DNA of 64,000 nucleotides from contig NZ_LIVM01000004.1 in NCBI RefSeq assembly GCF_001418685.1, forward strand, positions 1 through 64,000, given 5' to 3'. The notes below the pieces were generated by a model, which was given only the letters and a program-made list of their open reading frames with translations, made no database searches and had not been told where the DNA came from. This stretch comes from Apibacter mensalis (lineage in GTDB: Bacteria; Bacteroidota; Bacteroidia; Flavobacteriales; Weeksellaceae). Positions 1 through 64,000 of the stretch are shown here, in pieces. Each line of letters starts with the position of its first letter. Within the stretch, counting starts at the first letter, position 1. The position numbers were made by a program, and so were the translations under genes.

Positions 1-500
1 ACTTTTCCCTTAACTCCTTCAAAAGCGTACATTTCGATATTTTTCAGTTGTGAACAATGGGCCAGATCCAAAGTATTAATGCTGGAATTATAAAACGCCC
101 CTTGACCGATAATTTTTAAATTTTTAGGCAAAACAAGGGTACCATTAAAATAAGCAAAAGACTTGTAAGGTAATGATTCTAGATGATCAGGAAGAGCTAC
201 TTTTCCCTTAACTCCATTAAAAGCGTATTCACCGATATTTTTCAGTTGTGAACAATGGGCCAGATCCAAAGTATTAATGCTGGAATTATAAAACGCCTCT
301 TTACCGATAGTTTTTAAATTTTTAGAAATACTAACGGTCCCATTAAAATTAGCAAAAGATTTATAAGGTAAGGATTCTAGATGATCAGGAAGAACTACTT
401 TTCCCTTAACACCATTAAAAGCGTATTCACCGATATTTTTCAGTTGTGAGCACTTGGAAGCATCCACACTAATATTATACGCATATTCGAAAGCTTCTTT
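1..500 (-). repeat. 198-bp tandem repeats inside the LRR gene
   Basis: A marker string (ttcagttgtg) recurs at 43, 241 and 439, exactly 198 bp apart (66 codons, about three LRR units). The flanking bases are nearly identical between the first two copies. In-frame units of this kind can expand or contract by recombination without breaking the gene. Confidence 0.85.
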
Positions 501-815
501 AGAAATATTTGTTAGATTAGAAGGAAGAATAATATTTTTGAGTACAGTATTGTTTATGAATGCTTTATAGGGAAGTATTCCATCTGTAATGGAAGAATGG
601 GAAAGATCTAAAACGGATAATTTCCTCATACTATTTAACGTATTTAAATCAGAAGTATTGATTTTTCCCTTGATTTTTAAATCTGTAATAGTATTAATTT
701 CATTACCTAATAGTTTAGATAAACTTCCGGGGTCTTCAACATCAATAACTTTTACTTGACAATGCAAGTAAATTATGGATAAAAAATAAAATAGAAAAAG
801 TAAATAATTTTTCAT
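1..815 (-). CDS. BspA-like leucine-rich-repeat surface protein (partial)
   Basis: The reading frame is open from an ATG at 813-815 to base 1, so the C-terminal part lies outside the window. The protein starts with a hydrophobic signal segment (MKNYLLFLFYFLSIIYLHC). After about 80 residues it enters leucine-rich repeats of the LRR_5 (BspA/TpLRR) kind, with recurring units such as LKNIGEYAFNGVKG, SLPYKSFANFNG and LKTIGKEAFYNSS. Such proteins are exported, and in Bacteroidota they often act in adhesion or host contact. That role is inferred from the family, not shown here. The repeat core is almost identical at the DNA level every 198 bp, which suggests recent unit duplication. The anchor or sorting domain, if any, is not visible. 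The family is clear; the function is open. Confidence 0.85.
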   Translation of the reverse strand, partial: MKNYLLFLFYFLSIIYLHCQVKVIDVEDPGSLSKLLGNEINTITDLKIKGKINTSDLNTLNSMRKLSVLDLSHSSITDGILPYKAFINNTVLKNIILPSNLTNISKEAFEYAYNISVDASKCSQLKNIGEYAFNGVKGKVVLPDHLESLPYKSFANFNGTVSISKNLKTIGKEAFYNSSINTLDLAHCSQLKNIGEYAFNGVKGKVALPDHLESLPYKSFAYFNGTLVLPKNLKIIGQGAFYNSSINTLDLAHCSQLKNIEMYAFEGVKGK

Positions 816-1232
816 AAATATACATTTTAGATGATTAGTGATTTTATTTATAAATATTGTAAAGGTAAAAAAAATATTAAAATTATATTTAAATATGCTA
901 AAAGTTATTTAATAATTAAAAAAATAAAATATAATTAGTTTTTAATTGAATTATTGTTAATTTGTTTATGGTTTGATTAATTAAAGTTTTGTTTAAAATT
1001 TGAAATTTTAACTTTATGAGGGATTACTAATTTTTTAATGCTATTTTTTTGATATTTTGAAAAAATCATTTAAAAGAGTAGTTAGAAATAGGGATTATAA
1101 ATACTATTTTATAATTCTTATAATGAATACATATTGAAATTTAATGGATTACTTAACAAAAAGTGTATATTATAATAGATATAAGAAATGTGTGTTTTTA
1201 GTAGTTTTGGAAAGAAACTAGTAACCTCTATT
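816..1232. other. AT-rich intergenic region between divergent genes
   Basis: This stretch is almost all A and T and has no convincing gene. It separates the LRR gene (leftward) from the substrate-binding lipoprotein (rightward), so it should carry both promoters. Only the rightward one at 1202-1209 could be suggested. Confidence 0.6.
1202..1209 (+). promoter_or_regulatory. Possible -7 element upstream of the binding-protein gene
   Basis: TAGTTTTG fits the Bacteroidota -7 consensus TAnnTTTG and lies 23 bases before the ATG at 1233. No clear TTG is seen at the -33 distance, so the call is weak. If it is right, translation cannot start at the in-frame ATG at 1188. Confidence 0.3.
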
Positions 1233-2279
1233 ATGAAGAAAATATTTGTGTGTATATTGTTTTTAATAGTCTTATTTTCATGTAGAAAGTCGTTCCAAAC
1301 ATCTATAATTTCTAAAAATGAATATGCGACTAATTTTTCAATACAAACTCAAGATAAACAAGTAACTATAATATCTGCGGGTAATTGTGTGGTTTTTCCG
1401 AAGGATTATAAAAGTAAAAGATGTGTAATTACCACTACCTCAGCCTCAGCCTACATTGATGCGTTGGGGGAAATTAATTCGATTGTGGGGGTTTGTTCTC
1501 CACATTACTTTTATAATCCAAAAATAAAAGAGAAAATTAAAAACCAATCGATTGAAGACATAGGGAATGACGCAACCTTGAATTTTGAAAAAATTTTAGC
1601 ATTACAACCGGATTTAATTATATCCGGGCATAATCCAACGTATGAAAAAATTTTAAATCAACTGTCTAAACAGGGTATTAAAATTCTTTATGTGGAAGAA
1701 TTTATGGAATTACACCCTTTAGGTAAAACAGAGTATCTTAAATTATTCGGAACCGTCTTTAAGCAGTACCATAAGGCTGATAGTCTCTATACTTTTGTAA
1801 AGAAAAATTATGAAAAACTAAAAGAAAAAGCATCGCATGCTACCACAAAACCTACCGTTTTTACTGGAATTATGTATGGTGATTCCTGGTATATGGCAGG
1901 AGGAAAAAGCTTTCTTGCCACTCTTTTTAAGGATGCGGGAGCTCATTATTTGTGGCAAGATAATAAAAAGTCCGGATCAATTCCAATGACTTTTGAAGAA
2001 GTACTAAGCAAAGCGAAAAATGCCGAATTATGGATTGGAACCAGTAATTTTAAATCTAAAAAGGACTTGTTGAACGGCCATTCAAATTATGCATGGTTTG
2101 AAGCTTATAAATCAGGAAATGTGTATGCTTTAAATAATAGGGAAAATCAATTACAGGCAAATGATTATTATGAATACGGAAGTATTTACGCGGATAAAGT
2201 GTTATCGGATCTAATTAAAATCATACATCCCGAAATAATACCCGAATATGAATTAACTTATCTAAGGAAGTTAGAATAA
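1233..2279 (+). CDS. ABC transporter substrate-binding lipoprotein, BtuF/FepB-like
   Basis: This is a periplasmic binding protein of the TroA/BtuF type (Peripla_BP_2), which captures a corrinoid, haem or iron-siderophore and passes it to an ABC importer. The ATG at 1233 is chosen over the in-frame ATG at 1188 because it gives a classical lipoprotein signal (MKKIFVCILFLIVLFSC, lipobox LFSC) and a 348-residue protein. The motifs TTSASAYIDALGEINSIVGV and LNFEKILALQPDLIISG are typical of the N-terminal lobe. The C-terminal lobe has YMAGGKSFLATLFKDAGA. No permease or ATPase gene is adjacent, so the partner transporter must be encoded elsewhere and the ligand cannot be read from context. The gene ends 2 bp before the convergent mgtE. 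Confidence 0.85.
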   Translation: MKKIFVCILFLIVLFSCRKSFQTSIISKNEYATNFSIQTQDKQVTIISAGNCVVFPKDYKSKRCVITTTSASAYIDALGEINSIVGVCSPHYFYNPKIKEKIKNQSIEDIGNDATLNFEKILALQPDLIISGHNPTYEKILNQLSKQGIKILYVEEFMELHPLGKTEYLKLFGTVFKQYHKADSLYTFVKKNYEKLKEKASHATTKPTVFTGIMYGDSWYMAGGKSFLATLFKDAGAHYLWQDNKKSGSIPMTFEEVLSKAKNAELWIGTSNFKSKKDLLNGHSNYAWFEAYKSGNVYALNNRENQLQANDYYEYGSIYADKVLSDLIKIIHPEIIPEYELTYLRKLE

Positions 2280-2281
2280 TA

Positions 2282-3619
2282 TTATAGTAAAACTCCGCTT
2301 AATATGAGTGAAGCAATGGTAAAATAGATTATTAAACCCGTTACATCCACCATAGTTGCTACAAACGGAGCGGAGGAGGTTGCAGGATCCAATTTAAATA
2401 ATCGTAAAATAAAAGGAATCATGGAACCGGAAAGTGTTCCCCATAATACAATACCAATTAATGACGTAGCAACCGTAATACCAATTAGCAACCAGTGTGG
2501 TCCGTAATCATAAAAATTGAGATTTTGCCATATCAGGATTCTGATAAAGCCAATAACACCTAAAGTTATTCCTAATAATAAACCCGAAAAAATTTCTTTT
2601 TTCATGACATACCACCAATCTTTCAATTTAATTTCATGTAAAGCCATAGCACGGATAATCAGGGTAGCGGCTTGGGATCCTGAATTTCCTCCACTGGAAA
2701 TAATTAGAGGTACAAATAAGGCTAAAACCACTGCTTTTTCAATTTCCTCTTCGAAATGAACCATGGCACTGGCAGTCAGCATTTCACCAAGGAAAAGTAT
2801 AATCAACCACCCGGCACGTTTTCTAAATAAAGTTAAAAGAGGAGTATTACGGTAAGGAATATCCAGAGCTTCTACTCCTCCAAATTTTTGTATATCTTCT
2901 GTATCTCGTTCTTTTACAATATCTAAAATATCATCCACGGTAACAATACCTACCAATACTCCGGTTTCGGAAATAACGGGAAGGGTGCTTCGGTCGTAAT
3001 CTTCAAAAACATGAATGGCATCTTCTTGATTCATCATACTTTTTAAGGCAATAAAATTATCATCACCTAATTCCTCTAATTTACTGTCGTCATCAGCTAG
3101 AAGTAGCTTTCCTATTTTAATATCGTCCAGTAACTTATCATTTTCATCAACAATGTATATAAAATTTAAGGTTTCTGCTTTTCTCCCGTATATTTTAATA
3201 TGCTGTAAGGTATGTTTTACTGTCCAGTATTTCTTTGCTTGTATATAATTAGGAGTCATTAAACGCCCTACACTGTCTTCCGGATAGCCTAAAAGTTGTA
3301 ATGCAATTTTTCTCTCGTTTTCGTCTAATAAGTTTATGGTATTTTTGATGAGATCATCCGGAAGATCCACAAAAAATTCCGTACGGTCATCGGGAGCCAT
3401 TTCGTTTAATAAATCAGCAATATCTTTTTTACCTAAACCATGCAATAACTCTTGTTGAATTTTAGGATCCAAATAAGTGAAAACATCAGTTTTTTGATTA
3501 CGAGGAAGTAGAAAAAAGTTTAATATCCGATCTTTTTCGGAAAGCTCTTCAAGTTGTTCTGCAATGTCATTTGGGTGAAGATCTTCAATAGGAGTGCCTT
3601 CAAAGATATTTTTTTCCAT
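2282..3619 (-). CDS. mgtE: Magnesium transporter MgtE
   Basis: Inner-membrane Mg2+ channel of the MgtE family, 445 residues, the usual length. An N-terminal helical domain comes first (for example ELLHGLGKKDIADLLNEMAPDD), then two CBS domains (about residues 125-255, with GRLMTPNYIQAKKYWTVK and LPVISETGVLVGIVTVDDI). The last 180 residues are a five-helix membrane domain with the family signature PLIISSGGNSGSQAA near residue 305 and PFVATMVDVTGLIIYF near the end. In this family the cytosolic domains sense Mg2+ and close the pore when magnesium is high. The gene stands alone and converges with the binding-protein gene; its stop is 2 bp from that gene's stop. Confidence 0.96.
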   Translation of the reverse strand: MEKNIFEGTPIEDLHPNDIAEQLEELSEKDRILNFFLLPRNQKTDVFTYLDPKIQQELLHGLGKKDIADLLNEMAPDDRTEFFVDLPDDLIKNTINLLDENERKIALQLLGYPEDSVGRLMTPNYIQAKKYWTVKHTLQHIKIYGRKAETLNFIYIVDENDKLLDDIKIGKLLLADDDSKLEELGDDNFIALKSMMNQEDAIHVFEDYDRSTLPVISETGVLVGIVTVDDILDIVKERDTEDIQKFGGVEALDIPYRNTPLLTLFRKRAGWLIILFLGEMLTASAMVHFEEEIEKAVVLALFVPLIISSGGNSGSQAATLIIRAMALHEIKLKDWWYVMKKEIFSGLLLGITLGVIGFIRILIWQNLNFYDYGPHWLLIGITVATSLIGIVLWGTLSGSMIPFILRLFKLDPATSSAPFVATMVDVTGLIIYFTIASLILSGVLL

Positions 3620-3714
3620 AGACTTTTTTTTAGGTTATATTATGGAAGAGTACTGCAAATATAATTCTATTTTATAGAAAAAAAGCAAATTTTTAAAGTA
3701 TTACCTATATTTAT

Positions 3715-4980
3715 TTATTCATCGAAATCTAATTGTTCATCTGGATTTAATTCTAATGCCTGTATATTTTGAATTGCATTTCCGGCTATTCCTTTTATAG
3801 AACCATACATGGATGAAGTATTTTTAATTACTTTTTCGATTTGCTTTTCACGTCTTGACCATATATTCATCATAGCTCTTTTTTCTCTGTTTAGCTCCTC
3901 TTGCATTTGAGTAAATCCTTCTACAATTCCTTCAATTCTTAGACGAAATTCATTTCCGGTAAGAAAATCGTATAGCATTTCCATTTTATCGCCTTTATTT
4001 TCTTGAGATTGGATAAGGGTGCTGAATTGGATGATGGAATCTCTTAATACAGCGCTCAATCCTTTAAACTCTTCAAATGTACAGATCCATATCCCGTTTT
4101 TCATGCCCATACGTTTCATATCTGAGGGCATAACCTCTGTAATGAGGACTCCTGTGTTTGCTTTTTTTTCTCGAATGTCATTCTTAAATTTTTCTATCCA
4201 TGAATTTTGAAAATCCTTGGTTCTTTTACTTTCGTAATAGATAGAACCACAGTTTTGAATGTCACGAGTATTCACAATTTGAAGACAGTCGGCACCACGG
4301 ACCCCCTTTTTTATCTCGTTGATAGTGTCTAAGGGGAAATTTTGAGCCAGCCATTCTTCAATTGCCAATTCCTGAACTTCTCCCTGCAACTGCATGGATC
4401 CTTGTTCTTGTTTTCGCTTCATCTCTTCGGTTAATCTTTTCTGATCTTCCAACTGTTTAAGTAACTCTCTGATTTTCAATTCATTTTTTTCATTTTCCTG
4501 TTTGCGGATTTTTTCTCTTTCTAGTAAAATTTCATCATTTAATTTTTTTTGAGCTTCTGCTTCAAAAACTGCTTTCATTTCTTCTTTTTCTCTACTTAAT
4601 TTGAAAATTTCCGCCTGCATTTTATTTAATTCTTGAAGCTTTTCGGATTTTTCGGCCAATTCTTTTTCATATAGAAGAATTCGTTCTTGATTCTCTTCCT
4701 CAATTTTCTTTTTAAGATGATTTTCAATTTCAAGAGTCTTTTCCTTAGTTATTTTGGAAAGTTTTTCCTGGAAAATTTCATTCTCTTTTTTTTTCTTAGC
4801 TTCAAATTCTTCTTTTTGGCGCTCCAGTAAATTATTTTTCTCTTGAAATTCTTTTTGTGAGGAAAGATATTTTTCCTGATATTTTTTCTTTATGGATTCT
4901 TCTAATTGGTGCTTAAGGATATCATTAACATCAATTACATTTCCACAATTCGGACATTTTATTTGAGTTTGGGAATTCAT
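3715..4980 (-). CDS. DUF2130 domain protein with long coiled coil
   Basis: 421 residues. A short N-terminal CPNC knuckle (residues 9-12) is followed by about 170 residues of charged coiled coil rich in E, K and Q. A C-terminal DUF2130 domain begins near residue 205. Its core has GADCLQIVNTRD, YYESKRTKDFQNSWIEKFK and GVLITEVMP, a pattern reminiscent of the restriction-endonuclease-like fold (acidic residue, then ExK). Members are widespread in bacteria and largely uncharacterised; a nuclease or DNA-binding role is only an inference from the fold. The gene is monocistronic, and no neighbour suggests a pathway. Confidence 0.85.
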   Translation of the reverse strand: MNSQTQIKCPNCGNVIDVNDILKHQLEESIKKKYQEKYLSSQKEFQEKNNLLERQKEEFEAKKKKENEIFQEKLSKITKEKTLEIENHLKKKIEEENQERILLYEKELAEKSEKLQELNKMQAEIFKLSREKEEMKAVFEAEAQKKLNDEILLEREKIRKQENEKNELKIRELLKQLEDQKRLTEEMKRKQEQGSMQLQGEVQELAIEEWLAQNFPLDTINEIKKGVRGADCLQIVNTRDIQNCGSIYYESKRTKDFQNSWIEKFKNDIREKKANTGVLITEVMPSDMKRMGMKNGIWICTFEEFKGLSAVLRDSIIQFSTLIQSQENKGDKMEMLYDFLTGNEFRLRIEGIVEGFTQMQEELNREKRAMMNIWSRREKQIEKVIKNTSSMYGSIKGIAGNAIQNIQALELNPDEQLDFDE

Positions 4981-5149
4981 AGTAAATTTACTATTTAACC
5001 CAACAAAGGTACAAAATAAGAAATAGTGTCAATGAGTTAACTTGATGCTATTTTAAATTTTATTTTTTAAATAAGCAGGCTATATGAGTAGTTACTGGTA
5101 AGAATTATAAAATAAAAAATAGTCAGTATGGGTATTATACTATTAATAA

Positions 5150-5863
5150 TTATTTTACTAGTTCTACTTTTAAATCTGTTTTTTGCGGAGTAGCCAGATA
5201 TTCGGTAGCATCATATTCAATAGAAAGACTTTTTCTGTCTTGAGAAATCACGGCTGAAGAATTGTTTACTTTCTTTATTTCTTTTGGAAAATTGTATCGG
5301 ATTTTAAATGTGCCTCCGGTAAATAAAGGGAGAATGTTTTGTGCGACAGAATCACTTTTTAAACTTTCAGCTTTAATGGACTTCTTACTAAATTCTTTAC
5401 CGTTCCAATTATAGGTTGTATGGGTGAGAAATTCCATATTTTTAGATGAATTGTTTTTCGAATTGTCAATAGAATTTAAAGCGGAAAGTGCTGAATTTAA
5501 GGAAGTACTGTTGATGAAATTCCCGTAAATTAATACATAAAATTCTCCTTTCTTTTTATCTTGGTGCATCTTAATAAAAAGAGGTTTTAGCGCTTGTAAT
5601 TTTTTTTGACTTTCGGAAGGTAATTGGGATATGCTATCCTTTTTTTGAGTAAGTAAATCTTTAAAGGAAATAAGAGTGTCTTTGAGCATATTCTTATCCA
5701 TGGAATCCGGCATTATTTTCATAAATTCACTAGCATCTATTACATAAGAATAATTGAGGCTGCCTTCCTCATTGAAAGTAATTTCTTCACTTATTGAACA
5801 ACTGATAAGCAATACAGTACAATAACATAGAGTTAAGATAATAGATGTGATTTTCACCATCAT
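5150..5863 (-). CDS. Uncharacterised lipoprotein
   Basis: 237 residues with a lipoprotein signal peptide (TLCYCTVLLISC, lipobox LISC at about residue 22). The mature part is soluble, with a helical middle segment (KDLLTQKKDSISQLPSESQKKLQ) and a beta-rich C-terminus ending TDLKVELVK. I recognise no domain. The stop of the rhodanese lipoprotein gene lies 10 bp upstream, so the two probably form an operon of envelope lipoproteins. Two ATGs (5861-5863 and 5858-5860) are adjacent and either could be used. It is likely real because of the signal peptide and the coherent frame; the function is unknown. Confidence 0.75.
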   Translation of the reverse strand: MMVKITSIILTLCYCTVLLISCSISEEITFNEEGSLNYSYVIDASEFMKIMPDSMDKNMLKDTLISFKDLLTQKKDSISQLPSESQKKLQALKPLFIKMHQDKKKGEFYVLIYGNFINSTSLNSALSALNSIDNSKNNSSKNMEFLTHTTYNWNGKEFSKKSIKAESLKSDSVAQNILPLFTGGTFKIRYNFPKEIKKVNNSSAVISQDRKSLSIEYDATEYLATPQKTDLKVELVK

Positions 5864-5873
5864 AATTGATATT

Positions 5874-6452
5874 TTATTTTACAATTTCTTGTTTATTTTT
5901 CAACCAGCTGTTAAGACCCCCGTCTAAATTATAAATGATTTGAAAACCGTGGTCTTTTAAAATTTTAGCAGCATAAATGCTTCTTATTCCGGATTTACAA
6001 TATATGGCTACCGGGCTGTTTTTATCTAAGTTTTGAATTTGGTTTTCAAAGCTGGGATCGTCAACACTAATGTTAATAGCATCGTAAATATGGCCACTTT
6101 TGTATTCCACTAAGGTACGTACATCTACAATCTGCGTTTGACGTATTCCTATTTCCCATGCAAAAGCAGATACCGGAACGGTTTGAATTAAATTTTCTTC
6201 TCTATGAATAGTGTTGGAGAAGGTAGAAATCGTATCCTTAGAATTAACTAGGCTATCTTTTTTTAAAGAAGGGAGCGGCTCTTCTATTTTAGTAGAATTC
6301 AACGATGCAGGAGGTTTGCTGTATCGGGGCAAATCGGTGGTAAGTATTCCTACTTCGGGAGGGGTAGTATATTTATTTACTGATTCTCTTTGATGAGTTT
6401 TACATGAAAGTAAAATCAAGAAAAGCAGAATTAAAAAAAATAATTTATTCAT
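5874..6452 (-). CDS. Rhodanese-like lipoprotein
   Basis: 192 residues. A lipoprotein signal (MNKLFFLILLFLILLSC) is followed by a low-complexity linker to about residue 90 and a single rhodanese domain. The domain shows IVDVRTLVEYKSGHI and the active-site loop AIYCKSGIRS, with the catalytic cysteine in a C-x4-R loop as in sulfurtransferases. It also ends with the usual IIYNLDGGLNSWL. Single-domain periplasmic rhodaneses move sulfane sulfur or act in redox roles; the substrate is not predictable. It is upstream of, and probably cotranscribed with, the lipoprotein gene at 5150-5863, and divergent from lnt. Confidence 0.88.
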   Translation of the reverse strand: MNKLFFLILLFLILLSCKTHQRESVNKYTTPPEVGILTTDLPRYSKPPASLNSTKIEEPLPSLKKDSLVNSKDTISTFSNTIHREENLIQTVPVSAFAWEIGIRQTQIVDVRTLVEYKSGHIYDAINISVDDPSFENQIQNLDKNSPVAIYCKSGIRSIYAAKILKDHGFQIIYNLDGGLNSWLKNKQEIVK

Positions 6453-6499
6453 AGATTTGAAGCGTTTAAAAACTCAAAAATAACTATTTTTACAAGTAT

Positions 6500-8158
6500 A
6501 TGAAAAGATTTATTCTTGCAATAGTTAGTGGATTGCTGCTTGCTCTGTCTTGGCCTACTTATGGCTTTCCCTTTTTACTATTTATTGCCTTTGTTCCTCT
6601 GTTATTGGTTGAGCATGAGATTACTGTAAAAAAAGAAAAATTCTCCGCCTGGAAGGTTCTTGGACTATCCTATTTAGCTTTTTTCCTTTGGAACGGAGTG
6701 GCTACCCAATGGCTTCACTTCGCCCAAAATCCGGATGGCTCCAATTCATGGATGGCATTTTTATTTCCTCTTTTCGTGAATAGCTTACTGATGGCTGTTG
6801 TTTTTACTTTTTTTCATTTTATAAAAAGAAAAACAGGAACTCGGTGTGGGATTGTTTTCTTTCCTACCGTATGGATTTGTTTTGAAAAATTTCATTTAAA
6901 TTGGGAAATGTCGTGGCCCTGGCTAAATTTAGGAAATGCCTTTGCCAATTATCCGGAAATAATTCAATGGTATGAAGTCACCGGAACTTTAGGAGGAACC
7001 TTATGGGTATTATTGATAAACTTGATTTTCTTTTACTATATTCGAGCTTTCCAGGTCACACGCAGTAAAACCTATATATGGAAGTCCTTATGTTATTCCC
7101 TGGCTGCTATAGGAATACCCATTGCCATTTCTTTTCTTAGGTATCAATCGTACCCAAAAAAAACATTAAAAAAAATAGAAGTAGTTTTAGCTCAACCTGC
7201 ACTTGATCCTTATACGGATAAGTATAATTGGGATGGATCCGTTATTCTTAAGGAATTATTAAGAACAATAGAAAAAGATATTACTCCCAATACACAATTT
7301 GTCGTTGCTCCGGAAACGGCTTTCCCCGGGAATGGATTTGTGTTGGTAAATAATCTTGAAAACGATTACTATATAGCACAAATAAAGGAATGGTTAAAAA
7401 AGTATCCTCGATTGAGCTTGGTGTCGGGTGTTTCATTAGCAGAATATTTTGCACATCAACAAACATCTACGGCCCGCTATTTAGAACGCCATAATCAATG
7501 GATAGACCTTTATAACTCAGCGGTTCAGGTTAATTTAAGTGATCCTGTTCAATACTATAATAAGTCAAAATTGGTAGTGGGAGTAGAGCATTTCCCTTAT
7601 GCTGCTATATTAAAACCCATAATTGGAAAATATATGATGAATTTTGGAGGATCCATGGAAAGTTTAGGAGTGCAGAAGCAGCCGGATATATTCATAAATT
7701 CAAAGAATCCACTAAAAGTAGCTCCCATTATATGTTATGAAAGCATATATGGAGAATATGTAGGTGAATTTGTAAAAAGAGGAGCCAATGCAATATTCAT
7801 TATGACTAACGATTCCTGGTGGAGAGATTCACAAGGACATAAACAACTGTTAGCTTATGCACGTTTAAGAGCTATAGAAACAAGGCGAGATATAGCACGT
7901 TCTGCTAACAGCGGAATTTCGGCGTTTATAAACCAACGTGGAGATATTATCAGTGAACTGGGATATGGTAAAAAGGGAGCTTTAAAAGGAGAAGTCAATC
8001 TTAATTCAGAATTGACCATTTATGTGAAATACGGTGATGTAATTGCCAGATTAGCATTACTATTAGCCGGGGTTATATTAGCCTATGCTCTCTCCCCAAC
8101 TATTTTGAATAAAATAAATATAAATACCGTAAAAAGGAAAACCGATCTTAAAAAATAA
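6500..8158 (+). CDS. lnt: Apolipoprotein N-acyltransferase
   Basis: 552 residues, the expected size. Lnt transfers an acyl chain from phospholipid to the N-terminal cysteine of lipoproteins in the inner membrane, the last step of lipoprotein maturation. The N-terminal 220 residues contain several membrane helices. Then comes a nitrilase-fold domain with the Glu-Lys-Cys triad: [10 protein letters not shown] (Glu), [16 protein letters not shown] (Lys) and [13 protein letters not shown] (Cys). A last helix ([14 protein letters not shown]) anchors the C-terminus. The window also encodes LspA, the preceding enzyme of the pathway, and many lipoproteins. The ATG at 6500 starts directly with the first hydrophobic stretch. 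Confidence 0.96.
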
Positions 8159-8170
8159 AAAGTAAAAAAG

Positions 8171-8201
8171 TTGTAAGAATCAAAAATAATTTGTTAATTT
8201 G
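8171..8201 (+). promoter_or_regulatory. Promoter of the rpmB-rpmG operon
   Basis: A TTG at 8171-8173 and TTAATTTG at 8194-8201 are separated by 20 bases, close to the Bacteroidota TTG / TAnnTTTG arrangement (one mismatch). The predicted start site lies about 35-40 bases before the rpmB ATG at 8245. It also lies inside the longer upstream in-frame extension, which argues against that extension being translated. Confidence 0.5.
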
Positions 8202-8244
8202 CAACCCGATTCAAGGAAAAAGAATATTATTTAGATTTAAGATA

Positions 8245-8484
8245 ATGGCTAGAATTTGTCAAATAACAGGAAAACGTGCAATGGTAGGAAATAATGTGTC
8301 GCACGCCAATAACAAAACAAAAAGACGTTTTGAAATAAATTTGATGGAGAAAAAATTCTATTTACCTTCAGAAGATGCTTGGGTATTTTTAAAAGTATCT
8401 GCTCATGGTTTAAGAATTATAGATAAAATAGGAATTGAAGAAGCTGTAGCTAGAGCTCGTAAACAAGGTCTTATCAATTACTAA
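8245..8484 (+). CDS. rpmB: 50S ribosomal protein L28
   Basis: 79 residues starting [20 protein letters not shown], the conserved L28 start. An in-frame ATG at 8191 would add 18 unrelated residues and overlaps the promoter, so it is rejected. L28 is a protein of the large ribosomal subunit. The protein has the usual basic stretch [10 protein letters not shown] and ends ARKQGLINY. It is the first gene of a three-gene operon with rpmG (15-bp gap) and the DUF4295 gene, an arrangement typical of Bacteroidota. Confidence 0.97.
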
Positions 8485-8499
8485 AAATTAAAATTAAAA

Positions 8500-8682
8500 A
8501 TGGCAAAGAAAGGTAACAGAGTACAAGTAATATTAGAATGTACTGAACATAAAGAGAGTGGAATGCCGGGAGTGTCTCGTTATATAACAACTAAGAATAA
8601 AAAGAATACTCCGGAACGAATTGAATTGAAAAAATTTAATCCGGTACTAAAAAAATATACTATACACAAAGAAATTAAATAA
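8500..8682 (+). CDS. rpmG: 50S ribosomal protein L33
   Basis: 60 residues beginning [18 protein letters not shown], with the conserved [29 protein letters not shown] core. This is the cysteine-poor form: it has one cysteine (ECTE) and lacks the CxxC pairs that bind zinc, so it belongs to the zinc-independent L33 type. It sits between rpmB and the DUF4295 gene in one operon. Confidence 0.97.
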
Positions 8683-8694
8683 TAAATTTTAGTC

Positions 8695-8847
8695 ATGGCA
8701 AAGAAGGTTGTAGCAACATTACGTACAGAATCTAAAAAAATGACCAAAGTGATCAAAATGGTTAAGTCTTCTAAATCCGGGGCTTACGTTTTTGAAGAAA
8801 AAGTTGTAAATGCGGATAACGTCGACACATTTTTAAAACAGAAATAG
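8695..8847 (+). CDS. DUF4295 small protein downstream of rpmG
   Basis: A 50-residue basic protein read directly from the sequence: it starts MAKKVVATLRTESKKMTKV and ends VDTFLKQK. This matches the DUF4295 family, which follows rpmG in most Bacteroidota and may be ribosome-associated; that role is inferred from position only. The gap to rpmG is 12 bp. A strong terminator follows 29 bp downstream and closes the operon. Confidence 0.9.
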   Translation: MAKKVVATLRTESKKMTKVIKMVKSSKSGAYVFEEKVVNADNVDTFLKQK

Positions 8848-8875
8848 TTTTCATAACATAGGTTTTTAAGGTTTT

Positions 8876-8912
8876 AAAAAAATCATTCACTTTAATGTGA
8901 ATGATTTTTTTT
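8876..8912 (+). terminator. Rho-independent terminator of the rpmB operon
   Basis: The arms AAAAAATCATTCAC and GTGAATGATTTTTT form a 14-bp perfect stem with a 6-base loop (TTTAAT), followed by more T. It separates the ribosomal operon from ftsY. Confidence 0.85.
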
Positions 8913-8955
8913 ATTTTTGTTATATTACATATCTATTTGTTATATTATAATCTAT

Positions 8956-9912
8956 ATGAGCTGGTTTAAGAAAATTTTCGGAAAAGAGAAAAAAGAAACA
9001 TTAGATAAGGGGTTGGAAAAGTCTAGTCGATCTTTTTTTGATAAAATAGGGAGGGCTATTGCAGGAAAAAGTAAAGTGGACGATGAAGTTCTCGATAACT
9101 TGGAGGAAGTGTTGATCTCTTCGGATGTTGGGATAGAAACTACACTTAAAATAATAAAAAAAATAGAAGAACGGGTAGCCAGAGATAAATTTATGAATAC
9201 TTCGGAATTAGATCAGATTCTTAAGGAGGAAATTATGAATTTATTAGCCGAAAATAAAAGCTCTGACTCGGAATTTGAAATTCCTCAAGATAAAAAGCCT
9301 TACGTAATCATGGTTGTGGGAGTTAATGGAGTAGGAAAAACGACTACTATAGGAAAACTAGCCTATCAGTTCAAACAACAAGGAAAGAAAGTTATATTAG
9401 GAGCTTCAGACACATTCAGAGCGGCTGCAGTGGATCAGCTAGTTATCTGGTCTGAAAGGGTAGGGGTTCCTATAATTAAGCAAAGTATGGGATCTGATCC
9501 TGCTTCGGTGGCGTTTGATACCGTTCAATCAGCCCAAGCTCAAGGAGCTGATGTAGTATTAATAGACACTGCCGGACGATTGCATAATAAGGTTAATTTG
9601 ATGAATGAGCTAAGTAAAATAAAAAGGGTAATGCAAAAAGTAATTCCGGATGCTCCTCATGAAATATTATTGGTATTAGATGGTTCAACCGGACAAAATG
9701 CGTTTGAACAAGCAAAACAATTCACGACTGCTACAGATGTAAGTGCTTTAGCGGTTACAAAACTTGACGGCACAGCGAAGGGGGGAGTGGTCATTGGTAT
9801 ATCAGATCAATTTAAAATACCGGTAAAATATATTGGAGTGGGCGAAAAAATGGTTGACCTCCAGCCATTTAATAAATATGAATTTGTGGATAGCTTTTTT
9901 AAAAAAAATTAG
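8956..9912 (+). CDS. ftsY: Signal recognition particle receptor FtsY
   Basis: 318 residues from the ATG at 8956 (MSWFKKIFGKEKK). The in-frame ATG at 8917 would add 13 hydrophobic residues lying next to the terminator and is unlikely. FtsY is the membrane-associated GTPase that receives ribosome-SRP complexes for cotranslational insertion. Visible motifs are the N domain, G1 GVNGVGKTTTIGKLA, the insertion-box residues DTFRAAAVDQL, G3 DTAGRLHNK, G4 TKLDGTAKGG and the closing GVGEKMVDLQPF. It lacks the long acidic A domain of the E. coli protein, as is usual in this phylum. A lipoprotein gene follows after 8 bp. Confidence 0.97.
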   Translation: MSWFKKIFGKEKKETLDKGLEKSSRSFFDKIGRAIAGKSKVDDEVLDNLEEVLISSDVGIETTLKIIKKIEERVARDKFMNTSELDQILKEEIMNLLAENKSSDSEFEIPQDKKPYVIMVVGVNGVGKTTTIGKLAYQFKQQGKKVILGASDTFRAAAVDQLVIWSERVGVPIIKQSMGSDPASVAFDTVQSAQAQGADVVLIDTAGRLHNKVNLMNELSKIKRVMQKVIPDAPHEILLVLDGSTGQNAFEQAKQFTTATDVSALAVTKLDGTAKGGVVIGISDQFKIPVKYIGVGEKMVDLQPFNKYEFVDSFFKKN

Positions 9913-9920
9913 ACATTTTA

Positions 9921-10409
9921 GTGAACGTGAAAAGAATTATCTACTTTCTTATTATTGTAATTACTTGCTTGGCTTGTAAATCTCAGCAGCCTCTATCTGC
10001 TAACAATAACAAACTTTGCAAAGTTGAATATTCTAATTACGGAGGCATTCATGGTTGGGAAGAATCTCTTAGTATCACTGAAGAGAATATTTCGTATAAT
10101 TCTATAAGCAGAAGAACTAATAAAAGCGAAAAAGAGCTTGAAAAAACATCTGAAAATGTTTGGAGAAAATTAGAATCTTCTTTAGATATTCATTTACTAG
10201 AAAGAATTAAAAGTGGTGAGAGTACACTTCTGTATGATGGGAAAGATACTAAGTTTAAGATAGTCTTATGTTCCGGAAAAGAATTTTCTTTTATTAATTC
10301 ACAAGATTCAGATGAATACCAAAAGATGAATGAATTTTTTAGTACGATTTTGGATTGTAGAACTAAAATAATCAGTAAAATAAACAACAATGATAAAATC
10401 AACCACTAA
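9921..10409 (+). CDS. Uncharacterised lipoprotein
   Basis: 162 residues, starting with GTG at 9921 (another GTG lies two codons later). The signal peptide ends ITCLACKSQQP, a good lipobox (LAC). The remaining sequence is mixed, with a central YDGKDTKFKIVLCSGKEFSF segment; I recognise no family. It is 8 bp after ftsY, and its last 20 bases overlap the start of the deformylase-like gene, so the three genes are probably transcribed together. Confidence 0.7.
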   Translation: MNVKRIIYFLIIVITCLACKSQQPLSANNNKLCKVEYSNYGGIHGWEESLSITEENISYNSISRRTNKSEKELEKTSENVWRKLESSLDIHLLERIKSGESTLLYDGKDTKFKIVLCSGKEFSFINSQDSDEYQKMNEFFSTILDCRTKIISKINNNDKINH

Positions 10410-11010
10410 AAAAATGTATAAAATAGCATACTTAGTATTATTTATTATGTTAACATCTTGCACAAGTTCTTTTTCATCCTCAGAAAAAGAAATTATTTAC
10501 CACTCCCCCGATTCACCAGCAAGAGTGTTACAGATCACCAATAAAAATGATTCTTTAATTTTAAGAGCCCCTTCGAAAAATATAAAAAATGTAAAAAAGA
10601 ATAAAGATATAGAACCCTTAGTAAAAAAATTATATCTAACTATGCTTGAGGAAGGAGGTATAGGAATTGCAGCACCGCAAATAGGAATAAATAAGAATAT
10701 TTTTTTATTTACCAGATTAGATAAAGAAGAAAATTCCGTAGAAGTAGCAATAAATCCTAAAATTATTTCACACTCATCCGAAATCATTTGCTTTCATAAT
10801 GATGGATGTTTATCTGTTCCCGACAAATATGGAAACTCAGGGCGTTTTTCTTGGATAGAAGTTGAATATACTGATCAAAATAAACAAAAGGTTACCCATA
10901 AATTTTTGGGAGGAAGCCGCTCTGAAGATTACACGGGCATTATTTTTCAACATGAATACGACCATTTACAAGGAAAATTATACATAGATAAGCCGTGTGT
11001 TTCTAAATAA
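10390..11010 (+). CDS. Peptide deformylase homologue with a lipoprotein signal
   Basis: 206 residues. The three deformylase motifs are present: GIGIAAPQIG at 90-99, DGCLS at 138-142 (usually EGCLS) and HEYDH at 188-192. The cysteine, the two histidines that hold the metal and the catalytic glutamate (E189) are all present. In the cytosol this fold removes the formyl group from new proteins. Here, however, the protein begins with a lipoprotein signal (IAYLVLFIMLTSC, lipobox LTSC), so it should be exported and lipidated, where nascent chains are absent. A second ATG at 10414 would keep the signal. It overlaps the upstream lipoprotein gene by 20 bp and precedes mnmE by 19 bp. It is not the only possible deformylase of the genome, since a cytosolic one would be expected elsewhere. 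Confidence 0.85.
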   Translation: MIKSTTKKMYKIAYLVLFIMLTSCTSSFSSSEKEIIYHSPDSPARVLQITNKNDSLILRAPSKNIKNVKKNKDIEPLVKKLYLTMLEEGGIGIAAPQIGINKNIFLFTRLDKEENSVEVAINPKIISHSSEIICFHNDGCLSVPDKYGNSGRFSWIEVEYTDQNKQKVTHKFLGGSRSEDYTGIIFQHEYDHLQGKLYIDKPCVSK

Positions 11011-11029
11011 TTTTTAATGAATTTTAATC

Positions 11030-12400
11030 ATGTTTGAAGATACCATTTGTGCATTAGCCACTTCGCCGGGAACAGCAGCATTGGGAATTATTAGAGTTTC
11101 CGGAAAAAATTCTATTTCGTTGGTTAATTCTGTTTTTAAAGGTAAAGACTTAAACGAGGTAAGTTCGCATACTGTTCATTACGGCTTTATTAAAGATGGA
11201 AATGAAACGATTGATGAAGTGATGGTTTCTGTTTTTTGGGCTCCTAAAACTTTTACTGCAGAAAATTTAGTGGAAATAACCTGTCATGGATCCCACTATA
11301 TAGAACAGCAAATACTTTCCCTACTAGTAAAAAAAGGTTGTCGCTTAGCTCTGGCGGGTGAATTTACTCAACGGGCCTTTCTTAACGGACGTATAGATTT
11401 AAGTCAAGCAGAGGCAGTTGCCGATTTAATATCAGCCGAAAATAAAGCCAGTCACGATATGGCCCTTTCCCAAATGAGAGGTGGATTTTCCTCACTTCTC
11501 CAGGAATTACGAGTCGAATTGTTGGATTTAGCTTCACTTTTGGAACTTGAATTGGATTTTTCTGAAGAAGATGTTGAATTTGCCGATCGTTCACAATTAG
11601 TACACTTGATGGACCGAATTTTAGGGGTTATCAATCCTCTAATAGAGTCATTTTCCTATGGAAATGCGCTTAAAAATGGAGTTCCGGTTGCAATTTTAGG
11701 GAAGCCTAATGCCGGAAAATCAACCTTGTTAAATGCTTTATTACAGGAAGACCGGGCTATAGTTAGTGATATTGCCGGAACTACTCGCGATACGATTGAA
11801 GAATCGTTAATTATTAACGGAATACAATTTCGATTTATAGATACGGCCGGATTGCGGGAAACTGAAGATCCCATAGAAGCAATGGGTGTAGCAAAAGCAT
11901 TGGAAAAGGCAAAGGAAGCTTCGATTATATTATATTTAGCAGATGTAACGGATTTGGATTGGGAAGTGATAAATGCTGATTTATTAAAATTTCAAAGAGG
12001 GGAAATCCGTATCATTATATGCCTTACCAAGCTGGATAAAAAATTAAAATTTACCCGTTCTGACATCCCTGAAGAATTTTTACGTAACTATACAATAGTA
12101 ATGTTTTCTGTTAAACAAAATCCCGATCTTTCTGAACTTAAAGAAAACATGTATTCCCATATAGAATCTCAAAGATCGACTTCACAAACAATTGTAAACA
12201 ATGTACGTCATGTGAATGCCTTAATTCGTGCCCGAGAATCTTTATGGTTATGTAAAGAAGGTTTACAAACCGGATTGAGTAGCGAATTGGTCGCTATTGA
12301 TTTACGGCGTGCCTTAGAATCTTTGGGTGAAATTGTGGGACAGGTCTCTAATGATGAATTGCTCGGAAATATCTTTGGTAAGTTTTGTATCGGAAAGTAA
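11030..12400 (+). CDS. mnmE: tRNA modification GTPase MnmE
   Basis: 456 residues. With MnmG this enzyme makes the 5-carboxymethylaminomethyl group on U34 of several tRNAs. The N-terminal folate-binding domain starts with the conserved TICALATSPGTAALGIIRVSG. The inserted G domain has G1 GKPNAGKSTLLNAL, G3 DTAGLRETEDPIE and G4 TKLDK. The protein ends with the required CIGK, whose cysteine acts in catalysis. The length and all motifs are normal. It is the last gene before the first defence island, on the opposite strand. Confidence 0.97.
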   Translation: MFEDTICALATSPGTAALGIIRVSGKNSISLVNSVFKGKDLNEVSSHTVHYGFIKDGNETIDEVMVSVFWAPKTFTAENLVEITCHGSHYIEQQILSLLVKKGCRLALAGEFTQRAFLNGRIDLSQAEAVADLISAENKASHDMALSQMRGGFSSLLQELRVELLDLASLLELELDFSEEDVEFADRSQLVHLMDRILGVINPLIESFSYGNALKNGVPVAILGKPNAGKSTLLNALLQEDRAIVSDIAGTTRDTIEESLIINGIQFRFIDTAGLRETEDPIEAMGVAKALEKAKEASIILYLADVTDLDWEVINADLLKFQRGEIRIIICLTKLDKKLKFTRSDIPEEFLRNYTIVMFSVKQNPDLSELKENMYSHIESQRSTSQTIVNNVRHVNALIRARESLWLCKEGLQTGLSSELVAIDLRRALESLGEIVGQVSNDELLGNIFGKFCIGK

Positions 12401-12658
12401 AGTTTGACATATGAAATAGTAAACAATTGTAAAATAGGTAAAATAAATAAATCTGTTTTATGATTTAATTATCTATATTATCTAATCATATAGCAGTTTC
12501 TATTTAGTTTAAGAAGATAAAGTTCATCAAATAAAAATCATTTTAGTTATATTTTTAAAAGTGAAACAACCGAAAAAATAGAATAAAAGTTTCTAAATAA
12601 CAATATACAATTAGTGAAAACTACATTTTTGACTTCTTATTTTATAAATTTAAGAATG

Positions 12659-15600
12659 CTATGAAATAATATGAGCCATGGTATTAAAATAACTACAAGA
12701 AGCCCACAAATTTTTATTTCCTATCACATAAAACCGTTTTTTTGCCCTGGTTAAAGCCACATTCAACATATTAGGTTTTTGAGAAGCCCAATTTCTAGCT
12801 CCTGCAGTAGCCGGATTACCCCCTAAAACAAAAAAGACAACGTCGGCCTCTTTTCCCTGAAATGTATGTATGGTTCCGCAAGAAATAGTTTTCTGTGTTT
12901 CAAACACTTCCTTACAATATTCGGCAACCGACTTGAAGGGGGAAATAACGTAAATTTTACCCGAATAATGTTTTTGCAATTCCTTAATTTTGGTCTTAAG
13001 CAATTCGATTTCCTCCAAAATAACATGTTTATTATAAGGCGAAGAGGCACATTCAACGTGAAACCAGGCGGATGGACCCATAAATTCTTTATTTGAAATT
13101 TCATGGACCGCATTTACCATTTGATTACCATATGCAATCTTATTGGCAATAGTAAACATCGGATCCTCACACCTTCTATGTGCACGAAGTGGAAAACCTG
13201 TCCAAACTTTTTCTTCAGAATTTCCAACCTGCATATAAGTTCCCGATAAAGAAACCCTATCTGCTAATTGTTGAACGGAGACTTTACAAGGAGACCATGC
13301 GGTATCCACCTCACATTCATTCCTTAACCGGGCCACTAATTTTTCGGGGATAGTAACCACGGGCTCTACCTGTAGCGGATCACCTACAATTACGCATCGT
13401 TTGGATCGGTGAATCAGTCCTACGGCAGCTTGAGGAGTTGCTTGTCCGGCCTCATCAATTAGTAGCCATCCTATTTGATTTCTATCGATATTTTTGAATA
13501 AACGGCTTGCGGATGCTAATGTTGTTGATACAACCGGTACACATAAAAAAAATGTATCCCATAAATTTTGGTACATATCTCCTCTAACAGTAACCCAGCC
13601 TGAAAGCATTTCAAAAAATGCGGATAAATTATTTCTTATTTTCTTTGCGTTTACTAAAATAGCATCTTTATGCAACTCAAGTGCAGTAATAAATATTTTA
13701 CTTCTTAAAGTTGCTATTTTAGGAGAGTGATAGGGATTTAAAAGATGAATTTCATTCAATTCTTTTTGCCAAAAATCGACGTCAACAATATTTTTCGGAT
13801 CTATTTCGTATTTTTGAATTAAAATTTCTTGAGATTTTTTATATTCAGCGAAGAATGTATTCAGCTCCGATAATTTTTTGTTGATAATTTCTTTTTGGTT
13901 TGATAATTCTTCGGATCTATTTCTGTTTAAATCTAGTTTTTTTCTTAGGTTATCTAATGATGTATCCAGCGACTGTAATTTAATGCTAAAGCTTTTTGTT
14001 TTAAATAGCCATTGTTGGTAATTGGCAGTTGAAAATAGTCTTTGAAAAAAGAAAAAACTAGGTTTTTGTTGTAAGTGAAGCTTTAATAAATCTTGCACCC
14101 TATCAGCATCCTGTTTGGTAACATTCTCTTGTTTTTGCAGATTCGTTTTCTCTATCGAAAGTTCAGATAAATACTCAATAATTTTGGCAAGATCATTTTT
14201 GAGATGAATTTCTTTTTCCTTGTTTTGGATATACTTTGGGAGCAATTTATGGAATGAACTTGCCAGTTTCTTAAAGTCATCAAACTCTTTTACTAAAGAT
14301 TTAAATAACTTATTATGTTTGATAAAAGAGCCTTGGTAGATATGGGTTTTATCATGTGTTGGATCTTTGTAAATATCATAAAGCAAATTATAAAAACCTA
14401 GCTGCTCATCCGATTCTTCCGATTTCCAAAAAGCTTTTCTAAACGATTCCCTGTTTTTCATATTTCCCAAAGCAGCTGCGATGGCTCCCCAGTTTTCCTC
14501 AGCTGTTAAAGATTGTGAGCAGCCGGCGAAATAATCAACAGCTGGAAAATGGTCTTTATCAATTCCTTTTTTTTGAGGCAGTTCTTTACTTATATTTTCT
14601 ACTGCCGCATTGTTATTACTGGCTACCACTATGCCAAAATTATTTTTCAGAGATTGCTTTAAATTATAAGTATAACTAACATATCCGCCTTCTTTTTCAA
14701 TTTTGGTATATCCTTTTTTAAATAGATGATCACATCCTAGGTCCGAAATAATTTTTGCTCTTTCAACAATTATTTCGGCAATAATATCTTTTAATAGGGT
14801 AGTTTTCCCTGTTCCCGGAGGCCCATTGAGCCCTTGTAGCCCTTCATTGTTTCTTAAATTTGAAAAAATTGAATTAACAGCACCCATTTGTGCGGAATAA
14901 AGCCCATATTCAATATGTGAAGGCCACCTTCCACTAGTTATGGAATTAGGGTTAAAACTGTCAACTAGAAACGCTTTATTTTGAATCAAATCTTTTCTTT
15001 TTTCAACAGGCGGAGCTAACTTTAAATAGGCACGAAGAGCGCTTCCTAATTTATTCTCTTCAATATCAGATAGATAGTTGAGGTCATTTAAATAAAAACT
15101 ATTAAGAAATCCGATATTCATTTCACTGTCTTTAGGGACAATTTCGGCTAGAACATAAATTCCAATAGTGTGTTTCCACCATGTATTGATACCTTTTAAA
15201 TACTCAATCTCTTTGTGAAGGTGTTCCCATAAAACCACATCACCTTTATAAACCTCTTTTCCGGCAATTTCTACCCATTTAAAGTTATATCTGTCTTGGA
15301 AATCGCTTTGGGATACTTCCAAATCATAACTAACAGAGGAAAGATCTGTTTTACGTTCTAACGCACGGATTCCAAATATATAGCTGGCTATTATATAAGT
15401 TTCTTGATGAGGGATACCTTCCTCATCTAAAATCAGAGCCGATAAACAAGTAAAACCACTCACAGGCTCTTCCCAATCGTTTGTATCGTCTATTTTTACT
15501 AAACTATTGAGATGATCCACAACTACTTTCTTCTTAATTTTCCCAAAAACTAACGTATATCGCCACTTATAATTTTTCTTTAAGGGTTTATTAGGTTGAA

Positions 15601-15709
15601 GCCATGGAAGAGGATTTCCGGGGTTAATCAAATTGGTATTTTTATTGAAATCCGGAAGATTAAATATCTCTACATTTCTCCAGAATTTAAGTATAGGTTG
15701 TGGTTTCAA
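12659..15709 (-). CDS. Superfamily 1 helicase (UPF1/DNA2-like AAA domains), putative defence gene
   Basis: 1016 residues. An uncharacterised N-terminal third is followed by a helicase core. The Walker A motif is GPPGTGKTTLLKD (near residue 295), then a long coiled-coil insertion (about 480-640). After it come the Walker B motif LLIDEAGQATPQAAVG, the following VGDPLQVEPV, PLRAHRRCEDPMF, the C-terminal TIHTFQGKEADVVFF, and motif VI LNVALTRAKKRFYVIG. This is the UPF1-like branch of SF1, with translocation on nucleic acid powered by ATP. Long stand-alone members are common in defence islands. Here the gene lies downstream of a PD-(D/E)XK-DUF5655 gene and a restriction-methylation pair on the same strand. 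A gap of about 460 bp to the nuclease gene leaves open whether they work together. Confidence 0.85.
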   Translation of the reverse strand: MKPQPILKFWRNVEIFNLPDFNKNTNLINPGNPLPWLQPNKPLKKNYKWRYTLVFGKIKKKVVVDHLNSLVKIDDTNDWEEPVSGFTCLSALILDEEGIPHQETYIIASYIFGIRALERKTDLSSVSYDLEVSQSDFQDRYNFKWVEIAGKEVYKGDVVLWEHLHKEIEYLKGINTWWKHTIGIYVLAEIVPKDSEMNIGFLNSFYLNDLNYLSDIEENKLGSALRAYLKLAPPVEKRKDLIQNKAFLVDSFNPNSITSGRWPSHIEYGLYSAQMGAVNSIFSNLRNNEGLQGLNGPPGTGKTTLLKDIIAEIIVERAKIISDLGCDHLFKKGYTKIEKEGGYVSYTYNLKQSLKNNFGIVVASNNNAAVENISKELPQKKGIDKDHFPAVDYFAGCSQSLTAEENWGAIAAALGNMKNRESFRKAFWKSEESDEQLGFYNLLYDIYKDPTHDKTHIYQGSFIKHNKLFKSLVKEFDDFKKLASSFHKLLPKYIQNKEKEIHLKNDLAKIIEYLSELSIEKTNLQKQENVTKQDADRVQDLLKLHLQQKPSFFFFQRLFSTANYQQWLFKTKSFSIKLQSLDTSLDNLRKKLDLNRNRSEELSNQKEIINKKLSELNTFFAEYKKSQEILIQKYEIDPKNIVDVDFWQKELNEIHLLNPYHSPKIATLRSKIFITALELHKDAILVNAKKIRNNLSAFFEMLSGWVTVRGDMYQNLWDTFFLCVPVVSTTLASASRLFKNIDRNQIGWLLIDEAGQATPQAAVGLIHRSKRCVIVGDPLQVEPVVTIPEKLVARLRNECEVDTAWSPCKVSVQQLADRVSLSGTYMQVGNSEEKVWTGFPLRAHRRCEDPMFTIANKIAYGNQMVNAVHEISNKEFMGPSAWFHVECASSPYNKHVILEEIELLKTKIKELQKHYSGKIYVISPFKSVAEYCKEVFETQKTISCGTIHTFQGKEADVVFFVLGGNPATAGARNWASQKPNMLNVALTRAKKRFYVIGNKNLWASCSYFNTMAHIIS

Positions 15710-16169
15710 AGTAAAAGGCGTGTGTATGTTAGTAAATTTCTTTTGTAATTTGTTTTCAAGAGACCGTTTTTTTATAATATTTCCCTTTTATTAACGTAGC
15801 AAACTTATAATTTTATATCTTATTATGATTGGTAAATAAAATTTATAAATTTTGCAATACAATAATAATTGAATATAATTTAGATTTCACTCTGAATTTA
15901 CAATTATTTAACGTAAAATTTGATGATATAGTTTATTTTTAATCAATTTAATTAATATAATTTTTTCACTACTATAGTGTGATTTAACGATAAAACAACT
16001 AATAAAGTAATACGATCATATTTTTTTTAGTAATCCAAACTACCATACACTAAAGTACCTACAAAAACAATTATAAACTAAAATTATCTACGATGGTTAT
16101 GTTTTGAAAAAATTTTGCATTTTTATTTTCATAGTATTTCGGATATATAAAAACTAAAAATAAGGGAAT
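15710..16169. other. Intergenic region inside the first defence island
   Basis: This is a very AT-rich stretch between two minus-strand genes. It has no reading frame of note and no clear tRNA or repeat. It should contain the promoter of the SF1 helicase gene, but I see no element that fits well. Confidence 0.5.
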
Positions 16170-17078
16170 TTATAAAGCTTGTTTAACTAAACTCATTATA
16201 TATTCAAGGTTATCTGTATTGGATACATGTAGTTCATAATCTCCATTGCCATGATGACCTTTTGAGGAAGCATCAACAGCCAGTTTGCGAGGGTCATTTA
16301 GTTCTCCTTTCTTCATATTCAGCCAAAGAATAAGATTTTTATGTTGAATACGAATATCCACAATATTTTTATCTTTTTTAAAAGCGATATACATTTTTTT
16401 AGGTACCACCTCGATATCACTTGATAAATTTAATATGGCTAATTTAAAGGTTTCATATAATTCTTTTATTTCTTCCGTTTTTCCTTCTAAATGCATTTCT
16501 TCCGTATAAACCTTAATTTGCTCAACTACCTTGTTTATTTCAGAATCATCATTAGAAGACTGTACTTGCTTAAAACTTGGTGCAGCCTGTGATTTTTTTA
16601 TTGGATTAATTACTATTATACTACTTTCAAACTGTTTGATTTCCCACAACTCAATAGGTAGATTTTTAAAGTTGGAAGATTGTTTTTGAAAGTTTGTGAA
16701 GGACGGAGCAACGAATATGATCTTGCTTTGTGACCAATCCACATCATCACGTTTTAGATTTTTATTACAAGACTTATTATATTCTACAATAAAGTCAGAT
16801 TTATACTCCAACATCAAGTTTAAATATGATATTCCTTGGTCTATTACGCTATAGTTTCGATCTCGCTTGTATTCGATAATAACAAACGATTTGCTTTCCT
16901 CATCAAAAGCCAATGTATCGAATCTTACATTTTTCAATGAGAATTCTGTTTTAATAAGTTTGAATCCTGTAATTTGTTCTAAGTTTGCTTCAAATAATCT
17001 TTGTATATCTTTTTCCAGTTTAAAAGGTTTTTCTTTTAAACCCGATAAGGAGCCTTTCTGTTTTAGGTAGAGTTGCAT
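16170..17078 (-). CDS. PD-(D/E)XK nuclease-like protein with C-terminal DUF5655
   Basis: 302 residues. The N-terminal half has the restriction-endonuclease-like pattern RFDTLAFDEESKSFVIIEYK: an aspartate, then E-x-K on the next strand, followed by the helix VIDQGISYL carrying the usual Gln. The C-terminal 110 residues match DUF5655 (for example KKMYIAFKKDKNIVDIRIQHKNLILWLN), a domain often attached to such nucleases. The catalytic residues look intact, so it is probably an active DNA nuclease. It lies 12 bp downstream of the specificity gene hsdS on the same strand, so it is likely cotranscribed with the BcgI-like system as an accessory effector or second nuclease. Confidence 0.82.
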   Translation of the reverse strand: MQLYLKQKGSLSGLKEKPFKLEKDIQRLFEANLEQITGFKLIKTEFSLKNVRFDTLAFDEESKSFVIIEYKRDRNYSVIDQGISYLNLMLEYKSDFIVEYNKSCNKNLKRDDVDWSQSKIIFVAPSFTNFQKQSSNFKNLPIELWEIKQFESSIIVINPIKKSQAAPSFKQVQSSNDDSEINKVVEQIKVYTEEMHLEGKTEEIKELYETFKLAILNLSSDIEVVPKKMYIAFKKDKNIVDIRIQHKNLILWLNMKKGELNDPRKLAVDASSKGHHGNGDYELHVSNTDNLEYIMSLVKQAL

Positions 17079-17090
17079 AAGAATAAGAAG

Positions 17091-18218
17091 TTAATTATTT
17101 TTATTTACTATAGTTTTTGTTGCTGCAATTTTTTTATCAGCATATAAAATAACATCTCTAATTACTAATTTCTGAATGGCAGAAATAAATGTTTCCATTG
17201 CGTCGTAATAAGGTTGATAATTATTAACAGGTAAAAATATTTTATCTATTTGAATCTTCTTATTACTTATACTATCTCCCCAAGAATATTTATGTTTCAA
17301 GCTTTTATTAATACAAGTGGCTAAATATAAGTAATTAGATTTGTTTTTTTCTTCTTTCTTTAGATAAAGTGCTAAATTATGACTATCATTTGAATAAAAA
17401 TCCTTTTCTTGATAGGTTACAGTAAACGTTTTTCCTCCAATAAAAATACAATTACCTTTATCTAAATATTTTTCATCGTAAGAAATATAAGAGCTCACAG
17501 CATTATTTGTTATGCTTGCACATAAATAAGGCGTTTTCCCACTATTTTCAACAATATCCCTTGATAAAATATTTCCTGTATTTTTTACATCAAAAATATC
17601 AATAACATTAAATTTTCTAAATTTTAATTTTTCAAAATCATCTAAAGCTTGTTGTTCTTCTTTTGTTAAAGTGTAATCTTTTAAACCTGTAACAGATAAA
17701 TAGGCTTCCAGCTCCGCTATACGCTCCGCTTCCAGCTCCGCTATAAAATTTTCCATAAAATTAAAATCAATCGTATCATTTTTTATTGGGAGTTTGATTT
17801 TAATTTTATTTAATTTTGCTTCTGAAACAGTATTATTATAACCAAAAGATAACATTTTTTTATTTAAAGCACTAACGAAAACTAAGCCAGTATTTTTATT
17901 TTCTATAAAATTTTCTTTTGCGGTTAATACAAGGACGCCATCTGTTGTAATAAAATCTTTCTCTTGATAATAAACTATACCTGTTTGTCTTCCAATGATT
18001 AAAGAATTTCCCTTGAATATTTTATGATTTTGAGGTTTTACTGTATCTACAAAGCCATTATTATTGTTGTTTTGAGCTATGAAGCAAATACCTTTAGAGT
18101 CGTGAATAAGTTCTTTTTGGTTTGAAATATTCCCCCGATTAATATCAAATAGATCCCCAATTTTAAATTCGCCCCACTTAACTTCTTGCAGCTTTTTGCT
18201 AAGTGAGGCATCTACTTT
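17091..18218 (-). CDS. hsdS: Restriction specificity subunit without its own start codon (probable -1 frameshift product of the upstream gene)
   Basis: The frame is open from a stop at 18237-18239 down to 17091, giving about 375 residues with two target-recognition domains. The first begins VKWGEFKIGDLFDI and has IGRQTGIVYYQEKDFITTDG. The second begins LKFRKFNVIDIFDV and has IGGKTFTVTYQEKDFYSNDS. A helical spacer with an eight-residue repeat, IAELEAER, lies between them. The first in-frame ATG is at 17855, which would lose the whole first recognition domain. GTG and TTG are also absent near the front; only a rare CTG or ATT could serve. The gene begins in the -1 frame of the methylase gene, exactly at a slippery heptamer followed by a hairpin, so translation by frameshifting is the best explanation. 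A one-base indel making a dead gene is the alternative. Confidence 0.82.
   Translation of the reverse strand, partial: KVDASLSKKLQEVKWGEFKIGDLFDINRGNISNQKELIHDSKGICFIAQNNNNNGFVDTVKPQNHKIFKGNSLIIGRQTGIVYYQEKDFITTDGVLVLTAKENFIENKNTGLVFVSALNKKMLSFGYNNTVSEAKLNKIKIKLPIKNDTIDFNFMENFIAELEAERIAELEAYLSVTGLKDYTLTKEEQQALDDFEKLKFRKFNVIDIFDVKNTGNILSRDIVENSGKTPYLCASITNNAVSSYISYDEKYLDKGNCIFIGGKTFTVTYQEKDFYSNDSHNLALYLKKEEKNKSNYLYLATCINKSLKHKYSWGDSISNKKIQIDKIFLPVNNYQPYYDAMETFISAIQKLVIRDVILYADKKIAATKTIVNKNN
17704..17745 (-). repeat. 24-bp in-frame repeat in the hsdS spacer
   Basis: The string gcttccagctccgctata occurs at 17704-17721 and 17728-17745, 24 bp apart, and encodes IAELEA twice. It lies in the helical spacer between the two recognition domains. 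Changes in copy number would alter the spacer length and hence the gap in the DNA target, as known for EcoR124-type enzymes. Confidence 0.8.
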
Positions 18219-18221
18219 CCC
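18171..18221 (-). promoter_or_regulatory. Putative -1 programmed ribosomal frameshift signal
   Basis: Read on the minus strand. The methylase frame ends CCG GGA AAG TAG. This contains the heptamer G GGA AAG (18221-18215), a perfect X XXY YYZ slippery site in which both tRNAs can re-pair one base back. After a 5-base spacer (TAGAT) come the arms GCCTCACTTAGC (18209-18198) and GTTAAGTGGGGC (18182-18171). These form a 12-bp stem with two G-U pairs and a 15-base loop. After the slip the ribosome reads GGG AAA GTA GAT and enters the hsdS frame. The geometry is that of known -1 frameshift signals; use in the cell is inferred. Confidence 0.65.
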
Positions 18222-20263
18222 GGGCTTTCTTCTTCTTTATTTTGTTGCTTTAGTAAATTGGAGACTTCCCAAGCCAAATAGTCGCTAACCGTTTTCTTAA
18301 AGTCTTGTAATGTCGGTTTGGTATCGATTGGTGCGCTTTGGTTCCAATCAGCGCCATTTTCAGGATCTATGGTATTTTCGTAATATTCTTTATCGGTAAA
18401 AATATTAAGTTTACTCCGGCCAAAACGTACCAAGTTGACTAATTCTTGATAGCGTTCTATCGCTCTGTCTGTATCTTTTAAATTGTTACTTGCTTTTTTG
18501 CGGTTAGTTCGTGTGTACCCGTCGTTTGAGAAATCAATAAACTTCACCATTTCATCTTTTTCATGCTTTTCATTTATTTTAAACACATAGATATTTGTTT
18601 GTACGCTTGATTTGCCAATAAATAAATCAATAGGCATTTTTATACTGGCCAGAAGCGTATGTTTTTTTAAAATTCTTTGATTGTATTCTTTTGCTTTACC
18701 GGAACCGGCGGAATTTTGTATAATTATGGCTGCATACCCTTTATTCATCATATTAAGCGCTTTTTCTACAAAAATCATCCCATTACCTTTTGCAGAATAA
18801 GGCGGGTTGAGTATAAAAGCATCTGCTGGAAATTTTTCACTCGGTTTTCCAAAGCCGTAATTACCGTCAAAGTCGGTTAAGGAGTTTTTATTCAGAATGT
18901 TTGAGCTTCCGTCTCCCATTAAGATCATATTTAAAATTGCCAACATATATACATTGGAAAGGACTTCTAAACCCAGCAATTGTTCGGCTTTTATTTGAAT
19001 CTCTTTTTGCTTAAGTTCATCCGGTGATGTAGTAGTGTTTTTAGCATCATTCAACATTTCGTTCATTGCGGCAACAAGTAAGCCCGCAGATCCTGTTGCA
19101 AAATCCCAAACATAGGAGTCTTTATTTATTCGTGCCAATTTTACTAAAAGGGTAGCAACATACGAAGGTGTGAGCACTACGTCGTTAAGTTTATCTTGAG
19201 TAAAACCTAACCAAGAATACATTTCATTAAAGAGTTTTCCCGTAAAATCAGTCGTTAACCCAATTTTATAATAAATACCTAAATCATCAATAATTTTAGC
19301 AAACACTCTTTTTAACTGAGATTCCCCATTGCTGACTTTATTGATGTTTTCGGTAGTAAGAGTATTTTGCAAAGTTCTTAAAATAAGATCTTTTTTTGCT
19401 TTAGGGAGCTGTTTTTCTTCCAAAAAGGCTTGGATTTTTCTAACGATTATGTCTCCATCTGTATTACCTTTTTCGATAGACGATTTTAAATCTTCTTTTT
19501 CAAGAGGCGCAACTTTGCCTGGTATCCCCAGAGTTGCAATAATAGAAGCAGCAACCAGATAGACTCGATCGTTTTCTCCTAATCCTTTTTCATTTTGGTA
19601 TATATCATTATTAAGCTTTACCAGACTCGCGTTAATTTCTCTTTCACGTTGTTCTTTGAGTTTCTCAATCTCTTCTTGTGTTAGGCTTAACGATTTTACT
19701 TGCTTGATAAAGCTATCAAAGTTTTCCCTTTTCAAAAAAGATAAGTCTGAAAATTCGCCAACTTTTTGGCCAATCCCAAAATTACTTTTTGAAACATAAT
19801 AAACACCTATTTGATATTGTATTTTTTCATTTTCGTCTTTATAACCAGTCATCCCGATAGCGATAATATCGGTGTAACTGGTATGGTGCAGTATAGCATT
19901 AGCATAATGCACGGCACCGTTTACTGCATAGGAATTGATATTTTTAAAATAGGGGTCATTTTTTGCCGTTCTATTCTCAACTTGTCCTTGATTATCAAGC
20001 TTTACGAGTTTATTTTTATATCCTTTATATTCAATAAGAATAGGGTAAAAATTCATATTTTCATGTTGTAGCAACAATTTTACATCGGGGCGATTTGCAC
20101 CGCTTCCGCCGTTTTTAGTAAAGTAATCGGAAAGCGCTTTATCTATTTCAGTATTTAATGATTCTTGTTCTAATTTATAGTCTAATTGATATGATTTAAG
20201 CCAACCGTTTGCTAAATCCGCAATATTGGGTTCGATTGATTGCGCTGTTTTTTTTTCTCTCAT
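18212..20263 (-). CDS. BcgI-like restriction-methylation subunit (nuclease plus N6-adenine methyltransferase)
   Basis: 683 residues from the ATG at 20263; a TTG at 20293 would add ten. The N-terminal 200 residues carry a PD-(D/E)XK-like nuclease core. Numbered from the TTG, the aspartate is in RPD at 70 and the E-x-K is in LIEYKG at 88-90. A helical linker follows, then an N6-adenine methyltransferase domain with motif I DFATGSAGLL and catalytic motif IV NPPY in FILNPPYSAKG. Nuclease and methylase in one chain with a separate specificity subunit is the design of BcgI-type (type IIB) enzymes. These cut without a separate HsdR, and none is encoded beside this gene. The C-terminus ends at a TAG preceded by a slippery sequence that leads into hsdS. 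Confidence 0.87.
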   Translation of the reverse strand: MREKKTAQSIEPNIADLANGWLKSYQLDYKLEQESLNTEIDKALSDYFTKNGGSGANRPDVKLLLQHENMNFYPILIEYKGYKNKLVKLDNQGQVENRTAKNDPYFKNINSYAVNGAVHYANAILHHTSYTDIIAIGMTGYKDENEKIQYQIGVYYVSKSNFGIGQKVGEFSDLSFLKRENFDSFIKQVKSLSLTQEEIEKLKEQREREINASLVKLNNDIYQNEKGLGENDRVYLVAASIIATLGIPGKVAPLEKEDLKSSIEKGNTDGDIIVRKIQAFLEEKQLPKAKKDLILRTLQNTLTTENINKVSNGESQLKRVFAKIIDDLGIYYKIGLTTDFTGKLFNEMYSWLGFTQDKLNDVVLTPSYVATLLVKLARINKDSYVWDFATGSAGLLVAAMNEMLNDAKNTTTSPDELKQKEIQIKAEQLLGLEVLSNVYMLAILNMILMGDGSSNILNKNSLTDFDGNYGFGKPSEKFPADAFILNPPYSAKGNGMIFVEKALNMMNKGYAAIIIQNSAGSGKAKEYNQRILKKHTLLASIKMPIDLFIGKSSVQTNIYVFKINEKHEKDEMVKFIDFSNDGYTRTNRKKASNNLKDTDRAIERYQELVNLVRFGRSKLNIFTDKEYYENTIDPENGADWNQSAPIDTKPTLQDFKKTVSDYLAWEVSNLLKQQNKEEESPGK

Positions 20264-20290
20264 TATATCAGTATTCCATTTTTCAATGTT

Positions 20291-20298
20291 CAAAAATA
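20291..20298 (-). promoter_or_regulatory. Possible -7 element for the BcgI-like operon
   Basis: On the minus strand the bases read TATTTTTG, fitting TAnnTTTG, and overlap the alternative TTG start at 20293. If used, the transcript would begin just downstream and the ATG at 20263 would be the true start. No good -33 TTG is visible. Confidence 0.3.
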
Positions 20299-20527
20299 CA
20301 CCTAAAAATTATATTGTTCTAGATAAAATAATACAACTAAAAGAATATAAATTTTTTTTAATAGTACATATATCTAGGTAATTGGAATTATAAAATAGTA
20401 TTAAAAGGTTAAAATTAAAAGTAGAATATATAACTTTAAAAATTATAGTTTTTTTTTATTTTAATCTAAGTATAATAATTAAAATTATAAAATATTAATT
20501 AATTTTGATATAAAAAAATATGAATAT

Positions 20528-20905
20528 TTAAAAATTATGAAAATAACGATCTTACACTATCCCGTTTGCAACACTTGTAAAAAAGCAATCCAATGGCTAA
20601 AAGATAATAATATAGAATTTGTAGAAAGAAATATTTCAACGGACCGTCCAACTAAAGAAGAATTAAATGGGTGGTATCAAAAATCAGAATTGCCTTTAAA
20701 CAAGTTTTTTAACACTTCAGGAAAACTATATAAAGAATTAAATTTGAAAGAAAAAGTAAAAACAAGCAGTGAGGATGAATTGGTGTCTCTTCTTTCTACC
20801 CATGGTATGTTGGTGAAACGTCCGTTAGTGATAAACGATGATTTTATATTAGTTGGATTTAAAGAAGAAGAATGGGAAAAAGTATTATTAAGCTAATATT
20901 TTTAT
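20528..20905 (+). repeat. Left 378-bp direct repeat flanking the prr-type island
   Basis: This copy contains the intact arsC-like gene plus 9 bases on each side. It matches 29458-29835 over the same length without gaps. Bases 20653-20863 (211 bp) are identical to the other copy, while the outer parts differ at many positions. Confidence 0.9.
20537..20896 (+). CDS. ArsC/Spx-family thioredoxin-fold protein
   Basis: 119 residues, the usual size for the arsenate reductase-like (YffB/ArsC/Spx) family. The N-terminus HYPVCNTCKKAIQWLKDN has the CxxC-type active site of the family, and RPLVINDDFILVGFKEEEWEKVL is the conserved C-terminal strand with the cis-Pro region. Members reduce arsenate or disulfides with glutathione or another thiol, or act as regulators; which applies cannot be told. 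No ars operon genes are nearby. A decayed second copy lies 8.9 kb away on the same strand, beyond the prr-type island. Confidence 0.9.
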   Translation: MKITILHYPVCNTCKKAIQWLKDNNIEFVERNISTDRPTKEELNGWYQKSELPLNKFFNTSGKLYKELNLKEKVKTSSEDELVSLLSTHGMLVKRPLVINDDFILVGFKEEEWEKVLLS

Positions 20906-21292
20906 AAATTAACTCTATATATTCCAACAGCTGATGTATAATATTTAAACTTAAGATACATACACACTTTCAATTTTTTATGAACACTAGTATTTTGTGA
21001 CGGACCATGAATATTTTATTTTTTGATTTATAAGTAAAATGAATGGATTGCAATTGCAACGATTTTGTAACTTTGTAAGTTGTTAGTAGATTATTTTAGT
21101 ATTATTACATAATAAATTTTGGCTTAACAGGTTTAACATGGTCACTTATAAGATTACGTGATTATTTAACGCTATTCATAACCATTCTCCCAATAGTAAA
21201 GGTTATACCCTTTCAATGAAATGAACAAATTTTATAATGGTAATATTAGAAAAAAAACTAACGGATAATTAATTAATCATTAAAAATATAAG
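20906..21292. other. Leader region of the imported hsd operon
   Basis: No gene is seen here. Apart from the promoter at 21048-21075, the stretch shows a 12-bp palindrome TTGCAATTGCAA (21048-21059) that overlaps the -33 element and could be an operator. The expected transcript has a leader of about 210 bases before hsdM. Confidence 0.5.
21048..21075 (+). promoter_or_regulatory. Bacteroidota-type promoter upstream of hsdM
   Basis: TTG at 21048-21050 and TAACTTTG at 21068-21075 are 17 bases apart and match the phylum's consensus TTG / TAnnTTTG. The -33 element is part of the palindrome TTGCAATTGCAA. It would drive the five-gene prr-type operon. Confidence 0.5.
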
Positions 21293-22834
21293 ATGACGAG
21301 CATGATTCAACGCGATCAACTACAACGACAAATTTGGAAAATTGCCGACGAAGTCCGTGGTGCTGTTGATGGTTGGGATTTTAAACAATATGTACTTGGT
21401 TCTTTGTTTTATCGCTTTATTAGTGAGAATTTTGCCAATTATATTGAAGGTGGCGATGAGAGTATCGATTACAGCACATTACCCGACGATGTCATTACCG
21501 ATGAAGTTAAAAAAGACGCAATAAAAACCAAAGGCTATTTTATTTATCCTAGCCAATTATTTTGTAAAATGGTAGCTCAGGCCAATACCAATTCAAGTTT
21601 AAATACTGATTTGGCCAATATTTTTAATGCGATTGAAAGTTCAGCTAATGGTTACCCGTCAGAAAGCGATATTAAAGGATTATTTGCCGATTTTGATACC
21701 ACCAGTAACCGATTAGGTAATACAGTTGCCGATAAAAACAAACGGTTAGCTGCGGTACTTAATGGTGTTGCCGAACTGGATTTTGGTGATTTTGCAGACC
21801 ATAAAATCGATCTGTTTGGCGATGCTTATGAGTTTTTGATCTCTAATTATGCCTCGAACGCCGGTAAATCGGGAGGTGAGTTTTTTACCCCGCCGAATGT
21901 GTCCAGGCTGATCTCACAACTCGCCTTACATAATCAAAAAAAGGTCAATAAAATCTATGATCCGGCTGCAGGATCTGGCTCTTTATTGTTACAAGCAAAA
22001 AAACAGTTTGACGAACATATTATTGAGGATGGATTCTTCGGTCAAGAAATCAACCATACTACCTATAACCTTGCTCGAATGAATATGTTTTTACACAATA
22101 TCAACTATGATAAATTCGAAATTGCCTTAGGGGACACACTACTTAATCCAAAATTTGGCAACGAAAAGCCATTTGATGCCATTGTTTCTAACCCACCCTA
22201 TTCAATTAAATGGATTGGCAGTGATGATCCAACCTTAATTAATGATGACCGATACGCACCTGCCGGTGTGCTAGCCCCCAAATCGAAAGCCGATTTTGCC
22301 TTTATTATGCATGCATTAAGTTACCTGTCCGATCGCGGTCGCGCGGCAATTGTTACCTTTCCGGGGATATTTTATCGTGGCGGTGCGGAACAAAAAATCC
22401 GTAAATATTTAATCGACAATCATTATATTGAAACGGTAATCTCGCTCGCACCCAACTTATTTTATGGCACCTCGATTGCGGTTAATATTCTGGTGCTTGC
22501 TAAAAATAAAACCGTCAAAACCACACAATTTATTGATGCTAGCAAACTGTTTAAGAAAGAGACCAATAATAATGTCCTCACTGATGAACATATTCAACAG
22601 ATTATGCAAGTATTTGCTAGCAAACAAGATATCGAATATTTTGCCAAATCGGTTGATAATCAAACCATTGCCGACAATGATTATAATTTAGCGGTCAGTT
22701 CGTATGTGGAAGCCGAAGATACCCGTGAAGTGATTGATATCAAACAGCTTAATGCCAACATTGCCGAAACGGTAAAAAAAATAAACACACTTCGTGCTGA
22801 TATAGATGAAATAATTAAAGAGATTGAAGCATGA
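21293..22834 (+). CDS. hsdM: Type I restriction-modification methyltransferase subunit HsdM
   Basis: 513 residues. The N-terminal domain begins [20 protein letters not shown]. The methyltransferase domain has motif [20 protein letters not shown] and catalytic motif IV NPPY in [11 protein letters not shown]. HsdM binds S-adenosylmethionine and, with HsdS, methylates adenine in the host target; it is the PrrA position of the prr locus. Codon choice (frequent GCC, ACC, GGC and CGT) differs clearly from the surrounding AT-rich genes and resembles gammaproteobacterial DNA. The stop overlaps the next start as ATGA. A second ATG lies three codons downstream. Confidence 0.96.
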
Positions 22835-23835
22835 GTAATGATCATATCCTTATTTACCAGGATAATAACCAACCAATTCGCGTTGAGGCACGATTTGAAA
22901 ACGAAAATATTGGGTTAACTCAACGCCAAATGGTTGAGCTTTTTCAAACTGCGAAATCTACACTAAGCGAGCATATTAAAAATATTTATGCAAAGGGTGA
23001 ATTACTTCTTGAAGCAACGATTCGGAAAATCCGAACAGTTCAAGAAGAAAGCTGTCGGAATGTCACTAGAGAGTTAGAATATTACAATCTGGACATGATT
23101 ATTTCGCTGGGTTATCGAATTAACTCGAAAATAGCTGCCCAATTTCGCACTTGGGCAACAAGCATCCTTAAAGAGTACCTGAAAAAAGGGTTTGTGTTAA
23201 ATGACGACCGTTTAAAAAAATTAGGTGGTAACAGCTATTGGAAAGCACTTCTTGACCGTATCGGAGAGATTCGTTCTAGTGAAAAAGTAATGCATCGCCA
23301 AGTGTTGGATTTATATGCCACAGCGATTGATTATGAACCCAATACCAAAGCTAGCGCCGATTTTTTCAAAATAGTACAAAATAAATTACACTATGCAGCA
23401 CACGGCAATACCGCTAGTGAAATTATACATTTTAGAGTTGACAGTAATAAACCTTTTGCAGGATTAACTCACTTGAAAGGAAGCGGCCCGACACAAGCAG
23501 AAGCAAGGGTAGCCCAAAACTATTTAACTGAACAAGAATTACGAGCACTCAATAATCTGGTTCCAGCCTATTTTGATTTAGCGGAACTGAATGCCATGGA
23601 AGAACCTAAAATGCGGATGGTTGACTGTGTACGAGAATTAGATAATATTCTTTCATCTACAAGGCGCCAGTTACTCGATAATCCGGCTTCAATTTCTTAT
23701 CATCAAGCAGAAAACAAAGGCAAATTAGAATATAAAAAATTTAAAGCCCAAACGCTAGCCCCAGTGGAAGTTCCATATCTTAAGACTATAAACGCATTAG
23801 AGAAAAAAGCGAAAAAGGAAAGCCGCAAAAAATGA
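22831..23835 (+). CDS. rhuM: RhuM-family protein
   Basis: 334 residues of the RhuM (virulence_RhuM) family, named after a Salmonella pathogenicity-island gene of unknown role. The N-terminal domain looks like a winged-helix DNA-binding fold ([23 protein letters not shown]). The central signature [24 protein letters not shown] is shared with Bro-N-like and KilA-like proteins. The gene overlaps hsdM and hsdS by 4 bp on each side (ATGA), so it is translationally coupled within the restriction operon. Its place between hsdM and hsdS suggests a regulatory or accessory defence role, which is inference. Confidence 0.9.
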
Positions 23836-25055
23836 ATGATAGACTAAATATGCAAAATAGCATCGCGAAATTACTTGATAATGTTATAGTTGAGTGGAAG
23901 ACTTTGGGGGAAGTAATAAAATCTTTGAAAACGGGGCTAAATCCACGAAATAACTTTAAGTTGAATACATCCGATGCTATGAATTTCTATATAACTGTTC
24001 GAGAAATTCAGAATGGAAAGATTGTATTCCTTGATAAGACTGATAAAATTAATAATCAAGCTTTAGAGCTTATAAACAACCGCTCGAATTTAGAGGCTGG
24101 CGACATCTTATTTTCGGGGACAGGGACGGTAGGAAAAACAGCTGTTATTGATGAAAAACCTAAAAATTGGAATATCAAAGAAGGAGTCTATGTAATAAAA
24201 CCTGTTCAAGAAATAGTTATTTCAAAATACTTATCTCATTTATTTAATTCACAAGATATAGTAAATGAATATAGTAAAAAAATTGTTGGTTCTCCAGTTA
24301 TTAGTTTACCAATGAGTGAATTAAAAAAAATTCAAATCCCTATTCCTCCCCTACACATACAGACTGAAATTGCCCGTATTTTAGACTCATTCACAGCCTT
24401 CACCGCAGAGCTCACCGCAGAGCTTACGGCAGAGTCTACTGCACGGAAAAAACAATACAACTATTATCGAGATCAATTGTTGACCTTTCAAGAGGATGAG
24501 GTTGAGTGGAAGGCTTTAGGGGAGGTTGTAAACTATGAACAACCAACTAAGTACTTGGTGAAATCAACAAGTTATAGTGATAAATTTAAAACACCAGTCC
24601 TTACAGCTGGAAAAACGTTTATTCTTGGATTTACTGATGAAATTGATGGAATTTATAAAGCTTCAGAAACACCAGTCATTATTTTTGATGATTTTACAAC
24701 TGCGAATAAATGGGTTGATTTTAACTTCAAAGTAAAGTCATCTGCTATGAAAATGATTACTTCTATTGATGAATCTAAATATCTGCTAAAGTATATTTAT
24801 TACTGGCTAAATACACTTTCTGATACACGAGCTAATCACAATCATAAACGTCAATGGATTAGTAATTTTGCTAATAAAAAAGTTCCCATTCCCCCCCTCA
24901 AGGAACAAGCCCGTATTGTCGAAATATTAGACAAATTCGATGCGCTTACCAACTCAATCACCGAGGGGTTACTGCGTGAGATTGCCTTACGTCAAAAACA
25001 ATATGAGTATTATCGGAATTTATTATTAGACTTTCCCAAAGTGCAAGAATCATAA
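23832..25055 (+). CDS. hsdS: Type I restriction specificity subunit HsdS
   Basis: 407 residues with two target-recognition domains. The first starts VEWKTLGEVIKSLKTG and the second VEWKALGEVVNYEQPT; each is followed by a long helix ending in RKKQYNYYRDQLL and RQKQYEYYRNLLL. At the end of the first helix lie three TAEL-like repeats (TAELTAELTAES), the spacer repeat known from the type IC enzyme EcoR124. The recognition domains look less gammaproteobacterial in codon use than the conserved parts, as expected for domains exchanged by recombination. It overlaps rhuM by 4 bp and precedes prrC by 17 bp. Confidence 0.95.
   Translation: MNDRLNMQNSIAKLLDNVIVEWKTLGEVIKSLKTGLNPRNNFKLNTSDAMNFYITVREIQNGKIVFLDKTDKINNQALELINNRSNLEAGDILFSGTGTVGKTAVIDEKPKNWNIKEGVYVIKPVQEIVISKYLSHLFNSQDIVNEYSKKIVGSPVISLPMSELKKIQIPIPPLHIQTEIARILDSFTAFTAELTAELTAESTARKKQYNYYRDQLLTFQEDEVEWKALGEVVNYEQPTKYLVKSTSYSDKFKTPVLTAGKTFILGFTDEIDGIYKASETPVIIFDDFTTANKWVDFNFKVKSSAMKMITSIDESKYLLKYIYYWLNTLSDTRANHNHKRQWISNFANKKVPIPPLKEQARIVEILDKFDALTNSITEGLLREIALRQKQYEYYRNLLLDFPKVQES
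24402..24440 (+). repeat. 12-bp TAEL repeats in hsdS
   Basis: Units accgcagagctc (24402-24413), accgcagagctt (24414-24425) and acggcagagtct (24426-24437) follow one another directly, with the start of a fourth. Two versus three TAEL units is the difference between EcoR124I and EcoR124II targets, so copy number here probably sets the spacer length of the target. Confidence 0.88.
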
Positions 25056-25072
25056 GGTAGAGTTATAAAAAG

Positions 25073-26173
25073 ATGAATAGCCCATTAAGGAATATTGCTG
25101 AAAAGCTGGATAAAAACAATAAAAAAACCCAATTAATCTATGCCTTTAACGGTACCGGTAAAACACGTTTATCTCAAACCTTTAAAAATTTAATTATTTC
25201 GCAACGCAAAGGCAATCAAGAGGATCATGCCGCCTTAACAAGGCATAAAATCCTTTATTATAACGCTTTTACTGAGGATTTATTTGTTTGGGATAATGAT
25301 AAACACCAAGAGGGTGAACATCAATTAACCATACAACCGAACTCATTTACGGACTGGATTTTGAAAGACCAAGGACAAGACCAAAATATTGTTCGTTACT
25401 TTCAATCCTATACTCACCAAAGATTACTGCCGCATTTCAATGAGGATTTTTCCGCTATTACTTTTTCGCTGGCAGGAGATAATGAGCAGCGTATGGATAA
25501 TATTAAAATCTCCAAAGGCGAGGAAAACAATTTAATTTGGAGTATTTTTTTCACGCTCATTAACTTAGTGATTGCCGAGCGCAATATTGCGGAAAAAAGC
25601 GAGCGTTCCACTAATGAGTTTGACCAATTACGCTATATTTTTATTGATGACCCGGTTAGTTCATTGGACGAGAATCATCTGATTCAATTAGCGGTAGATA
25701 TTGCCCAATTAATCAAATCCAGTGAATCTGACATTAAATTTATTATTACGACCCATAACCCGCTGTTTTATAATGTACTTTATAATGAATTGAAGTTGCC
25801 AAACGGTTATATTTTAAGACGATTTGAGGACGGTGAATTTACATTAGAAGAGAAAAAAGGCGATTCAAACCGCTGTTTTTCCTATCATCTTTATTTAAAA
25901 CAGTTACTGCAAGAAGCGATTAAAGAAAATAAAATTGAAAAATATCATTTCACTCTATTACGCAACTTATATGAAAAAACCGCCGGTTTTTTAGGCTATC
26001 CGCAATGGTCAGACTTGTTGCCTGACGATAAACAACTTTACTTAACACGGATTATCAATTTCACCAGTCATTCAACTTTATCCCATGAAATGATTTCCGA
26101 ACCTTCTGAACCTGAAAAGCAAACGGTTGCCTTTTTACTGAACCATTTACTTGAAAAGTATAATTTTAAATAA
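25073..26173 (+). CDS. prrC: Anticodon nuclease PrrC
   Basis: 366 residues. The N-terminal ATPase domain has Walker A FNGTGKTRLS (about 24-33) and an ABC-type Walker B with D-loop, FIDDPVSSLDENH (about 190-203). The C-terminal nuclease domain has KKGDSNRCFSY (about 261-271), matching the PrrC segment that reads the tRNA-Lys wobble base. It also has Arg297, Glu301 (RNLYE) and His333 (NFTSHS). These keep exactly the spacing of the E. coli triad Arg320-Glu324-His356, as I recall it. PrrC cuts tRNA-Lys 5' of the wobble base once a phage inhibits the type I enzyme to which it is bound. The gene lies between hsdS and hsdR, the same order as in the E. coli prr locus. A ribosome-binding site (AAGG) is present about 20 bases upstream. 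Confidence 0.93.
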   Translation: MNSPLRNIAEKLDKNNKKTQLIYAFNGTGKTRLSQTFKNLIISQRKGNQEDHAALTRHKILYYNAFTEDLFVWDNDKHQEGEHQLTIQPNSFTDWILKDQGQDQNIVRYFQSYTHQRLLPHFNEDFSAITFSLAGDNEQRMDNIKISKGEENNLIWSIFFTLINLVIAERNIAEKSERSTNEFDQLRYIFIDDPVSSLDENHLIQLAVDIAQLIKSSESDIKFIITTHNPLFYNVLYNELKLPNGYILRRFEDGEFTLEEKKGDSNRCFSYHLYLKQLLQEAIKENKIEKYHFTLLRNLYEKTAGFLGYPQWSDLLPDDKQLYLTRIINFTSHSTLSHEMISEPSEPEKQTVAFLLNHLLEKYNFK

Positions 26174-26185
26174 CTGGAATAGACT

Positions 26186-29100
26186 ATGACGACTTATACA
26201 ACCCCCATCGCCGAAACCAATAGCTATATTATTTTAGATAAGTACACCAAGCTTGAAGAGCCGGCGGCAGGGTATCAAACAGAAAATGAATTAGAAAACG
26301 AATTGATTCAGGATTTATGCCGTCAAGGATATGAATATTTGCCCAACCTAACTACGCACGAAAAGCTGTTGGCCAATATTCGCGTGCAGTTACAAACACT
26401 GAACAACATGCAGTTTACTGATGCAGAATGGCAGCGATTTGTATTAGAGTATTTAGATAAACCCAATGAATCGATGGTCGATAAAAGTCGCAAAATCCAC
26501 CATAATCATATTTATGATTTTGTGTTTGATGATGGTCATATTCAAAATATTTATCTACTTGATAAAAAAACACTTAAAAATAATAAATTACAAGTTATTC
26601 ACCAATTTCAACAAACCGGCAGCTATGCCAATCGCTACGATGTTACCATTTTAGTGAATGGCTTGCCCCTTGTTCAAGTTGAACTAAAAAAGCGTGGTAT
26701 TGCCATTCGTGAAGCCTTTAATCAAGTGCATCGCTATAGTAAAGAGAGTTTTAATCAAGACAATTCGTTATTTAAATACTTGCAAATGTTTGTTATCTCA
26801 AATGGTACCGACACGCGCTATTTTGCCAATACCACCAAGCGTGATAAAAACAGCTTCGACTTTACCATGAATTGGGCCAATGTTAAAAACGAGCCGATTA
26901 AAGACTTAAAAGACTTTACTACCACGTTTTTTGCCAGTCGTACTTTGTTGAGTGTACTTATCACCTACTCGGTTTTGGATGTCAATGATACCTTATTAAT
27001 TATGCGCCCTTACCAAATTGCCGCCACTGAGCGTATATTATGGCAAATCATCAGCGCTTATCATGCCAAAAGGTGGAGTAGCTTACAAAGTGGTGGATTT
27101 ATTTGGCACACAACAGGTTCCGGCAAAACACTGACCAGCTTTAAAGCGGCACGGTTAGCCACCGAACTGGAATTTATCGATAAAGTCTTTTTTGTGGTGG
27201 ATCGTAAAGATCTGGATTATCAAACCATGAAAGAGTATCAAAAATTCTCAAAAGACAGTGTCAATGGCTCAAACAGCACCGCTGGGCTGAAGCGTAATAT
27301 TGAGAAAACCGATAATAAAATTATTGTTACCACCATTCAAAAACTGAATAATTTGATTAAAAGCGAAGATGACTTAGCAATCTATGATAAACAGGTCGTG
27401 TTTATTTTTGACGAAGCGCACCGCTCCCAGTTTGGCGAAGCTCAAAAAAACTTAAAGCGTAAATTTAAAAAATATTACCAATTTGGTTTCACCGGCACGC
27501 CGATTATGCTTGATAACGCACAAGGAGCACAAACCACAGCCGATGTTTTTGGACGTGAATTGCATGCTTATGTGTTAACCGATGCCATTCGTGACGAAAA
27601 GGTACTAAAATTTAAAGTTGACTATAATGATGTGCGTCCTAATTTTAAATCGATAGAGCAAGAACAAAATCTCGAAAAACTCAGCGCTGCTGAAAATAAA
27701 AAAGCATTGCTCCACCCAAACCGTATTGAGCAAATCACACAATATATTCTGAATAATTTTAAACAAAAAACCCACCGCTTAATGGGCAAAAGTAAAGGGT
27801 TCAATGCCATGTTTGCAGTGAGTAGTGTCGATGCGGCTAAACTCTATTATGAATCATTCAAAAAATTACAAAAAGGGGCCAATCAGCCGTTAAAAATAGC
27901 CACCATATTTTCTTATTCTGCTAATGAAGAACAAGACGCACAGGGTAATTTTGCCGATGAAAGTTTTGAAATAGACGCCTTAAATCAAAGTGCCAAAGAG
28001 TTTTTAGCGATGGCTATTGATGACTATAATCAGGAATTTAAATCAAACTATGATGTCAGCAGTGATCAATTTCAAAACTATTATCGCGATTTATCTTTAA
28101 AAGTAAAAAATCTAGAAATTGATTTATTAATTGTGGTGGGTATGTTTTTAACTGGCTTTGATGCGCCAACGCTTAATACTTTATTTGTTGATAAAAACCT
28201 GCGGTATCATGGGTTAATTCAAGCCTTTTCACGCACCAATCGTATCTATAATGCCACCAAAACCTTTGGTAATATTGTGGCGTTTCGTGATTTAGAACAA
28301 GCCACCATTGATGCAATAAAAATATTTGGTAAAAGTAATACTCGTGAAGTGGTGTTAGAAAAAAGCTTTAAGGAATACATGGAAGGGTTTACTGAACAAA
28401 GCTCAGGTCAGTTCCATCAGGGCTATCTAGCCATCGTTGCCGAGTTACAAGAAAAGTTCCCACGCCCTGATGAAATTATCAAAGAAAAAGATAAAAAAGC
28501 GTTTGTTAAATTATTTGGTGAGTACTTGCGTGCTGATAACATCTTGCAAAATTATGATGAATTTGTTGCATTAAAAGATTTCCAACAATTAGATATGACC
28601 GATGCACAAGCGGTTTTAGCGTTTAAAAATAAGCATTATGTGACTGATGAAGATCTGCAAAAAATGCAAGCCGTTAAACTACCGACTGATCGCGCAATAC
28701 AAAATTATCGTTCAACTTATAATGATATTCGTGATTGGCTACGCCGAGAAAAAGAAGCCAATCAACAAGATCAGCAAAGATTTGACTGGGATGATGTGGT
28801 TTTCGAAATTGATCTATTAAAATCACAAGAGATCAATTTGGATTATATTCTTGAGTTAATTTATGAACAAAATAAGCAAGAAAAAACCAAACAGGACATT
28901 GTCGAAGATGCTAAGCGATTAATTCGATCAAGCTTAGAAAATCGAGCTAAAGAAGAGCTAGTTGTCGAATTTATAAAACAAACCGATCTTGACGCTATTC
29001 CGGATAAAGCCTCGATTATTGATGCGTTTTTCTTATATGCTCAGCAAGAATTGCAGATAGAACTAAATAGCTTAATTGAAGAAGAAAATCTAAACGAAGC

Positions 29101-29302
29101 ATCCGCAAAACGCTATATCGCCTCATCATTAAAACGAGAATATGCAACCGAAAACGGCACTGAGTTGAACGAGATTTTGCCGAAAATGAGCCCACTCAAT
29201 CCCCAATATTTAATTAAAAAGAACCGAGTCTTTGAAAAAATCGCCGCACTGGTTGAAAAGTTTAAAGGGGTTGGGGGGATTGTAAGATTTATTAATATTT
29301 AG
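26186..29302 (+). CDS. hsdR: Type I restriction subunit HsdR
   Basis: 1038 residues, the same length as I recall for EcoR124 HsdR. The N-terminal nuclease core shows [12 protein letters not shown] (Asp) and VQVELKKRG (E-x-K). The SF2 motor has Walker [12 protein letters not shown], motif [12 protein letters not shown], motif III FGFTGTP, and motif [10 protein letters not shown] after [15 protein letters not shown]. HsdR pumps DNA and cuts at a distance from unmethylated sites. Composition is gammaproteobacterial, like hsdM. The gene is last in the operon, 12 bp after prrC, and is followed by 155 bp and then the decayed arsC copy. It appears intact. Confidence 0.96.
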
Positions 29303-29457
29303 ATATCTATGAAATAATACTAGATTTAGGATTTATCAGGTATTAAAAAAAAATATTTTGTAGAGTAATACTCACAGTATCATATAAAAATATTAAATAG
29401 AAAATGGAATGTTTGGAAAGAAAAATGATTTATAATTGTTATAAAAAAAATGATTGA

Positions 29458-29835
29458 TTAAAAATTATGAAAATAACGATCTTACACTATTCCGTTTGCA
29501 GCACTTGTAAAAAAGTAACCTAATGGCTAAAAGATAATAATATAAAATTGGTAGAGAGAAATATTTCAACGGATCGTCCAAATAAAGAAGAATTAAATGG
29601 GTGGTATCAAAAATCAGAATTGCCTTTAAACAAGTTTTTTAACACTTCAGGAAAACTATATAAAGAATTAAATTTGAAAGAAAAAGTAAAAACAAGCAGT
29701 GAGGATGAATTGGTGTCTCTTCTTTCTACCCATGGTATGTTGGTGAAACGTCCGTTAGTGATAAACGATGATTTTATATTAGTTGGATTTAAATAAAGAT
29801 AATGGGAAAGATTGTTATTAAGCTAATATTTTTAT
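29458..29835 (+). repeat. Right 378-bp direct repeat flanking the prr-type island
   Basis: Partner of 20528-20905, at a constant offset of 8930 bases with no gaps. The middle 211 bp (29583-29793) are identical to the left copy; mutations cluster in the first 120 and last 40 bases. Confidence 0.9.
29467..29826 (+). pseudogene. Decayed second copy of the arsC-like gene
   Basis: The frame starts like the intact gene (MKITILHY) and keeps CSTCKK, but a TAA stops it after about 18 codons (AAAGTAACCTAA). A second TAA follows GGATTTAAA near the end, cutting off the last seven or so residues. A 249-bp open stretch from 29548 survives between the stops but lacks the active site. Its centre is identical to the intact copy, so decay at the ends is either recent or is being masked by gene conversion. 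Confidence 0.9.
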
Positions 29836-29911
29836 GAAAATTGCCTCTAAAATATATACTTATTGCTGATATAGTGTCAATAGTGTAATTATGGCTTAAT
29901 TATTGAAATCT

Positions 29912-30598
29912 ATGTCAAAAAAGTATATGAAGAAAATTTTAATTATTTTATTTACGATAATTTCTTTTCAGATTGTTTCTGCTCAGGCAATAGTTAGAAA
30001 TATAAGAAATTTTACCGTTTTGCGTGTTTTTGATAAAATTCCGGTAACACTAATTTCTTCTACAGAAAACAAAGTTGAAATAGACGGATTAAAAAAAGAA
30101 GATGTAAAAACCGTTAGAAAAGGGGGTGAATTAATCATTATGATGGACAAATTAAAATTATTGAACGATGATGAGGTAAATGTAAAGGTATATTATAAAA
30201 AGTTAAAAAGTATACATGCTTGTGAAGGCTCTACCATAACCGGAAATAATAAATTAGAAGTAAATTTATTAAATATTGGGGCTACTGAAGGTTCCAAGAT
30301 TACAGTACTTGTTGGAGTAAACAGAATACATGCCAAACTAAATTCAAAAGGAGAAATAAAAGTTTCCGGAATGGCTACTCATCAAAATATTAAGGTTTCT
30401 TCAGGTGGTAAATACGATGCTAAAGAGCTAGATTCGAATAAAGTTGCTGTTGCGGTTATTTCCCAAGGAACTGCTATTGTAAATTCAAATGGATTGGTAG
30501 AAACTAAAATAAAGGATGGAGGGGATATCAATGTGTATGGGGGAGCTGAAGTTATTAAAAAAGGTATTGAAGGTGGTGGATATGTAAATATTTATTAA
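29912..30598 (+). CDS. DUF2807 (head GIN domain) exported protein
   Basis: 228 residues from the ATG at 29912; a TTG at 29903 or the ATG at 29927 (MKKILIIL) are alternatives. A signal peptide ends ...ISFQIVSAQA. The rest is a beta-helix-like DUF2807 domain with motifs typical of the family: FTVLRVFDKIPVTLISST, VEIDGLKKEDVKTV, CEGSTITGNNKLEVNLLN and IHAKLNSKGEIKVSG. Such proteins are common in Bacteroidota and are often annotated as putative autotransporter adhesins, but their role is unproven. It is the first native gene after the imported island. Confidence 0.85.
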   Translation: MSKKYMKKILIILFTIISFQIVSAQAIVRNIRNFTVLRVFDKIPVTLISSTENKVEIDGLKKEDVKTVRKGGELIIMMDKLKLLNDDEVNVKVYYKKLKSIHACEGSTITGNNKLEVNLLNIGATEGSKITVLVGVNRIHAKLNSKGEIKVSGMATHQNIKVSSGGKYDAKELDSNKVAVAVISQGTAIVNSNGLVETKIKDGGDINVYGGAEVIKKGIEGGGYVNIY

Positions 30599-30733
30599 AT
30601 AAAAAGGGTATAAAAATATTAAATACAACTATAGATAAAATCTATTGCAAATAATTGTGAAGAAAAAATAATTAAACTAAAATTGTATCCTTTTACACAA
30701 GAATTTAAATATTAGTTTAATTAGTTTAGTTTA

Positions 30734-30769
30734 AATTGTAGCAAAGTTTTTTTGCTGCAATTTTTTTTT
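30734..30769 (+). terminator. Terminator between convergent genes
   Basis: AATTGTAGCAAA and TTTGCTGCAATT pair (one G-U) around a short T-rich loop and are followed by a run of nine T. It stops rightward transcription before trpS; for the leftward trpS message the T-run is weaker. Confidence 0.75.
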
Positions 30770-30775
30770 AATCAT

Positions 30776-31741
30776 TTAAAATTTTAAAAATTTTCTGACT
30801 CTTTTTAAAGTTTCAGACGCTATTATTTTTGTTTTACCTGCTCCTTCTTTAAGTATATTTTCAAGTTCATCTAAATGATTCATATAGTAATTATATTTTT
30901 CTCTAGCTTCACTAAATTCACGTAGAATAACTTTAAATAATTCATTCTTAGCGTGTCCGTATCCATACCCTCCTGCTAAATAATTTTGTCTCATATTTTC
31001 CACTTCTTGAGAAGTTGCCACCAGTTTATAAATTGAAAAGGCATTGCAGGTATCCGGATTTTTAGGTTCTTCCAGTGGAGTAGAATCAGTTACAATGGAC
31101 ATGATTTGTTTTTTTAATTCTTTTTCAGGTGCAAAAATTTGAATAGTATTCCCTCTCGATTTACTCATTTTATTGCCATCAGTCCCGGGTACGTACATGG
31201 TATTTTCTTGAATTTTAGCTTCAGGTATAATTAAAACATCTCCATGCATCTTATTAAATTTTTGTGCCACATCTCTTGTCATTTCCAGATGTTGCAATTG
31301 ATCTTTTCCTACCGGTACTACATGAGCATCGTATAAGAGAATATCAGCAGCCATAAGCATAGGATAAGTAAATAACCCTGAATTTACATCTTCCAAACGA
31401 TCGGCCTTATCTTTAAATCCATGCGCTAAAGCTAAACGGCTATATGGAAAATAACAAAGCATATACCACATAAGTTCTGTTACTTCAGGTATGTCTGATT
31501 GTCTGTAGAAATAAGTTTTGGAAATATCTAGTCCACATGCGAGCCAGGTTGCAGCTATTTCATACGTATTTTGTTGAAGGACCTCAGAATTTTTAATTTG
31601 CGTCATGGAATGCAAATCGGCAATAAAGAAGAAGGATTCGTTATTAGGATCATTGCTTAATTTGATAGCCGGTGCTATTGCCCCTAATATATTACCTAAG
31701 TGTGGAGTACCCGTACTTTGTATGCCTGTTAAAACTCTCAT
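30776..31741 (-). CDS. trpS: Tryptophanyl-tRNA synthetase
   Basis: 321 residues, normal for bacterial TrpRS. It charges tRNA-Trp. The class I signatures are TGTPHLGNILGA (HIGH-type) near residue 10 and GNKMSKSRGN (KMSKS) near residue 193. GKDQLQHLEMTRDVAQKFN is the tryptophan-binding region of the family. A good phylum-type promoter lies just upstream; the gene is transcribed alone. Confidence 0.97.
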   Translation of the reverse strand: MRVLTGIQSTGTPHLGNILGAIAPAIKLSNDPNNESFFFIADLHSMTQIKNSEVLQQNTYEIAATWLACGLDISKTYFYRQSDIPEVTELMWYMLCYFPYSRLALAHGFKDKADRLEDVNSGLFTYPMLMAADILLYDAHVVPVGKDQLQHLEMTRDVAQKFNKMHGDVLIIPEAKIQENTMYVPGTDGNKMSKSRGNTIQIFAPEKELKKQIMSIVTDSTPLEEPKNPDTCNAFSIYKLVATSQEVENMRQNYLAGGYGYGHAKNELFKVILREFSEAREKYNYYMNHLDELENILKEGAGKTKIIASETLKRVRKFLKF

Positions 31742-31765
31742 CTGCGTATTTTATGTGATAAATTG

Positions 31766-31794
31766 CAAATTTACATTTAAAATATAAAGTTCAA
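31766..31794 (-). promoter_or_regulatory. Promoter of trpS
   Basis: On the minus strand TTG (31794-31792) and TAAATTTG (31773-31766) are separated by 18 bases, a full match to TTG / TAnnTTTG. The -7 element is about 25 bases before the trpS ATG. Confidence 0.6.
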
Positions 31795-31873
31795 AAAACT
31801 TATGTGTTTTTATTGTACTAAGTTAAGTTTTAAATAACCTGAAGCATACAAAATCGTATAATTTGAGTATAGC

Positions 31874-32515
31874 TTATTGCATCCACTCCTTAGGAAAAAT
31901 ACCGGGTTTGAAGAAGTAGATAATAATTAAACATATCGCTCCTATGGTAATAGAAGAATCAGCAATATTAAAAATGTAATTAAAGAATTGAATTCTTTCT
32001 CCTCCCCAGACAGGAATCCATTGAGGTAAGTAGGTATCTATAAGTGGAAAACGAAACATATCTACTACACATCCTCCAAAAAGAGGAGCATAGCCTTCGA
32101 AATTAAGTTTGGAAATCCCCGAATAACCGTACCAATCTTTTACTGGAGAACTGTAGGTAGTACCCGAATCGAAAATTATTCCATAAAATGTGCTGTCAAT
32201 TAAATTACCTATGGCTCCGGCAAAAATTAATCCGGCAGGAATAATGAAATACCATGTATTAGCCTTTTTAGACCATTTATTAATATAATAAGCCATTAAA
32301 CCTATTAAAACCAAACGCAATAAGCTTAAGCCTATTTTACCGACAAATCCTCCCAGTTGCACTCCGTATGCCATGCCAGGATTTTCTACATAAGTAAGGT
32401 AAAACCAATCGAAAACCTTTACTTCCTCATGAAGATGAAAATGTGTTTTTACGTATAGTTTTGATGCCTGATCTATAAAAAGGATAAAAAATGTTATCCA
32501 TAAGACTTTCTTCAT
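31874..32515 (-). CDS. lspA: Lipoprotein signal peptidase (signal peptidase II)
   Basis: 213 residues. LspA removes the signal peptide from prolipoproteins in the inner membrane. The catalytic aspartates are in AGAIGNLIDSTFYG and GGCVVDMFRFPL, and WFYLTYVENPGMAYG is the conserved loop. It is longer than the E. coli enzyme (about 165 residues), with an insertion between the two aspartate motifs that is usual in Bacteroidota. It is the last gene of a leftward run ileS, traR/dksA-like, lspA with gaps of 2 and 6 bp, so these are one operon. Confidence 0.96.
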   Translation of the reverse strand: MKKVLWITFFILFIDQASKLYVKTHFHLHEEVKVFDWFYLTYVENPGMAYGVQLGGFVGKIGLSLLRLVLIGLMAYYINKWSKKANTWYFIIPAGLIFAGAIGNLIDSTFYGIIFDSGTTYSSPVKDWYGYSGISKLNFEGYAPLFGGCVVDMFRFPLIDTYLPQWIPVWGGERIQFFNYIFNIADSSITIGAICLIIIYFFKPGIFPKEWMQ

Positions 32516-32521
32516 TTCTAA

Positions 32522-32899
32522 CTATTGATTGTTTTTAGCCTCGATGCTTAAAGTAGCATGAGGAACTGCTTTCAATCTATCTTTACCTATCAATTTACCG
32601 GAAATTCTGCAAATTCCGTATGTTTTGTTTTCAATTCGTACCAATGCATTTCGTAAATCACGGATAAATTTTTCTTGACGTGCTGCCAAATGAGAGTTAC
32701 TTTCTTTGCTCATGGTTTCAGAGCCCTCTTCGAATGCTTTAAAAGTAGGAGAGGTATCGTCCGTACCGTTATTTAAATCATTAACAAAAGCTTCTTTTAG
32801 CATGATTAAATCATTTTCTGCTTTTTCTATTTTATCAAGAATGAGTTTCTTAAATTCTTCAAGTTCTTCGTCAGAATATCTAAGTCTGTCTTCAGTCAT
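32522..32899 (-). CDS. TraR/DksA-family protein
   Basis: 125 residues: an N-terminal coiled coil (residues 8-45, 58-90) followed by a C-terminal DksA-like motif. The zinc finger is degenerate: YGICRISGKLIGKDRLKAVPHATLSIEAK keeps one cysteine of the original four. This form is normal for Bacteroidota homologues, which end with the same AVPHATLSIEAK. DksA binds RNA polymerase in the secondary channel and helps the stringent response; this member may do the same without zinc. It lies between ileS and lspA in one operon. Confidence 0.9.
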   Translation of the reverse strand: MTEDRLRYSDEELEEFKKLILDKIEKAENDLIMLKEAFVNDLNNGTDDTSPTFKAFEEGSETMSKESNSHLAARQEKFIRDLRNALVRIENKTYGICRISGKLIGKDRLKAVPHATLSIEAKNNQ

Positions 32900-32901
32900 A
32901 A

Positions 32902-35900
32902 TTACACTTTTTTTAGTACAATTTTAATTTTAATTTCATTAATGTCAAATTCTGTCCCGTCGGCAGTGTTACTCACAAAAGTTAATTTCTGTGTTAATGT
33001 TTCAGAACATATATATTCCATGTTTTCGTTAACGGATTTTTCAATTTCTTCATTGGCTTGAATTTCTAAAGATATTTTATCGGTAACTTCCAAGCCATGC
33101 TCTTTTCTCAAGTTTTGAATTTTATTTACCAGTTCACGCGCAATTCCTTCAGATTTTAATTCAGGTGTAATAGTTATATCTAGGGCAACAGTTAATTTAT
33201 CGTCATTGGCAACCAACCATCCCGTGATATCTCGAGTGCGGATTTCAACATCATCTAAGTTCAGCTCATAGCCGGATATTTTGATTGATCCGTTTCTTTC
33301 CAACTCTTCAATTTGTGAAGAGGATAAATGTTGAAGCTCTTGGCTGACAACTTTCAGATCTTTGCCTAATTTGGGCCCTAAAGCTTTAAAATTAGGCTTT
33401 ACTGCTTTCACAATAATATCAGAAGCCTCTTCAGGATTCAACAATTGAACTTCTTTTACGTTGACTTCTTGTTTTATTATAGGTATAATAGATTCTAAAT
33501 TTTCTCTGTCATTTTTACTTAAAACAGGAATCATAATTTTTTGCAAAGGCTGGCGAACTTTTATATTTTCTTTTTTACGTAAAGAGAATATCATAGTGGT
33601 CAATTTTTGTGCTAAATGAGTTCTTTGCAGCAACAAATAATCAATTTCTTTTTCTTGCTTAACCGGAAAATAAGCTAAATGAACCGATGTAAAAGGTTCT
33701 TTACCCGTAACTGCATTTAAGTCCTGATATAATCTATCGGAATAAAAAGGAGCTGCCGGTGACATTAATTTAGCAATAGCATCCAAACATTTATAGAGAG
33801 TTTGGTATGCAGAAATTTTATCATTAGAGTATTCTCCTTTCCAAAAACGTCTCCTTGATAATCGTACATACCAATTACTTAAGTTATCTATTACAAAAGT
33901 ATTAATTGCCCGTAAAGCTTTCGTAGGTTCGTAATCGGAGTAGAATGAATCTACTTCTTCAATCAATATATTAAGCTCGGAAAGTATCCATCGATCTAAT
34001 TCATTTCTTTCTTTAAAAGGGATATCATTCTCTTTATAACTGAATCCATCAACATTAGCATATAAAGCGAAGAAAGAATACGTATTATAAAGGGTACCAA
34101 ATATTTTACGACGTACTTCATCGATACCTTCCAAATCAAATTTTAAATTATCCCAAGGTTGAGCATTGGAAATCATATACCATCGGGTAGCATCCGGTCC
34201 GTACATGGCTAAGGTTTCAAAGGGTTCGACGGCGTTTCCTTTGCTTTTAGACATTTTATTTCCTTTTTTATCTAAAACCAAGCCATTGGAAACAACATTT
34301 TTAAATGTAATGCTATCAAAAATTAGGGTGCCGATTGCATGTAATGTATAGAACCATCCGCGAGTTTGGTCTACTCCTTCAGCGATAAAATCTGCCGGAT
34401 AATAGGTACGGTCATCAATTAATTCTTTATTTTCAAAAGGATAGTGCCATTGAGCATAAGGCATAGCTCCGGAATCAAACCAAACATCAATTAAATCGCT
34501 TTCTCGTTTCATGGGCTTTCCACTTTCTGAAACAAGTACTATTTGATCTACAATGTTTTTATGGAGGTCTATTTTACTGTAATTTTCTTCTGAAAAATCA
34601 TCTACCACAAAATCTTCAAAAATATTTTTAGGCATGAATCCGGCTTTAACGGATTTATCCATCTCGGCGATTAACTCTTTGAGTGAGCCAATGATAATTT
34701 CTTCCTTAGAATCTTCGGTTCTCCAAATAGGTAGGGGAGTACCCCAATATCTGGAACGCGAAAGATTCCAGTCATTTGCATTTTCCAACCAGTTTCCGAA
34801 ACGTCCTTCACCGGTAGATTTAGGTTTCCAATTTATATTCTGATTTAATTCGGTCATTCTTTCACGCACTTCCGTAATTTTTATAAACCAAGAATCAAGA
34901 GGATAGTAAAGAATCGGCTTATCCGTTCTCCAACAATGTGGATAGTTATGATTGTATTTTTCTACTTTAAAAGCCTTATTTTCGGTCTTTAGAAGTATGG
35001 CTATTTCTACATCGGCAGATCTTTCGGGAGCTTCGTTTTCGTTATAATATTCAATGCGTACATATTTTCCTGCAAAAGGTTGGGGTAAACTAGTAATAAA
35101 TTTACCCTGTAAGTCAACCAAGGGAACAGGATTTTGGTTTTCATCAAGAACTAACATGCCGGGAACTCCATGTTCTTTAGCTACTTTAGCATCGTCTGCA
35201 CCAAAGGTCGGAGCAGTATGAACTATACCTGTACCGTCTTCAGTGGTAACATGGTCTCCATCAATTACTACAAACGCTTTATCCGAATCTTTATACGGTA
35301 AAGTCCAAGTTAGCAATTGTTCGTATTTTATTCCGACTAAGTCTTTTCCCTTGTATTGAGCAAGAATACGGTAGGGAATTTTTTTATCTTCAGGTTTAAA
35401 TTCAAGAAAATCTTCATCCGATTCAGCAAGTACATATTTACCTGAAAACTGATTTCCCACTAATTCTTTCGCCAAAATTACATTTATTGGCTGAAATGTG
35501 TATTGATTAAAAGTTTTAACGAGAACATAATCAATAGAACCTCCAACTGTTAAAGCAGTATTGGAAGGTAAAGTCCATGGGGTGGTTGTCCAAGCTAGGA
35601 AATATACATCTCCTTGAACATCATTAAATAAAAGGGTACTATCCTTAATTGTTTTAAATTGAGCAACAATGGTAGTGTCGGTAATATCTTTATAGGCACC
35701 GGGTAAACTTAGCTCATGGCTGGATAAACCCGTTCCTGCTTTAGGGGAATAAGGCTGAATAGTATAGCCCTTATAAAGTAAATTTTTATTGTAAATTTGT
35801 TTTAACAACCACCAAACACTTTCCATATATTTAGGATCGTAGGTAATGTAAGGATGATTCAAATCTACCCAATAACCTATTTTTTGTGTTAATTCATTCC

Positions 35901-36297
35901 AAGCACCTGTGTAACGCATAACCGCCTCTTTACAAGCTTTATTGTATTCTTCCACGGTTATTTTTTTACCGATATCTTCTTTGGTAATACCCAATTCTTT
36001 TTCAACACCAAGTTCTACAGGTAATCCGTGTGTATCCCAACCGGCCTTCCTATTGACTTGTTTTCCTTTCAAGGTTTGATAACGACAAAAAATATCCTTT
36101 ATGGTACGAGCCATTACATGATGTATTCCCGGCATTCCGTTAGCAGATGGAGGACCTTCAAAAAATACATACTGAGGTTTTCCTTCGCGAGATTTTATAC
36201 TTTCTTGAAAAATATGGTTTTTTTTCCAGAAATTTAAAATTTCTTCTGCAAATTTATTTAGATTTAATTCCTTATATTCTTGAAATTTATTGCTCAT
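32902..36297 (-). CDS. ileS: Isoleucyl-tRNA synthetase
   Basis: 1131 residues from the ATG at 36297 (MSNKFQEYKEL); a TTG at 36312 would add five. It charges tRNA-Ile and edits Val-tRNA. The class I signatures are GPPSANGMPGIHH (HIGH-type) and GNKMSKSKGNA (KMSKS), and editing-domain residues GTGIVHTAPTFG are present. The length and lack of a C-terminal zinc finger point to the longer, eukaryote-like class 2 IleRS, which is the form tied to natural mupirocin tolerance in the literature. It is the first gene of the ileS-traR-lspA operon. Confidence 0.97.
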   Translation of the reverse strand: MSNKFQEYKELNLNKFAEEILNFWKKNHIFQESIKSREGKPQYVFFEGPPSANGMPGIHHVMARTIKDIFCRYQTLKGKQVNRKAGWDTHGLPVELGVEKELGITKEDIGKKITVEEYNKACKEAVMRYTGAWNELTQKIGYWVDLNHPYITYDPKYMESVWWLLKQIYNKNLLYKGYTIQPYSPKAGTGLSSHELSLPGAYKDITDTTIVAQFKTIKDSTLLFNDVQGDVYFLAWTTTPWTLPSNTALTVGGSIDYVLVKTFNQYTFQPINVILAKELVGNQFSGKYVLAESDEDFLEFKPEDKKIPYRILAQYKGKDLVGIKYEQLLTWTLPYKDSDKAFVVIDGDHVTTEDGTGIVHTAPTFGADDAKVAKEHGVPGMLVLDENQNPVPLVDLQGKFITSLPQPFAGKYVRIEYYNENEAPERSADVEIAILLKTENKAFKVEKYNHNYPHCWRTDKPILYYPLDSWFIKITEVRERMTELNQNINWKPKSTGEGRFGNWLENANDWNLSRSRYWGTPLPIWRTEDSKEEIIIGSLKELIAEMDKSVKAGFMPKNIFEDFVVDDFSEENYSKIDLHKNIVDQIVLVSESGKPMKRESDLIDVWFDSGAMPYAQWHYPFENKELIDDRTYYPADFIAEGVDQTRGWFYTLHAIGTLIFDSITFKNVVSNGLVLDKKGNKMSKSKGNAVEPFETLAMYGPDATRWYMISNAQPWDNLKFDLEGIDEVRRKIFGTLYNTYSFFALYANVDGFSYKENDIPFKERNELDRWILSELNILIEEVDSFYSDYEPTKALRAINTFVIDNLSNWYVRLSRRRFWKGEYSNDKISAYQTLYKCLDAIAKLMSPAAPFYSDRLYQDLNAVTGKEPFTSVHLAYFPVKQEKEIDYLLLQRTHLAQKLTTMIFSLRKKENIKVRQPLQKIMIPVLSKNDRENLESIIPIIKQEVNVKEVQLLNPEEASDIIVKAVKPNFKALGPKLGKDLKVVSQELQHLSSSQIEELERNGSIKISGYELNLDDVEIRTRDITGWLVANDDKLTVALDITITPELKSEGIARELVNKIQNLRKEHGLEVTDKISLEIQANEEIEKSVNENMEYICSETLTQKLTFVSNTADGTEFDINEIKIKIVLKKV

Positions 36298-36531
36298 TTT
36301 CTTTTTAAACAATTGCGAAAAAAATTGATTTGCGAATATACGAAAAAAAAGTCTATATTAAATGGGGTTTAAGTGTAAAGTAAATCGGATTTAGTGCATT
36401 ATTATCAACGATTTATATCTTAAAAAAAATCTTAAATTTCAAAAATATATTCATCAAAGAATATTCCCGGATAATAGTTCTCACTAGTCTGAATACTAAG
36501 GTTTAGATAGGATGGTATAAATTGAATTTTT

Positions 36532-38031
36532 TTATAAAAGAGGAGATATAAGTTTGGCAACGGAATTTCCTAGATCAATCAACTTATTTCTTTTCGTCCA
36601 TTCCTTATACGATACTTCCGTACTGTTTTCAATGTCTTCCATAAAAGCATCATAAAGCTCTTGATTTATAGTCTCGCTGTAAACTAAGGCGCTTATTTCA
36701 AAATTTAAATCGAAACTTCGCATATCCAAATTAGCTGATCCTATGACAGAAAGATTGGTATCGGAAATTATAGTCTTGGCATGTACAAAGCCTTTAGTAT
36801 ATCTGAAAATTCTAACACCGGCAGCCAACAATTCTTTATAATAGGCGCATGAAGCTGCATTAACAATTATGCTATCAGATTTATACGGAACCAATATTCT
36901 AACATCCACTCCACTTAAGGCTGCATATTTTAGAGCATTAACAATGGTTTCGTTAGGGATAAGGTAGGGAGTTGTTAAGTAAAGTCTCTTTCTACTAGAC
37001 ATTATAATTCCGTTATATACAAGCATAATGGTTGCCCGATCACTATCCGGTCCACTGGCAGCAATCTGCATAAGCTCCGGATTATCATCCTTACTTGTGA
37101 TGTCTGTAGAAGGGTGAAAGTAATCTTTATCGAAAGGATCGACGTCTTTTCCTGAACAAAAATTCCAATCCGTTATGAAATTATATTGTAAACCGTTTAC
37201 TGCTTCTCCTTTCACCATAAAATGTGTATCACGCCAAAATAATTTATTGTTCGGGGTATTAATATATCTATCATCAACGTTAATTCCTCCTATAAAACCA
37301 ACTTGGGAATCAATGATAATTATTTTACGGTGATTACGATAATTCATTCTGTTAGCAAAAGCATAAAGCTTAATTTTGTAAAAAGCAGCTGCTTGTACTC
37401 CGCCGTCGCGTAATTCTTTAATCATTCTTTTGTTTAAAGAATGGCTTCCAAAATCGTCGTATATAAACCGAACAATTACGCCTTCTTTAGCTTTTTTTAT
37501 TAAAATTTTTTTAATTTCGTTACCTATGTAGTCATCAGCAAAAATATAGTATTCAATATGAATATGTTTGGTTGCTTTTTTTAATTCTTCAATAACCTTT
37601 TTGAATTTATTTTCACCATTTATAAGCAATTTTGTATTATCAGCTACATATAGAGCGGACGAAGTATCTTTTAATAGCATTCTGATTGAATGTGTTCTAC
37701 CCTCCAATAAGTTTTTATATTTACTAATTCTTTTTTCAGTATGTTCATTTATTTGATTTCTGAGTATTTGGTAATAATTTCGGTCGTGTGTGTATTTTAT
37801 TTTATACAGTTTTTCAAGTCGGTAGTTCATACCTATCGAAAAATATAAAATAACTCCTATAATGGGAAGTATAATAACTATAAGAAGATAACCGATTGCT
37901 TTAGAAGGGCTTTCCGTATTTTTTATAATTTTAAAGATGGTATAAATAATAACAATAATATAAAGAACAGCACCTATTATTGATAGATATTCAAAGTTTA
38001 ATGATTTAAACCATGCTATAAATTTATCCAT
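36532..38031 (-). CDS. cls: Cardiolipin synthase
   Basis: 499 residues from the ATG at 38031 (MDKFIAWFKSL); a TTG at 38049 would add six. Cls makes cardiolipin from two phosphatidylglycerols. Two N-terminal membrane helices are followed by two phospholipase D domains with HxKxxxxD motifs: YRNHRKIIIIDSQVGFIGGIN and VHAKTIISDTNLSVIGSANLD. Each motif is followed by the usual GG/GS-x-N. The gene stands alone. Confidence 0.95.
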   Translation of the reverse strand: MDKFIAWFKSLNFEYLSIIGAVLYIIVIIYTIFKIIKNTESPSKAIGYLLIVIILPIIGVILYFSIGMNYRLEKLYKIKYTHDRNYYQILRNQINEHTEKRISKYKNLLEGRTHSIRMLLKDTSSALYVADNTKLLINGENKFKKVIEELKKATKHIHIEYYIFADDYIGNEIKKILIKKAKEGVIVRFIYDDFGSHSLNKRMIKELRDGGVQAAAFYKIKLYAFANRMNYRNHRKIIIIDSQVGFIGGINVDDRYINTPNNKLFWRDTHFMVKGEAVNGLQYNFITDWNFCSGKDVDPFDKDYFHPSTDITSKDDNPELMQIAASGPDSDRATIMLVYNGIIMSSRKRLYLTTPYLIPNETIVNALKYAALSGVDVRILVPYKSDSIIVNAASCAYYKELLAAGVRIFRYTKGFVHAKTIISDTNLSVIGSANLDMRSFDLNFEISALVYSETINQELYDAFMEDIENSTEVSYKEWTKRNKLIDLGNSVAKLISPLL

Positions 38032-38049
38032 ACACTTTCTAATTTGCAA

Positions 38050-38564
38050 CGAAAAATTATTATAAATTTAGTAAATTTAAATATTAAACAACTTTTATTA
38101 TTTATATCTATAATTTTCAGTATTTTAAAAATATAATTATAAAATAATTATGTTTTTATGATTATTTTTATTTATATAATAAATAATTATAGTAAAATAA
38201 GGTAGCTTGATGGTGCGACTGGATTGGCAAATATTTTGATTTATGGTGAAAAAAATAATAATAGAGAGTGTGTTTTATATGAATTAATTCCTGTTTGTAA
38301 CTAATAATTTATTCACTATAAATTTAATAGTTGATAAATACATTTTATTATAAAGGATACATAAAAAATCTGTAACCTATAACGGAATGGCATTTAAATA
38401 ATGATAAAATAAAAACTAAAATAAGTATTAGTTATACGTTGTTTGCTACTTTTAAAAATGAATCTTTATCAAAACATCCATTAATTTATTAGTGAAGAAT
38501 TTAAGTATAGATATAATATAAACTAGACTGAAATAGCATAGAAGAAATCCTAATTTATATATTT
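38050..38564. other. Long AT-rich intergenic region
   Basis: There is no credible gene here. A stretch of open frame at 38206-38304 (starting LDGATGLANILIYG) follows directly on a stop codon and has no start; it could be the last piece of a lost gene. I see no RNA gene or repeat. Confidence 0.5.
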
Positions 38565-39095
38565 TTATATGGATGCGGTAGTATCCTTGTTTTCAAGATA
38601 ATCCCAATCACCTTTTACTCTTAATACTTGTTCAATAACATCTCTCACACAACCTTTTCCGCCTTTTTGGGGTGAAATATAATCTGCGATAGAAAGAATT
38701 TCAGCACAAGCATCCTTAGGTGCGGCGCCAATTCCAACTTTTGTCATCACTTCATGATCCGGAATATCATCTCCCATATATAAAACTTCATGTGGTTTCA
38801 ATCCGTATTTATAAAGAAAATCTTCTAAGTCATCCCATTTATTTTTTGAATCAAGATATATGTCTGTAATTCCTAAATAGTTAAGTCGACTAACTACTGA
38901 AGCATCTTTCCCCCCTGTGATTACGGCTATTTTATATCCTTTCTTAACAGCAAACTGTAATGCGAAGCCATCTTTAGTATTCATATTTCTTATCATTTCT
39001 TTGTTGATAAGAATGATGGATCCGTCAGTCATAACTCCGTCAACATCAAAGACGAATGAATTAATATGATTGAGCTTTTCTTTATAATTTATCAT
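38565..39095 (-). CDS. KdsC-like HAD phosphatase
   Basis: 176 residues of the HAD superfamily, subfamily of 3-deoxy-D-manno-octulosonate 8-phosphate phosphatase (KdsC). The motifs are DVDGVMTDGS (motif I, two aspartates), AVITGGKD (motif II), and YMGDDIPD with a preceding lysine (motifs III and IV). KdsC gives free KDO for lipopolysaccharide. It has no membrane segment and no cap domain, as expected for the tetrameric KdsC. Its start overlaps the end of the DUF2520 gene by 14 bp, and the two genes are often paired in Bacteroidota. Confidence 0.93.
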   Translation of the reverse strand: MINYKEKLNHINSFVFDVDGVMTDGSIILINKEMIRNMNTKDGFALQFAVKKGYKIAVITGGKDASVVSRLNYLGITDIYLDSKNKWDDLEDFLYKYGLKPHEVLYMGDDIPDHEVMTKVGIGAAPKDACAEILSIADYISPQKGGKGCVRDVIEQVLRVKGDWDYLENKDTTASI

Positions 39096-39858
39096 GATAA
39101 GTTTTTAAGATGGAATTAGTTAGAAGTGAATACAATTGATATAAATTAGAGTCTGATTCTAAAATAGATAAATGTTTCTGGATAACAATGTTGTCGTTTC
39201 TTTTAGCAGGTCCCGTTTGAGCATCGTAAGGAGTAATGTCATCGTTTATTTTTTCAAAAGTTTCTTTAATTAGTGGTTTTAATATTTCAAAAGAAATATC
39301 TTGATTACGACAAATTTCATTAGCTATGTAAAATAAATGATTGGTAAAATTATTTACCCATACACCGGACATATGTATCTGTAATCGTTTTTCTGAATCC
39401 ACTACATAGGCTTCATCAGAAATTCTCTTAGCAAGACTTAGAAGAATATTCTCATCTTCTTTATTTTCTGCCTCAATAAAAAAAGGAATTTTATCATATT
39501 CCAATGCTCTTTTTCTTGAGAAGGTTTGTAGAGGATAAAAAATCCCTTTTCTGTATTTTCCTTTAAGTGCAGATAAAGGTATAGATCCTGAGGTATGAAC
39601 AACTAAACAATCTTCAAAAGGAACATAATAGGATATTTCAGATATAGCCTTATCTGAGGTGCAAATAATATAGATATCTGCCTTTACAATCTCTGAAATT
39701 TTATCTGTATAATTTATGTTATAATCTTCTGAAAAATTTTGTGCCTTATCCAGAGTTCTGTTAAAAATCTGTACTACATTTATTGTGTTCTCAAGCAAAG
39801 CTCTTGTTATATGATAAGCAACATTTCCCGCCCCTAATATTACTACATTTTTATGCAT
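39082..39858 (-). CDS. Rossmann-fold DUF2520 protein
   Basis: 258 residues. An N-terminal NAD(P)-binding Rossmann domain (VVILGAGNVAYHITRALL) is followed by a C-terminal DUF2520 helical domain (for example VWVNNFTNHLFYIANEICR). Architecture resembles ketopantoate reductase and pyrroline carboxylate reductase families; the substrate is unknown. It overlaps the KdsC-like gene and is 10 bp from pheT, so the three are cotranscribed. Confidence 0.9.
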   Translation of the reverse strand: MHKNVVILGAGNVAYHITRALLENTINVVQIFNRTLDKAQNFSEDYNINYTDKISEIVKADIYIICTSDKAISEISYYVPFEDCLVVHTSGSIPLSALKGKYRKGIFYPLQTFSRKRALEYDKIPFFIEAENKEDENILLSLAKRISDEAYVVDSEKRLQIHMSGVWVNNFTNHLFYIANEICRNQDISFEILKPLIKETFEKINDDITPYDAQTGPAKRNDNIVIQKHLSILESDSNLYQLYSLLTNSILKTYHDKL

Positions 39859-39868
39859 ATTTTTACCA

Positions 39869-42289
39869 TTAATTATTTCTTAATTCAGCATGAAATTGTG
39901 ATGAAAAACGGTCTAGTAATTTATTCATCACTTTATCAATATCTTGATCCGTAAGAGTTTTATTTTCGTCTTGAAGGAAAAAATTCAAAGCATACGATTT
40001 TTTTCCTTCAGGCAGGTTCTTACCCTCATAAACATCAAAAAGATTTACAGATTGTAGTAATTTATTTTCTGCATCAAAGGCAGCCTTATATAAATCAAAA
40101 TAGGTAATTTCTTTATCTAGCAAAAGTGCTAAATCTCGTGTTGAACCGGGGAATTTTGGTATTTCAGCTAATTTGAGAGGTTTTTTCTTTGACGTAAGAT
40201 CTACCAGTTTTTCCCATTCCAATTCAGCATAAAATACATTTCCTTTTAATCCGAAATCTTTTATAAGGTTGGGATTTATACTTCCCATTTTACCTATAGA
40301 AGATGCATTTACAAATAATTCAATACCGTCTTTATATATAAAATTTGATTCTAAAGGTTTTTCTTCAAGATTTAAATTAAAACCTTTAAGTAATTGTGTT
40401 ATAATACCTTTTAAATGAAAAAAAGAAGAGATGTTTGGAGGAGTAATCCAATTACCTTCTTGAAAATTACCGTATAAAGCTACCGAAAGTTTTTTACTTT
40501 CAATATATGTTCCACTTGCGGTTTTAAAATAAGTTTTCCCAAATTCATAAAACTTAATTGCTTTTTGATTCCGATTACTGTTAAATGAAATACTTTGTAA
40601 TATTCCGTAAGCCAGAGATTGCCTCATCACACACAAATCTGCGCTTAATGGATTAATCAGTTCTACATAATTTATATCCTCAGTCCTACGAGAAGTTAAA
40701 GAATTATTAATTATTTCATAAAATCCATTGTTTTTTAATTGGTTAGCGATGGTGTTTTCAAAAAATTCTTCATCATAAGCCCTTTTATTTTCATAAGCGA
40801 ATGTAAATTTTTCAGGTATATCAATTTGGTTATATCCGTAGATTCTTGCAATTTCCTCAATAACATCTATCTCTCTAGTAACATCTACACGATATGCAGG
40901 GACTATAAGATCAAGAACTTCATTAATATCGCTAATAATGGTAAATTCTAACGATTTTAAAATTTCTTTTATTTGTTCACGGTGAATTTTTTTTCCTAAA
41001 ATCCGATCAATTTTATGATACCTTAAAATAGTATTAATATTCTTTATAGGATTGGGATAAATGTCTACTATTTCTCCAACAATGGTAGCATTGGTAAATT
41101 CTTTAAAAAGCTCGCAGGCTTTTTTCAAAGCAAGGATAGTATAGTTGGGATCTACACCTCTTTCAAAACGGAAAGATGAATCTGTGTTTAATCCTTCTTT
41201 TTTGGAAGTTTTTCTAATTGATACCGGATCAAAATAAGCGGCTTCTAAAAAAATATTTTTAGTTTCATTGGAAACTCCGGATTCTATCCCCCCATATACC
41301 CCAGCTAAGCATAAAGGAGTATCTTGAGCATCTTTTATGATCAGTTCAGTATCAGATAAATTCCTTTCCACTCCATCTAAAGTAGTGAATTTAGTTCCTT
41401 CGGATACAGTACCTACTTTTATTTTTTGACCGCTAATTTTATCAGCATCAAAAGCGTGAAGAGGAAGTCCGTAAGAATGTAATACATAATTGGTGATATC
41501 TACGGCATTATTGATGGGAGATAATCCTATGATTCTTAATTGATTTTGAAGCCAATCAGGAGAAGGTTTAATTTCAATATTCTTCAAATATATACCCGAA
41601 TATCTTGGGCAGAGTTGGTGATTTTCCACCTCAACTTTAATTGGATTTCCTGTTGTTTCATCTAATTTGAAATTTTCGATTGAGATAGGTTGTAATTCAG
41701 CCTTTATTTTTCTGTTTTTCAATGCAGCATATAAATCACGGGCTACACCGTAATGAGACATGGCATCGGTGCGATTAGGAGTGAGTCCTATTTCAATGCA
41801 GTAATCTTTGAAGACATTATAAACCTTATTCAGCGGGGTACCCGCTTTTAATTCTTTATCCAGTACAAGTATACCTTCGTGACTTTCACCCAAGCCCAAC
41901 TCATCTTCGGCACAGATCATTCCGAAAGATTCTTCACCACGTATTTTACTTTTCTTAATTATAAATTCACTGCCATCTTCAGAATATAAAGAGGTTCCCA
42001 ATGTTGCTACAGGAACTTTTTGCCCTTTTTCAACATTTGGTGCTCCGCATACAATTTGAACGATTTCATGACCTAAGTTAACTTTAGTTAATTTGAGCTT
42101 ATCGGCATTCGGGTGTTTCTCACACTCCATGACTTCACCAACAACTACACCTTTAAGACTGCCTTTAACCGATTCAATTTCTTCAATATCTTCTACTTCC
42201 AAACCTATGTCCGTAAGTATGGAAGCTATCTTTTCAACAGATAAATCAGTCTTAATATATTTACTTAACCAGTTATAAGAAATTTTCAT
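39869..42289 (-). CDS. pheT: Phenylalanyl-tRNA synthetase beta chain
   Basis: 806 residues, standard length. It forms the alpha2-beta2 enzyme with PheS, encoded elsewhere. The N-terminal tRNA-binding domain (VVGEVMECEKHPNADKLKLTKV, read in part) and the B3/B4 editing region are present. The B5 domain contains RYHKIDRILGKKIHREQI, and the C-terminal anticodon-binding fold ends LDRFSSQFHAELRN. First gene of a leftward operon with DUF2520 and KdsC-like genes; the dnaN terminator lies just upstream. Confidence 0.97.
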   Translation of the reverse strand: MKISYNWLSKYIKTDLSVEKIASILTDIGLEVEDIEEIESVKGSLKGVVVGEVMECEKHPNADKLKLTKVNLGHEIVQIVCGAPNVEKGQKVPVATLGTSLYSEDGSEFIIKKSKIRGEESFGMICAEDELGLGESHEGILVLDKELKAGTPLNKVYNVFKDYCIEIGLTPNRTDAMSHYGVARDLYAALKNRKIKAELQPISIENFKLDETTGNPIKVEVENHQLCPRYSGIYLKNIEIKPSPDWLQNQLRIIGLSPINNAVDITNYVLHSYGLPLHAFDADKISGQKIKVGTVSEGTKFTTLDGVERNLSDTELIIKDAQDTPLCLAGVYGGIESGVSNETKNIFLEAAYFDPVSIRKTSKKEGLNTDSSFRFERGVDPNYTILALKKACELFKEFTNATIVGEIVDIYPNPIKNINTILRYHKIDRILGKKIHREQIKEILKSLEFTIISDINEVLDLIVPAYRVDVTREIDVIEEIARIYGYNQIDIPEKFTFAYENKRAYDEEFFENTIANQLKNNGFYEIINNSLTSRRTEDINYVELINPLSADLCVMRQSLAYGILQSISFNSNRNQKAIKFYEFGKTYFKTASGTYIESKKLSVALYGNFQEGNWITPPNISSFFHLKGIITQLLKGFNLNLEEKPLESNFIYKDGIELFVNASSIGKMGSINPNLIKDFGLKGNVFYAELEWEKLVDLTSKKKPLKLAEIPKFPGSTRDLALLLDKEITYFDLYKAAFDAENKLLQSVNLFDVYEGKNLPEGKKSYALNFFLQDENKTLTDQDIDKVMNKLLDRFSSQFHAELRNN

Positions 42290-42308
42290 TGATTTTACTA
42301 TTTATATC

Positions 42309-42343
42309 AAAAAAATCTTATGTAAACTATTAATTTACATAAG
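42309..42343 (-). terminator. Terminator of dnaN
   Basis: The arms CTTATGTAAA (42317-42326) and TTTACATAAG (42334-42343) are perfect inverted repeats with a 7-base loop. On the minus strand they are followed by ATTTTTTT. It lies 33 bp after the dnaN stop and just before pheT. Confidence 0.85.
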
Positions 42344-42375
42344 AGAGAGAAAAAAGTGGTTTATATTTAATTTAT

Positions 42376-43491
42376 TTAGTTATTTAACATAACAGGCATT
42401 ACCAGCATCAATATGTCTTCATTTTCATCCAGCCCATCTGCCGGTTTTATAATTCCTGCACGGTTGGGTGTAGACATTTCAAGAGTAATGTCTTCAGATG
42501 AAATGTTGTTAAGCATTTCATTCAAGAATTTGGAATTAAATCCTATTTTCAGTTCTTCTCCATTGTAATCACAAGGAAGGCTCATATCCGCTTTATTGGA
42601 AAAGTCAACGTCCTCGGCGCTTAATTTAAGTAAATTTCCATTTAATGCCAGACGGACCTGCGATGTTGATTTATTAGAGAAAAGAGAGGCTCTTTTTAAA
42701 GAGCTTAAAAACAATTGTCTATTTATAGTTAATACATTAGGATTCTCTTTAGGTATTACAGCGTCATAATTGGGATATTTACCGTCGATCAATCTACATA
42801 CCCATTGAGTTTCATTATGGGTAAATCGTGCATTCGTTTCGTTAAATTCAATAATGACCTCATCATCGTATGCAATTAAAGCATTTTTTAATAGAGTAAG
42901 CGGTTTTTTAGGCATGATAAATTCTATATCTTCGCCGGCATTAATATCTTTTCGGGTATATTTTACCAAGCGATGCGCATCGGTTGCTACAAATCGACAT
43001 TCAGAATCAGTAAATTGAAATAGTACCCCGGTCATCACGGGACGCATGGCGTCATTACCGGTTGAAAACACAGTATTGGCAACAGCTTCCCCTAAAACGG
43101 AGGCTTTCATGGTTATAGACTTATCTGTGTCTAATTCAGGTATGGTAGGATATTGATCTACATCGTCTAATGCTATAAAATAATTGTCTTTTTCATCCAC
43201 AATTTCCAGTTGATTTCCTTCTTGAGAAAAGGAAAGCGGCTGTTCGGAAAAAGTTTTTACAGTATCGGTAAGTAGTTTAGATGGGACTGCAATTTTACCT
43301 TTATCTGTACTTTGAACTTGAATGCTGGTTTTCATGGTAGTTTCCCCATCTGATCCGTAGATGGTTAATTGATCAAAATCCAGGTCGAATAAAAAATTTT
43401 CCAATACAGGTAAAGACGAATTTCCTCCGGTAACTCCACTTATTAATTGTAATGCTTTTAATAATTCTCCGCTTGAAACTATGAATTTCAT
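42376..43491 (-). CDS. dnaN: DNA polymerase III beta subunit (sliding clamp)
   Basis: 371 residues. It forms the ring clamp that holds the replicative polymerase on DNA. The three repeated clamp domains are visible; the start MKFIVSSGELLKALQLISG and the end ILMLVMPVMLNN (M-P-V/M-R/L motif) are typical. It has its own promoter and terminator. No dnaA, recF or gyrB lies nearby, so this is not an origin-type cluster. Confidence 0.97.
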   Translation of the reverse strand: MKFIVSSGELLKALQLISGVTGGNSSLPVLENFLFDLDFDQLTIYGSDGETTMKTSIQVQSTDKGKIAVPSKLLTDTVKTFSEQPLSFSQEGNQLEIVDEKDNYFIALDDVDQYPTIPELDTDKSITMKASVLGEAVANTVFSTGNDAMRPVMTGVLFQFTDSECRFVATDAHRLVKYTRKDINAGEDIEFIMPKKPLTLLKNALIAYDDEVIIEFNETNARFTHNETQWVCRLIDGKYPNYDAVIPKENPNVLTINRQLFLSSLKRASLFSNKSTSQVRLALNGNLLKLSAEDVDFSNKADMSLPCDYNGEELKIGFNSKFLNEMLNNISSEDITLEMSTPNRAGIIKPADGLDENEDILMLVMPVMLNN

Positions 43492-43515
43492 ATATGAATT
43501 TTTTCTTAATATTTA

Positions 43516-43544
43516 CAAAATTAGTTTTTTTCATTCTAAATCAA
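43516..43544 (-). promoter_or_regulatory. Promoter of dnaN
   Basis: On the minus strand TTG (43544-43542) and TAATTTTG (43523-43516) are separated by 18 bases, a full match to the Bacteroidota consensus. The -7 element is 25 bases before the dnaN ATG. Confidence 0.62.
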
Positions 43545-43866
43545 ACTCTTTTTTCAATTTTTATTGAAAAAATATTATTATCAAAAAAAAATATAGTTCT
43601 TTATGATATATTACATTATTTTCTATTCATTACTTTTATAAATATAATAAGATAATAATTTTAATTTTTTTAAAAATATTTTTCAATCAATTATGTTTTG
43701 TAATAGTTTCAAACCAATGAATTTTGTTTTTATTAAATTATAGAAATAATTAAAATTTTTATATTTTATGAATAGCTTATTTTATATAAAAATTAATTTA
43801 TGTTGTGAAATATTTTTTAGGGAGACCATTTTTCAAATATACTTTTTAAGTATAAATAAAAATGAT
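43545..43866. other. AT-rich spacer between dnaN and the tmRNA gene
   Basis: Almost only A and T; no gene, repeat or RNA is seen. It separates the divergent dnaN and ssrA promoters. Confidence 0.5.
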
Positions 43867-43874
43867 TATATTTG
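43867..43874 (+). promoter_or_regulatory. -7 element of the tmRNA gene
   Basis: TATATTTG is a perfect TAnnTTTG match ending 14 bases before the mature tmRNA 5' end. There is no clear TTG at -33. Confidence 0.5.
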
Positions 43875-43887
43875 CTAATTAACATTG

Positions 43888-44285
43888 GGGGATGACCGGT
43901 TTTGACAGCAAGATCAATGGGTAAGTAAGCATGTCGAGTCACGTAATGTAATCTCGTAAATCTTTCGTTACAAACTTATAACTGGCAACGAAGAATACGC
44001 TTTAGCTGCTTAATACGACCGAATTACAGTAAGTCCAAGCTATCTCCTTACCAGGTAAGGAAGCTAAATGTCTCTCAAAAGCCCTTCTCTGCGGCGTTTG
44101 ATTAAGAGGCACGGGAATGCGGAGATAGAACAGAATAGGCATCGGATTTTGTTTGAAAATTTAGATGATAAGCTGCTTGTGGAGTGTGAATTCTCAGCAA
44201 TCAGCCGAAAATTAATAATTCACTAAGCATGTAGAAAGCTTGCGTATTGCTTGTTTGGACGAGGGTTCGAATCCCTCCATCTCCA
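43888..44285 (+). ncRNA. ssrA: tmRNA (ssrA)
   Basis: The 5' end GGGGATG pairs with CATCTCC at 44278-44284 to form the tRNA-like acceptor stem, with discriminator A at 44285; CCA is not encoded. The T-arm GAGGGTTCGAATCCCTC is present near the 3' end. The tag frame is ggc aac gaa gaa tac gct tta gct gct taa (43984-44013), which encodes GNEEYALAA. It ends in the LAA signal that sends tagged proteins to ClpXP-type proteases. tmRNA with SmpB frees stalled ribosomes. Length is about 398 bases. Confidence 0.95.
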
Positions 44286-44292
44286 CTATAAA

Positions 44293-44320
44293 ACTCGCTT
44301 ATATAGCGGGTTTTTCTTTT
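44293..44320 (+). terminator. Terminator of ssrA
   Basis: ACTCGCT and AGCGGGT (one G-U pair) form a 7-bp stem with a 5-base loop, followed by a T-rich tract. It starts 8 bases after the tmRNA 3' end. Confidence 0.8.
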
Positions 44321-44385
44321 ATACAAAGGTTTTTATTGAATTTTAGTAATTTTTGAATATGACAAAAAATGCTGTATTATGCCAT

Positions 44386-44430
44386 ATTTTTGATACACTT
44401 TTTTATATTTGTATCAAATCTTTTGATACA
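44386..44430. repeat. Three TTTGATACA half-sites in alternating orientation
   Basis: TTTGATACA occurs near 44388, its complement TGTATCAAA at 44410-44418, and TTTGATACA again at 44422-44430. The last two form an inverted repeat, GTATCAAA-tct-TTTGATAC. This could be an operator for a dimeric regulator. Confidence 0.5.
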
Positions 44431-44447
44431 ATTCTTAAAAAGTCGCT

Positions 44448-44480
44448 CCTCTTGGGTAATAATTTCTAAGAGGATTTTTT
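44448..44480 (+). terminator. Hairpin with T-run
   Basis: CCTCTT (44448-44453) pairs with AAGAGG (44468-44473), followed by ATTTTTT. The loop is 14 bases, so it is only a fair terminator. The upstream transcript it would end is unknown. Confidence 0.45.
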
Positions 44481-45224
44481 ATGGACATCCGTTTTAAATT
44501 ATATATGCATTTATTTGAGTTGGGACATTCATAATCATTCACGAAAATGGTTCAAGTCCAAAAAAAAGAAAATCCTACCATTTTATTTTTTCTTTTTACG
44601 ATAAAAAGCAAGAAAAATTTTCACAGAATACAAGGAATTGGTCTTTAAGATGGACACCCAATTAAAAATTGTGTTTAATGTGTTTAATGAGTCATTTATA
44701 GATACACAATCCATAAAAAATTAGTTATTATACAGAATGTTCATCTTTTATTTCATAGTGCCTTCAGATGCTGACCAATTAAGATTAAGAAATAAAAAAT
44801 TTTTTGAACAAGTTAAAAATAAATATTCCACTTATAAGTATACAATCATGACTGTTGACTTCAGGATAAAGCACACATTCACCTAAGGATAAAAATATAA
44901 TTCTGATAATTCTAACCGGAACTTTATGTCTCGTGTCTTTAGTTTCTTGCTTATTTAGGTTGATGTTATAATGAGGAAATTGGAGTTTCACGATCCAAGG
45001 AAAAGCGAGTTGTTAAAATTTCTCATATCTCAATATCTTATTTTTTTTGTTGTATTGTTTAAAACATATATACGTATAAATAATGTAAGTATATAGGCTA
45101 TAATGTGCGTTTTTGTATACTTATTAAGTTTCTATTTGTTTTTTTGGCTATATTTATTTCAATAATTAAGTAATTGTTATTTTTGTGTTTTATAAATTTT
45201 TAATAATAAATATACTTTTTTCAT

Positions 45225-47030
45225 ATGAAAACCACTACAAACTATGAGAAATACAATAATCAATCATTTCAGCTAAACCCGCCTGAAAAAGAACCTCGTT
45301 ATTATGCTAAATACGGAGGAGTAAAAGATGAAATGTATGGAAATTCACACTTGGTTTCCGTAAAAATATACATAAACGAAACCGAATATTTTACCAAAAC
45401 CAGCATTAAATTAGAGCTTAAACAAAAGCTTAATGAATTACATACCTTTACTCTGTATTGTGATCCGGATGAATTCGGGGAAAACAAAAAGACCTATTTA
45501 CTGCAAAATACCAAAGAGTTTTTAGGAAAAAAAATAACCTTTGAATTTCGCCAGTATGGTAAAACGGCTTCGATTTTTACCGGAATCATCACACAAATAT
45601 CCATGCCTAAGAAAGAAGGCATCCGTAAACTGGTATTTCGGGGTACCTCTCCCGCCATATTAATGGAGAGCGGCTTACAATGCCGCAGTTTTGAAAACCA
45701 AACCTTGGAGGAGATCATCCAAGAAGTAATCCGACCCTATCCCAAGAATCTAATGAACTTCCATATCAATCCCAATAAAAAAGAACGGTTGGGTTATACA
45801 GTACAATACAACAGTACGGATTTAGAATTTATTCAGCAATTAAGCGAACGCTATGGAGAATATTTTTATTACAACGGAGAACAGTTTTGCTTCAGCTCCT
45901 GGGGAGGGAAGATCGTAGAATTGATGGAAGGCGAAGAGATATATGATTATGAGTTAAAGTTGGGGATACAACCCCAGAATTTTAAGTACACAGCATATGA
46001 TGCTAAACAGAAAACGGACCATACCCTAAATTCCATTCATCAAAACCATTCCCCGTCAACTAATCCCTTTCAACAACATGCCTTGTCGTACTCAAAAAAA
46101 CTGTATAATACAGTACCGCAATCTCATTATGACTACAGCTTATTACAGAACGGAGCTATGGAAATAGAGCAATCAGTAGAGACAGAAAAAAAGAAAAGGC
46201 AGAATTTGGTCTATGTAGAAGCCGTCAGTAACAACCCTCAATTGCGCGTAGGAGATATAGCCAAGATAATGGTATGGATTCCGGAACATGAAATATTTAA
46301 GGACGGGCGCGTGCCGATTGAATCGTATAAAATCACGGAAATCATACACACCTTTGCTGACGGAGAAGGTTATGAAAATACCTTTATCGGGATACCCAAA
46401 GATATGACCGTTCCACCGTATTATAACGGAAGAACATATTCGAAAGCATCAATACAACATGCCACGGTAACAGACAATCAAGATCCGTTGAAAATGGGAA
46501 GAGTGCGCGTACAGTTTAGCTGGCAGAAAGAAAGCAACAGCCAAACCCCGTGGATACAAGTAATACAACCCCATTCCGGAGCAGGGAAAGGGACGTACAT
46601 GAACCCGGAAATAGGCGAGACGGTTTTATGTGCCTTTCATGGAGGTAATGCCGAAGCCCCCGTAGTATTAGGAACGGCCTATAACGTAGGAGAAATAACC
46701 GCCTATTATACCCAAGGCAACGACATAAAAGTGATCCAGACCCGAAGCGGTGTCAAGATTGTTTTTAACGATGCAGAAGGAAGCATCCTATTGGAAGACC
46801 CCAGCGGAAATAAAATTTTTCTGGACGGGAAGGGAAATATAAAAGCAGATGCCCCCGAAACTCTTTTTATGAATGCCAAAAATGTGGTAGTATCAGCCTC
46901 ACAGAATATACAAATGACTGCGGGGGAAAATATTTCCACTACGGCGGGAAAAGATTATACCCTGGCGGCAAACAATATTTTTGAAAGTGTCGGACAAACC
47001 AGATTTTCAGATGCTAAGAATATAATTTAA
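45225..47030 (+). CDS. vgrG: Type VI secretion spike protein VgrG (TssI)
   Basis: 601 residues of the Bacteroidota (subtype iii) VgrG family. VgrG trimers form the tip of the T6SS needle and carry effectors into target cells. The gp27-like part occupies about residues 45-400, with EIIQEVIRPYPKNLMNFHIN, LEFIQQLSERYGEYFYYNGE and LRVGDIAKIMVWIP. The gp5-like OB fold has DPLKMGRVRVQFSW and GTYMNPEIGETVLCAFHGGNAE. The C-terminal beta-helix repeats follow (KNVVVSASQNIQMTAGENISTTAGKDYTLA, here abbreviated from a longer run). No other T6SS gene lies in the window, so this is an accessory vgrG cassette. Downstream lie a putative effector and a lipoprotein. In the same frame, just after the stop, 33 more sense codons follow before the next stop. 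Confidence 0.95.
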   Translation: MKTTTNYEKYNNQSFQLNPPEKEPRYYAKYGGVKDEMYGNSHLVSVKIYINETEYFTKTSIKLELKQKLNELHTFTLYCDPDEFGENKKTYLLQNTKEFLGKKITFEFRQYGKTASIFTGIITQISMPKKEGIRKLVFRGTSPAILMESGLQCRSFENQTLEEIIQEVIRPYPKNLMNFHINPNKKERLGYTVQYNSTDLEFIQQLSERYGEYFYYNGEQFCFSSWGGKIVELMEGEEIYDYELKLGIQPQNFKYTAYDAKQKTDHTLNSIHQNHSPSTNPFQQHALSYSKKLYNTVPQSHYDYSLLQNGAMEIEQSVETEKKKRQNLVYVEAVSNNPQLRVGDIAKIMVWIPEHEIFKDGRVPIESYKITEIIHTFADGEGYENTFIGIPKDMTVPPYYNGRTYSKASIQHATVTDNQDPLKMGRVRVQFSWQKESNSQTPWIQVIQPHSGAGKGTYMNPEIGETVLCAFHGGNAEAPVVLGTAYNVGEITAYYTQGNDIKVIQTRSGVKIVFNDAEGSILLEDPSGNKIFLDGKGNIKADAPETLFMNAKNVVVSASQNIQMTAGENISTTAGKDYTLAANNIFESVGQTRFSDAKNII

Positions 47031-47134
47031 ACATCTAAAAAAGGAACATACGGCAGTGAGGAAGAAAATTTCCATTTAAGAAGTGGTAAAAAAGTTAAAT
47101 CCAACAGTTCTCAAGATACAAGTTTACACTAATT

Positions 47135-48589
47135 ATGGAAGGAGGAAACATAATACGGAAAATAGGGGGAGAGAGTATAAAACAAGCAAAAAAATCTATA
47201 ATATTAGAGTCAACTCATGATAATTTAACCTTATATTCAGCCAAAAAAGTGGAAATGATAGGAAAAAAGGGCGGAGTAGAATACTTGAATGATTATGTAC
47301 CTCCTGCGCCTTTACGTGTGGTAAAACTGGACGGTCCTTTTGATGAAAAAGGCCAAAAAGTTACTGTACTGGAAAAGGAAAAATGGTATATATACAAAGT
47401 AGTGCAATTTAACAGAGGGGCAAAAGAATATGAAATTAAAGACTTAAAGTGGGCAACAAAATTTGATAATCAACCCCTAAATACAGGTTATTCAAATATA
47501 CGAGGATTAAAAGAAGTAAAATTTAATATAGATAAAGAATTTAATTACACCAAATTTGTTGTTTATGCTTACTTTGAGAAGCCTATTGATGAGGTGAGTA
47601 TTGAAAGCAGATTAGATGGTAAATTTTACTATAAAGGCACCAAGCAATGGGGGCAACTGCAAAACGATACCGACAAGGTAAAAGCAATTTTGGATGCCCA
47701 CAACCAAGAGTTTAGATCCAAAGCAGGAAACTCCGGGCAGGCTGCTATATCCCATCTGGAAAAACTTTCCGAAAAGCAAATTCAGAAACTTTATGAAGGC
47801 AACGATTATAAAGGCGGCTTTTTCGGTACCCGAGACGTACTTAAAGAAAATACCGCCAATACCATAGTTCAGAATTTTTATCATGGCAATGGTAAAAAAG
47901 TAAGTTTTGGCCCCGATACCGAAATTTCCAAACGCCTGCACCAATTCAAACCCTTTCAGGACTATTTTTACAATAATTACCTGCAAATGATTAAGTTTGT
48001 ACTGGAAGATCCAAGACTTGATATTCATACGATTGGTAAAGAAGGGATAGAAAGAGTTTTTGGAGAAGATTATTTGGATAAACTTGCATTGTCTAATTTT
48101 ACCGGAGTTAATTACCGCCCTAAAGAATTGGCCGCAGATTTATACATGCGCACGTACAATGAAGAAGGATTCGAGTATTACGGCTTGATGGGAGGCACGC
48201 AAACGGTTAAGGTAGATTTGAAAATAGAAGAAACCCAGCCCGGGCGCTTTAAAATAGACACAACCATGTATATAGGGGATTGGTACGGGTCTGATTGGGG
48301 AGACATTAACGGAGGAAAAGACTATGGAGAAATATATTCCAAACTGATGAATCAATTTACCGATGTAGGGAAAGCCCTGGTGTCTCAAAACATCGCTATT
48401 GCGGCTATGGGCAGCCGACTAAATGAAATGATGGGACATAAAAAAGGGAACATGTCCTGTTTGAATGCCTTTTTCTGGCTTCAATACCATTACGGCTACC
48501 TTCCCGGCTACGAAAAAAACTATAAACCCTTTGAAACCGAACTGGTTTATAAATCCGTAGATTATATAACCATCAACAGCAAGAAATAA
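47135..48589 (+). CDS. Candidate T6SS effector downstream of vgrG
   Basis: 484 residues. The first 160 resemble the tail modules of flavobacterial T6SS cargo: DNLTLYSAKKVEMIGKKGG, then PLRVVKLDGPFDEKGQKV and a segment KDLKWATKFDN. After KGTKQWGQLQ (about residue 175) the sequence changes to an unrecognised C-terminal region of about 300 residues. It includes MYIGDWYGSDWGDINGG, LNEMMGHKKGNMSCLNAFFW and YHYGYLPGYEKNYKPFETEL. There is no signal peptide and no catalytic motif I can name. The layout (constant carrier, variable toxin) and the position after vgrG and before a lipoprotein support an effector role. Toxin chemistry is unknown. Confidence 0.7.
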   Translation: MEGGNIIRKIGGESIKQAKKSIILESTHDNLTLYSAKKVEMIGKKGGVEYLNDYVPPAPLRVVKLDGPFDEKGQKVTVLEKEKWYIYKVVQFNRGAKEYEIKDLKWATKFDNQPLNTGYSNIRGLKEVKFNIDKEFNYTKFVVYAYFEKPIDEVSIESRLDGKFYYKGTKQWGQLQNDTDKVKAILDAHNQEFRSKAGNSGQAAISHLEKLSEKQIQKLYEGNDYKGGFFGTRDVLKENTANTIVQNFYHGNGKKVSFGPDTEISKRLHQFKPFQDYFYNNYLQMIKFVLEDPRLDIHTIGKEGIERVFGEDYLDKLALSNFTGVNYRPKELAADLYMRTYNEEGFEYYGLMGGTQTVKVDLKIEETQPGRFKIDTTMYIGDWYGSDWGDINGGKDYGEIYSKLMNQFTDVGKALVSQNIAIAAMGSRLNEMMGHKKGNMSCLNAFFWLQYHYGYLPGYEKNYKPFETELVYKSVDYITINSKK

Positions 48590-48590
48590 C

Positions 48591-49202
48591 ATGAAATCTA
48601 CACTACTTTTCTTGTACTCCATGCTCCTTTCTGTTTTGGTAAGCTGTTCTCCACCCAAAAAGCCCCTAGGGAAACCCAACATACATCATTTACGGGATAA
48701 TTATCTTGGTCATTATTATGTATTTGATAATTTTCAGGATAACGAAAATTGCATTAAATACCTGTTTAACTTTGCTGAGAAGAATAAGGGCTATCTGATA
48801 ATTATGACCCATAAAGATATGTATGAATTTGATGACAATATAGCTTTCATTAAAGATACGGCTTCTCATAAGTTCATTTTTAATAGAGAAGATAATCAGG
48901 GTAATGATACAAACACCCGAAATTTTAGAATTAGTGTAAATTATTTAAAAAAAACCAAGCTACATTTTAAAATAGAACAAGGAATAAATAAAGATAAACT
49001 TCCCGTAAAAAAATTATCAACTGATTTTGATAGCCTCAATGTCAACATCGTACAGAATTTTTTGGATTACTCTTATGATGATTATGAAACACAAAAACAA
49101 TCCGAAAAATATATTTATGAATTATACAATAAAAAAGACTCGCTTAAAATCAGGCAAGTTTACCACAATTTCGGAAAATGGTTTGAAATAGATATTTTAT
49201 AA
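48591..49202 (+). CDS. Putative immunity lipoprotein
   Basis: 203 residues. A lipoprotein signal (LLFLYSMLLSVLVSC, lipobox VSC at residue 19) is followed by a soluble domain with no family I know. The gene starts one base after the effector stop, so it is translationally coupled. A lipidated partner in the periplasm, paired with an effector gene, is the usual form of T6SS immunity against toxins acting in the periplasm or membrane. This role is inferred from position only. Confidence 0.65.
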   Translation: MKSTLLFLYSMLLSVLVSCSPPKKPLGKPNIHHLRDNYLGHYYVFDNFQDNENCIKYLFNFAEKNKGYLIIMTHKDMYEFDDNIAFIKDTASHKFIFNREDNQGNDTNTRNFRISVNYLKKTKLHFKIEQGINKDKLPVKKLSTDFDSLNVNIVQNFLDYSYDDYETQKQSEKYIYELYNKKDSLKIRQVYHNFGKWFEIDIL

Positions 49203-49211
49203 TGATGAGTA

Positions 49212-49391
49212 TTTAAAATAGACACAACCATGTATATTGGGGATTGGTACGGGGTTTATTCAGCTCCAACAAGCGGAAAGACTCCGGGAGGTCGTCTTGA
49301 GGGAGGAATGTTTATTTTTGAAAAAGGTAAAAACCAAGAAAAGAATAATATGAAATACTGTAAAATGATCGTTATTAATAAATTAGTATAA
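49212..49391 (+). pseudogene. Orphan effector fragment A
   Basis: The frame starts within FKIDTTMYIGDWYG, nearly identical in DNA to the effector's segment (about 48250-48292). It then diverges (VYSAPTSGKTPGGRLEGG) and stops after 59 codons. It has no start of its own in the matched part. It looks like the remains of a replaced effector C-terminus. Confidence 0.7.
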
Positions 49392-49414
49392 GTTTTATCT
49401 GTTTTTACTACCAA

Positions 49415-49681
49415 GAATTAAATTTCACAAAATTTGTTGTTTATGCTTACTTTGAGAAACCTATTGATGAGGTGAGTATTAAAAGCCAACTAAAAGATGG
49501 TAAATTCTACTATAAAGGCACCAAGCAATGGGGGCAATTGCAAAAATATAAAACCGATGGAGAATTAGATTTTTCTGCTAAGTATGATAGAATAACAAAT
49601 AAAGATATAGAATTAAATGCTAACAGTCAGGGTAAAAAAGCTTATAAAATGTTTGTAGATTGGGGGAAGAAACAGGTTTAA
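49415..49681 (+). pseudogene. Orphan effector fragment B
   Basis: NFTKFVVYAYFEKPIDEVSI and KFYYKGTKQWGQLQ are almost identical to the effector's carrier (about 47540-47660). After them the sequence changes to a different tail, YKTDGELDFSAKYDRITNKD, ending at 49681. It is a carrier-to-tail junction of another effector. A short open frame from the ATG at 49684 (29 codons) may belong to the same debris. Confidence 0.75.
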
Positions 49682-49842
49682 AGATGTCAAAATTCTATTA
49701 TGAAAGTAGTATTACCGGTACACGCAAAGTGTTATCTGATAACAGACCCATCAAACCTTTTCTGATTTTATGAGATTGTATTTCAGTTGTCATTTAAAAT
49801 ATAAAAGCTGAAATGGTAGGTTATAAATGTATAATGAATAAA

Positions 49843-49866
49843 TAGTTCCTGAAATTTCAGGAACTA
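49843..49866. terminator. 24-bp perfect palindrome, likely terminator of the gpsA-like gene
   Basis: TAGTTCCTGAAA and its exact complement form a perfect 24-bp palindrome. It lies 46 bp after the leftward gpsA-like stop and is followed on the minus strand by TTTATTCATT. It could equally be a binding site; no clean T-run supports the terminator. Confidence 0.5.
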
Positions 49867-49912
49867 CTTGGGTTAATTAGTACAACTATGGTGAAATTTA
49901 AAATCTATGTCT

Positions 49913-50959
49913 TTAAGGTTTTTGGGGGAGAACTGCTTCGGAAAGCACTCGTACCACCGATCTTTCAGTTCCGGCTAAAATCTCATTTACTGCTTGTAAT
50001 AACGTCATTTTTTCTTTAAGATGAGGAGCTGATTGCTCAACTAATTTGGCGGCGAGACTTGCTGCCGGAACTCCTTCTACAGTTTGTTCTAAACGATTCA
50101 TTTCTGCTAAGGCATTTTTTGCGCTTTCGCCTCTTCCTATCCTTACACCATATACTTTATTTCTACCCGATAATCCGGTTACTTCCAGGTCACCTACTCC
50201 GGGCAGACCGAATGCAGTTTCCATTCGAGCACCTAACGCTTGTCCCAATAAGGACATTTCTTTGATTGCACGACTAAACGTTGCGGCTTTTAAATTATGA
50301 TGGGGGAATCCTGTTCCTTCTTCAAGACCGTCTGCAATTCCTAAAGCTATGGCATATACATTCTTCATGGGAGCACAGATTTCTACTCCGATCTCATCGT
50401 CGGTTGCTTCAATGCAATAAACCTCTGTTCGTGCTTCTTGGGCATACTTGCGTGAAACTTCCAGATCTTTGCATCCGAAGATGGTGGCGGTGGGTTTGCC
50501 TTCTGCGCATTCGTTTGCTTTTACCGGACCGGCGATTGCCACAATAGGAGGGATTAATACTCCTTTTTGTTTAGCTATGATGCGTATTGCTTCGGGGAGA
50601 AGCTGGATTTTACCATTTTTATCCGGACAAAATCCTTTAGAGGTAAGCCAAAGTGCTTTTGCTTGTGAAATTCCTTTTAATGCTAATTCGGTAACTTTGG
50701 GAACACCTACAGAAGCAACAGACATTACAACAACATCTGCTCCTTCTAATGCTTTATTTAATTCATTGGAGCGATAAAGTTTAACTCCTTTTTCAAGAGG
50801 AATTTGGGTTCTTGGATGAGGTTTACCTGCTTCGCAAACATCAAGTAAGTGACCGTCCAGCCAGGTACCCCATAGTCTCACTTCCCATCCTGCTCTACAT
50901 ACCGGTGTACATAAGGCCGAGCCCATGGCTCCAGCTCCTAATATGGTGATTATTGCCAT
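49913..50959 (-). CDS. GpsA-like NAD(P)-dependent glycerol-3-phosphate dehydrogenase
   Basis: 348 residues. The N-terminal Rossmann motif is ITILGAGAMGSAL. The catalytic and substrate region has VEICAPMKNVYAIALGIADGLEEG and FGLPGVGDLEVTGLSGRNKVYG, as in GpsA. In a standard route it makes sn-glycerol 3-phosphate from dihydroxyacetone phosphate for lipids. The protein deviates from ordinary GpsA in length and in several loops. The gene follows an FGGY kinase gene after 32 bp on the same strand, which suggests a catabolic pair, with the kinase making a sugar or polyol phosphate and this enzyme oxidising it. Composition is richer in G and C than neighbouring genes. Whether it is the genome's only gpsA cannot be told. 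Confidence 0.82.
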   Translation of the reverse strand: MAIITILGAGAMGSALCTPVCRAGWEVRLWGTWLDGHLLDVCEAGKPHPRTQIPLEKGVKLYRSNELNKALEGADVVVMSVASVGVPKVTELALKGISQAKALWLTSKGFCPDKNGKIQLLPEAIRIIAKQKGVLIPPIVAIAGPVKANECAEGKPTATIFGCKDLEVSRKYAQEARTEVYCIEATDDEIGVEICAPMKNVYAIALGIADGLEEGTGFPHHNLKAATFSRAIKEMSLLGQALGARMETAFGLPGVGDLEVTGLSGRNKVYGVRIGRGESAKNALAEMNRLEQTVEGVPAASLAAKLVEQSAPHLKEKMTLLQAVNEILAGTERSVVRVLSEAVLPQKP

Positions 50960-50991
50960 TTTTGTTTATTTTATGGATTATGTTTTTGGTT

Positions 50992-52563
50992 TTATAATTC
51001 TGATTTTGGTGATTCCGGTTTGGTAGAAGGATGTTTTTCTGAAAGCTCATAGAGTTGTTCAAAAATATTTTTTAGTTGCGGATAAAGTTTATGTTGTATT
51101 TCAGCAACTTCTCTATATCTTTCGCATTGAGTTAAATCGGGTTCTATAGTATCACCGAAATGAGCCATATGTTTAGCTGCATGAGCTATGTCGGTGGATC
51201 CGTGTGCTCCTATTCCTGCCATGGCAACTATGGAAGCTCCTAAGGCAGAAATTTCATCTTCTGAACATATTGTAATGGGGAGTCCTATGGAATCGGCCAT
51301 TATTTGTCGCCATAATTTCGATCGGGTTCCGCCGCCCATGGCTCGAATAAATTTTAATTTAACACCGGTTCCTTTTTCAATGGATTCTAAGTTAAATTTC
51401 ATTTCAAAACCGATTGATTCCAGAATGGAACGATACATATGTGCTTTGGAATGAGTTCCTCTCCAGCCGACTACCGCACCTCTTGCTACAGAGTCCCAAT
51501 AAGGACTTTGTACGGCATTCCAGTAAGGTAGGGTTACAAGTCCTTCACAACCCGGAGGAATATGGGAAGCTTCATTATCTAATTTCGGGTCGGGTTCCCC
51601 TAATAATTTAGGATCGCCCAAAGATTGTCTGAACCATCCGGCAAGATATGATCCCGATGATTGTAAAATTTCAAAAACAAAATTCCCTTTAATTCCTGAA
51701 ACATGAGTTCTAAATACTGGATCGCATCTGTATTCAGAGCTTTCAACTCCAGCATTTACGGCAGTACCTAAATTTAAAAAGGCAATATCCGCGGATACGG
51801 CCGCTGCACCTAATCCCGCTGCCTGACCATCTCCCAGTCCTGCGATAACAGGAATCGACTTGGATAATTTCCATTCTGATACCAATTCAGGTTTTAATTC
51901 TTCCATAATTTCTCCGGGAAGAACTAGATCGACCATTTGCTCTCGTGTTACTCCGGCTATATGTAAGAGTTCTTCACTGTAATCAAATTTACGGATGTCT
52001 AATAAGCCTAAAGAATCTGTTGCAGCTACAGAGGAAACCCATTTTCCGGTAAGGTTCCAAGATATATACCCGTGTACTTCTACTAATTTGTGTGCTTGTT
52101 CCAGTATTTCGGGTTCATTTTCTTTTAACCAGGCAATTTTATATATGCCGGGAGTAACGCCCGGAGGTTTACCTGAAAGATTGTGTATGTAGTGAGATCC
52201 GTAAGTTCTAATTTGTTTCGTAGCGCGACCGTCCAGCCAAAGTATCCCATTACGTATAGGTTTTCCGTTTTGACTAAAAGGAGCAAAGCTTTCTCGTTGA
52301 TGAGTTAGTCCTATAGCCGCAACGCGTTCTCTGTCTTTCGAAGAAAGTTTCGATAACACTTCTCCTATGCATTCTTTGGTAGTTTCCCACCATCGGATCG
52401 GATTATGTTCATAAAAATCCATAGCAGGTGTATGGAGTTGTATATTTCTTTTTGCTGTGTGCCAAATGTTACCGTTTTCATCAACGATAATTGCTTTGGT
52501 AGAAGTGGTTGAAGAATCAATGGCAATGACTAAAGGACCGTCTTGTGCTTTTTGGGTGTCCAT
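50992..52563 (-). CDS. FGGY-family carbohydrate kinase
   Basis: 523 residues with the FGGY sugar-kinase fold. The N-terminal phosphate motif is VIAIDSSTTSTKAIIVDENG, followed by AAIGLTHQRESF and ILWLDGRA. The C-terminal ATP domain has IRAMGGGTRSKLWRQIMADSIG, close to the family signature. Substrates in this family include glycerol, xylulose, ribulose, erythritol and others; xylulokinase-like is the best general label. The downstream gpsA-like gene suggests a glycerol-like or tetritol substrate, but this is only inference. There is no transporter gene beside it. Confidence 0.85.
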   Translation of the reverse strand: MDTQKAQDGPLVIAIDSSTTSTKAIIVDENGNIWHTAKRNIQLHTPAMDFYEHNPIRWWETTKECIGEVLSKLSSKDRERVAAIGLTHQRESFAPFSQNGKPIRNGILWLDGRATKQIRTYGSHYIHNLSGKPPGVTPGIYKIAWLKENEPEILEQAHKLVEVHGYISWNLTGKWVSSVAATDSLGLLDIRKFDYSEELLHIAGVTREQMVDLVLPGEIMEELKPELVSEWKLSKSIPVIAGLGDGQAAGLGAAAVSADIAFLNLGTAVNAGVESSEYRCDPVFRTHVSGIKGNFVFEILQSSGSYLAGWFRQSLGDPKLLGEPDPKLDNEASHIPPGCEGLVTLPYWNAVQSPYWDSVARGAVVGWRGTHSKAHMYRSILESIGFEMKFNLESIEKGTGVKLKFIRAMGGGTRSKLWRQIMADSIGLPITICSEDEISALGASIVAMAGIGAHGSTDIAHAAKHMAHFGDTIEPDLTQCERYREVAEIQHKLYPQLKNIFEQLYELSEKHPSTKPESPKSEL

Positions 52564-52888
52564 AGTTTATAATTTTTTTGTGGTTTTAGTTTAATTGAAA
52601 GTCAATTAGACAAATATATTTACTAAATCGAAAGTAGGCAAGAATTAAACGAAATTTTTTTTACAAATATCGATAACTAAGGAAGTGTATCGAAAGTAAA
52701 ATGTTTTTAAAAAGAAACTTTTTGAAATCTGAACAAATACATTTAATTTTTTTTGGTATAAAAGACAGATAATTTCAATAAGTTTAAAAAATATTATCGT
52801 TAACTATTTTTTGATAAAAAATAAATGATTAAAAGAACGTGGAAAATGTTTACGGTTTATTGATATATCATTAAAAAATAATTATCAG
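52564..52888. other. Intergenic region upstream of the kinase gene
   Basis: An AT-rich spacer between the stop of mutS and the start of the kinase gene, both on the minus strand. No gene or clear regulatory element is seen. Confidence 0.5.
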
Positions 52889-55474
52889 TTAGCCACCTAT
52901 CATTTTCTTTATATGATTTAATTTTATTAAGGCTTCAATAGGAGTAAGGGCATTGATGTCAGTTTTTAATATTTCTTTTCGTATGTTTTCTAAAACAGGA
53001 TCATCCAGTTGAAAAAAGCTTAATTGTATGTTTTTGTCAGTTAATACTTTGGTTCTTTCTTTTAGCTCTTCTTTGGAACTGTTTTTTTCTAAAGTCTTTA
53101 AAATTTGCTCGGCACGTCGAGTTAAAATTTCCGGCATTCCTGCTAACTTTGCTACATGTATACCAAAACTGTGTTCACTTCCTCCCGGTACTAATTTTCT
53201 GAGAAATACAATTGTTCCATCTAATTCTTTAATGCTTACATTAAAATTTTTAATTCTTGCAAAGGAAGTAGTCATTTCATTAAGTTCATGATAGTGGGTC
53301 GCAAAAAGTGTTTTCGGGTGAGTAGGATGTTCATGCAGGTATTCTGCGATAGCCCAAGCTATGGAAACGCCGTCATAGGTGCTGGTGCCTCGGCCTATTT
53401 CATCAAGTAATAGTAAGCTGCGATCTGATATATTATTTAAAATACTGGCCGTTTCGTTCATTTCAACCATAAAGGTTGATTCCCCTTTTGACAGATTATC
53501 CGAAGCTCCTACACGAGTAAATATTTTGTCTACAATTCCCAAGGTAGCATTTTTTGCCGGAACATAGCAGCCTATTTGAGCCATTAAAACAATTAATGCC
53601 GTTTGTCTGAGCAATGCAGATTTTCCGACCATGTTGGGTCCGGTGATCATGAGTATTTGCTGCTTTTCATCATCCAAATAAATTGAATTAGCTACATAGG
53701 ATTCTCCTAAAGGTAATTGTTTTTCGATCACTGGGTGTCTTCCGTCTGTTATGTCAATGATTTTAGAATCAGTGAATTTGGGTTGAGTATAAGAATTTTC
53801 TTGGGCTGTTTTTGCAAATGACAGTAGGGTATCGATAGTAGCAATTATGGAAGTATTATGCTGTATATCGGCAAGATTATTTTTTATTTTTAAGCAAAGA
53901 CTTTTAAATAATTCGGATTCCAGTATTCCTATTTTTTCTTCAGCACCCAGAATTTGTATTTCGTATTCTTTTAATTCTTCTGTTATGTATCTTTCTGCAT
54001 TAACCAAAGTTTGTTTCCTGATCCAGTCGGAAGGAACCTTATCTTTATGAGTGTTTCTAACTTCCAAATAATAGCCGAATACATTATTAAAATCAATTTT
54101 TAAGCTAGGAATTCCGGTTTTTTCTGATTCCCTGATACATAAATTATCTAAATATTCTTTACCATGATTTTTAAGATTTCGCAATTGATCAAGTTCTTCG
54201 GAAATTCCTTGTTTAATAACATTTCCTTTTGATAGAGCTACTGGCAAATCTTCATTCAGATGTCTTTGTAATAATAATACAACCTCCTTTAAATTTTTAA
54301 ATTCTCCAAAATTGCTAAGTGTTGGATGATTTTTCTCTTTTAAAATTTTTTCAATGGTTATGTAATGGATCAGAGAATCTTTCAAATATCCTAATTCTTT
54401 AGGTGATATACGTTCACCGGCTAATTTTCCTAAAAGTCTTTCTACATCGGATGTGCCTTTAAGTTTTTCACTGATCTCATAAGATATTTCAGGGAATTTT
54501 AGAAAGAAATCTACTACTTCCAATCTTCGTTTGATCACAGGTATGTCTTTTAGAGGAGTGAGAACCCATCTGCGTAACATTCTTCCTCCCATATTGGTAT
54601 GCGTCTTATCTAATATTTTTAATAGGGTAACCGATTGGGATTCTTTTGTATGTATTAATTCTAAATTTTTGATAGTAAAATCGTCCATCCAAACAAAAGT
54701 TTCTTGCGACAAACGTTGAATATTGGATATATGATCCAATAATGTATGATGGGTATCTTCTACCAAATAAGCAAAAATCGCTCCTGCAGCTGTTATAGCC
54801 AACTTCATCTGATCTATTCCAAATCCTTTCAGTGATTTAGTTTTAAAATGGGAGGTTAGTTTGTCGTAGGAGTAATCATATTGGTATGCCCAGTCTTCTA
54901 ATTGAAATGAATAAGCTTGATGAGTAAAGGGTAAAGGATGTCTTCGTTGATGGATTATTTCGGTAGGCTTAAAATTATCAATTAGATGTCGGAGCTTTAA
55001 CTCATCTCCTTCAGAGACCAGGAATTCACCGGTGGAAATATCCAATAAAGCCATTCCATATAAATTTTTTTCCTGGTGAACAGACAATAGAAAGTTATTA
55101 CTCTTAGCTTCTAATACTTTATCATTAAACGTCACTCCCGGTGTAACCAATTCCGTAACACCACGTTTGACAATTCCTTTTGCCAAGGCAGGGTCTTCCA
55201 ATTGATCGCAAATAGCAACTCTAAGTCCCGAACGTACCAACTTGGGTAAATAAACATCTAAAGAATGATGAGGAAATCCGGCTAATTCAATATGAGAAGC
55301 CTGTCCATTAGCTCTTTTTGTAAGAACAATTCCTAAAATTTTGGAAGCTTTTACAGCATCTTCACCAAATGTTTCATAAAAATCTCCAACTCGAAACAAC
55401 AGCATAGCATCCGGATATCGGGCTTTTATACTGTTGTATTGCTTCATTAAAGGAGTTTCTTTTGTCTTACCCAT
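52889..55474 (-). CDS. mutS: DNA mismatch repair protein MutS
   Basis: 861 residues, normal length. MutS recognises mismatches and starts repair with MutL. The mismatch-binding F-x-E is in DFYETFGEDA near residue 35. The ATPase has Walker A TGPNMVGKSALLRQTALIV, Walker B LLLDEIGRGTSTYDG and the histidine switch FATHYHELNEM. The C-terminal helix-turn-helix and tail are present. An intact MutS is relevant here because repeats in this window would change more often without it. Confidence 0.97.
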   Translation of the reverse strand: MGKTKETPLMKQYNSIKARYPDAMLLFRVGDFYETFGEDAVKASKILGIVLTKRANGQASHIELAGFPHHSLDVYLPKLVRSGLRVAICDQLEDPALAKGIVKRGVTELVTPGVTFNDKVLEAKSNNFLLSVHQEKNLYGMALLDISTGEFLVSEGDELKLRHLIDNFKPTEIIHQRRHPLPFTHQAYSFQLEDWAYQYDYSYDKLTSHFKTKSLKGFGIDQMKLAITAAGAIFAYLVEDTHHTLLDHISNIQRLSQETFVWMDDFTIKNLELIHTKESQSVTLLKILDKTHTNMGGRMLRRWVLTPLKDIPVIKRRLEVVDFFLKFPEISYEISEKLKGTSDVERLLGKLAGERISPKELGYLKDSLIHYITIEKILKEKNHPTLSNFGEFKNLKEVVLLLQRHLNEDLPVALSKGNVIKQGISEELDQLRNLKNHGKEYLDNLCIRESEKTGIPSLKIDFNNVFGYYLEVRNTHKDKVPSDWIRKQTLVNAERYITEELKEYEIQILGAEEKIGILESELFKSLCLKIKNNLADIQHNTSIIATIDTLLSFAKTAQENSYTQPKFTDSKIIDITDGRHPVIEKQLPLGESYVANSIYLDDEKQQILMITGPNMVGKSALLRQTALIVLMAQIGCYVPAKNATLGIVDKIFTRVGASDNLSKGESTFMVEMNETASILNNISDRSLLLLDEIGRGTSTYDGVSIAWAIAEYLHEHPTHPKTLFATHYHELNEMTTSFARIKNFNVSIKELDGTIVFLRKLVPGGSEHSFGIHVAKLAGMPEILTRRAEQILKTLEKNSSKEELKERTKVLTDKNIQLSFFQLDDPVLENIRKEILKTDINALTPIEALIKLNHIKKMIGG

Positions 55475-55804
55475 TGCTTATGTGAAATTATAATAAGTGT
55501 TAATTTACATGAATTTGCTAAGTTAACATTTATTAATGGTATTAAAAAATTGCAATTTTCATTAAAAGCTTAGCCATTTTTGTTCTGAAATACATCTAAA
55601 TGATCTTGACTTAGAACATTTTATGCTTTATTCATAATTTAAAAGTGTTGAGAAAATATATATTTTAAAGTTTGAAAAATAAAGTATTGATTCTAAATGA
55701 ATCCTTTCGGAACTCACATTCTTTAGTTGAGATAAATTTAGTTTTAACTCGTTCTAACTTTTTAACGTATAATAAAAAAAGATTTATATAAAAATTCAAA
55801 ACTT
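55475..55804. other. Intergenic region between mutS and the DUF6427 gene
   Basis: AT-rich, no open frame or repeat of note. It must hold the mutS promoter, but I could not pick a site with confidence. Confidence 0.5.
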
Positions 55805-56623
55805 TTAAATACATCTAGAAGTAATAAGGCTTACCGGAAGACTTACGAATATCAATAACGCATAATTATCTCCCATAAAGAAAGCATATATTAAAATCCA
55901 AAATAATAAATAAAAAACTAATATGGTATGTTGTGAAGAGATATTTAAATCTTCAGAAATATTTTTGTTCGAATATTGACTGATCCATCCAAAGATTAAT
56001 ACAACCGAGAGTATTAATAGAATAGGTATTTGATATTCAAAATGAAACGTTGGGATGGTTAATTGATTTATCCAATTGTTCAAATATGAGAATGAATCGG
56101 TAATCAATGTTATTTCAAGTGTAAGGATCATGGTAACCACAACTCCGGCAATATATTGAGATATATTAATTTTTTCTTTATAATAAATAATTGTCATAAA
56201 CAAAAACAGAAAAACTATAGTAATGGTAGGGAAGTATAATAAGCTTGATATGGAAGTGAGCATACCAATGTTAAAATATTTCAATTGGGAAGATTTGGTG
56301 AAAATATCCAACAGTAATAAAAGAGCAATAGAAAGTAATAAGTAGGAAATACCAATAGTTGAATTGGTAAATTCTTCGCAGGAAGGAATAAATAAAAGAT
56401 TATAGATGGCTAATGCCCATATTTTACTTTTATTTTTAAATTTTGAGTATAAAATAGTAATTACATTTAAGATATATGATAGAGAGCTTATAGCTGCTAT
56501 CTCCCATAATCTGGTTAGGGAATTAATTTGTAAATGGAGATAAAATATAATTGCTACTAAAAAAATGATCCACAGGCCTAAAACGGGAAAAAAATATTTA
56601 TTAAAAGGAGAATTCGAGTACAT
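55805..56623 (-). CDS. DUF6427-like integral membrane protein
   Basis: 272 residues with about eight hydrophobic helices (for example FPVLGLWIIFLVAIIFYL and ILTLEITLITDSFSYL) and no soluble domain. Family placement in DUF6427, found throughout Flavobacteriia, rests on topology and on the neighbouring DUF6341-like gene. The function is unknown. The start ATG at 56621-56623 is divergent from the small gene at 56668. Confidence 0.7.
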   Translation of the reverse strand: MYSNSPFNKYFFPVLGLWIIFLVAIIFYLHLQINSLTRLWEIAAISSLSYILNVITILYSKFKNKSKIWALAIYNLLFIPSCEEFTNSTIGISYLLLSIALLLLLDIFTKSSQLKYFNIGMLTSISSLLYFPTITIVFLFLFMTIIYYKEKINISQYIAGVVVTMILTLEITLITDSFSYLNNWINQLTIPTFHFEYQIPILLILSVVLIFGWISQYSNKNISEDLNISSQHTILVFYLLFWILIYAFFMGDNYALLIFVSLPVSLITSRCI

Positions 56624-56667
56624 TTTTTTATATATTTGTTACAAAAATATAAATAAAAACCTATTAA

Positions 56668-56853
56668 ATGATGACAGAATTAATTCTAGGTATCAGCAAA
56701 TTATTTACATGGTCTTACAAAATTTTACCTGTCATTGGGCATTTTGTAGATTGGTTTTATGTGGTAGTTCTTTGTTTATTTCTTTTATACTGGTGTAAAA
56801 GAATTATTGGATTTACACAAAAAGACAACAAATATGATGGGGATCATCTATAA
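56668..56853 (+). CDS. DUF6341-like small membrane protein
   Basis: 61 residues, starting at the first of two ATGs (MMTELILGISKLF). It has one strong membrane helix, HFVDWFYVVVLCLFLLYWC, then a charged tail ending DKKYDGDHL-like (QKDNKYDGDHL). DUF6341 proteins of this size lie next to DUF6427 genes in flavobacteria. It is divergent from the DUF6427-like gene, and 45 bp upstream of the CapA-like gene. Small size makes it moderately sure. Confidence 0.65.
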   Translation: MMTELILGISKLFTWSYKILPVIGHFVDWFYVVVLCLFLLYWCKRIIGFTQKDNKYDGDHL

Positions 56854-56898
56854 ATTATGTTTTTAAGGCACAGTCAATGGCTTTATTAACTTATTCTT

Positions 56899-58011
56899 AT
56901 GAGATTCTTTTTAATTATTATAACCTTTTTGGTAATTATAGTTGCCTGTAAAAAAAATAAGGATAAAGAATTTGAAAAAAAGTCTTATCCGGTTATTACT
57001 TCAAAAAATCTTTCTTCTAATATTATTTCCGATACGGTAACAATTACTGCTGTTGGGGACATCATGATAGGAAGTAATTATCCCTCTATATCTTATTTGC
57101 CAGGTGTCAATATATTAGAAGAAATTAAACCCGTACTTAAAGAAAAAACGGATTTAATCGTCGGTAATTTAGAAGGTACCTTATTTGATTCCGGAGGAAA
57201 GCCCAAAAGTTGTACCAATTCTAATTTTTGCTTTGTATTCAGAACTCCTTTTACCTATGGAAGATATTTGAAGGAGGCTGGTTTTGACTTTTTAAGCATG
57301 GCAAATAATCATAGTAATGATTTTGGATCAATGGGGAGGATCGCAACAGAAAAAAACTTAAAGAGTTTAGGAATTCAATATGCCGGTATATTAAAACATT
57401 CTGAATATGCTATTAAAGAAAAGAATGGAATACGATATGCCTTTATTGGTGCCGGGCATAATGCGGGTTTAGTAAGTTCGATTTACTACACGGATATCAA
57501 GAGAATCATAAAAGAGGTTCGTCCTAAAGTGAATATTGTTATTGTTATGTTTCATGGGGGAGGAGAGGGTGCCTCTTATCAGCATATCCCTTTTAAAAAT
57601 GAATTTTATGCAGGTGAAAATCGTGGCAATGTGGTGGAATTTGCACATGCGTGTATCGATTCGGGGGCAGATCTTATCCTGGGAAGCGGTCCTCATGTTG
57701 CTAGAGCCATTGAGCTTTATAATAATAAGTTTATAGCTTATAGTTTGGGTAATTTTGCCACTTATGGAAAGATTACACTTACCGGACCTAATGGAAATGC
57801 CCCGATTCTAAAAATTAAAACCGACGTTAAAGGAAATTTTATTTCTTGTCATGTTGTATCCATAATTCAAAGTAAGGGATCTAAAAAAGGCCCTGAAATC
57901 GACCATAACCATAGAGCATATAATTACATTAAATATTTAACCCTTACAGATTTCCCTAATAATCGTTTTATCTTCACGTCATCTGGAGAAATTAAAGTCA
58001 AACCTAGGTAA
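56899..58011 (+). CDS. CapA-family metallophosphatase-like lipoprotein
   Basis: 370 residues. A lipoprotein signal ends LVIIVACKKN. The CapA/PGA_cap domain, of calcineurin-like fold, follows: ITAVGDIMIGSN, LIVGNLEGTLFD, FLSMANNHSNDFG, VIVMFHGGGEGASYQ and DLILGSGPHVARAIELYNNKFIAYSLGNF. These hold the metal-binding D, N and H residues. Named after poly-gamma-glutamate capsule synthesis, but many lipoprotein members have other or unknown roles; no capsule genes are nearby. Confidence 0.88.
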   Translation: MRFFLIIITFLVIIVACKKNKDKEFEKKSYPVITSKNLSSNIISDTVTITAVGDIMIGSNYPSISYLPGVNILEEIKPVLKEKTDLIVGNLEGTLFDSGGKPKSCTNSNFCFVFRTPFTYGRYLKEAGFDFLSMANNHSNDFGSMGRIATEKNLKSLGIQYAGILKHSEYAIKEKNGIRYAFIGAGHNAGLVSSIYYTDIKRIIKEVRPKVNIVIVMFHGGGEGASYQHIPFKNEFYAGENRGNVVEFAHACIDSGADLILGSGPHVARAIELYNNKFIAYSLGNFATYGKITLTGPNGNAPILKIKTDVKGNFISCHVVSIIQSKGSKKGPEIDHNHRAYNYIKYLTLTDFPNNRFIFTSSGEIKVKPR

Positions 58012-58347
58012 ATTAAATTAATTATTATTTTTTGCGAACTGTTTATATTGTATGAACAAGTATCGGTTTGGTATTCGTTGTAATTATTTTTTGTGAGAAT
58101 TCTATTTAACCTCCTTGTACACTACATAATTTTAAAATCATTTTATTTATCTAAACATAGCTTTTAACATAATAATGAATTTATATTATGAAATAGTTGT
58201 TAGATATTAATTTATTCAATGATTTATATAAGATATATGATGTTATGGCTGTTTCTAATTATTAGAATTATTAGAGAATATATACCTATATTTTTTTGTC
58301 TCAAACAATATTTTTATTTTTATAATAGTCTTACTAAGTATACATAT
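58012..58347. other. Intergenic region before the endonuclease gene
   Basis: AT-rich with no independent gene. An in-frame extension of the endonuclease from 58219 would add 43 odd hydrophobic residues before the signal peptide and is rejected. Confidence 0.5.
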
Positions 58348-59418
58348 ATGAAAAAAAAATTTACTCTTTTATTATTGGTAATAGTCCATTTATTCTTATT
58401 CGCCCAAATTCCAAAATATTATGATTCCATAGATTTTTCAAAACATGGAGACAATTTAAAAAAAGATATTTCATCTTTAATTACTGCTACCCATACCACC
58501 TTATTGTATTATAGTAATAGCAAAAAGCCTGATGTGTGGAAAACCTTAAAATTGTCAGATTTAGATCCTGATAATCTTCAACAAAATACCGTTTTATTAA
58601 TATATGGCTATAATAACGATTCGGAGGATACAATGCATAATCGTATGAGAAGTGTGGATTCATCATGTCACAAATCTTCTTGTAAAGGACTTTGGACCAG
58701 AGAACATGTTTTTGCAAAATCATTAGCAAATCCTAAATTAGTCACATCGTCTAGAGGTCCCGGTACCGATGCACATAATTTAAGGGCAGTAGATCAACAA
58801 TATAACATCCGTAGAAGTAACCGGAATTTTGCCGAAGGTAAAGGAATTTCCGGTAATGTTTCCTCTACGGGTTTTTATCCGGGGGATGAATGGAAGGGTT
58901 CTGTAGCAAGAATCATCATGTATATGCATGTCAGATATCCTTATCAATGCGAGGCTAAAAATACTGCAGAAAGTACCTATACTTATAGTGTTGAAATGCC
59001 GGATTTATATCTAAAGTGGAATGCTGAAAAAGATCCATCGCTTTTTGAAAAACTTCGAAATGAGGTTATTTACAGCGTACAGGGAAATAGGAATCCGTTT
59101 ATTGATAACCCTTACATTGCCACTCTTATTTGGGGAGGACCAAGTGCTTTAAATACGTGGGGATATATGTTGGTGGATGAAATGATAAAACCTGTTGAAT
59201 GTAAAGTTTATCCAACAGTAACATCTGATAATTTTATATATATTAAAGGACGGGATATAAAATCAATATATATCTATAACGTTTCAGGCAATTTGATTAA
59301 TCATATTGTAAATTTTAATGACAACAAACTATCGATTCCAAATCAAGTGGGTATCTATTTTATTAAATTGGTTACTAAATCAGGGAATCAAACTTTTAAA
59401 ATTATAAAAAAACCATGA
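58348..59418 (+). CDS. Secreted endonuclease I family protein with T9SS sorting domain
   Basis: 356 residues from the ATG at 58348 (MKKKFTLLLLVIVHLFLFAQ), a clean signal peptide. The EndA/NucM-type nuclease domain covers about residues 20-275, with the active-site region LWTREHVFAKSLA (His) and GTDAHNLRAVDQQYNIRRSNR (with the metal-binding Asn). The last 70 residues look like a type A C-terminal sorting domain (VYPTVTSDNFIYIKG to GIYFIKLVTKSGNQTFKIIKK), the signal for the type IX system of Bacteroidota. It should degrade extracellular DNA or RNA. The gene stands alone, with a terminator after it. Confidence 0.9.
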   Translation: MKKKFTLLLLVIVHLFLFAQIPKYYDSIDFSKHGDNLKKDISSLITATHTTLLYYSNSKKPDVWKTLKLSDLDPDNLQQNTVLLIYGYNNDSEDTMHNRMRSVDSSCHKSSCKGLWTREHVFAKSLANPKLVTSSRGPGTDAHNLRAVDQQYNIRRSNRNFAEGKGISGNVSSTGFYPGDEWKGSVARIIMYMHVRYPYQCEAKNTAESTYTYSVEMPDLYLKWNAEKDPSLFEKLRNEVIYSVQGNRNPFIDNPYIATLIWGGPSALNTWGYMLVDEMIKPVECKVYPTVTSDNFIYIKGRDIKSIYIYNVSGNLINHIVNFNDNKLSIPNQVGIYFIKLVTKSGNQTFKIIKKP

Positions 59419-59799
59419 ATCTTATTAAAGTAATATTTTAAATATATAAGTAATTATATGGAAAAGAAGCCAAGTAATTTTAAGGCTTTTTATTATTTTA
59501 AATTCTTAAGAAAAAATTTTAAAAGGTTCTGCTTATATTCAAAAATATAGACTAACAGTTAATAATATGTATTTGTGATGTAATATAAACAAACTTAAAA
59601 TACTTGATTATATTAGTTTAAGCTTTTGTTATAATACTTTAAAAAGTTATTTGTTTTACTATTAAATTATTTATTATTTAAATTAATATTTGAGAAAAAA
59701 GAATCCAATTACACTACTTAAATATGGTAGTTTTATATTTATATTTCATAATTTTATAGTTAAATTTACCTATTAAAAATAAATTTATAAATTAAAATT
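59419..59799. other. Intergenic region with terminator
   Basis: It contains the hairpin at 59467-59497; the rest is AT-rich, with no gene. Confidence 0.5.
59467..59497 (+). terminator. Terminator of the endonuclease gene
   Basis: AAGCC (59467-59471) and GGCTT (59484-59488) form a short stem followed by TTTTATTATTTT, 49 bp after the stop. The stem is short, so the strength is uncertain. Confidence 0.5.
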
Positions 59800-61134
59800 A
59801 TGAAAAAATTTACATTTAGGTTTATCATCTTTTCTTTTTTAGGGATGATATTAACAATGCAATCATGTACTAGCGAAGATAGTCTTGATGAAGTGTCTTC
59901 AAGTTCCGTAAATTCTGATGAATCATTATCTAATTCAGTATCAGGTTGGTCAAATGATTTTGAGGAAATTGGAACTTTGGATTACAGTACTTTATTAGAT
60001 ATAAGGGAAAATTTAATTAAGTCTGGAGTAAGTGTATCAAATTTAAAATTAAATGAACCTTCTAAAACGCGAAGATCACAACCTTATGTTCAGGTTATAA
60101 AAGTAAAAGCTAAAACCTCTCATCCCAATCGTTTAGGGGGGACCATTGATGTATCAGGAGTATTGTTATTGCCTACAAAATTTATCTGTAATAATATATT
60201 TAAACACCGTATAATTATTGCTCCACCTCCAACGTATACCTATAATAAAATGGCTCCTTCTAATGTGTTTCAAGGATTTAAATGGATGGATAATGATTTT
60301 CATTTTAATTACTTAGCTTTTTGGACGCTTCAGGCTTGTAGCGGCTTTATAGTTTTCTTCCCTGATTATCCCGGATTTGGAGATTCATATAAACAATGTC
60401 AACATCCGTATTTAGATTCAAAAGCTATGGTTAATTCTACGTTGGATTTATTAAAGTCTGCTCAAAGAACCTTAACCAAAAAAGGATATAAATATAAAAA
60501 GGATTTAATAATTACCGGATATTCTTTAGGTGGTTTTGTAGCTTCTTCTTTAGCACGGGAAATTGAAACTAACCCTTCACATGGTCAATCAGTTGGCTTG
60601 TTGCTTACAGGTGGTACTCCTTGTAATTTAAAGCAAATTGCGGATATAGTTAGAGGTACTGAAAAAACTCAACATCATTTTTTTCTTTCTTATGGTTTGT
60701 GGGGGTATAAGGAAAATGCCTATCCGTATATAAATATCAACGATTTTTTAAAAGAGCCTTATGCTTCCAAATCCCTTTCTTGGTTTGATGGAACTCATTA
60801 TGAATTACTATTAAATCTATATTTTTCAAACAGGCCTAAGGATATATATACCGAAAAATTTATTAAATATCTTGATACCGACCCGAGCATTTCTTATATG
60901 AATGAAATACTTAAAGAAAATAGCGTTAAACCTTGGAAAAATAAATGTAGATTTATAATGACGCATGGGACTTCCGATGTTTCTGTTTATTATCAAAATG
61001 CCTATGATTTTTCTGAAAATCAGAAAAAAGCAGGTGGAAATGTAACCTTTATCCCTACTGTAGGTGATCATATTATAGGTATAGTCCCTTATTATGCAAA
61101 GGCAACACTTTATGCAGCACTTTATAAATATTAA
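59800..61134 (+). CDS. Alpha/beta-hydrolase lipoprotein (secretory-lipase-like)
   Basis: 444 residues. The N-terminus MKKFTFRFIIFSFLGMILTMQSC is a lipoprotein signal (QSC). After a serine-rich linker (about 25-60) comes an alpha/beta-hydrolase domain. The nucleophile elbow is GYSLGG (serine near residue 249), the likely acid is in MTHGTSDVSVYY, and the histidine is in PTVGDHIIG. The order fits a secreted lipase or carboxylesterase of the LIP type, acting at the cell surface. A badly decayed copy of its C-terminal half lies 400 bp downstream, so the gene was once duplicated. Confidence 0.85.
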   Translation: MKKFTFRFIIFSFLGMILTMQSCTSEDSLDEVSSSSVNSDESLSNSVSGWSNDFEEIGTLDYSTLLDIRENLIKSGVSVSNLKLNEPSKTRRSQPYVQVIKVKAKTSHPNRLGGTIDVSGVLLLPTKFICNNIFKHRIIIAPPPTYTYNKMAPSNVFQGFKWMDNDFHFNYLAFWTLQACSGFIVFFPDYPGFGDSYKQCQHPYLDSKAMVNSTLDLLKSAQRTLTKKGYKYKKDLIITGYSLGGFVASSLAREIETNPSHGQSVGLLLTGGTPCNLKQIADIVRGTEKTQHHFFLSYGLWGYKENAYPYININDFLKEPYASKSLSWFDGTHYELLLNLYFSNRPKDIYTEKFIKYLDTDPSISYMNEILKENSVKPWKNKCRFIMTHGTSDVSVYYQNAYDFSENQKKAGGNVTFIPTVGDHIIGIVPYYAKATLYAALYKY

Positions 61135-61159
61135 TTTTATTTAAATTATAAGTAAAAAA

Positions 61160-61188
61160 TAAAGCAGGTCTCATATGAGTCCTGCTTT
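61160..61188 (+). terminator. Terminator of the hydrolase gene
   Basis: AAAGCAGG and CCTGCTTT flank CTCATATGAG, making an almost perfect long stem with one T-T mismatch on each side of the core. It lies 25 bp after the stop, with a T-rich downstream part. Confidence 0.75.
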
Positions 61189-61549
61189 ACTCTTTATAAG
61201 ACTAATACATGGTATATCTTCAGATTATTTCAAAAAACTTGTGAATTTGCTTAAAATTAAAAAGTTATTAATTTTTATAAGATTCAATAATGTAAATATT
61301 AGGTTAACAAGGCTTTACAGGTATATAAAAAGTAGGTTTGATGTTAAAATAAACTGTTATAAATTCTATTCTGATTGATATAATTAGTTGTTTCACTACA
61401 TGGTAAATTCGTTTAGTAGCTTGAAAAAAAATTATATAATTGATTACGTAGTATTGATGGAAATTAGATATATATAAATTAATATGAATATATTTTATAA
61501 AATTAGAAAATAATTACATTAGTTATAATATAAAATTTAGGGATTTAGT

Positions 61550-61880
61550 TTGTAATAAAATAATATAGATAAACAGATTGCTTATATAGGTAGAAGTTAA
61601 AAAAAAACACGAAATCCTTATTTCCTTGCTTATGGTTTATGGAGATATAAGATCCCAATATAAACTTTAAAGATTATTTAAAAGGACCATATGCTTCTAA
61701 CGTGTTATTCTATTGCGATGGTACTCATTATAATATAATAAAAGTAAATGCGTATGATTTTTCAATATTATAGAAAAAATTTGAAAGTAATGTAGTATTC
61801 ATTCCAACATAAAGAAATTGCATTATAGCATGGCTACTTTAATTGTACAAAGCGATCTTTTATATTACTCTTTATAAATA
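61550..61880 (+). pseudogene. Decayed C-terminal half of a second hydrolase gene
   Basis: DNA matches the intact hydrolase piece by piece. cagattgcttatataggtag parallels cagattgc-like bases near 60635. cttatggtttatggagatat parallels cttatggtttgtgggggtat. Further on, a block ending gatggtactcattat is shared with small changes, and the end actctttataaat is close to gcactttataaat. Stops and small deletions break the frame everywhere, and the segment between the nucleophile and acid regions is shortened. No promoter or start remains. Confidence 0.75.
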
Positions 61881-61901
61881 GTCTTTTTATATTTATAATT
61901 G

Positions 61902-62228
61902 TTATTTTATATACTTTATGAAAGCCCAAAATTTCCTTTTTTTCAAATAATCTAAATTTAATTCATTTACATAGGCCTCCTTTTCAAAACTTATTTCACT
62001 ATAGGCAATATGTGCATTTTTATATTTTATAAGATTATGTATATATTCAGCTATATAAAATACAAAGAAAAATATCCAAAACATTTCAAGTTGTTGTCTT
62101 AAATGTATTCTCTCGTGGTTAATTAATATTTTATTTCTTTTTAAATGTTTATATCGTATAAAAATAAATGGGAATATAGTTATTCCTTGAAAATCGCCAT
62201 AAAATATAAGTGGGAAATATATTATCAT
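61902..62228 (-). CDS. Small membrane protein with HExxH motif
   Basis: 108 residues: an N-terminal hydrophobic stretch (MIIYFPLIFYGDFQGITIFPF), then NHERIHLRQQLEMFWIFF with the zinc-peptidase-type HExxH (HERIH), and a second helix (FVFYIAEYIHNLI). A conserved E in the SFEKEAYVNE segment could be the third ligand. It resembles short M56-like putative peptidases of Flavobacteriia. Activity is unproven. The gene is flanked by gene-poor DNA. Confidence 0.75.
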   Translation of the reverse strand: MIIYFPLIFYGDFQGITIFPFIFIRYKHLKRNKILINHERIHLRQQLEMFWIFFFVFYIAEYIHNLIKYKNAHIAYSEISFEKEAYVNELNLDYLKKRKFWAFIKYIK

Positions 62229-62845
62229 TTGTTATCTGTTATTTTCCAATTTTCATCTAAAGAATTGGCTGTCTCTTTATCAACTTTTATGCAAAATAAA
62301 TTATAGGAATATATTATCTTACTATAATTAACATTGATTAATACTCCAGGGTTATTATTCCAACTAATACAGTCTATATAATATCTAAAATTATTATTTA
62401 TTAGTATCTTTTAAATTAGAATTGATTCATAATATTTGAGAAAAATTAATCAGAGTACCAGGTGTTGTAAAAAGAGTAATTATTTTTTACAAATTTAAGT
62501 AAGCAATATACAGCTTCTTTTAATATAATAAGTTGTCTCATTGACTGTTCTAATGTGGGATAAGATTATAAATTATCTTTACTTTATATTCCTTTCCCGT
62601 AATAAATTTATACACTAATCTAAATTAAAGTAGATTACAAAATTATCATAAACTAATGAATTTATCAATTTATTTAAATATTTAATATTTTTATTATTAC
62701 ATATAAATATTATTATTTATTTTTTTATATGTAATATTATTTTAATTTTATTTAAGAAAAAAAACATAATTAAAATAATTAAACACTGATATGTTAAATA
62801 ATTAAATAATTGAATTTCTAACAAATTTTGTACCTTTACTTTGTT
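62229..62845. other. Very AT-rich intergenic region upstream of mfd
   Basis: About 600 bases, almost entirely A and T. No gene, RNA or repeat family is recognised; this stretch should hold the divergent promoters of mfd and the HExxH protein gene. Confidence 0.5.
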
Positions 62846-64000
62846 TTGAATACAAATTCTATTATACACTCAATTTTTCCGATTTTAAAAAAGAGTATTT
62901 TAAATTCGGAAGTAAACATATTTTTAGAAGAAAAAAATAACATAAAATTATCTGTGTTAGGTGCTGCAGGATCCTATATAAATATTTACAGCAGTTATTT
63001 ATATAGTTCTTTAAAAAGAACAGTATTAATACTCTTTTCGGATAAAGAAGAAGCAGCTTATGCTTTAAATGAGATTGAAGATATGTTTGGGAAAGATAAA
63101 GTTTTGTTTTATCCTACTTCGCATTTAATCCCCTATCAAATTGAGGAAGTGCAAAACGCAAATGTGGTCTTACGTACTGAAGTTATTAACAGTATGAACC
63201 GAACACAAAATCCTAAAATTATTATTACCTATGCAGACGCGTTGTTTGAAAAAGTAATTACTAAATCTGAGTTAAATTCAATTAGTTTAAAAATAAAAAT
63301 AGGCGAAAAAATAGATGCTGATTTTCTTAATGAAACGCTATTCAGCTTTCATTTTAAAAGAGCCGATATGGTAACTCAGCCCGGCGAATTTTCGCTAAGA
63401 GGTGGAATTTTAGATGTATTTTCTTATTCTGATGAAATGCCCTATCGTGTAGGTTTTTTTGGTAATGAAATAGAAACTATCCGCAAATTTAATATTGAGA
63501 CTCAATTATCTGTGGAGAAAGTTGATGAGTTTATGGTAGTTCCCAATATTGATAATTCATATAATGAAACTTTTAAAGTTTCATTTTTAGATTATTTGCC
63601 TCCTGATACGATATTTATAAGTAAAGATTTATCCATATCCATAGCTAGAATTGAAAATAAATTTTCTAAAGCAGAAGAAGTCTATACTTCCCTAAAACAA
63701 AATATAAAACGTAGTGAGCCAAAGGAATTGTATTTACAACCCCATGAGCTTATTTCAAAAGTAAAAGATAATTCTTTCATCGAATTTTCTTCGATACCTT
63801 ATTTTACTGAATACAAATCGGTACGATTGGATCAAACGGAACAACCTAGCTTTCATAAGCAATTTGAATTTTTAGGACAAGATTTGTTAGAGAAAGAAAA
63901 GCAACATTACCAAACTTATATAGCTTTTCAGTCAGAAAAACAGGAAACTAGGTTGCAAGATATTTTTTCAGAAATAGAAAAAGAAATTCCCTTTACGGGA
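62846..64000 (+). CDS. mfd: Transcription-repair coupling factor Mfd (partial)
   Basis: The frame is open from a TTG at 62846 to the right edge, 385 codons, so only the N-terminal third is here. Visible are the UvrB-like N-terminal domain with LSVLGAAGSYINIY, TVLILFSDKEEAAYALNEIEDMF and VLFYPTSHLIPYQ. Then come the family stretch IIITYADALFEKVI and the PGEFSLRGGILDVFSY block typical of Mfd. Mfd pushes stalled RNA polymerase off DNA and calls in UvrA. TTG is the only start that gives the full N-terminus; no ATG lies near it. Confidence 0.93.
   Translation, partial: MNTNSIIHSIFPILKKSILNSEVNIFLEEKNNIKLSVLGAAGSYINIYSSYLYSSLKRTVLILFSDKEEAAYALNEIEDMFGKDKVLFYPTSHLIPYQIEEVQNANVVLRTEVINSMNRTQNPKIIITYADALFEKVITKSELNSISLKIKIGEKIDADFLNETLFSFHFKRADMVTQPGEFSLRGGILDVFSYSDEMPYRVGFFGNEIETIRKFNIETQLSVEKVDEFMVVPNIDNSYNETFKVSFLDYLPPDTIFISKDLSISIARIENKFSKAEEVYTSLKQNIKRSEPKELYLQPHELISKVKDNSFIEFSSIPYFTEYKSVRLDQTEQPSFHKQFEFLGQDLLEKEKQHYQTYIAFQSEKQETRLQDIFSEIEKEIPFTG

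Follow-up and report, generated by a model that had tools for sequence, protein, structure and literature searches.

How is the specificity subunit of a restriction-modification system made when its coding sequence lacks a start codon of its own? This question is raised by a locus on the minus strand of a 64,000-nt stretch of Apibacter mensalis DNA, the whole of which we refer to as the window. The nuclease-methyltransferase gene of this locus (RM; 18212..20263, minus strand) encodes 683 aa from an ATG at 20263, a start picked by comparison with relatives, or 693 aa from an alternative TTG at 20293, and its frame is open from upstream of 20293 through a TAG at 18214-18212. The RM protein matched the Pfam domain N6_Mtase (2.6e-22) and the PADLOC model REase_MTase_IIG (Type IIG restriction enzyme-methyltransferase; 1.4e-247), and a match to Pfam VRR_NUC was slightly under the Pfam cut-off (22.7 versus 23.8 bits). 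Among 77 aligned RM rows the nuclease motif PD...EYK was near-invariant (PD in 76 with one gap, E in 77, K in 76) and the methylase motif NPPY was present in all 77. The chain hence combines the PD-(D/E)XK nuclease and N6-adenine methylase motifs that define a BcgI-like RM protein, and its closest relatives are two Gilliamella copies. A phmmer search against PDB sequences gave no match for RM or for the specificity subunit at E 0.01.

The specificity (S) coding sequence (17091..18215, minus strand) lies in the -1 frame relative to RM and encodes 374 aa plus stop with two recognition domains. This frame opens 22 nt ahead of the RM stop and runs to 17094; the part assigned to S begins at a GTA codon that shares the last base of a heptamer at the RM end (see below). 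Scanned for ATG, GTG and TTG, the S frame contained none until +359 nt after the RM stop, deep within the first recognition domain. Since Pfam Methylase_S covers residues 14-173 of the -1 frame as counted from the heptamer, a start at the +359 ATG would remove most of that domain. The window offers no start for a complete S made independently of RM, and there is no single continuous R-M-S frame either, as the TAG at 18214-18212 interrupts it.

S also matched the PADLOC model Specificity_II (Type II specificity subunit). Its AlphaFold2 model has a mean pLDDT of 93.2 and is grouped by Foldseek with HsdS subunits and the S subunit of BsaXI. The front of S, for which relatives gave the consensus GKV...LNEKL..VEWGEY, is modelled as a helix (residues 6-13) and a strand (16-20) with a counterpart in domain 2 (helix 187-194, strand 201-205), while residues 1-4, coded at and just past the heptamer, appear as a low-confidence linker. 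The Methylase_S matches and the S model agree with the two recognition domains and helices expected of such a subunit. A near-tandem repeat, AELEAERIAELEA, is encoded at about 17700-17750 (minus strand) in the helix between the recognition domains and resembles the TAEL/LEAT repeats known from Type I S subunits (PMC6789123).

The RM gene ends in CCG GGA AAG TAG, in which the heptamer G_GGA_AAG (18215..18221, minus strand) is followed directly by the frame-0 stop TAG (18212..18214, minus strand). The heptamer conforms to the slippery pattern X_XXY_YYZ in phase with the upstream frame. Five nucleotides after it begins the 5′ arm of a stem (12 nt; 18198..18209, minus strand), which is separated by a 15-nt loop (18183-18197) from a 12-nt 3′ arm (18171..18182, minus strand); the arms form 10 Watson-Crick and 2 G-U pairs, and the fold energy was -18.8 kcal/mol over 71 nt (z -2.9). 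No SD-like stimulator was found upstream of the heptamer in the window. The original prediction had described just this arrangement: a methylase end with the heptamer G GGA AAG, two pairing 12-base arms with a 15-base loop five bases downstream, and an S frame without ATG, GTG or TTG near its front that is open up to the methylase end and encodes a complete first recognition domain. All of these features were recovered at the positions given here. The predicted fusion of about 1,060 residues would measure 1057 aa (683 + 374) if the ATG at 20263 is the start and 1067 aa if it is the TTG at 20293, with the junction SPGK-VDASLS, and the whole reading unit (17091..20263, minus strand) would yield free RM (683 aa) together with this inferred product.

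In the -1 frameshifting of dnaX and of IS3-type transposases, a slippery heptamer and a hairpin a few nucleotides downstream give rise to a short and a long product. We are highly confident that a -1 programmed ribosomal frameshift likewise joins RM and S of this BcgI-like (Type IIB/IIG) system, although slippage has not been shown by experiment and the case rests on comparative sequence evidence. Ribosomes at GGA AAG would face the frame-0 stop as the next codon and the hairpin 5 nt ahead. A fraction of them would slip back by one base onto GGG AAA and enter S to produce an RM-S fusion, whereas the non-slipping ribosomes would stop and release free RM. Because no start codon would give the whole first recognition domain, S is expected to be made only as the fusion. 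G_GGA_AAG has been called highly shift-prone in E. coli (PMC5009743). What the comparison of loci described in the following supports is the signal itself, selection acting on it, the -1 frame of S, and the absence of a conserved start.

A scan of GTDB species genomes yielded 106 relatives, the best 80 of which were kept; with the window these form 81 distinct loci (two records, L002 and L003, repeat L035 and L053). In 76 of the 81, RM ends at a frame-0 stop and S comes after it in the -1 frame. Of the other five, three (L073, L077, L103) fuse RM and S in frame, and in two (L105, L110) S lies in another frame and has an overlapping ATG; homologues of the sort that the original prediction had named as refuting it, with an intact overlapping ATG and one base more or fewer, are a minority. 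One of the fusions, L073, comes from a record named Candidatus Pacearchaeota archaeon; it has no stem and is the only archaeal-named copy in the set. The heptamer is GGGAAAG in 47 and GGGAAAA in 25 of the 76 loci (GGGAAAR in 72/76), and the X_XXY_YYZ rule is obeyed in 74, including L090 (A_AAA_AAA) and L109 (A_AAT_TTT); L095 and L099 have G_GAA_AAR, which violates the XXX half of the rule. As a measure of chance, the terminal 1800 nt of these 76 RM genes contained in-phase GGGAAAR at 18 of 45,448 other codon positions. The stop follows immediately after the heptamer in 75/76 loci, with one extra codon in L044, and in L066 an indel upstream in RM has left the signal unchanged.

Past the heptamer the -1 frame continues for at least 150 aa in 69/76 loci. 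The seven shorter ones either run into contig ends (L040, L065) or have an interrupted S (L033, L038, L061, L082, L101); among the latter, L038 gave no S-front match. Of 72 S frames with a length of 40 aa or more, supplied by 72 of the 76 loci, 67 matched Methylase_S. Judged by record names, many of which denote metagenome bins, the hosts belong to Pseudomonadota, Campylobacterota, Bacteroidota, Bacillota and Chloroflexota, and furthermore to Kiritimatiellota, Cyanobacteriota, Melainabacteria and Gracilibacteria. Given this spread over several phyla, the system seems to move horizontally with the signal carried along.

Further loci were found later on a plasmid (L114), on two viral contigs (L118, L119) and in E. 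coli prophages. Those on the plasmid and viral contigs have GGGAAAR, stop and stem, as does one E. coli junction type (L112, L113, L122) which is identical over 93 nt to that of phage L115. Two more E. coli types (L111 with L121 and L123, which show one difference; and L120) have A_AAA_AAG one codon ahead of the stop and different stems. Here the signal has been exchanged for another slip site, as maintenance by function rather than by descent would predict. Altogether, 30 of 5426 complete E. coli genomes had a DNA match to part of RM-S. The prophage loci L111 and L112 have closely related RMs with differing slip sites, stems and S parts, and the system lies near antiterminator Q and Hok genes. 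In the family of the Haemophilus aegyptius genome 16 of 140 genomes were matched, and 11 loci were new by their junctions (RM 37-83% identical). S is in the -1 frame in 11/11 of these, nine with GGGAAAR, one with A_AAA_AAA and one with A_CTA_AAG (L143), which like the G_GAA_AAR of L095 and L099 counts against the frameshift; in L143-L146 the RMs are merely 37-39% identical and S is still in -1. The family scan of genome G150 gave nothing new. The H. aegyptius locus itself (L106) has a -1 frame of 390 aa, the length of a two-domain S. We did not equate it with HaeIV, which is reported to be a single polypeptide from the same species and for which a review table gives a single recognition half (PMC3874165).

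What might such a shift be good for? The two-subunit Type IIB systems BcgI, BsaXI, BaeI and CspCI are BcgI-like in the same way as the system of the window, with an N-terminal nuclease and N6-adenine methylase in RM and a two-domain, HsdS-like S; their S is a separate polypeptide, whereas that of the window has no start and would depend on a -1 shift. BcgI has a ratio of 2RM:1S (PMC3874165), and BsaXI is (RM)2S (PMC11997821). In the single-chain Type IIB enzymes AloI, CjeI and TstI, R and M are united with two recognition domains as they would be in the -1 product of the RM-S locus, but each of these enzymes is one polypeptide from one gene, whereas the frameshift would supply free RM too. How AloI and CjeI act with 1RM:2TRD has been called a mystery (PMC3874165). 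One RM-S chain could pair with one free RM chain to give a 2RM:1S enzyme, and the slip efficiency would then set the ratio of free RM to RM-S subunits. We consider this stoichiometric role probable, if by no wide measure; it is inferred, and the slip rate, the effect on the ratio and the complex have not been shown. With similarly guarded confidence we suggest that a BcgI-like subfamily, present in several phyla and in E. coli prophages, uses frameshifting as a built-in stoichiometer and that an S-only product never exists. It would follow, again as the somewhat favoured reading, that a single mRNA assembles a covalently tethered 2RM:1S enzyme while databases list its S as truncated or arbitrarily started.

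It is also possible, though we think it rather unlikely, that the shift takes place but the fusion alone has a function; free RM would then be a mere by-product, and the system would resemble the single-chain AloI-like enzymes. AloI, CjeI and TstI do exist as single chains (PMC3874165, PMC4027205), and natural in-frame fusions occur within the clade. An engineered M-S fusion of EcoKI can be read both ways: it restricted in vivo without supplied M, which its authors blamed on proteolysis or stalled translation, but in vitro it showed activity only when free M was supplied (PMC3510504). A fusion that suffices alone would furthermore leave it surprising that in-frame fusion is rare (3/81) while the signal is kept in 76 loci.

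The predicted signal is preserved at the level of bases. In a codon alignment of the 77 RM gene rows the heptamer glycine is GGA in 71/71 rows, compared with 10-52% at 37 other conserved glycine columns, and the codon before this GGA ends in G in 70/70 rows across nine amino acids, where G is the third base in 13.4% of codons as background. RM proteins are at a median 77% identical and their shared 4-fold codons at a median of only 33%, so the silent sites have not been kept by recent descent. From the shared layout, the GGGAAAR heptamer in 72/76 loci and the covarying stem described below we conclude that the element is under nucleotide-level selection and is not the product of an indel or a sequencing error. 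Conservation merely for a C-terminal Gly-Lys peptide is ruled out by the codon data and by three loci of the H. aegyptius family (L133, L142, L144), in which the frame-0 stop comes four codons after the heptamer and inside the 5′ arm; in these the heptamer is evidently not kept merely for its adjacency to a stop. An SD-like motif upstream was present in 43/76 loci, compared with 30.2 ± 3.6 when synonymous codons were shuffled (0/1000 shuffles as high).

The stem was examined in a plain MAFFT alignment of the 76 junctions. Bases paired in 91.5% of 907 cells, and pairing fell to 30-55% when the partner was slid by 1-3 columns. Changes on both sides of a pair were seen in 56 cells versus 13.3 ± 5.2 in shuffled alignments (0/500 as high); the number of stem pairs with a change on both sides was not clearly above expectation (6 versus 3.6 ± 1.2, 35/500 as high). 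These shuffles ignore relatedness, and the loci that need no shift are the most useful control. By the energy of the best 50-nt folding window, the median of the signal-bearing loci was -19.0 kcal/mol and the weakest of them reached -12.4 kcal/mol (n=75), while the no-shift controls (three in-frame fusions, and two loci in the clade plus five distant ones with an S ATG) ranged from -3.9 to -10.0 kcal/mol. Among the loci compared, those that need a shift have the stem and those that can do without one lack it. Within RM genes, 0.26% of 380 same-size stretches folded at least as stably as the family median, and in a fixed folding window the fold was weak in L035 (-3.8) and L145 (-8.2). The 12-bp stem of the window with its 5-nt spacer and the covariation among relatives are what is expected of a stable RNA structure downstream of a slip site.

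The original prediction had proposed an alignment of homologous loci for conservation of the heptamer, the stem and the absence of a start codon. The first two were borne out, with GGGAAAR in 72/76 loci and a covarying stem after it, and the third only in part. No start is conserved, but ATG, GTG or TTG codons occur scattered in many relatives, and only 31/76 loci are free of all three between the point where the -1 frame opens and heptamer +30. In L074 and L092 an S-frame ATG sits at the junction itself (AAAATGA), which would permit ordinary coupling, and nine more of the 76 have an ATG at heptamer +21 to +30. A leucine encoded in the loop is present in 65/70 aligned rows with varying codons (TTA, TTG, CTG, CTA, CTT). 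Between the stop and the stem tip the -1 frame conserves protein and not a start, in keeping with reading from the heptamer onward. The RefSeq annotation of the E. coli copies gives a similar picture: S of L113 and L122 is marked as being without an N terminus, and in L111, L112, L120, L121 and L123 S starts at TTG, GTG, CTG or ATT at varying places. In L120 and L123 these are a CTG and an ATT in the -1 frame at differing distances from the RM stop, which indicates that the annotation pipeline finds no common start.

These observations bear on a second alternative, in which translation resumes after the RM stop, by reinitiation or coupling, at a non-standard or remote start codon and makes S as a separate subunit; stem and heptamer would then only aid the coupling. 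Coupling does occur among relatives. Five distant BcgI-like loci (L117, L124, L125, L126, L128) have an S ATG that overlaps the RM end by 4-17 nt, and to these the overlapping ATG of L105 and L110 and the ATGA at the junctions of L074 and L092 can be added. In EcoKI, hsdM and hsdS stand side by side in different frames like RM and S of the window, but they overlap by 1 nt and are translationally coupled, and the M-S fusion was obtained by mutagenesis (PMC3510504). The ATG after the TAG of the window is in frame 0 and not in the S frame, so that coupling of the hsdM-hsdS kind is not available there, and the first codon that might serve as a start lies, as described above, inside domain 1. Across the family no start position is conserved; the loop leucine is TTG in 23% and another Leu codon in most. 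Moreover, coupling would leave unexplained the invariant G before GGA, the lack of GGA synonyms, and the fact that most heptamer replacements still fit X_XXY_YYZ, and the stem is missing precisely where S has its own ATG. We therefore regard coupling as very unlikely.

Even less credible to us is that heptamer and inverted repeat act in the DNA and not as an RNA signal, for instance as a site at which S cassettes recombine. Related RMs are indeed found with different junctions and S parts (L111 versus L112, L109 versus L110), which implies that exchange near the junction does occur. A DNA element should however be kept in sequence, yet the stem changes by compensatory pairs. The heptamer replacements mostly obey the slip rule with S in -1, and the element is absent from in-frame fusions. 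That the junction is an indel, pseudogene or assembly error in an ancestral single RMS gene can be ruled out for practical purposes, since, even though in-frame fusions exist and 5/76 relatives have an interrupted S, the same layout recurs in 76/81 distinct loci, among them two Gilliamella assemblies (L031, L032; RM ~95% identical) that share the heptamer, the TAG and the -1 S frame.

With programmed frameshifting as the preferred reading, some inferences on the history of the family can be made. As five distant relatives (L117, L124-L126, L128) use an overlapping S ATG, a two-gene ancestor is plausible; frameshifting would have appeared at a later stage and then given way to fusion or, in L105 and L110, to a start codon of S itself. 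The signal is found in RMs 37-39% identical to that of the window, yet it is absent from L117 at 42% identity, and the order of events is therefore not fixed. Fusion arises in three places in a quick tree, in which many forks are weak and the outgroup branches are very long. Transfer of S, along with its junction, from one RM lineage to another is also possible. The RMs of L109 and L110 are near-identical, but one locus has A_AAT_TTT and a -1 S and the other an overlapping S ATG, and by this comparison they represent a natural swap between frameshifting and coupling.

The RM-S loci resemble dnaX and IS3-type frameshifting in the heptamer, the hairpin and, in part of the family, an SD-like motif, and some E. 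coli copies use A_AAA_AAG; they differ in that they belong to restriction-modification, have GGGAAAR as main motif, and would add a whole subunit by the shift. No report of a natural joining of RM and S by frameshifting was among the matches listed from the open-licence literature (REBASE and most subscription journals were outside the scope). The passages on restriction and methylases in Antonov 2013 (PMC3711429) and Atkins 2016 (PMC5009743) contain no such system, and the available passages of methylome papers on Haemophilus parasuis (PMC6211672) and N. gonorrhoeae (PMC6789123) do not mention RM/S frameshifting. Two candidate precedents were rejected: in H. pylori HpyUM032XIII the frameshift is a poly-G tract inside S (PMC4450513), and for the NsoJ138I C-REase fusion the authors weighed a -1 shift and saw no product (PMC3850674). 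The nearest published case among the matches listed is the engineered EcoKI fusion (PMC3510504). While -1 frameshifting and BcgI-like systems are each known, their combination is thus unreported in the open-licence literature among these matches.

If the proposal is true, a translational recoding step would be added to restriction-modification, and dozens of natural replicates would be available for studying G_GGA_AAG/A and hairpins in very different bacteria. A frameshift that delivers both partners would also be a testable answer to how an RM-S chain meets the 2RM:1S design. By inference, specificity predictions or models from truncated S entries would miss the front of domain 1, and RM and S cloned as separate genes could yield an inactive S.

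Several neighbouring genes also have matches to defence families. Directly downstream of S (16170-17078, minus strand) is a gene for a DUF5655 protein that weakly matches the NucS_C nuclease and also matches the PADLOC candidate defence family PDC-S18 (7.3e-138). A large helicase-like AAA protein with a PADLOC MkoC match (1.3e-73) is encoded at 12659-15709 (minus strand). On the other side a second R-M island adjoins (21293-26173, plus strand), with an HsdM-like methylase and a Type I specificity subunit, and furthermore a RhuM-family protein (PADLOC PDC-S05) and a PrrC-like protein (PADLOC PrrC, 3.4e-142).
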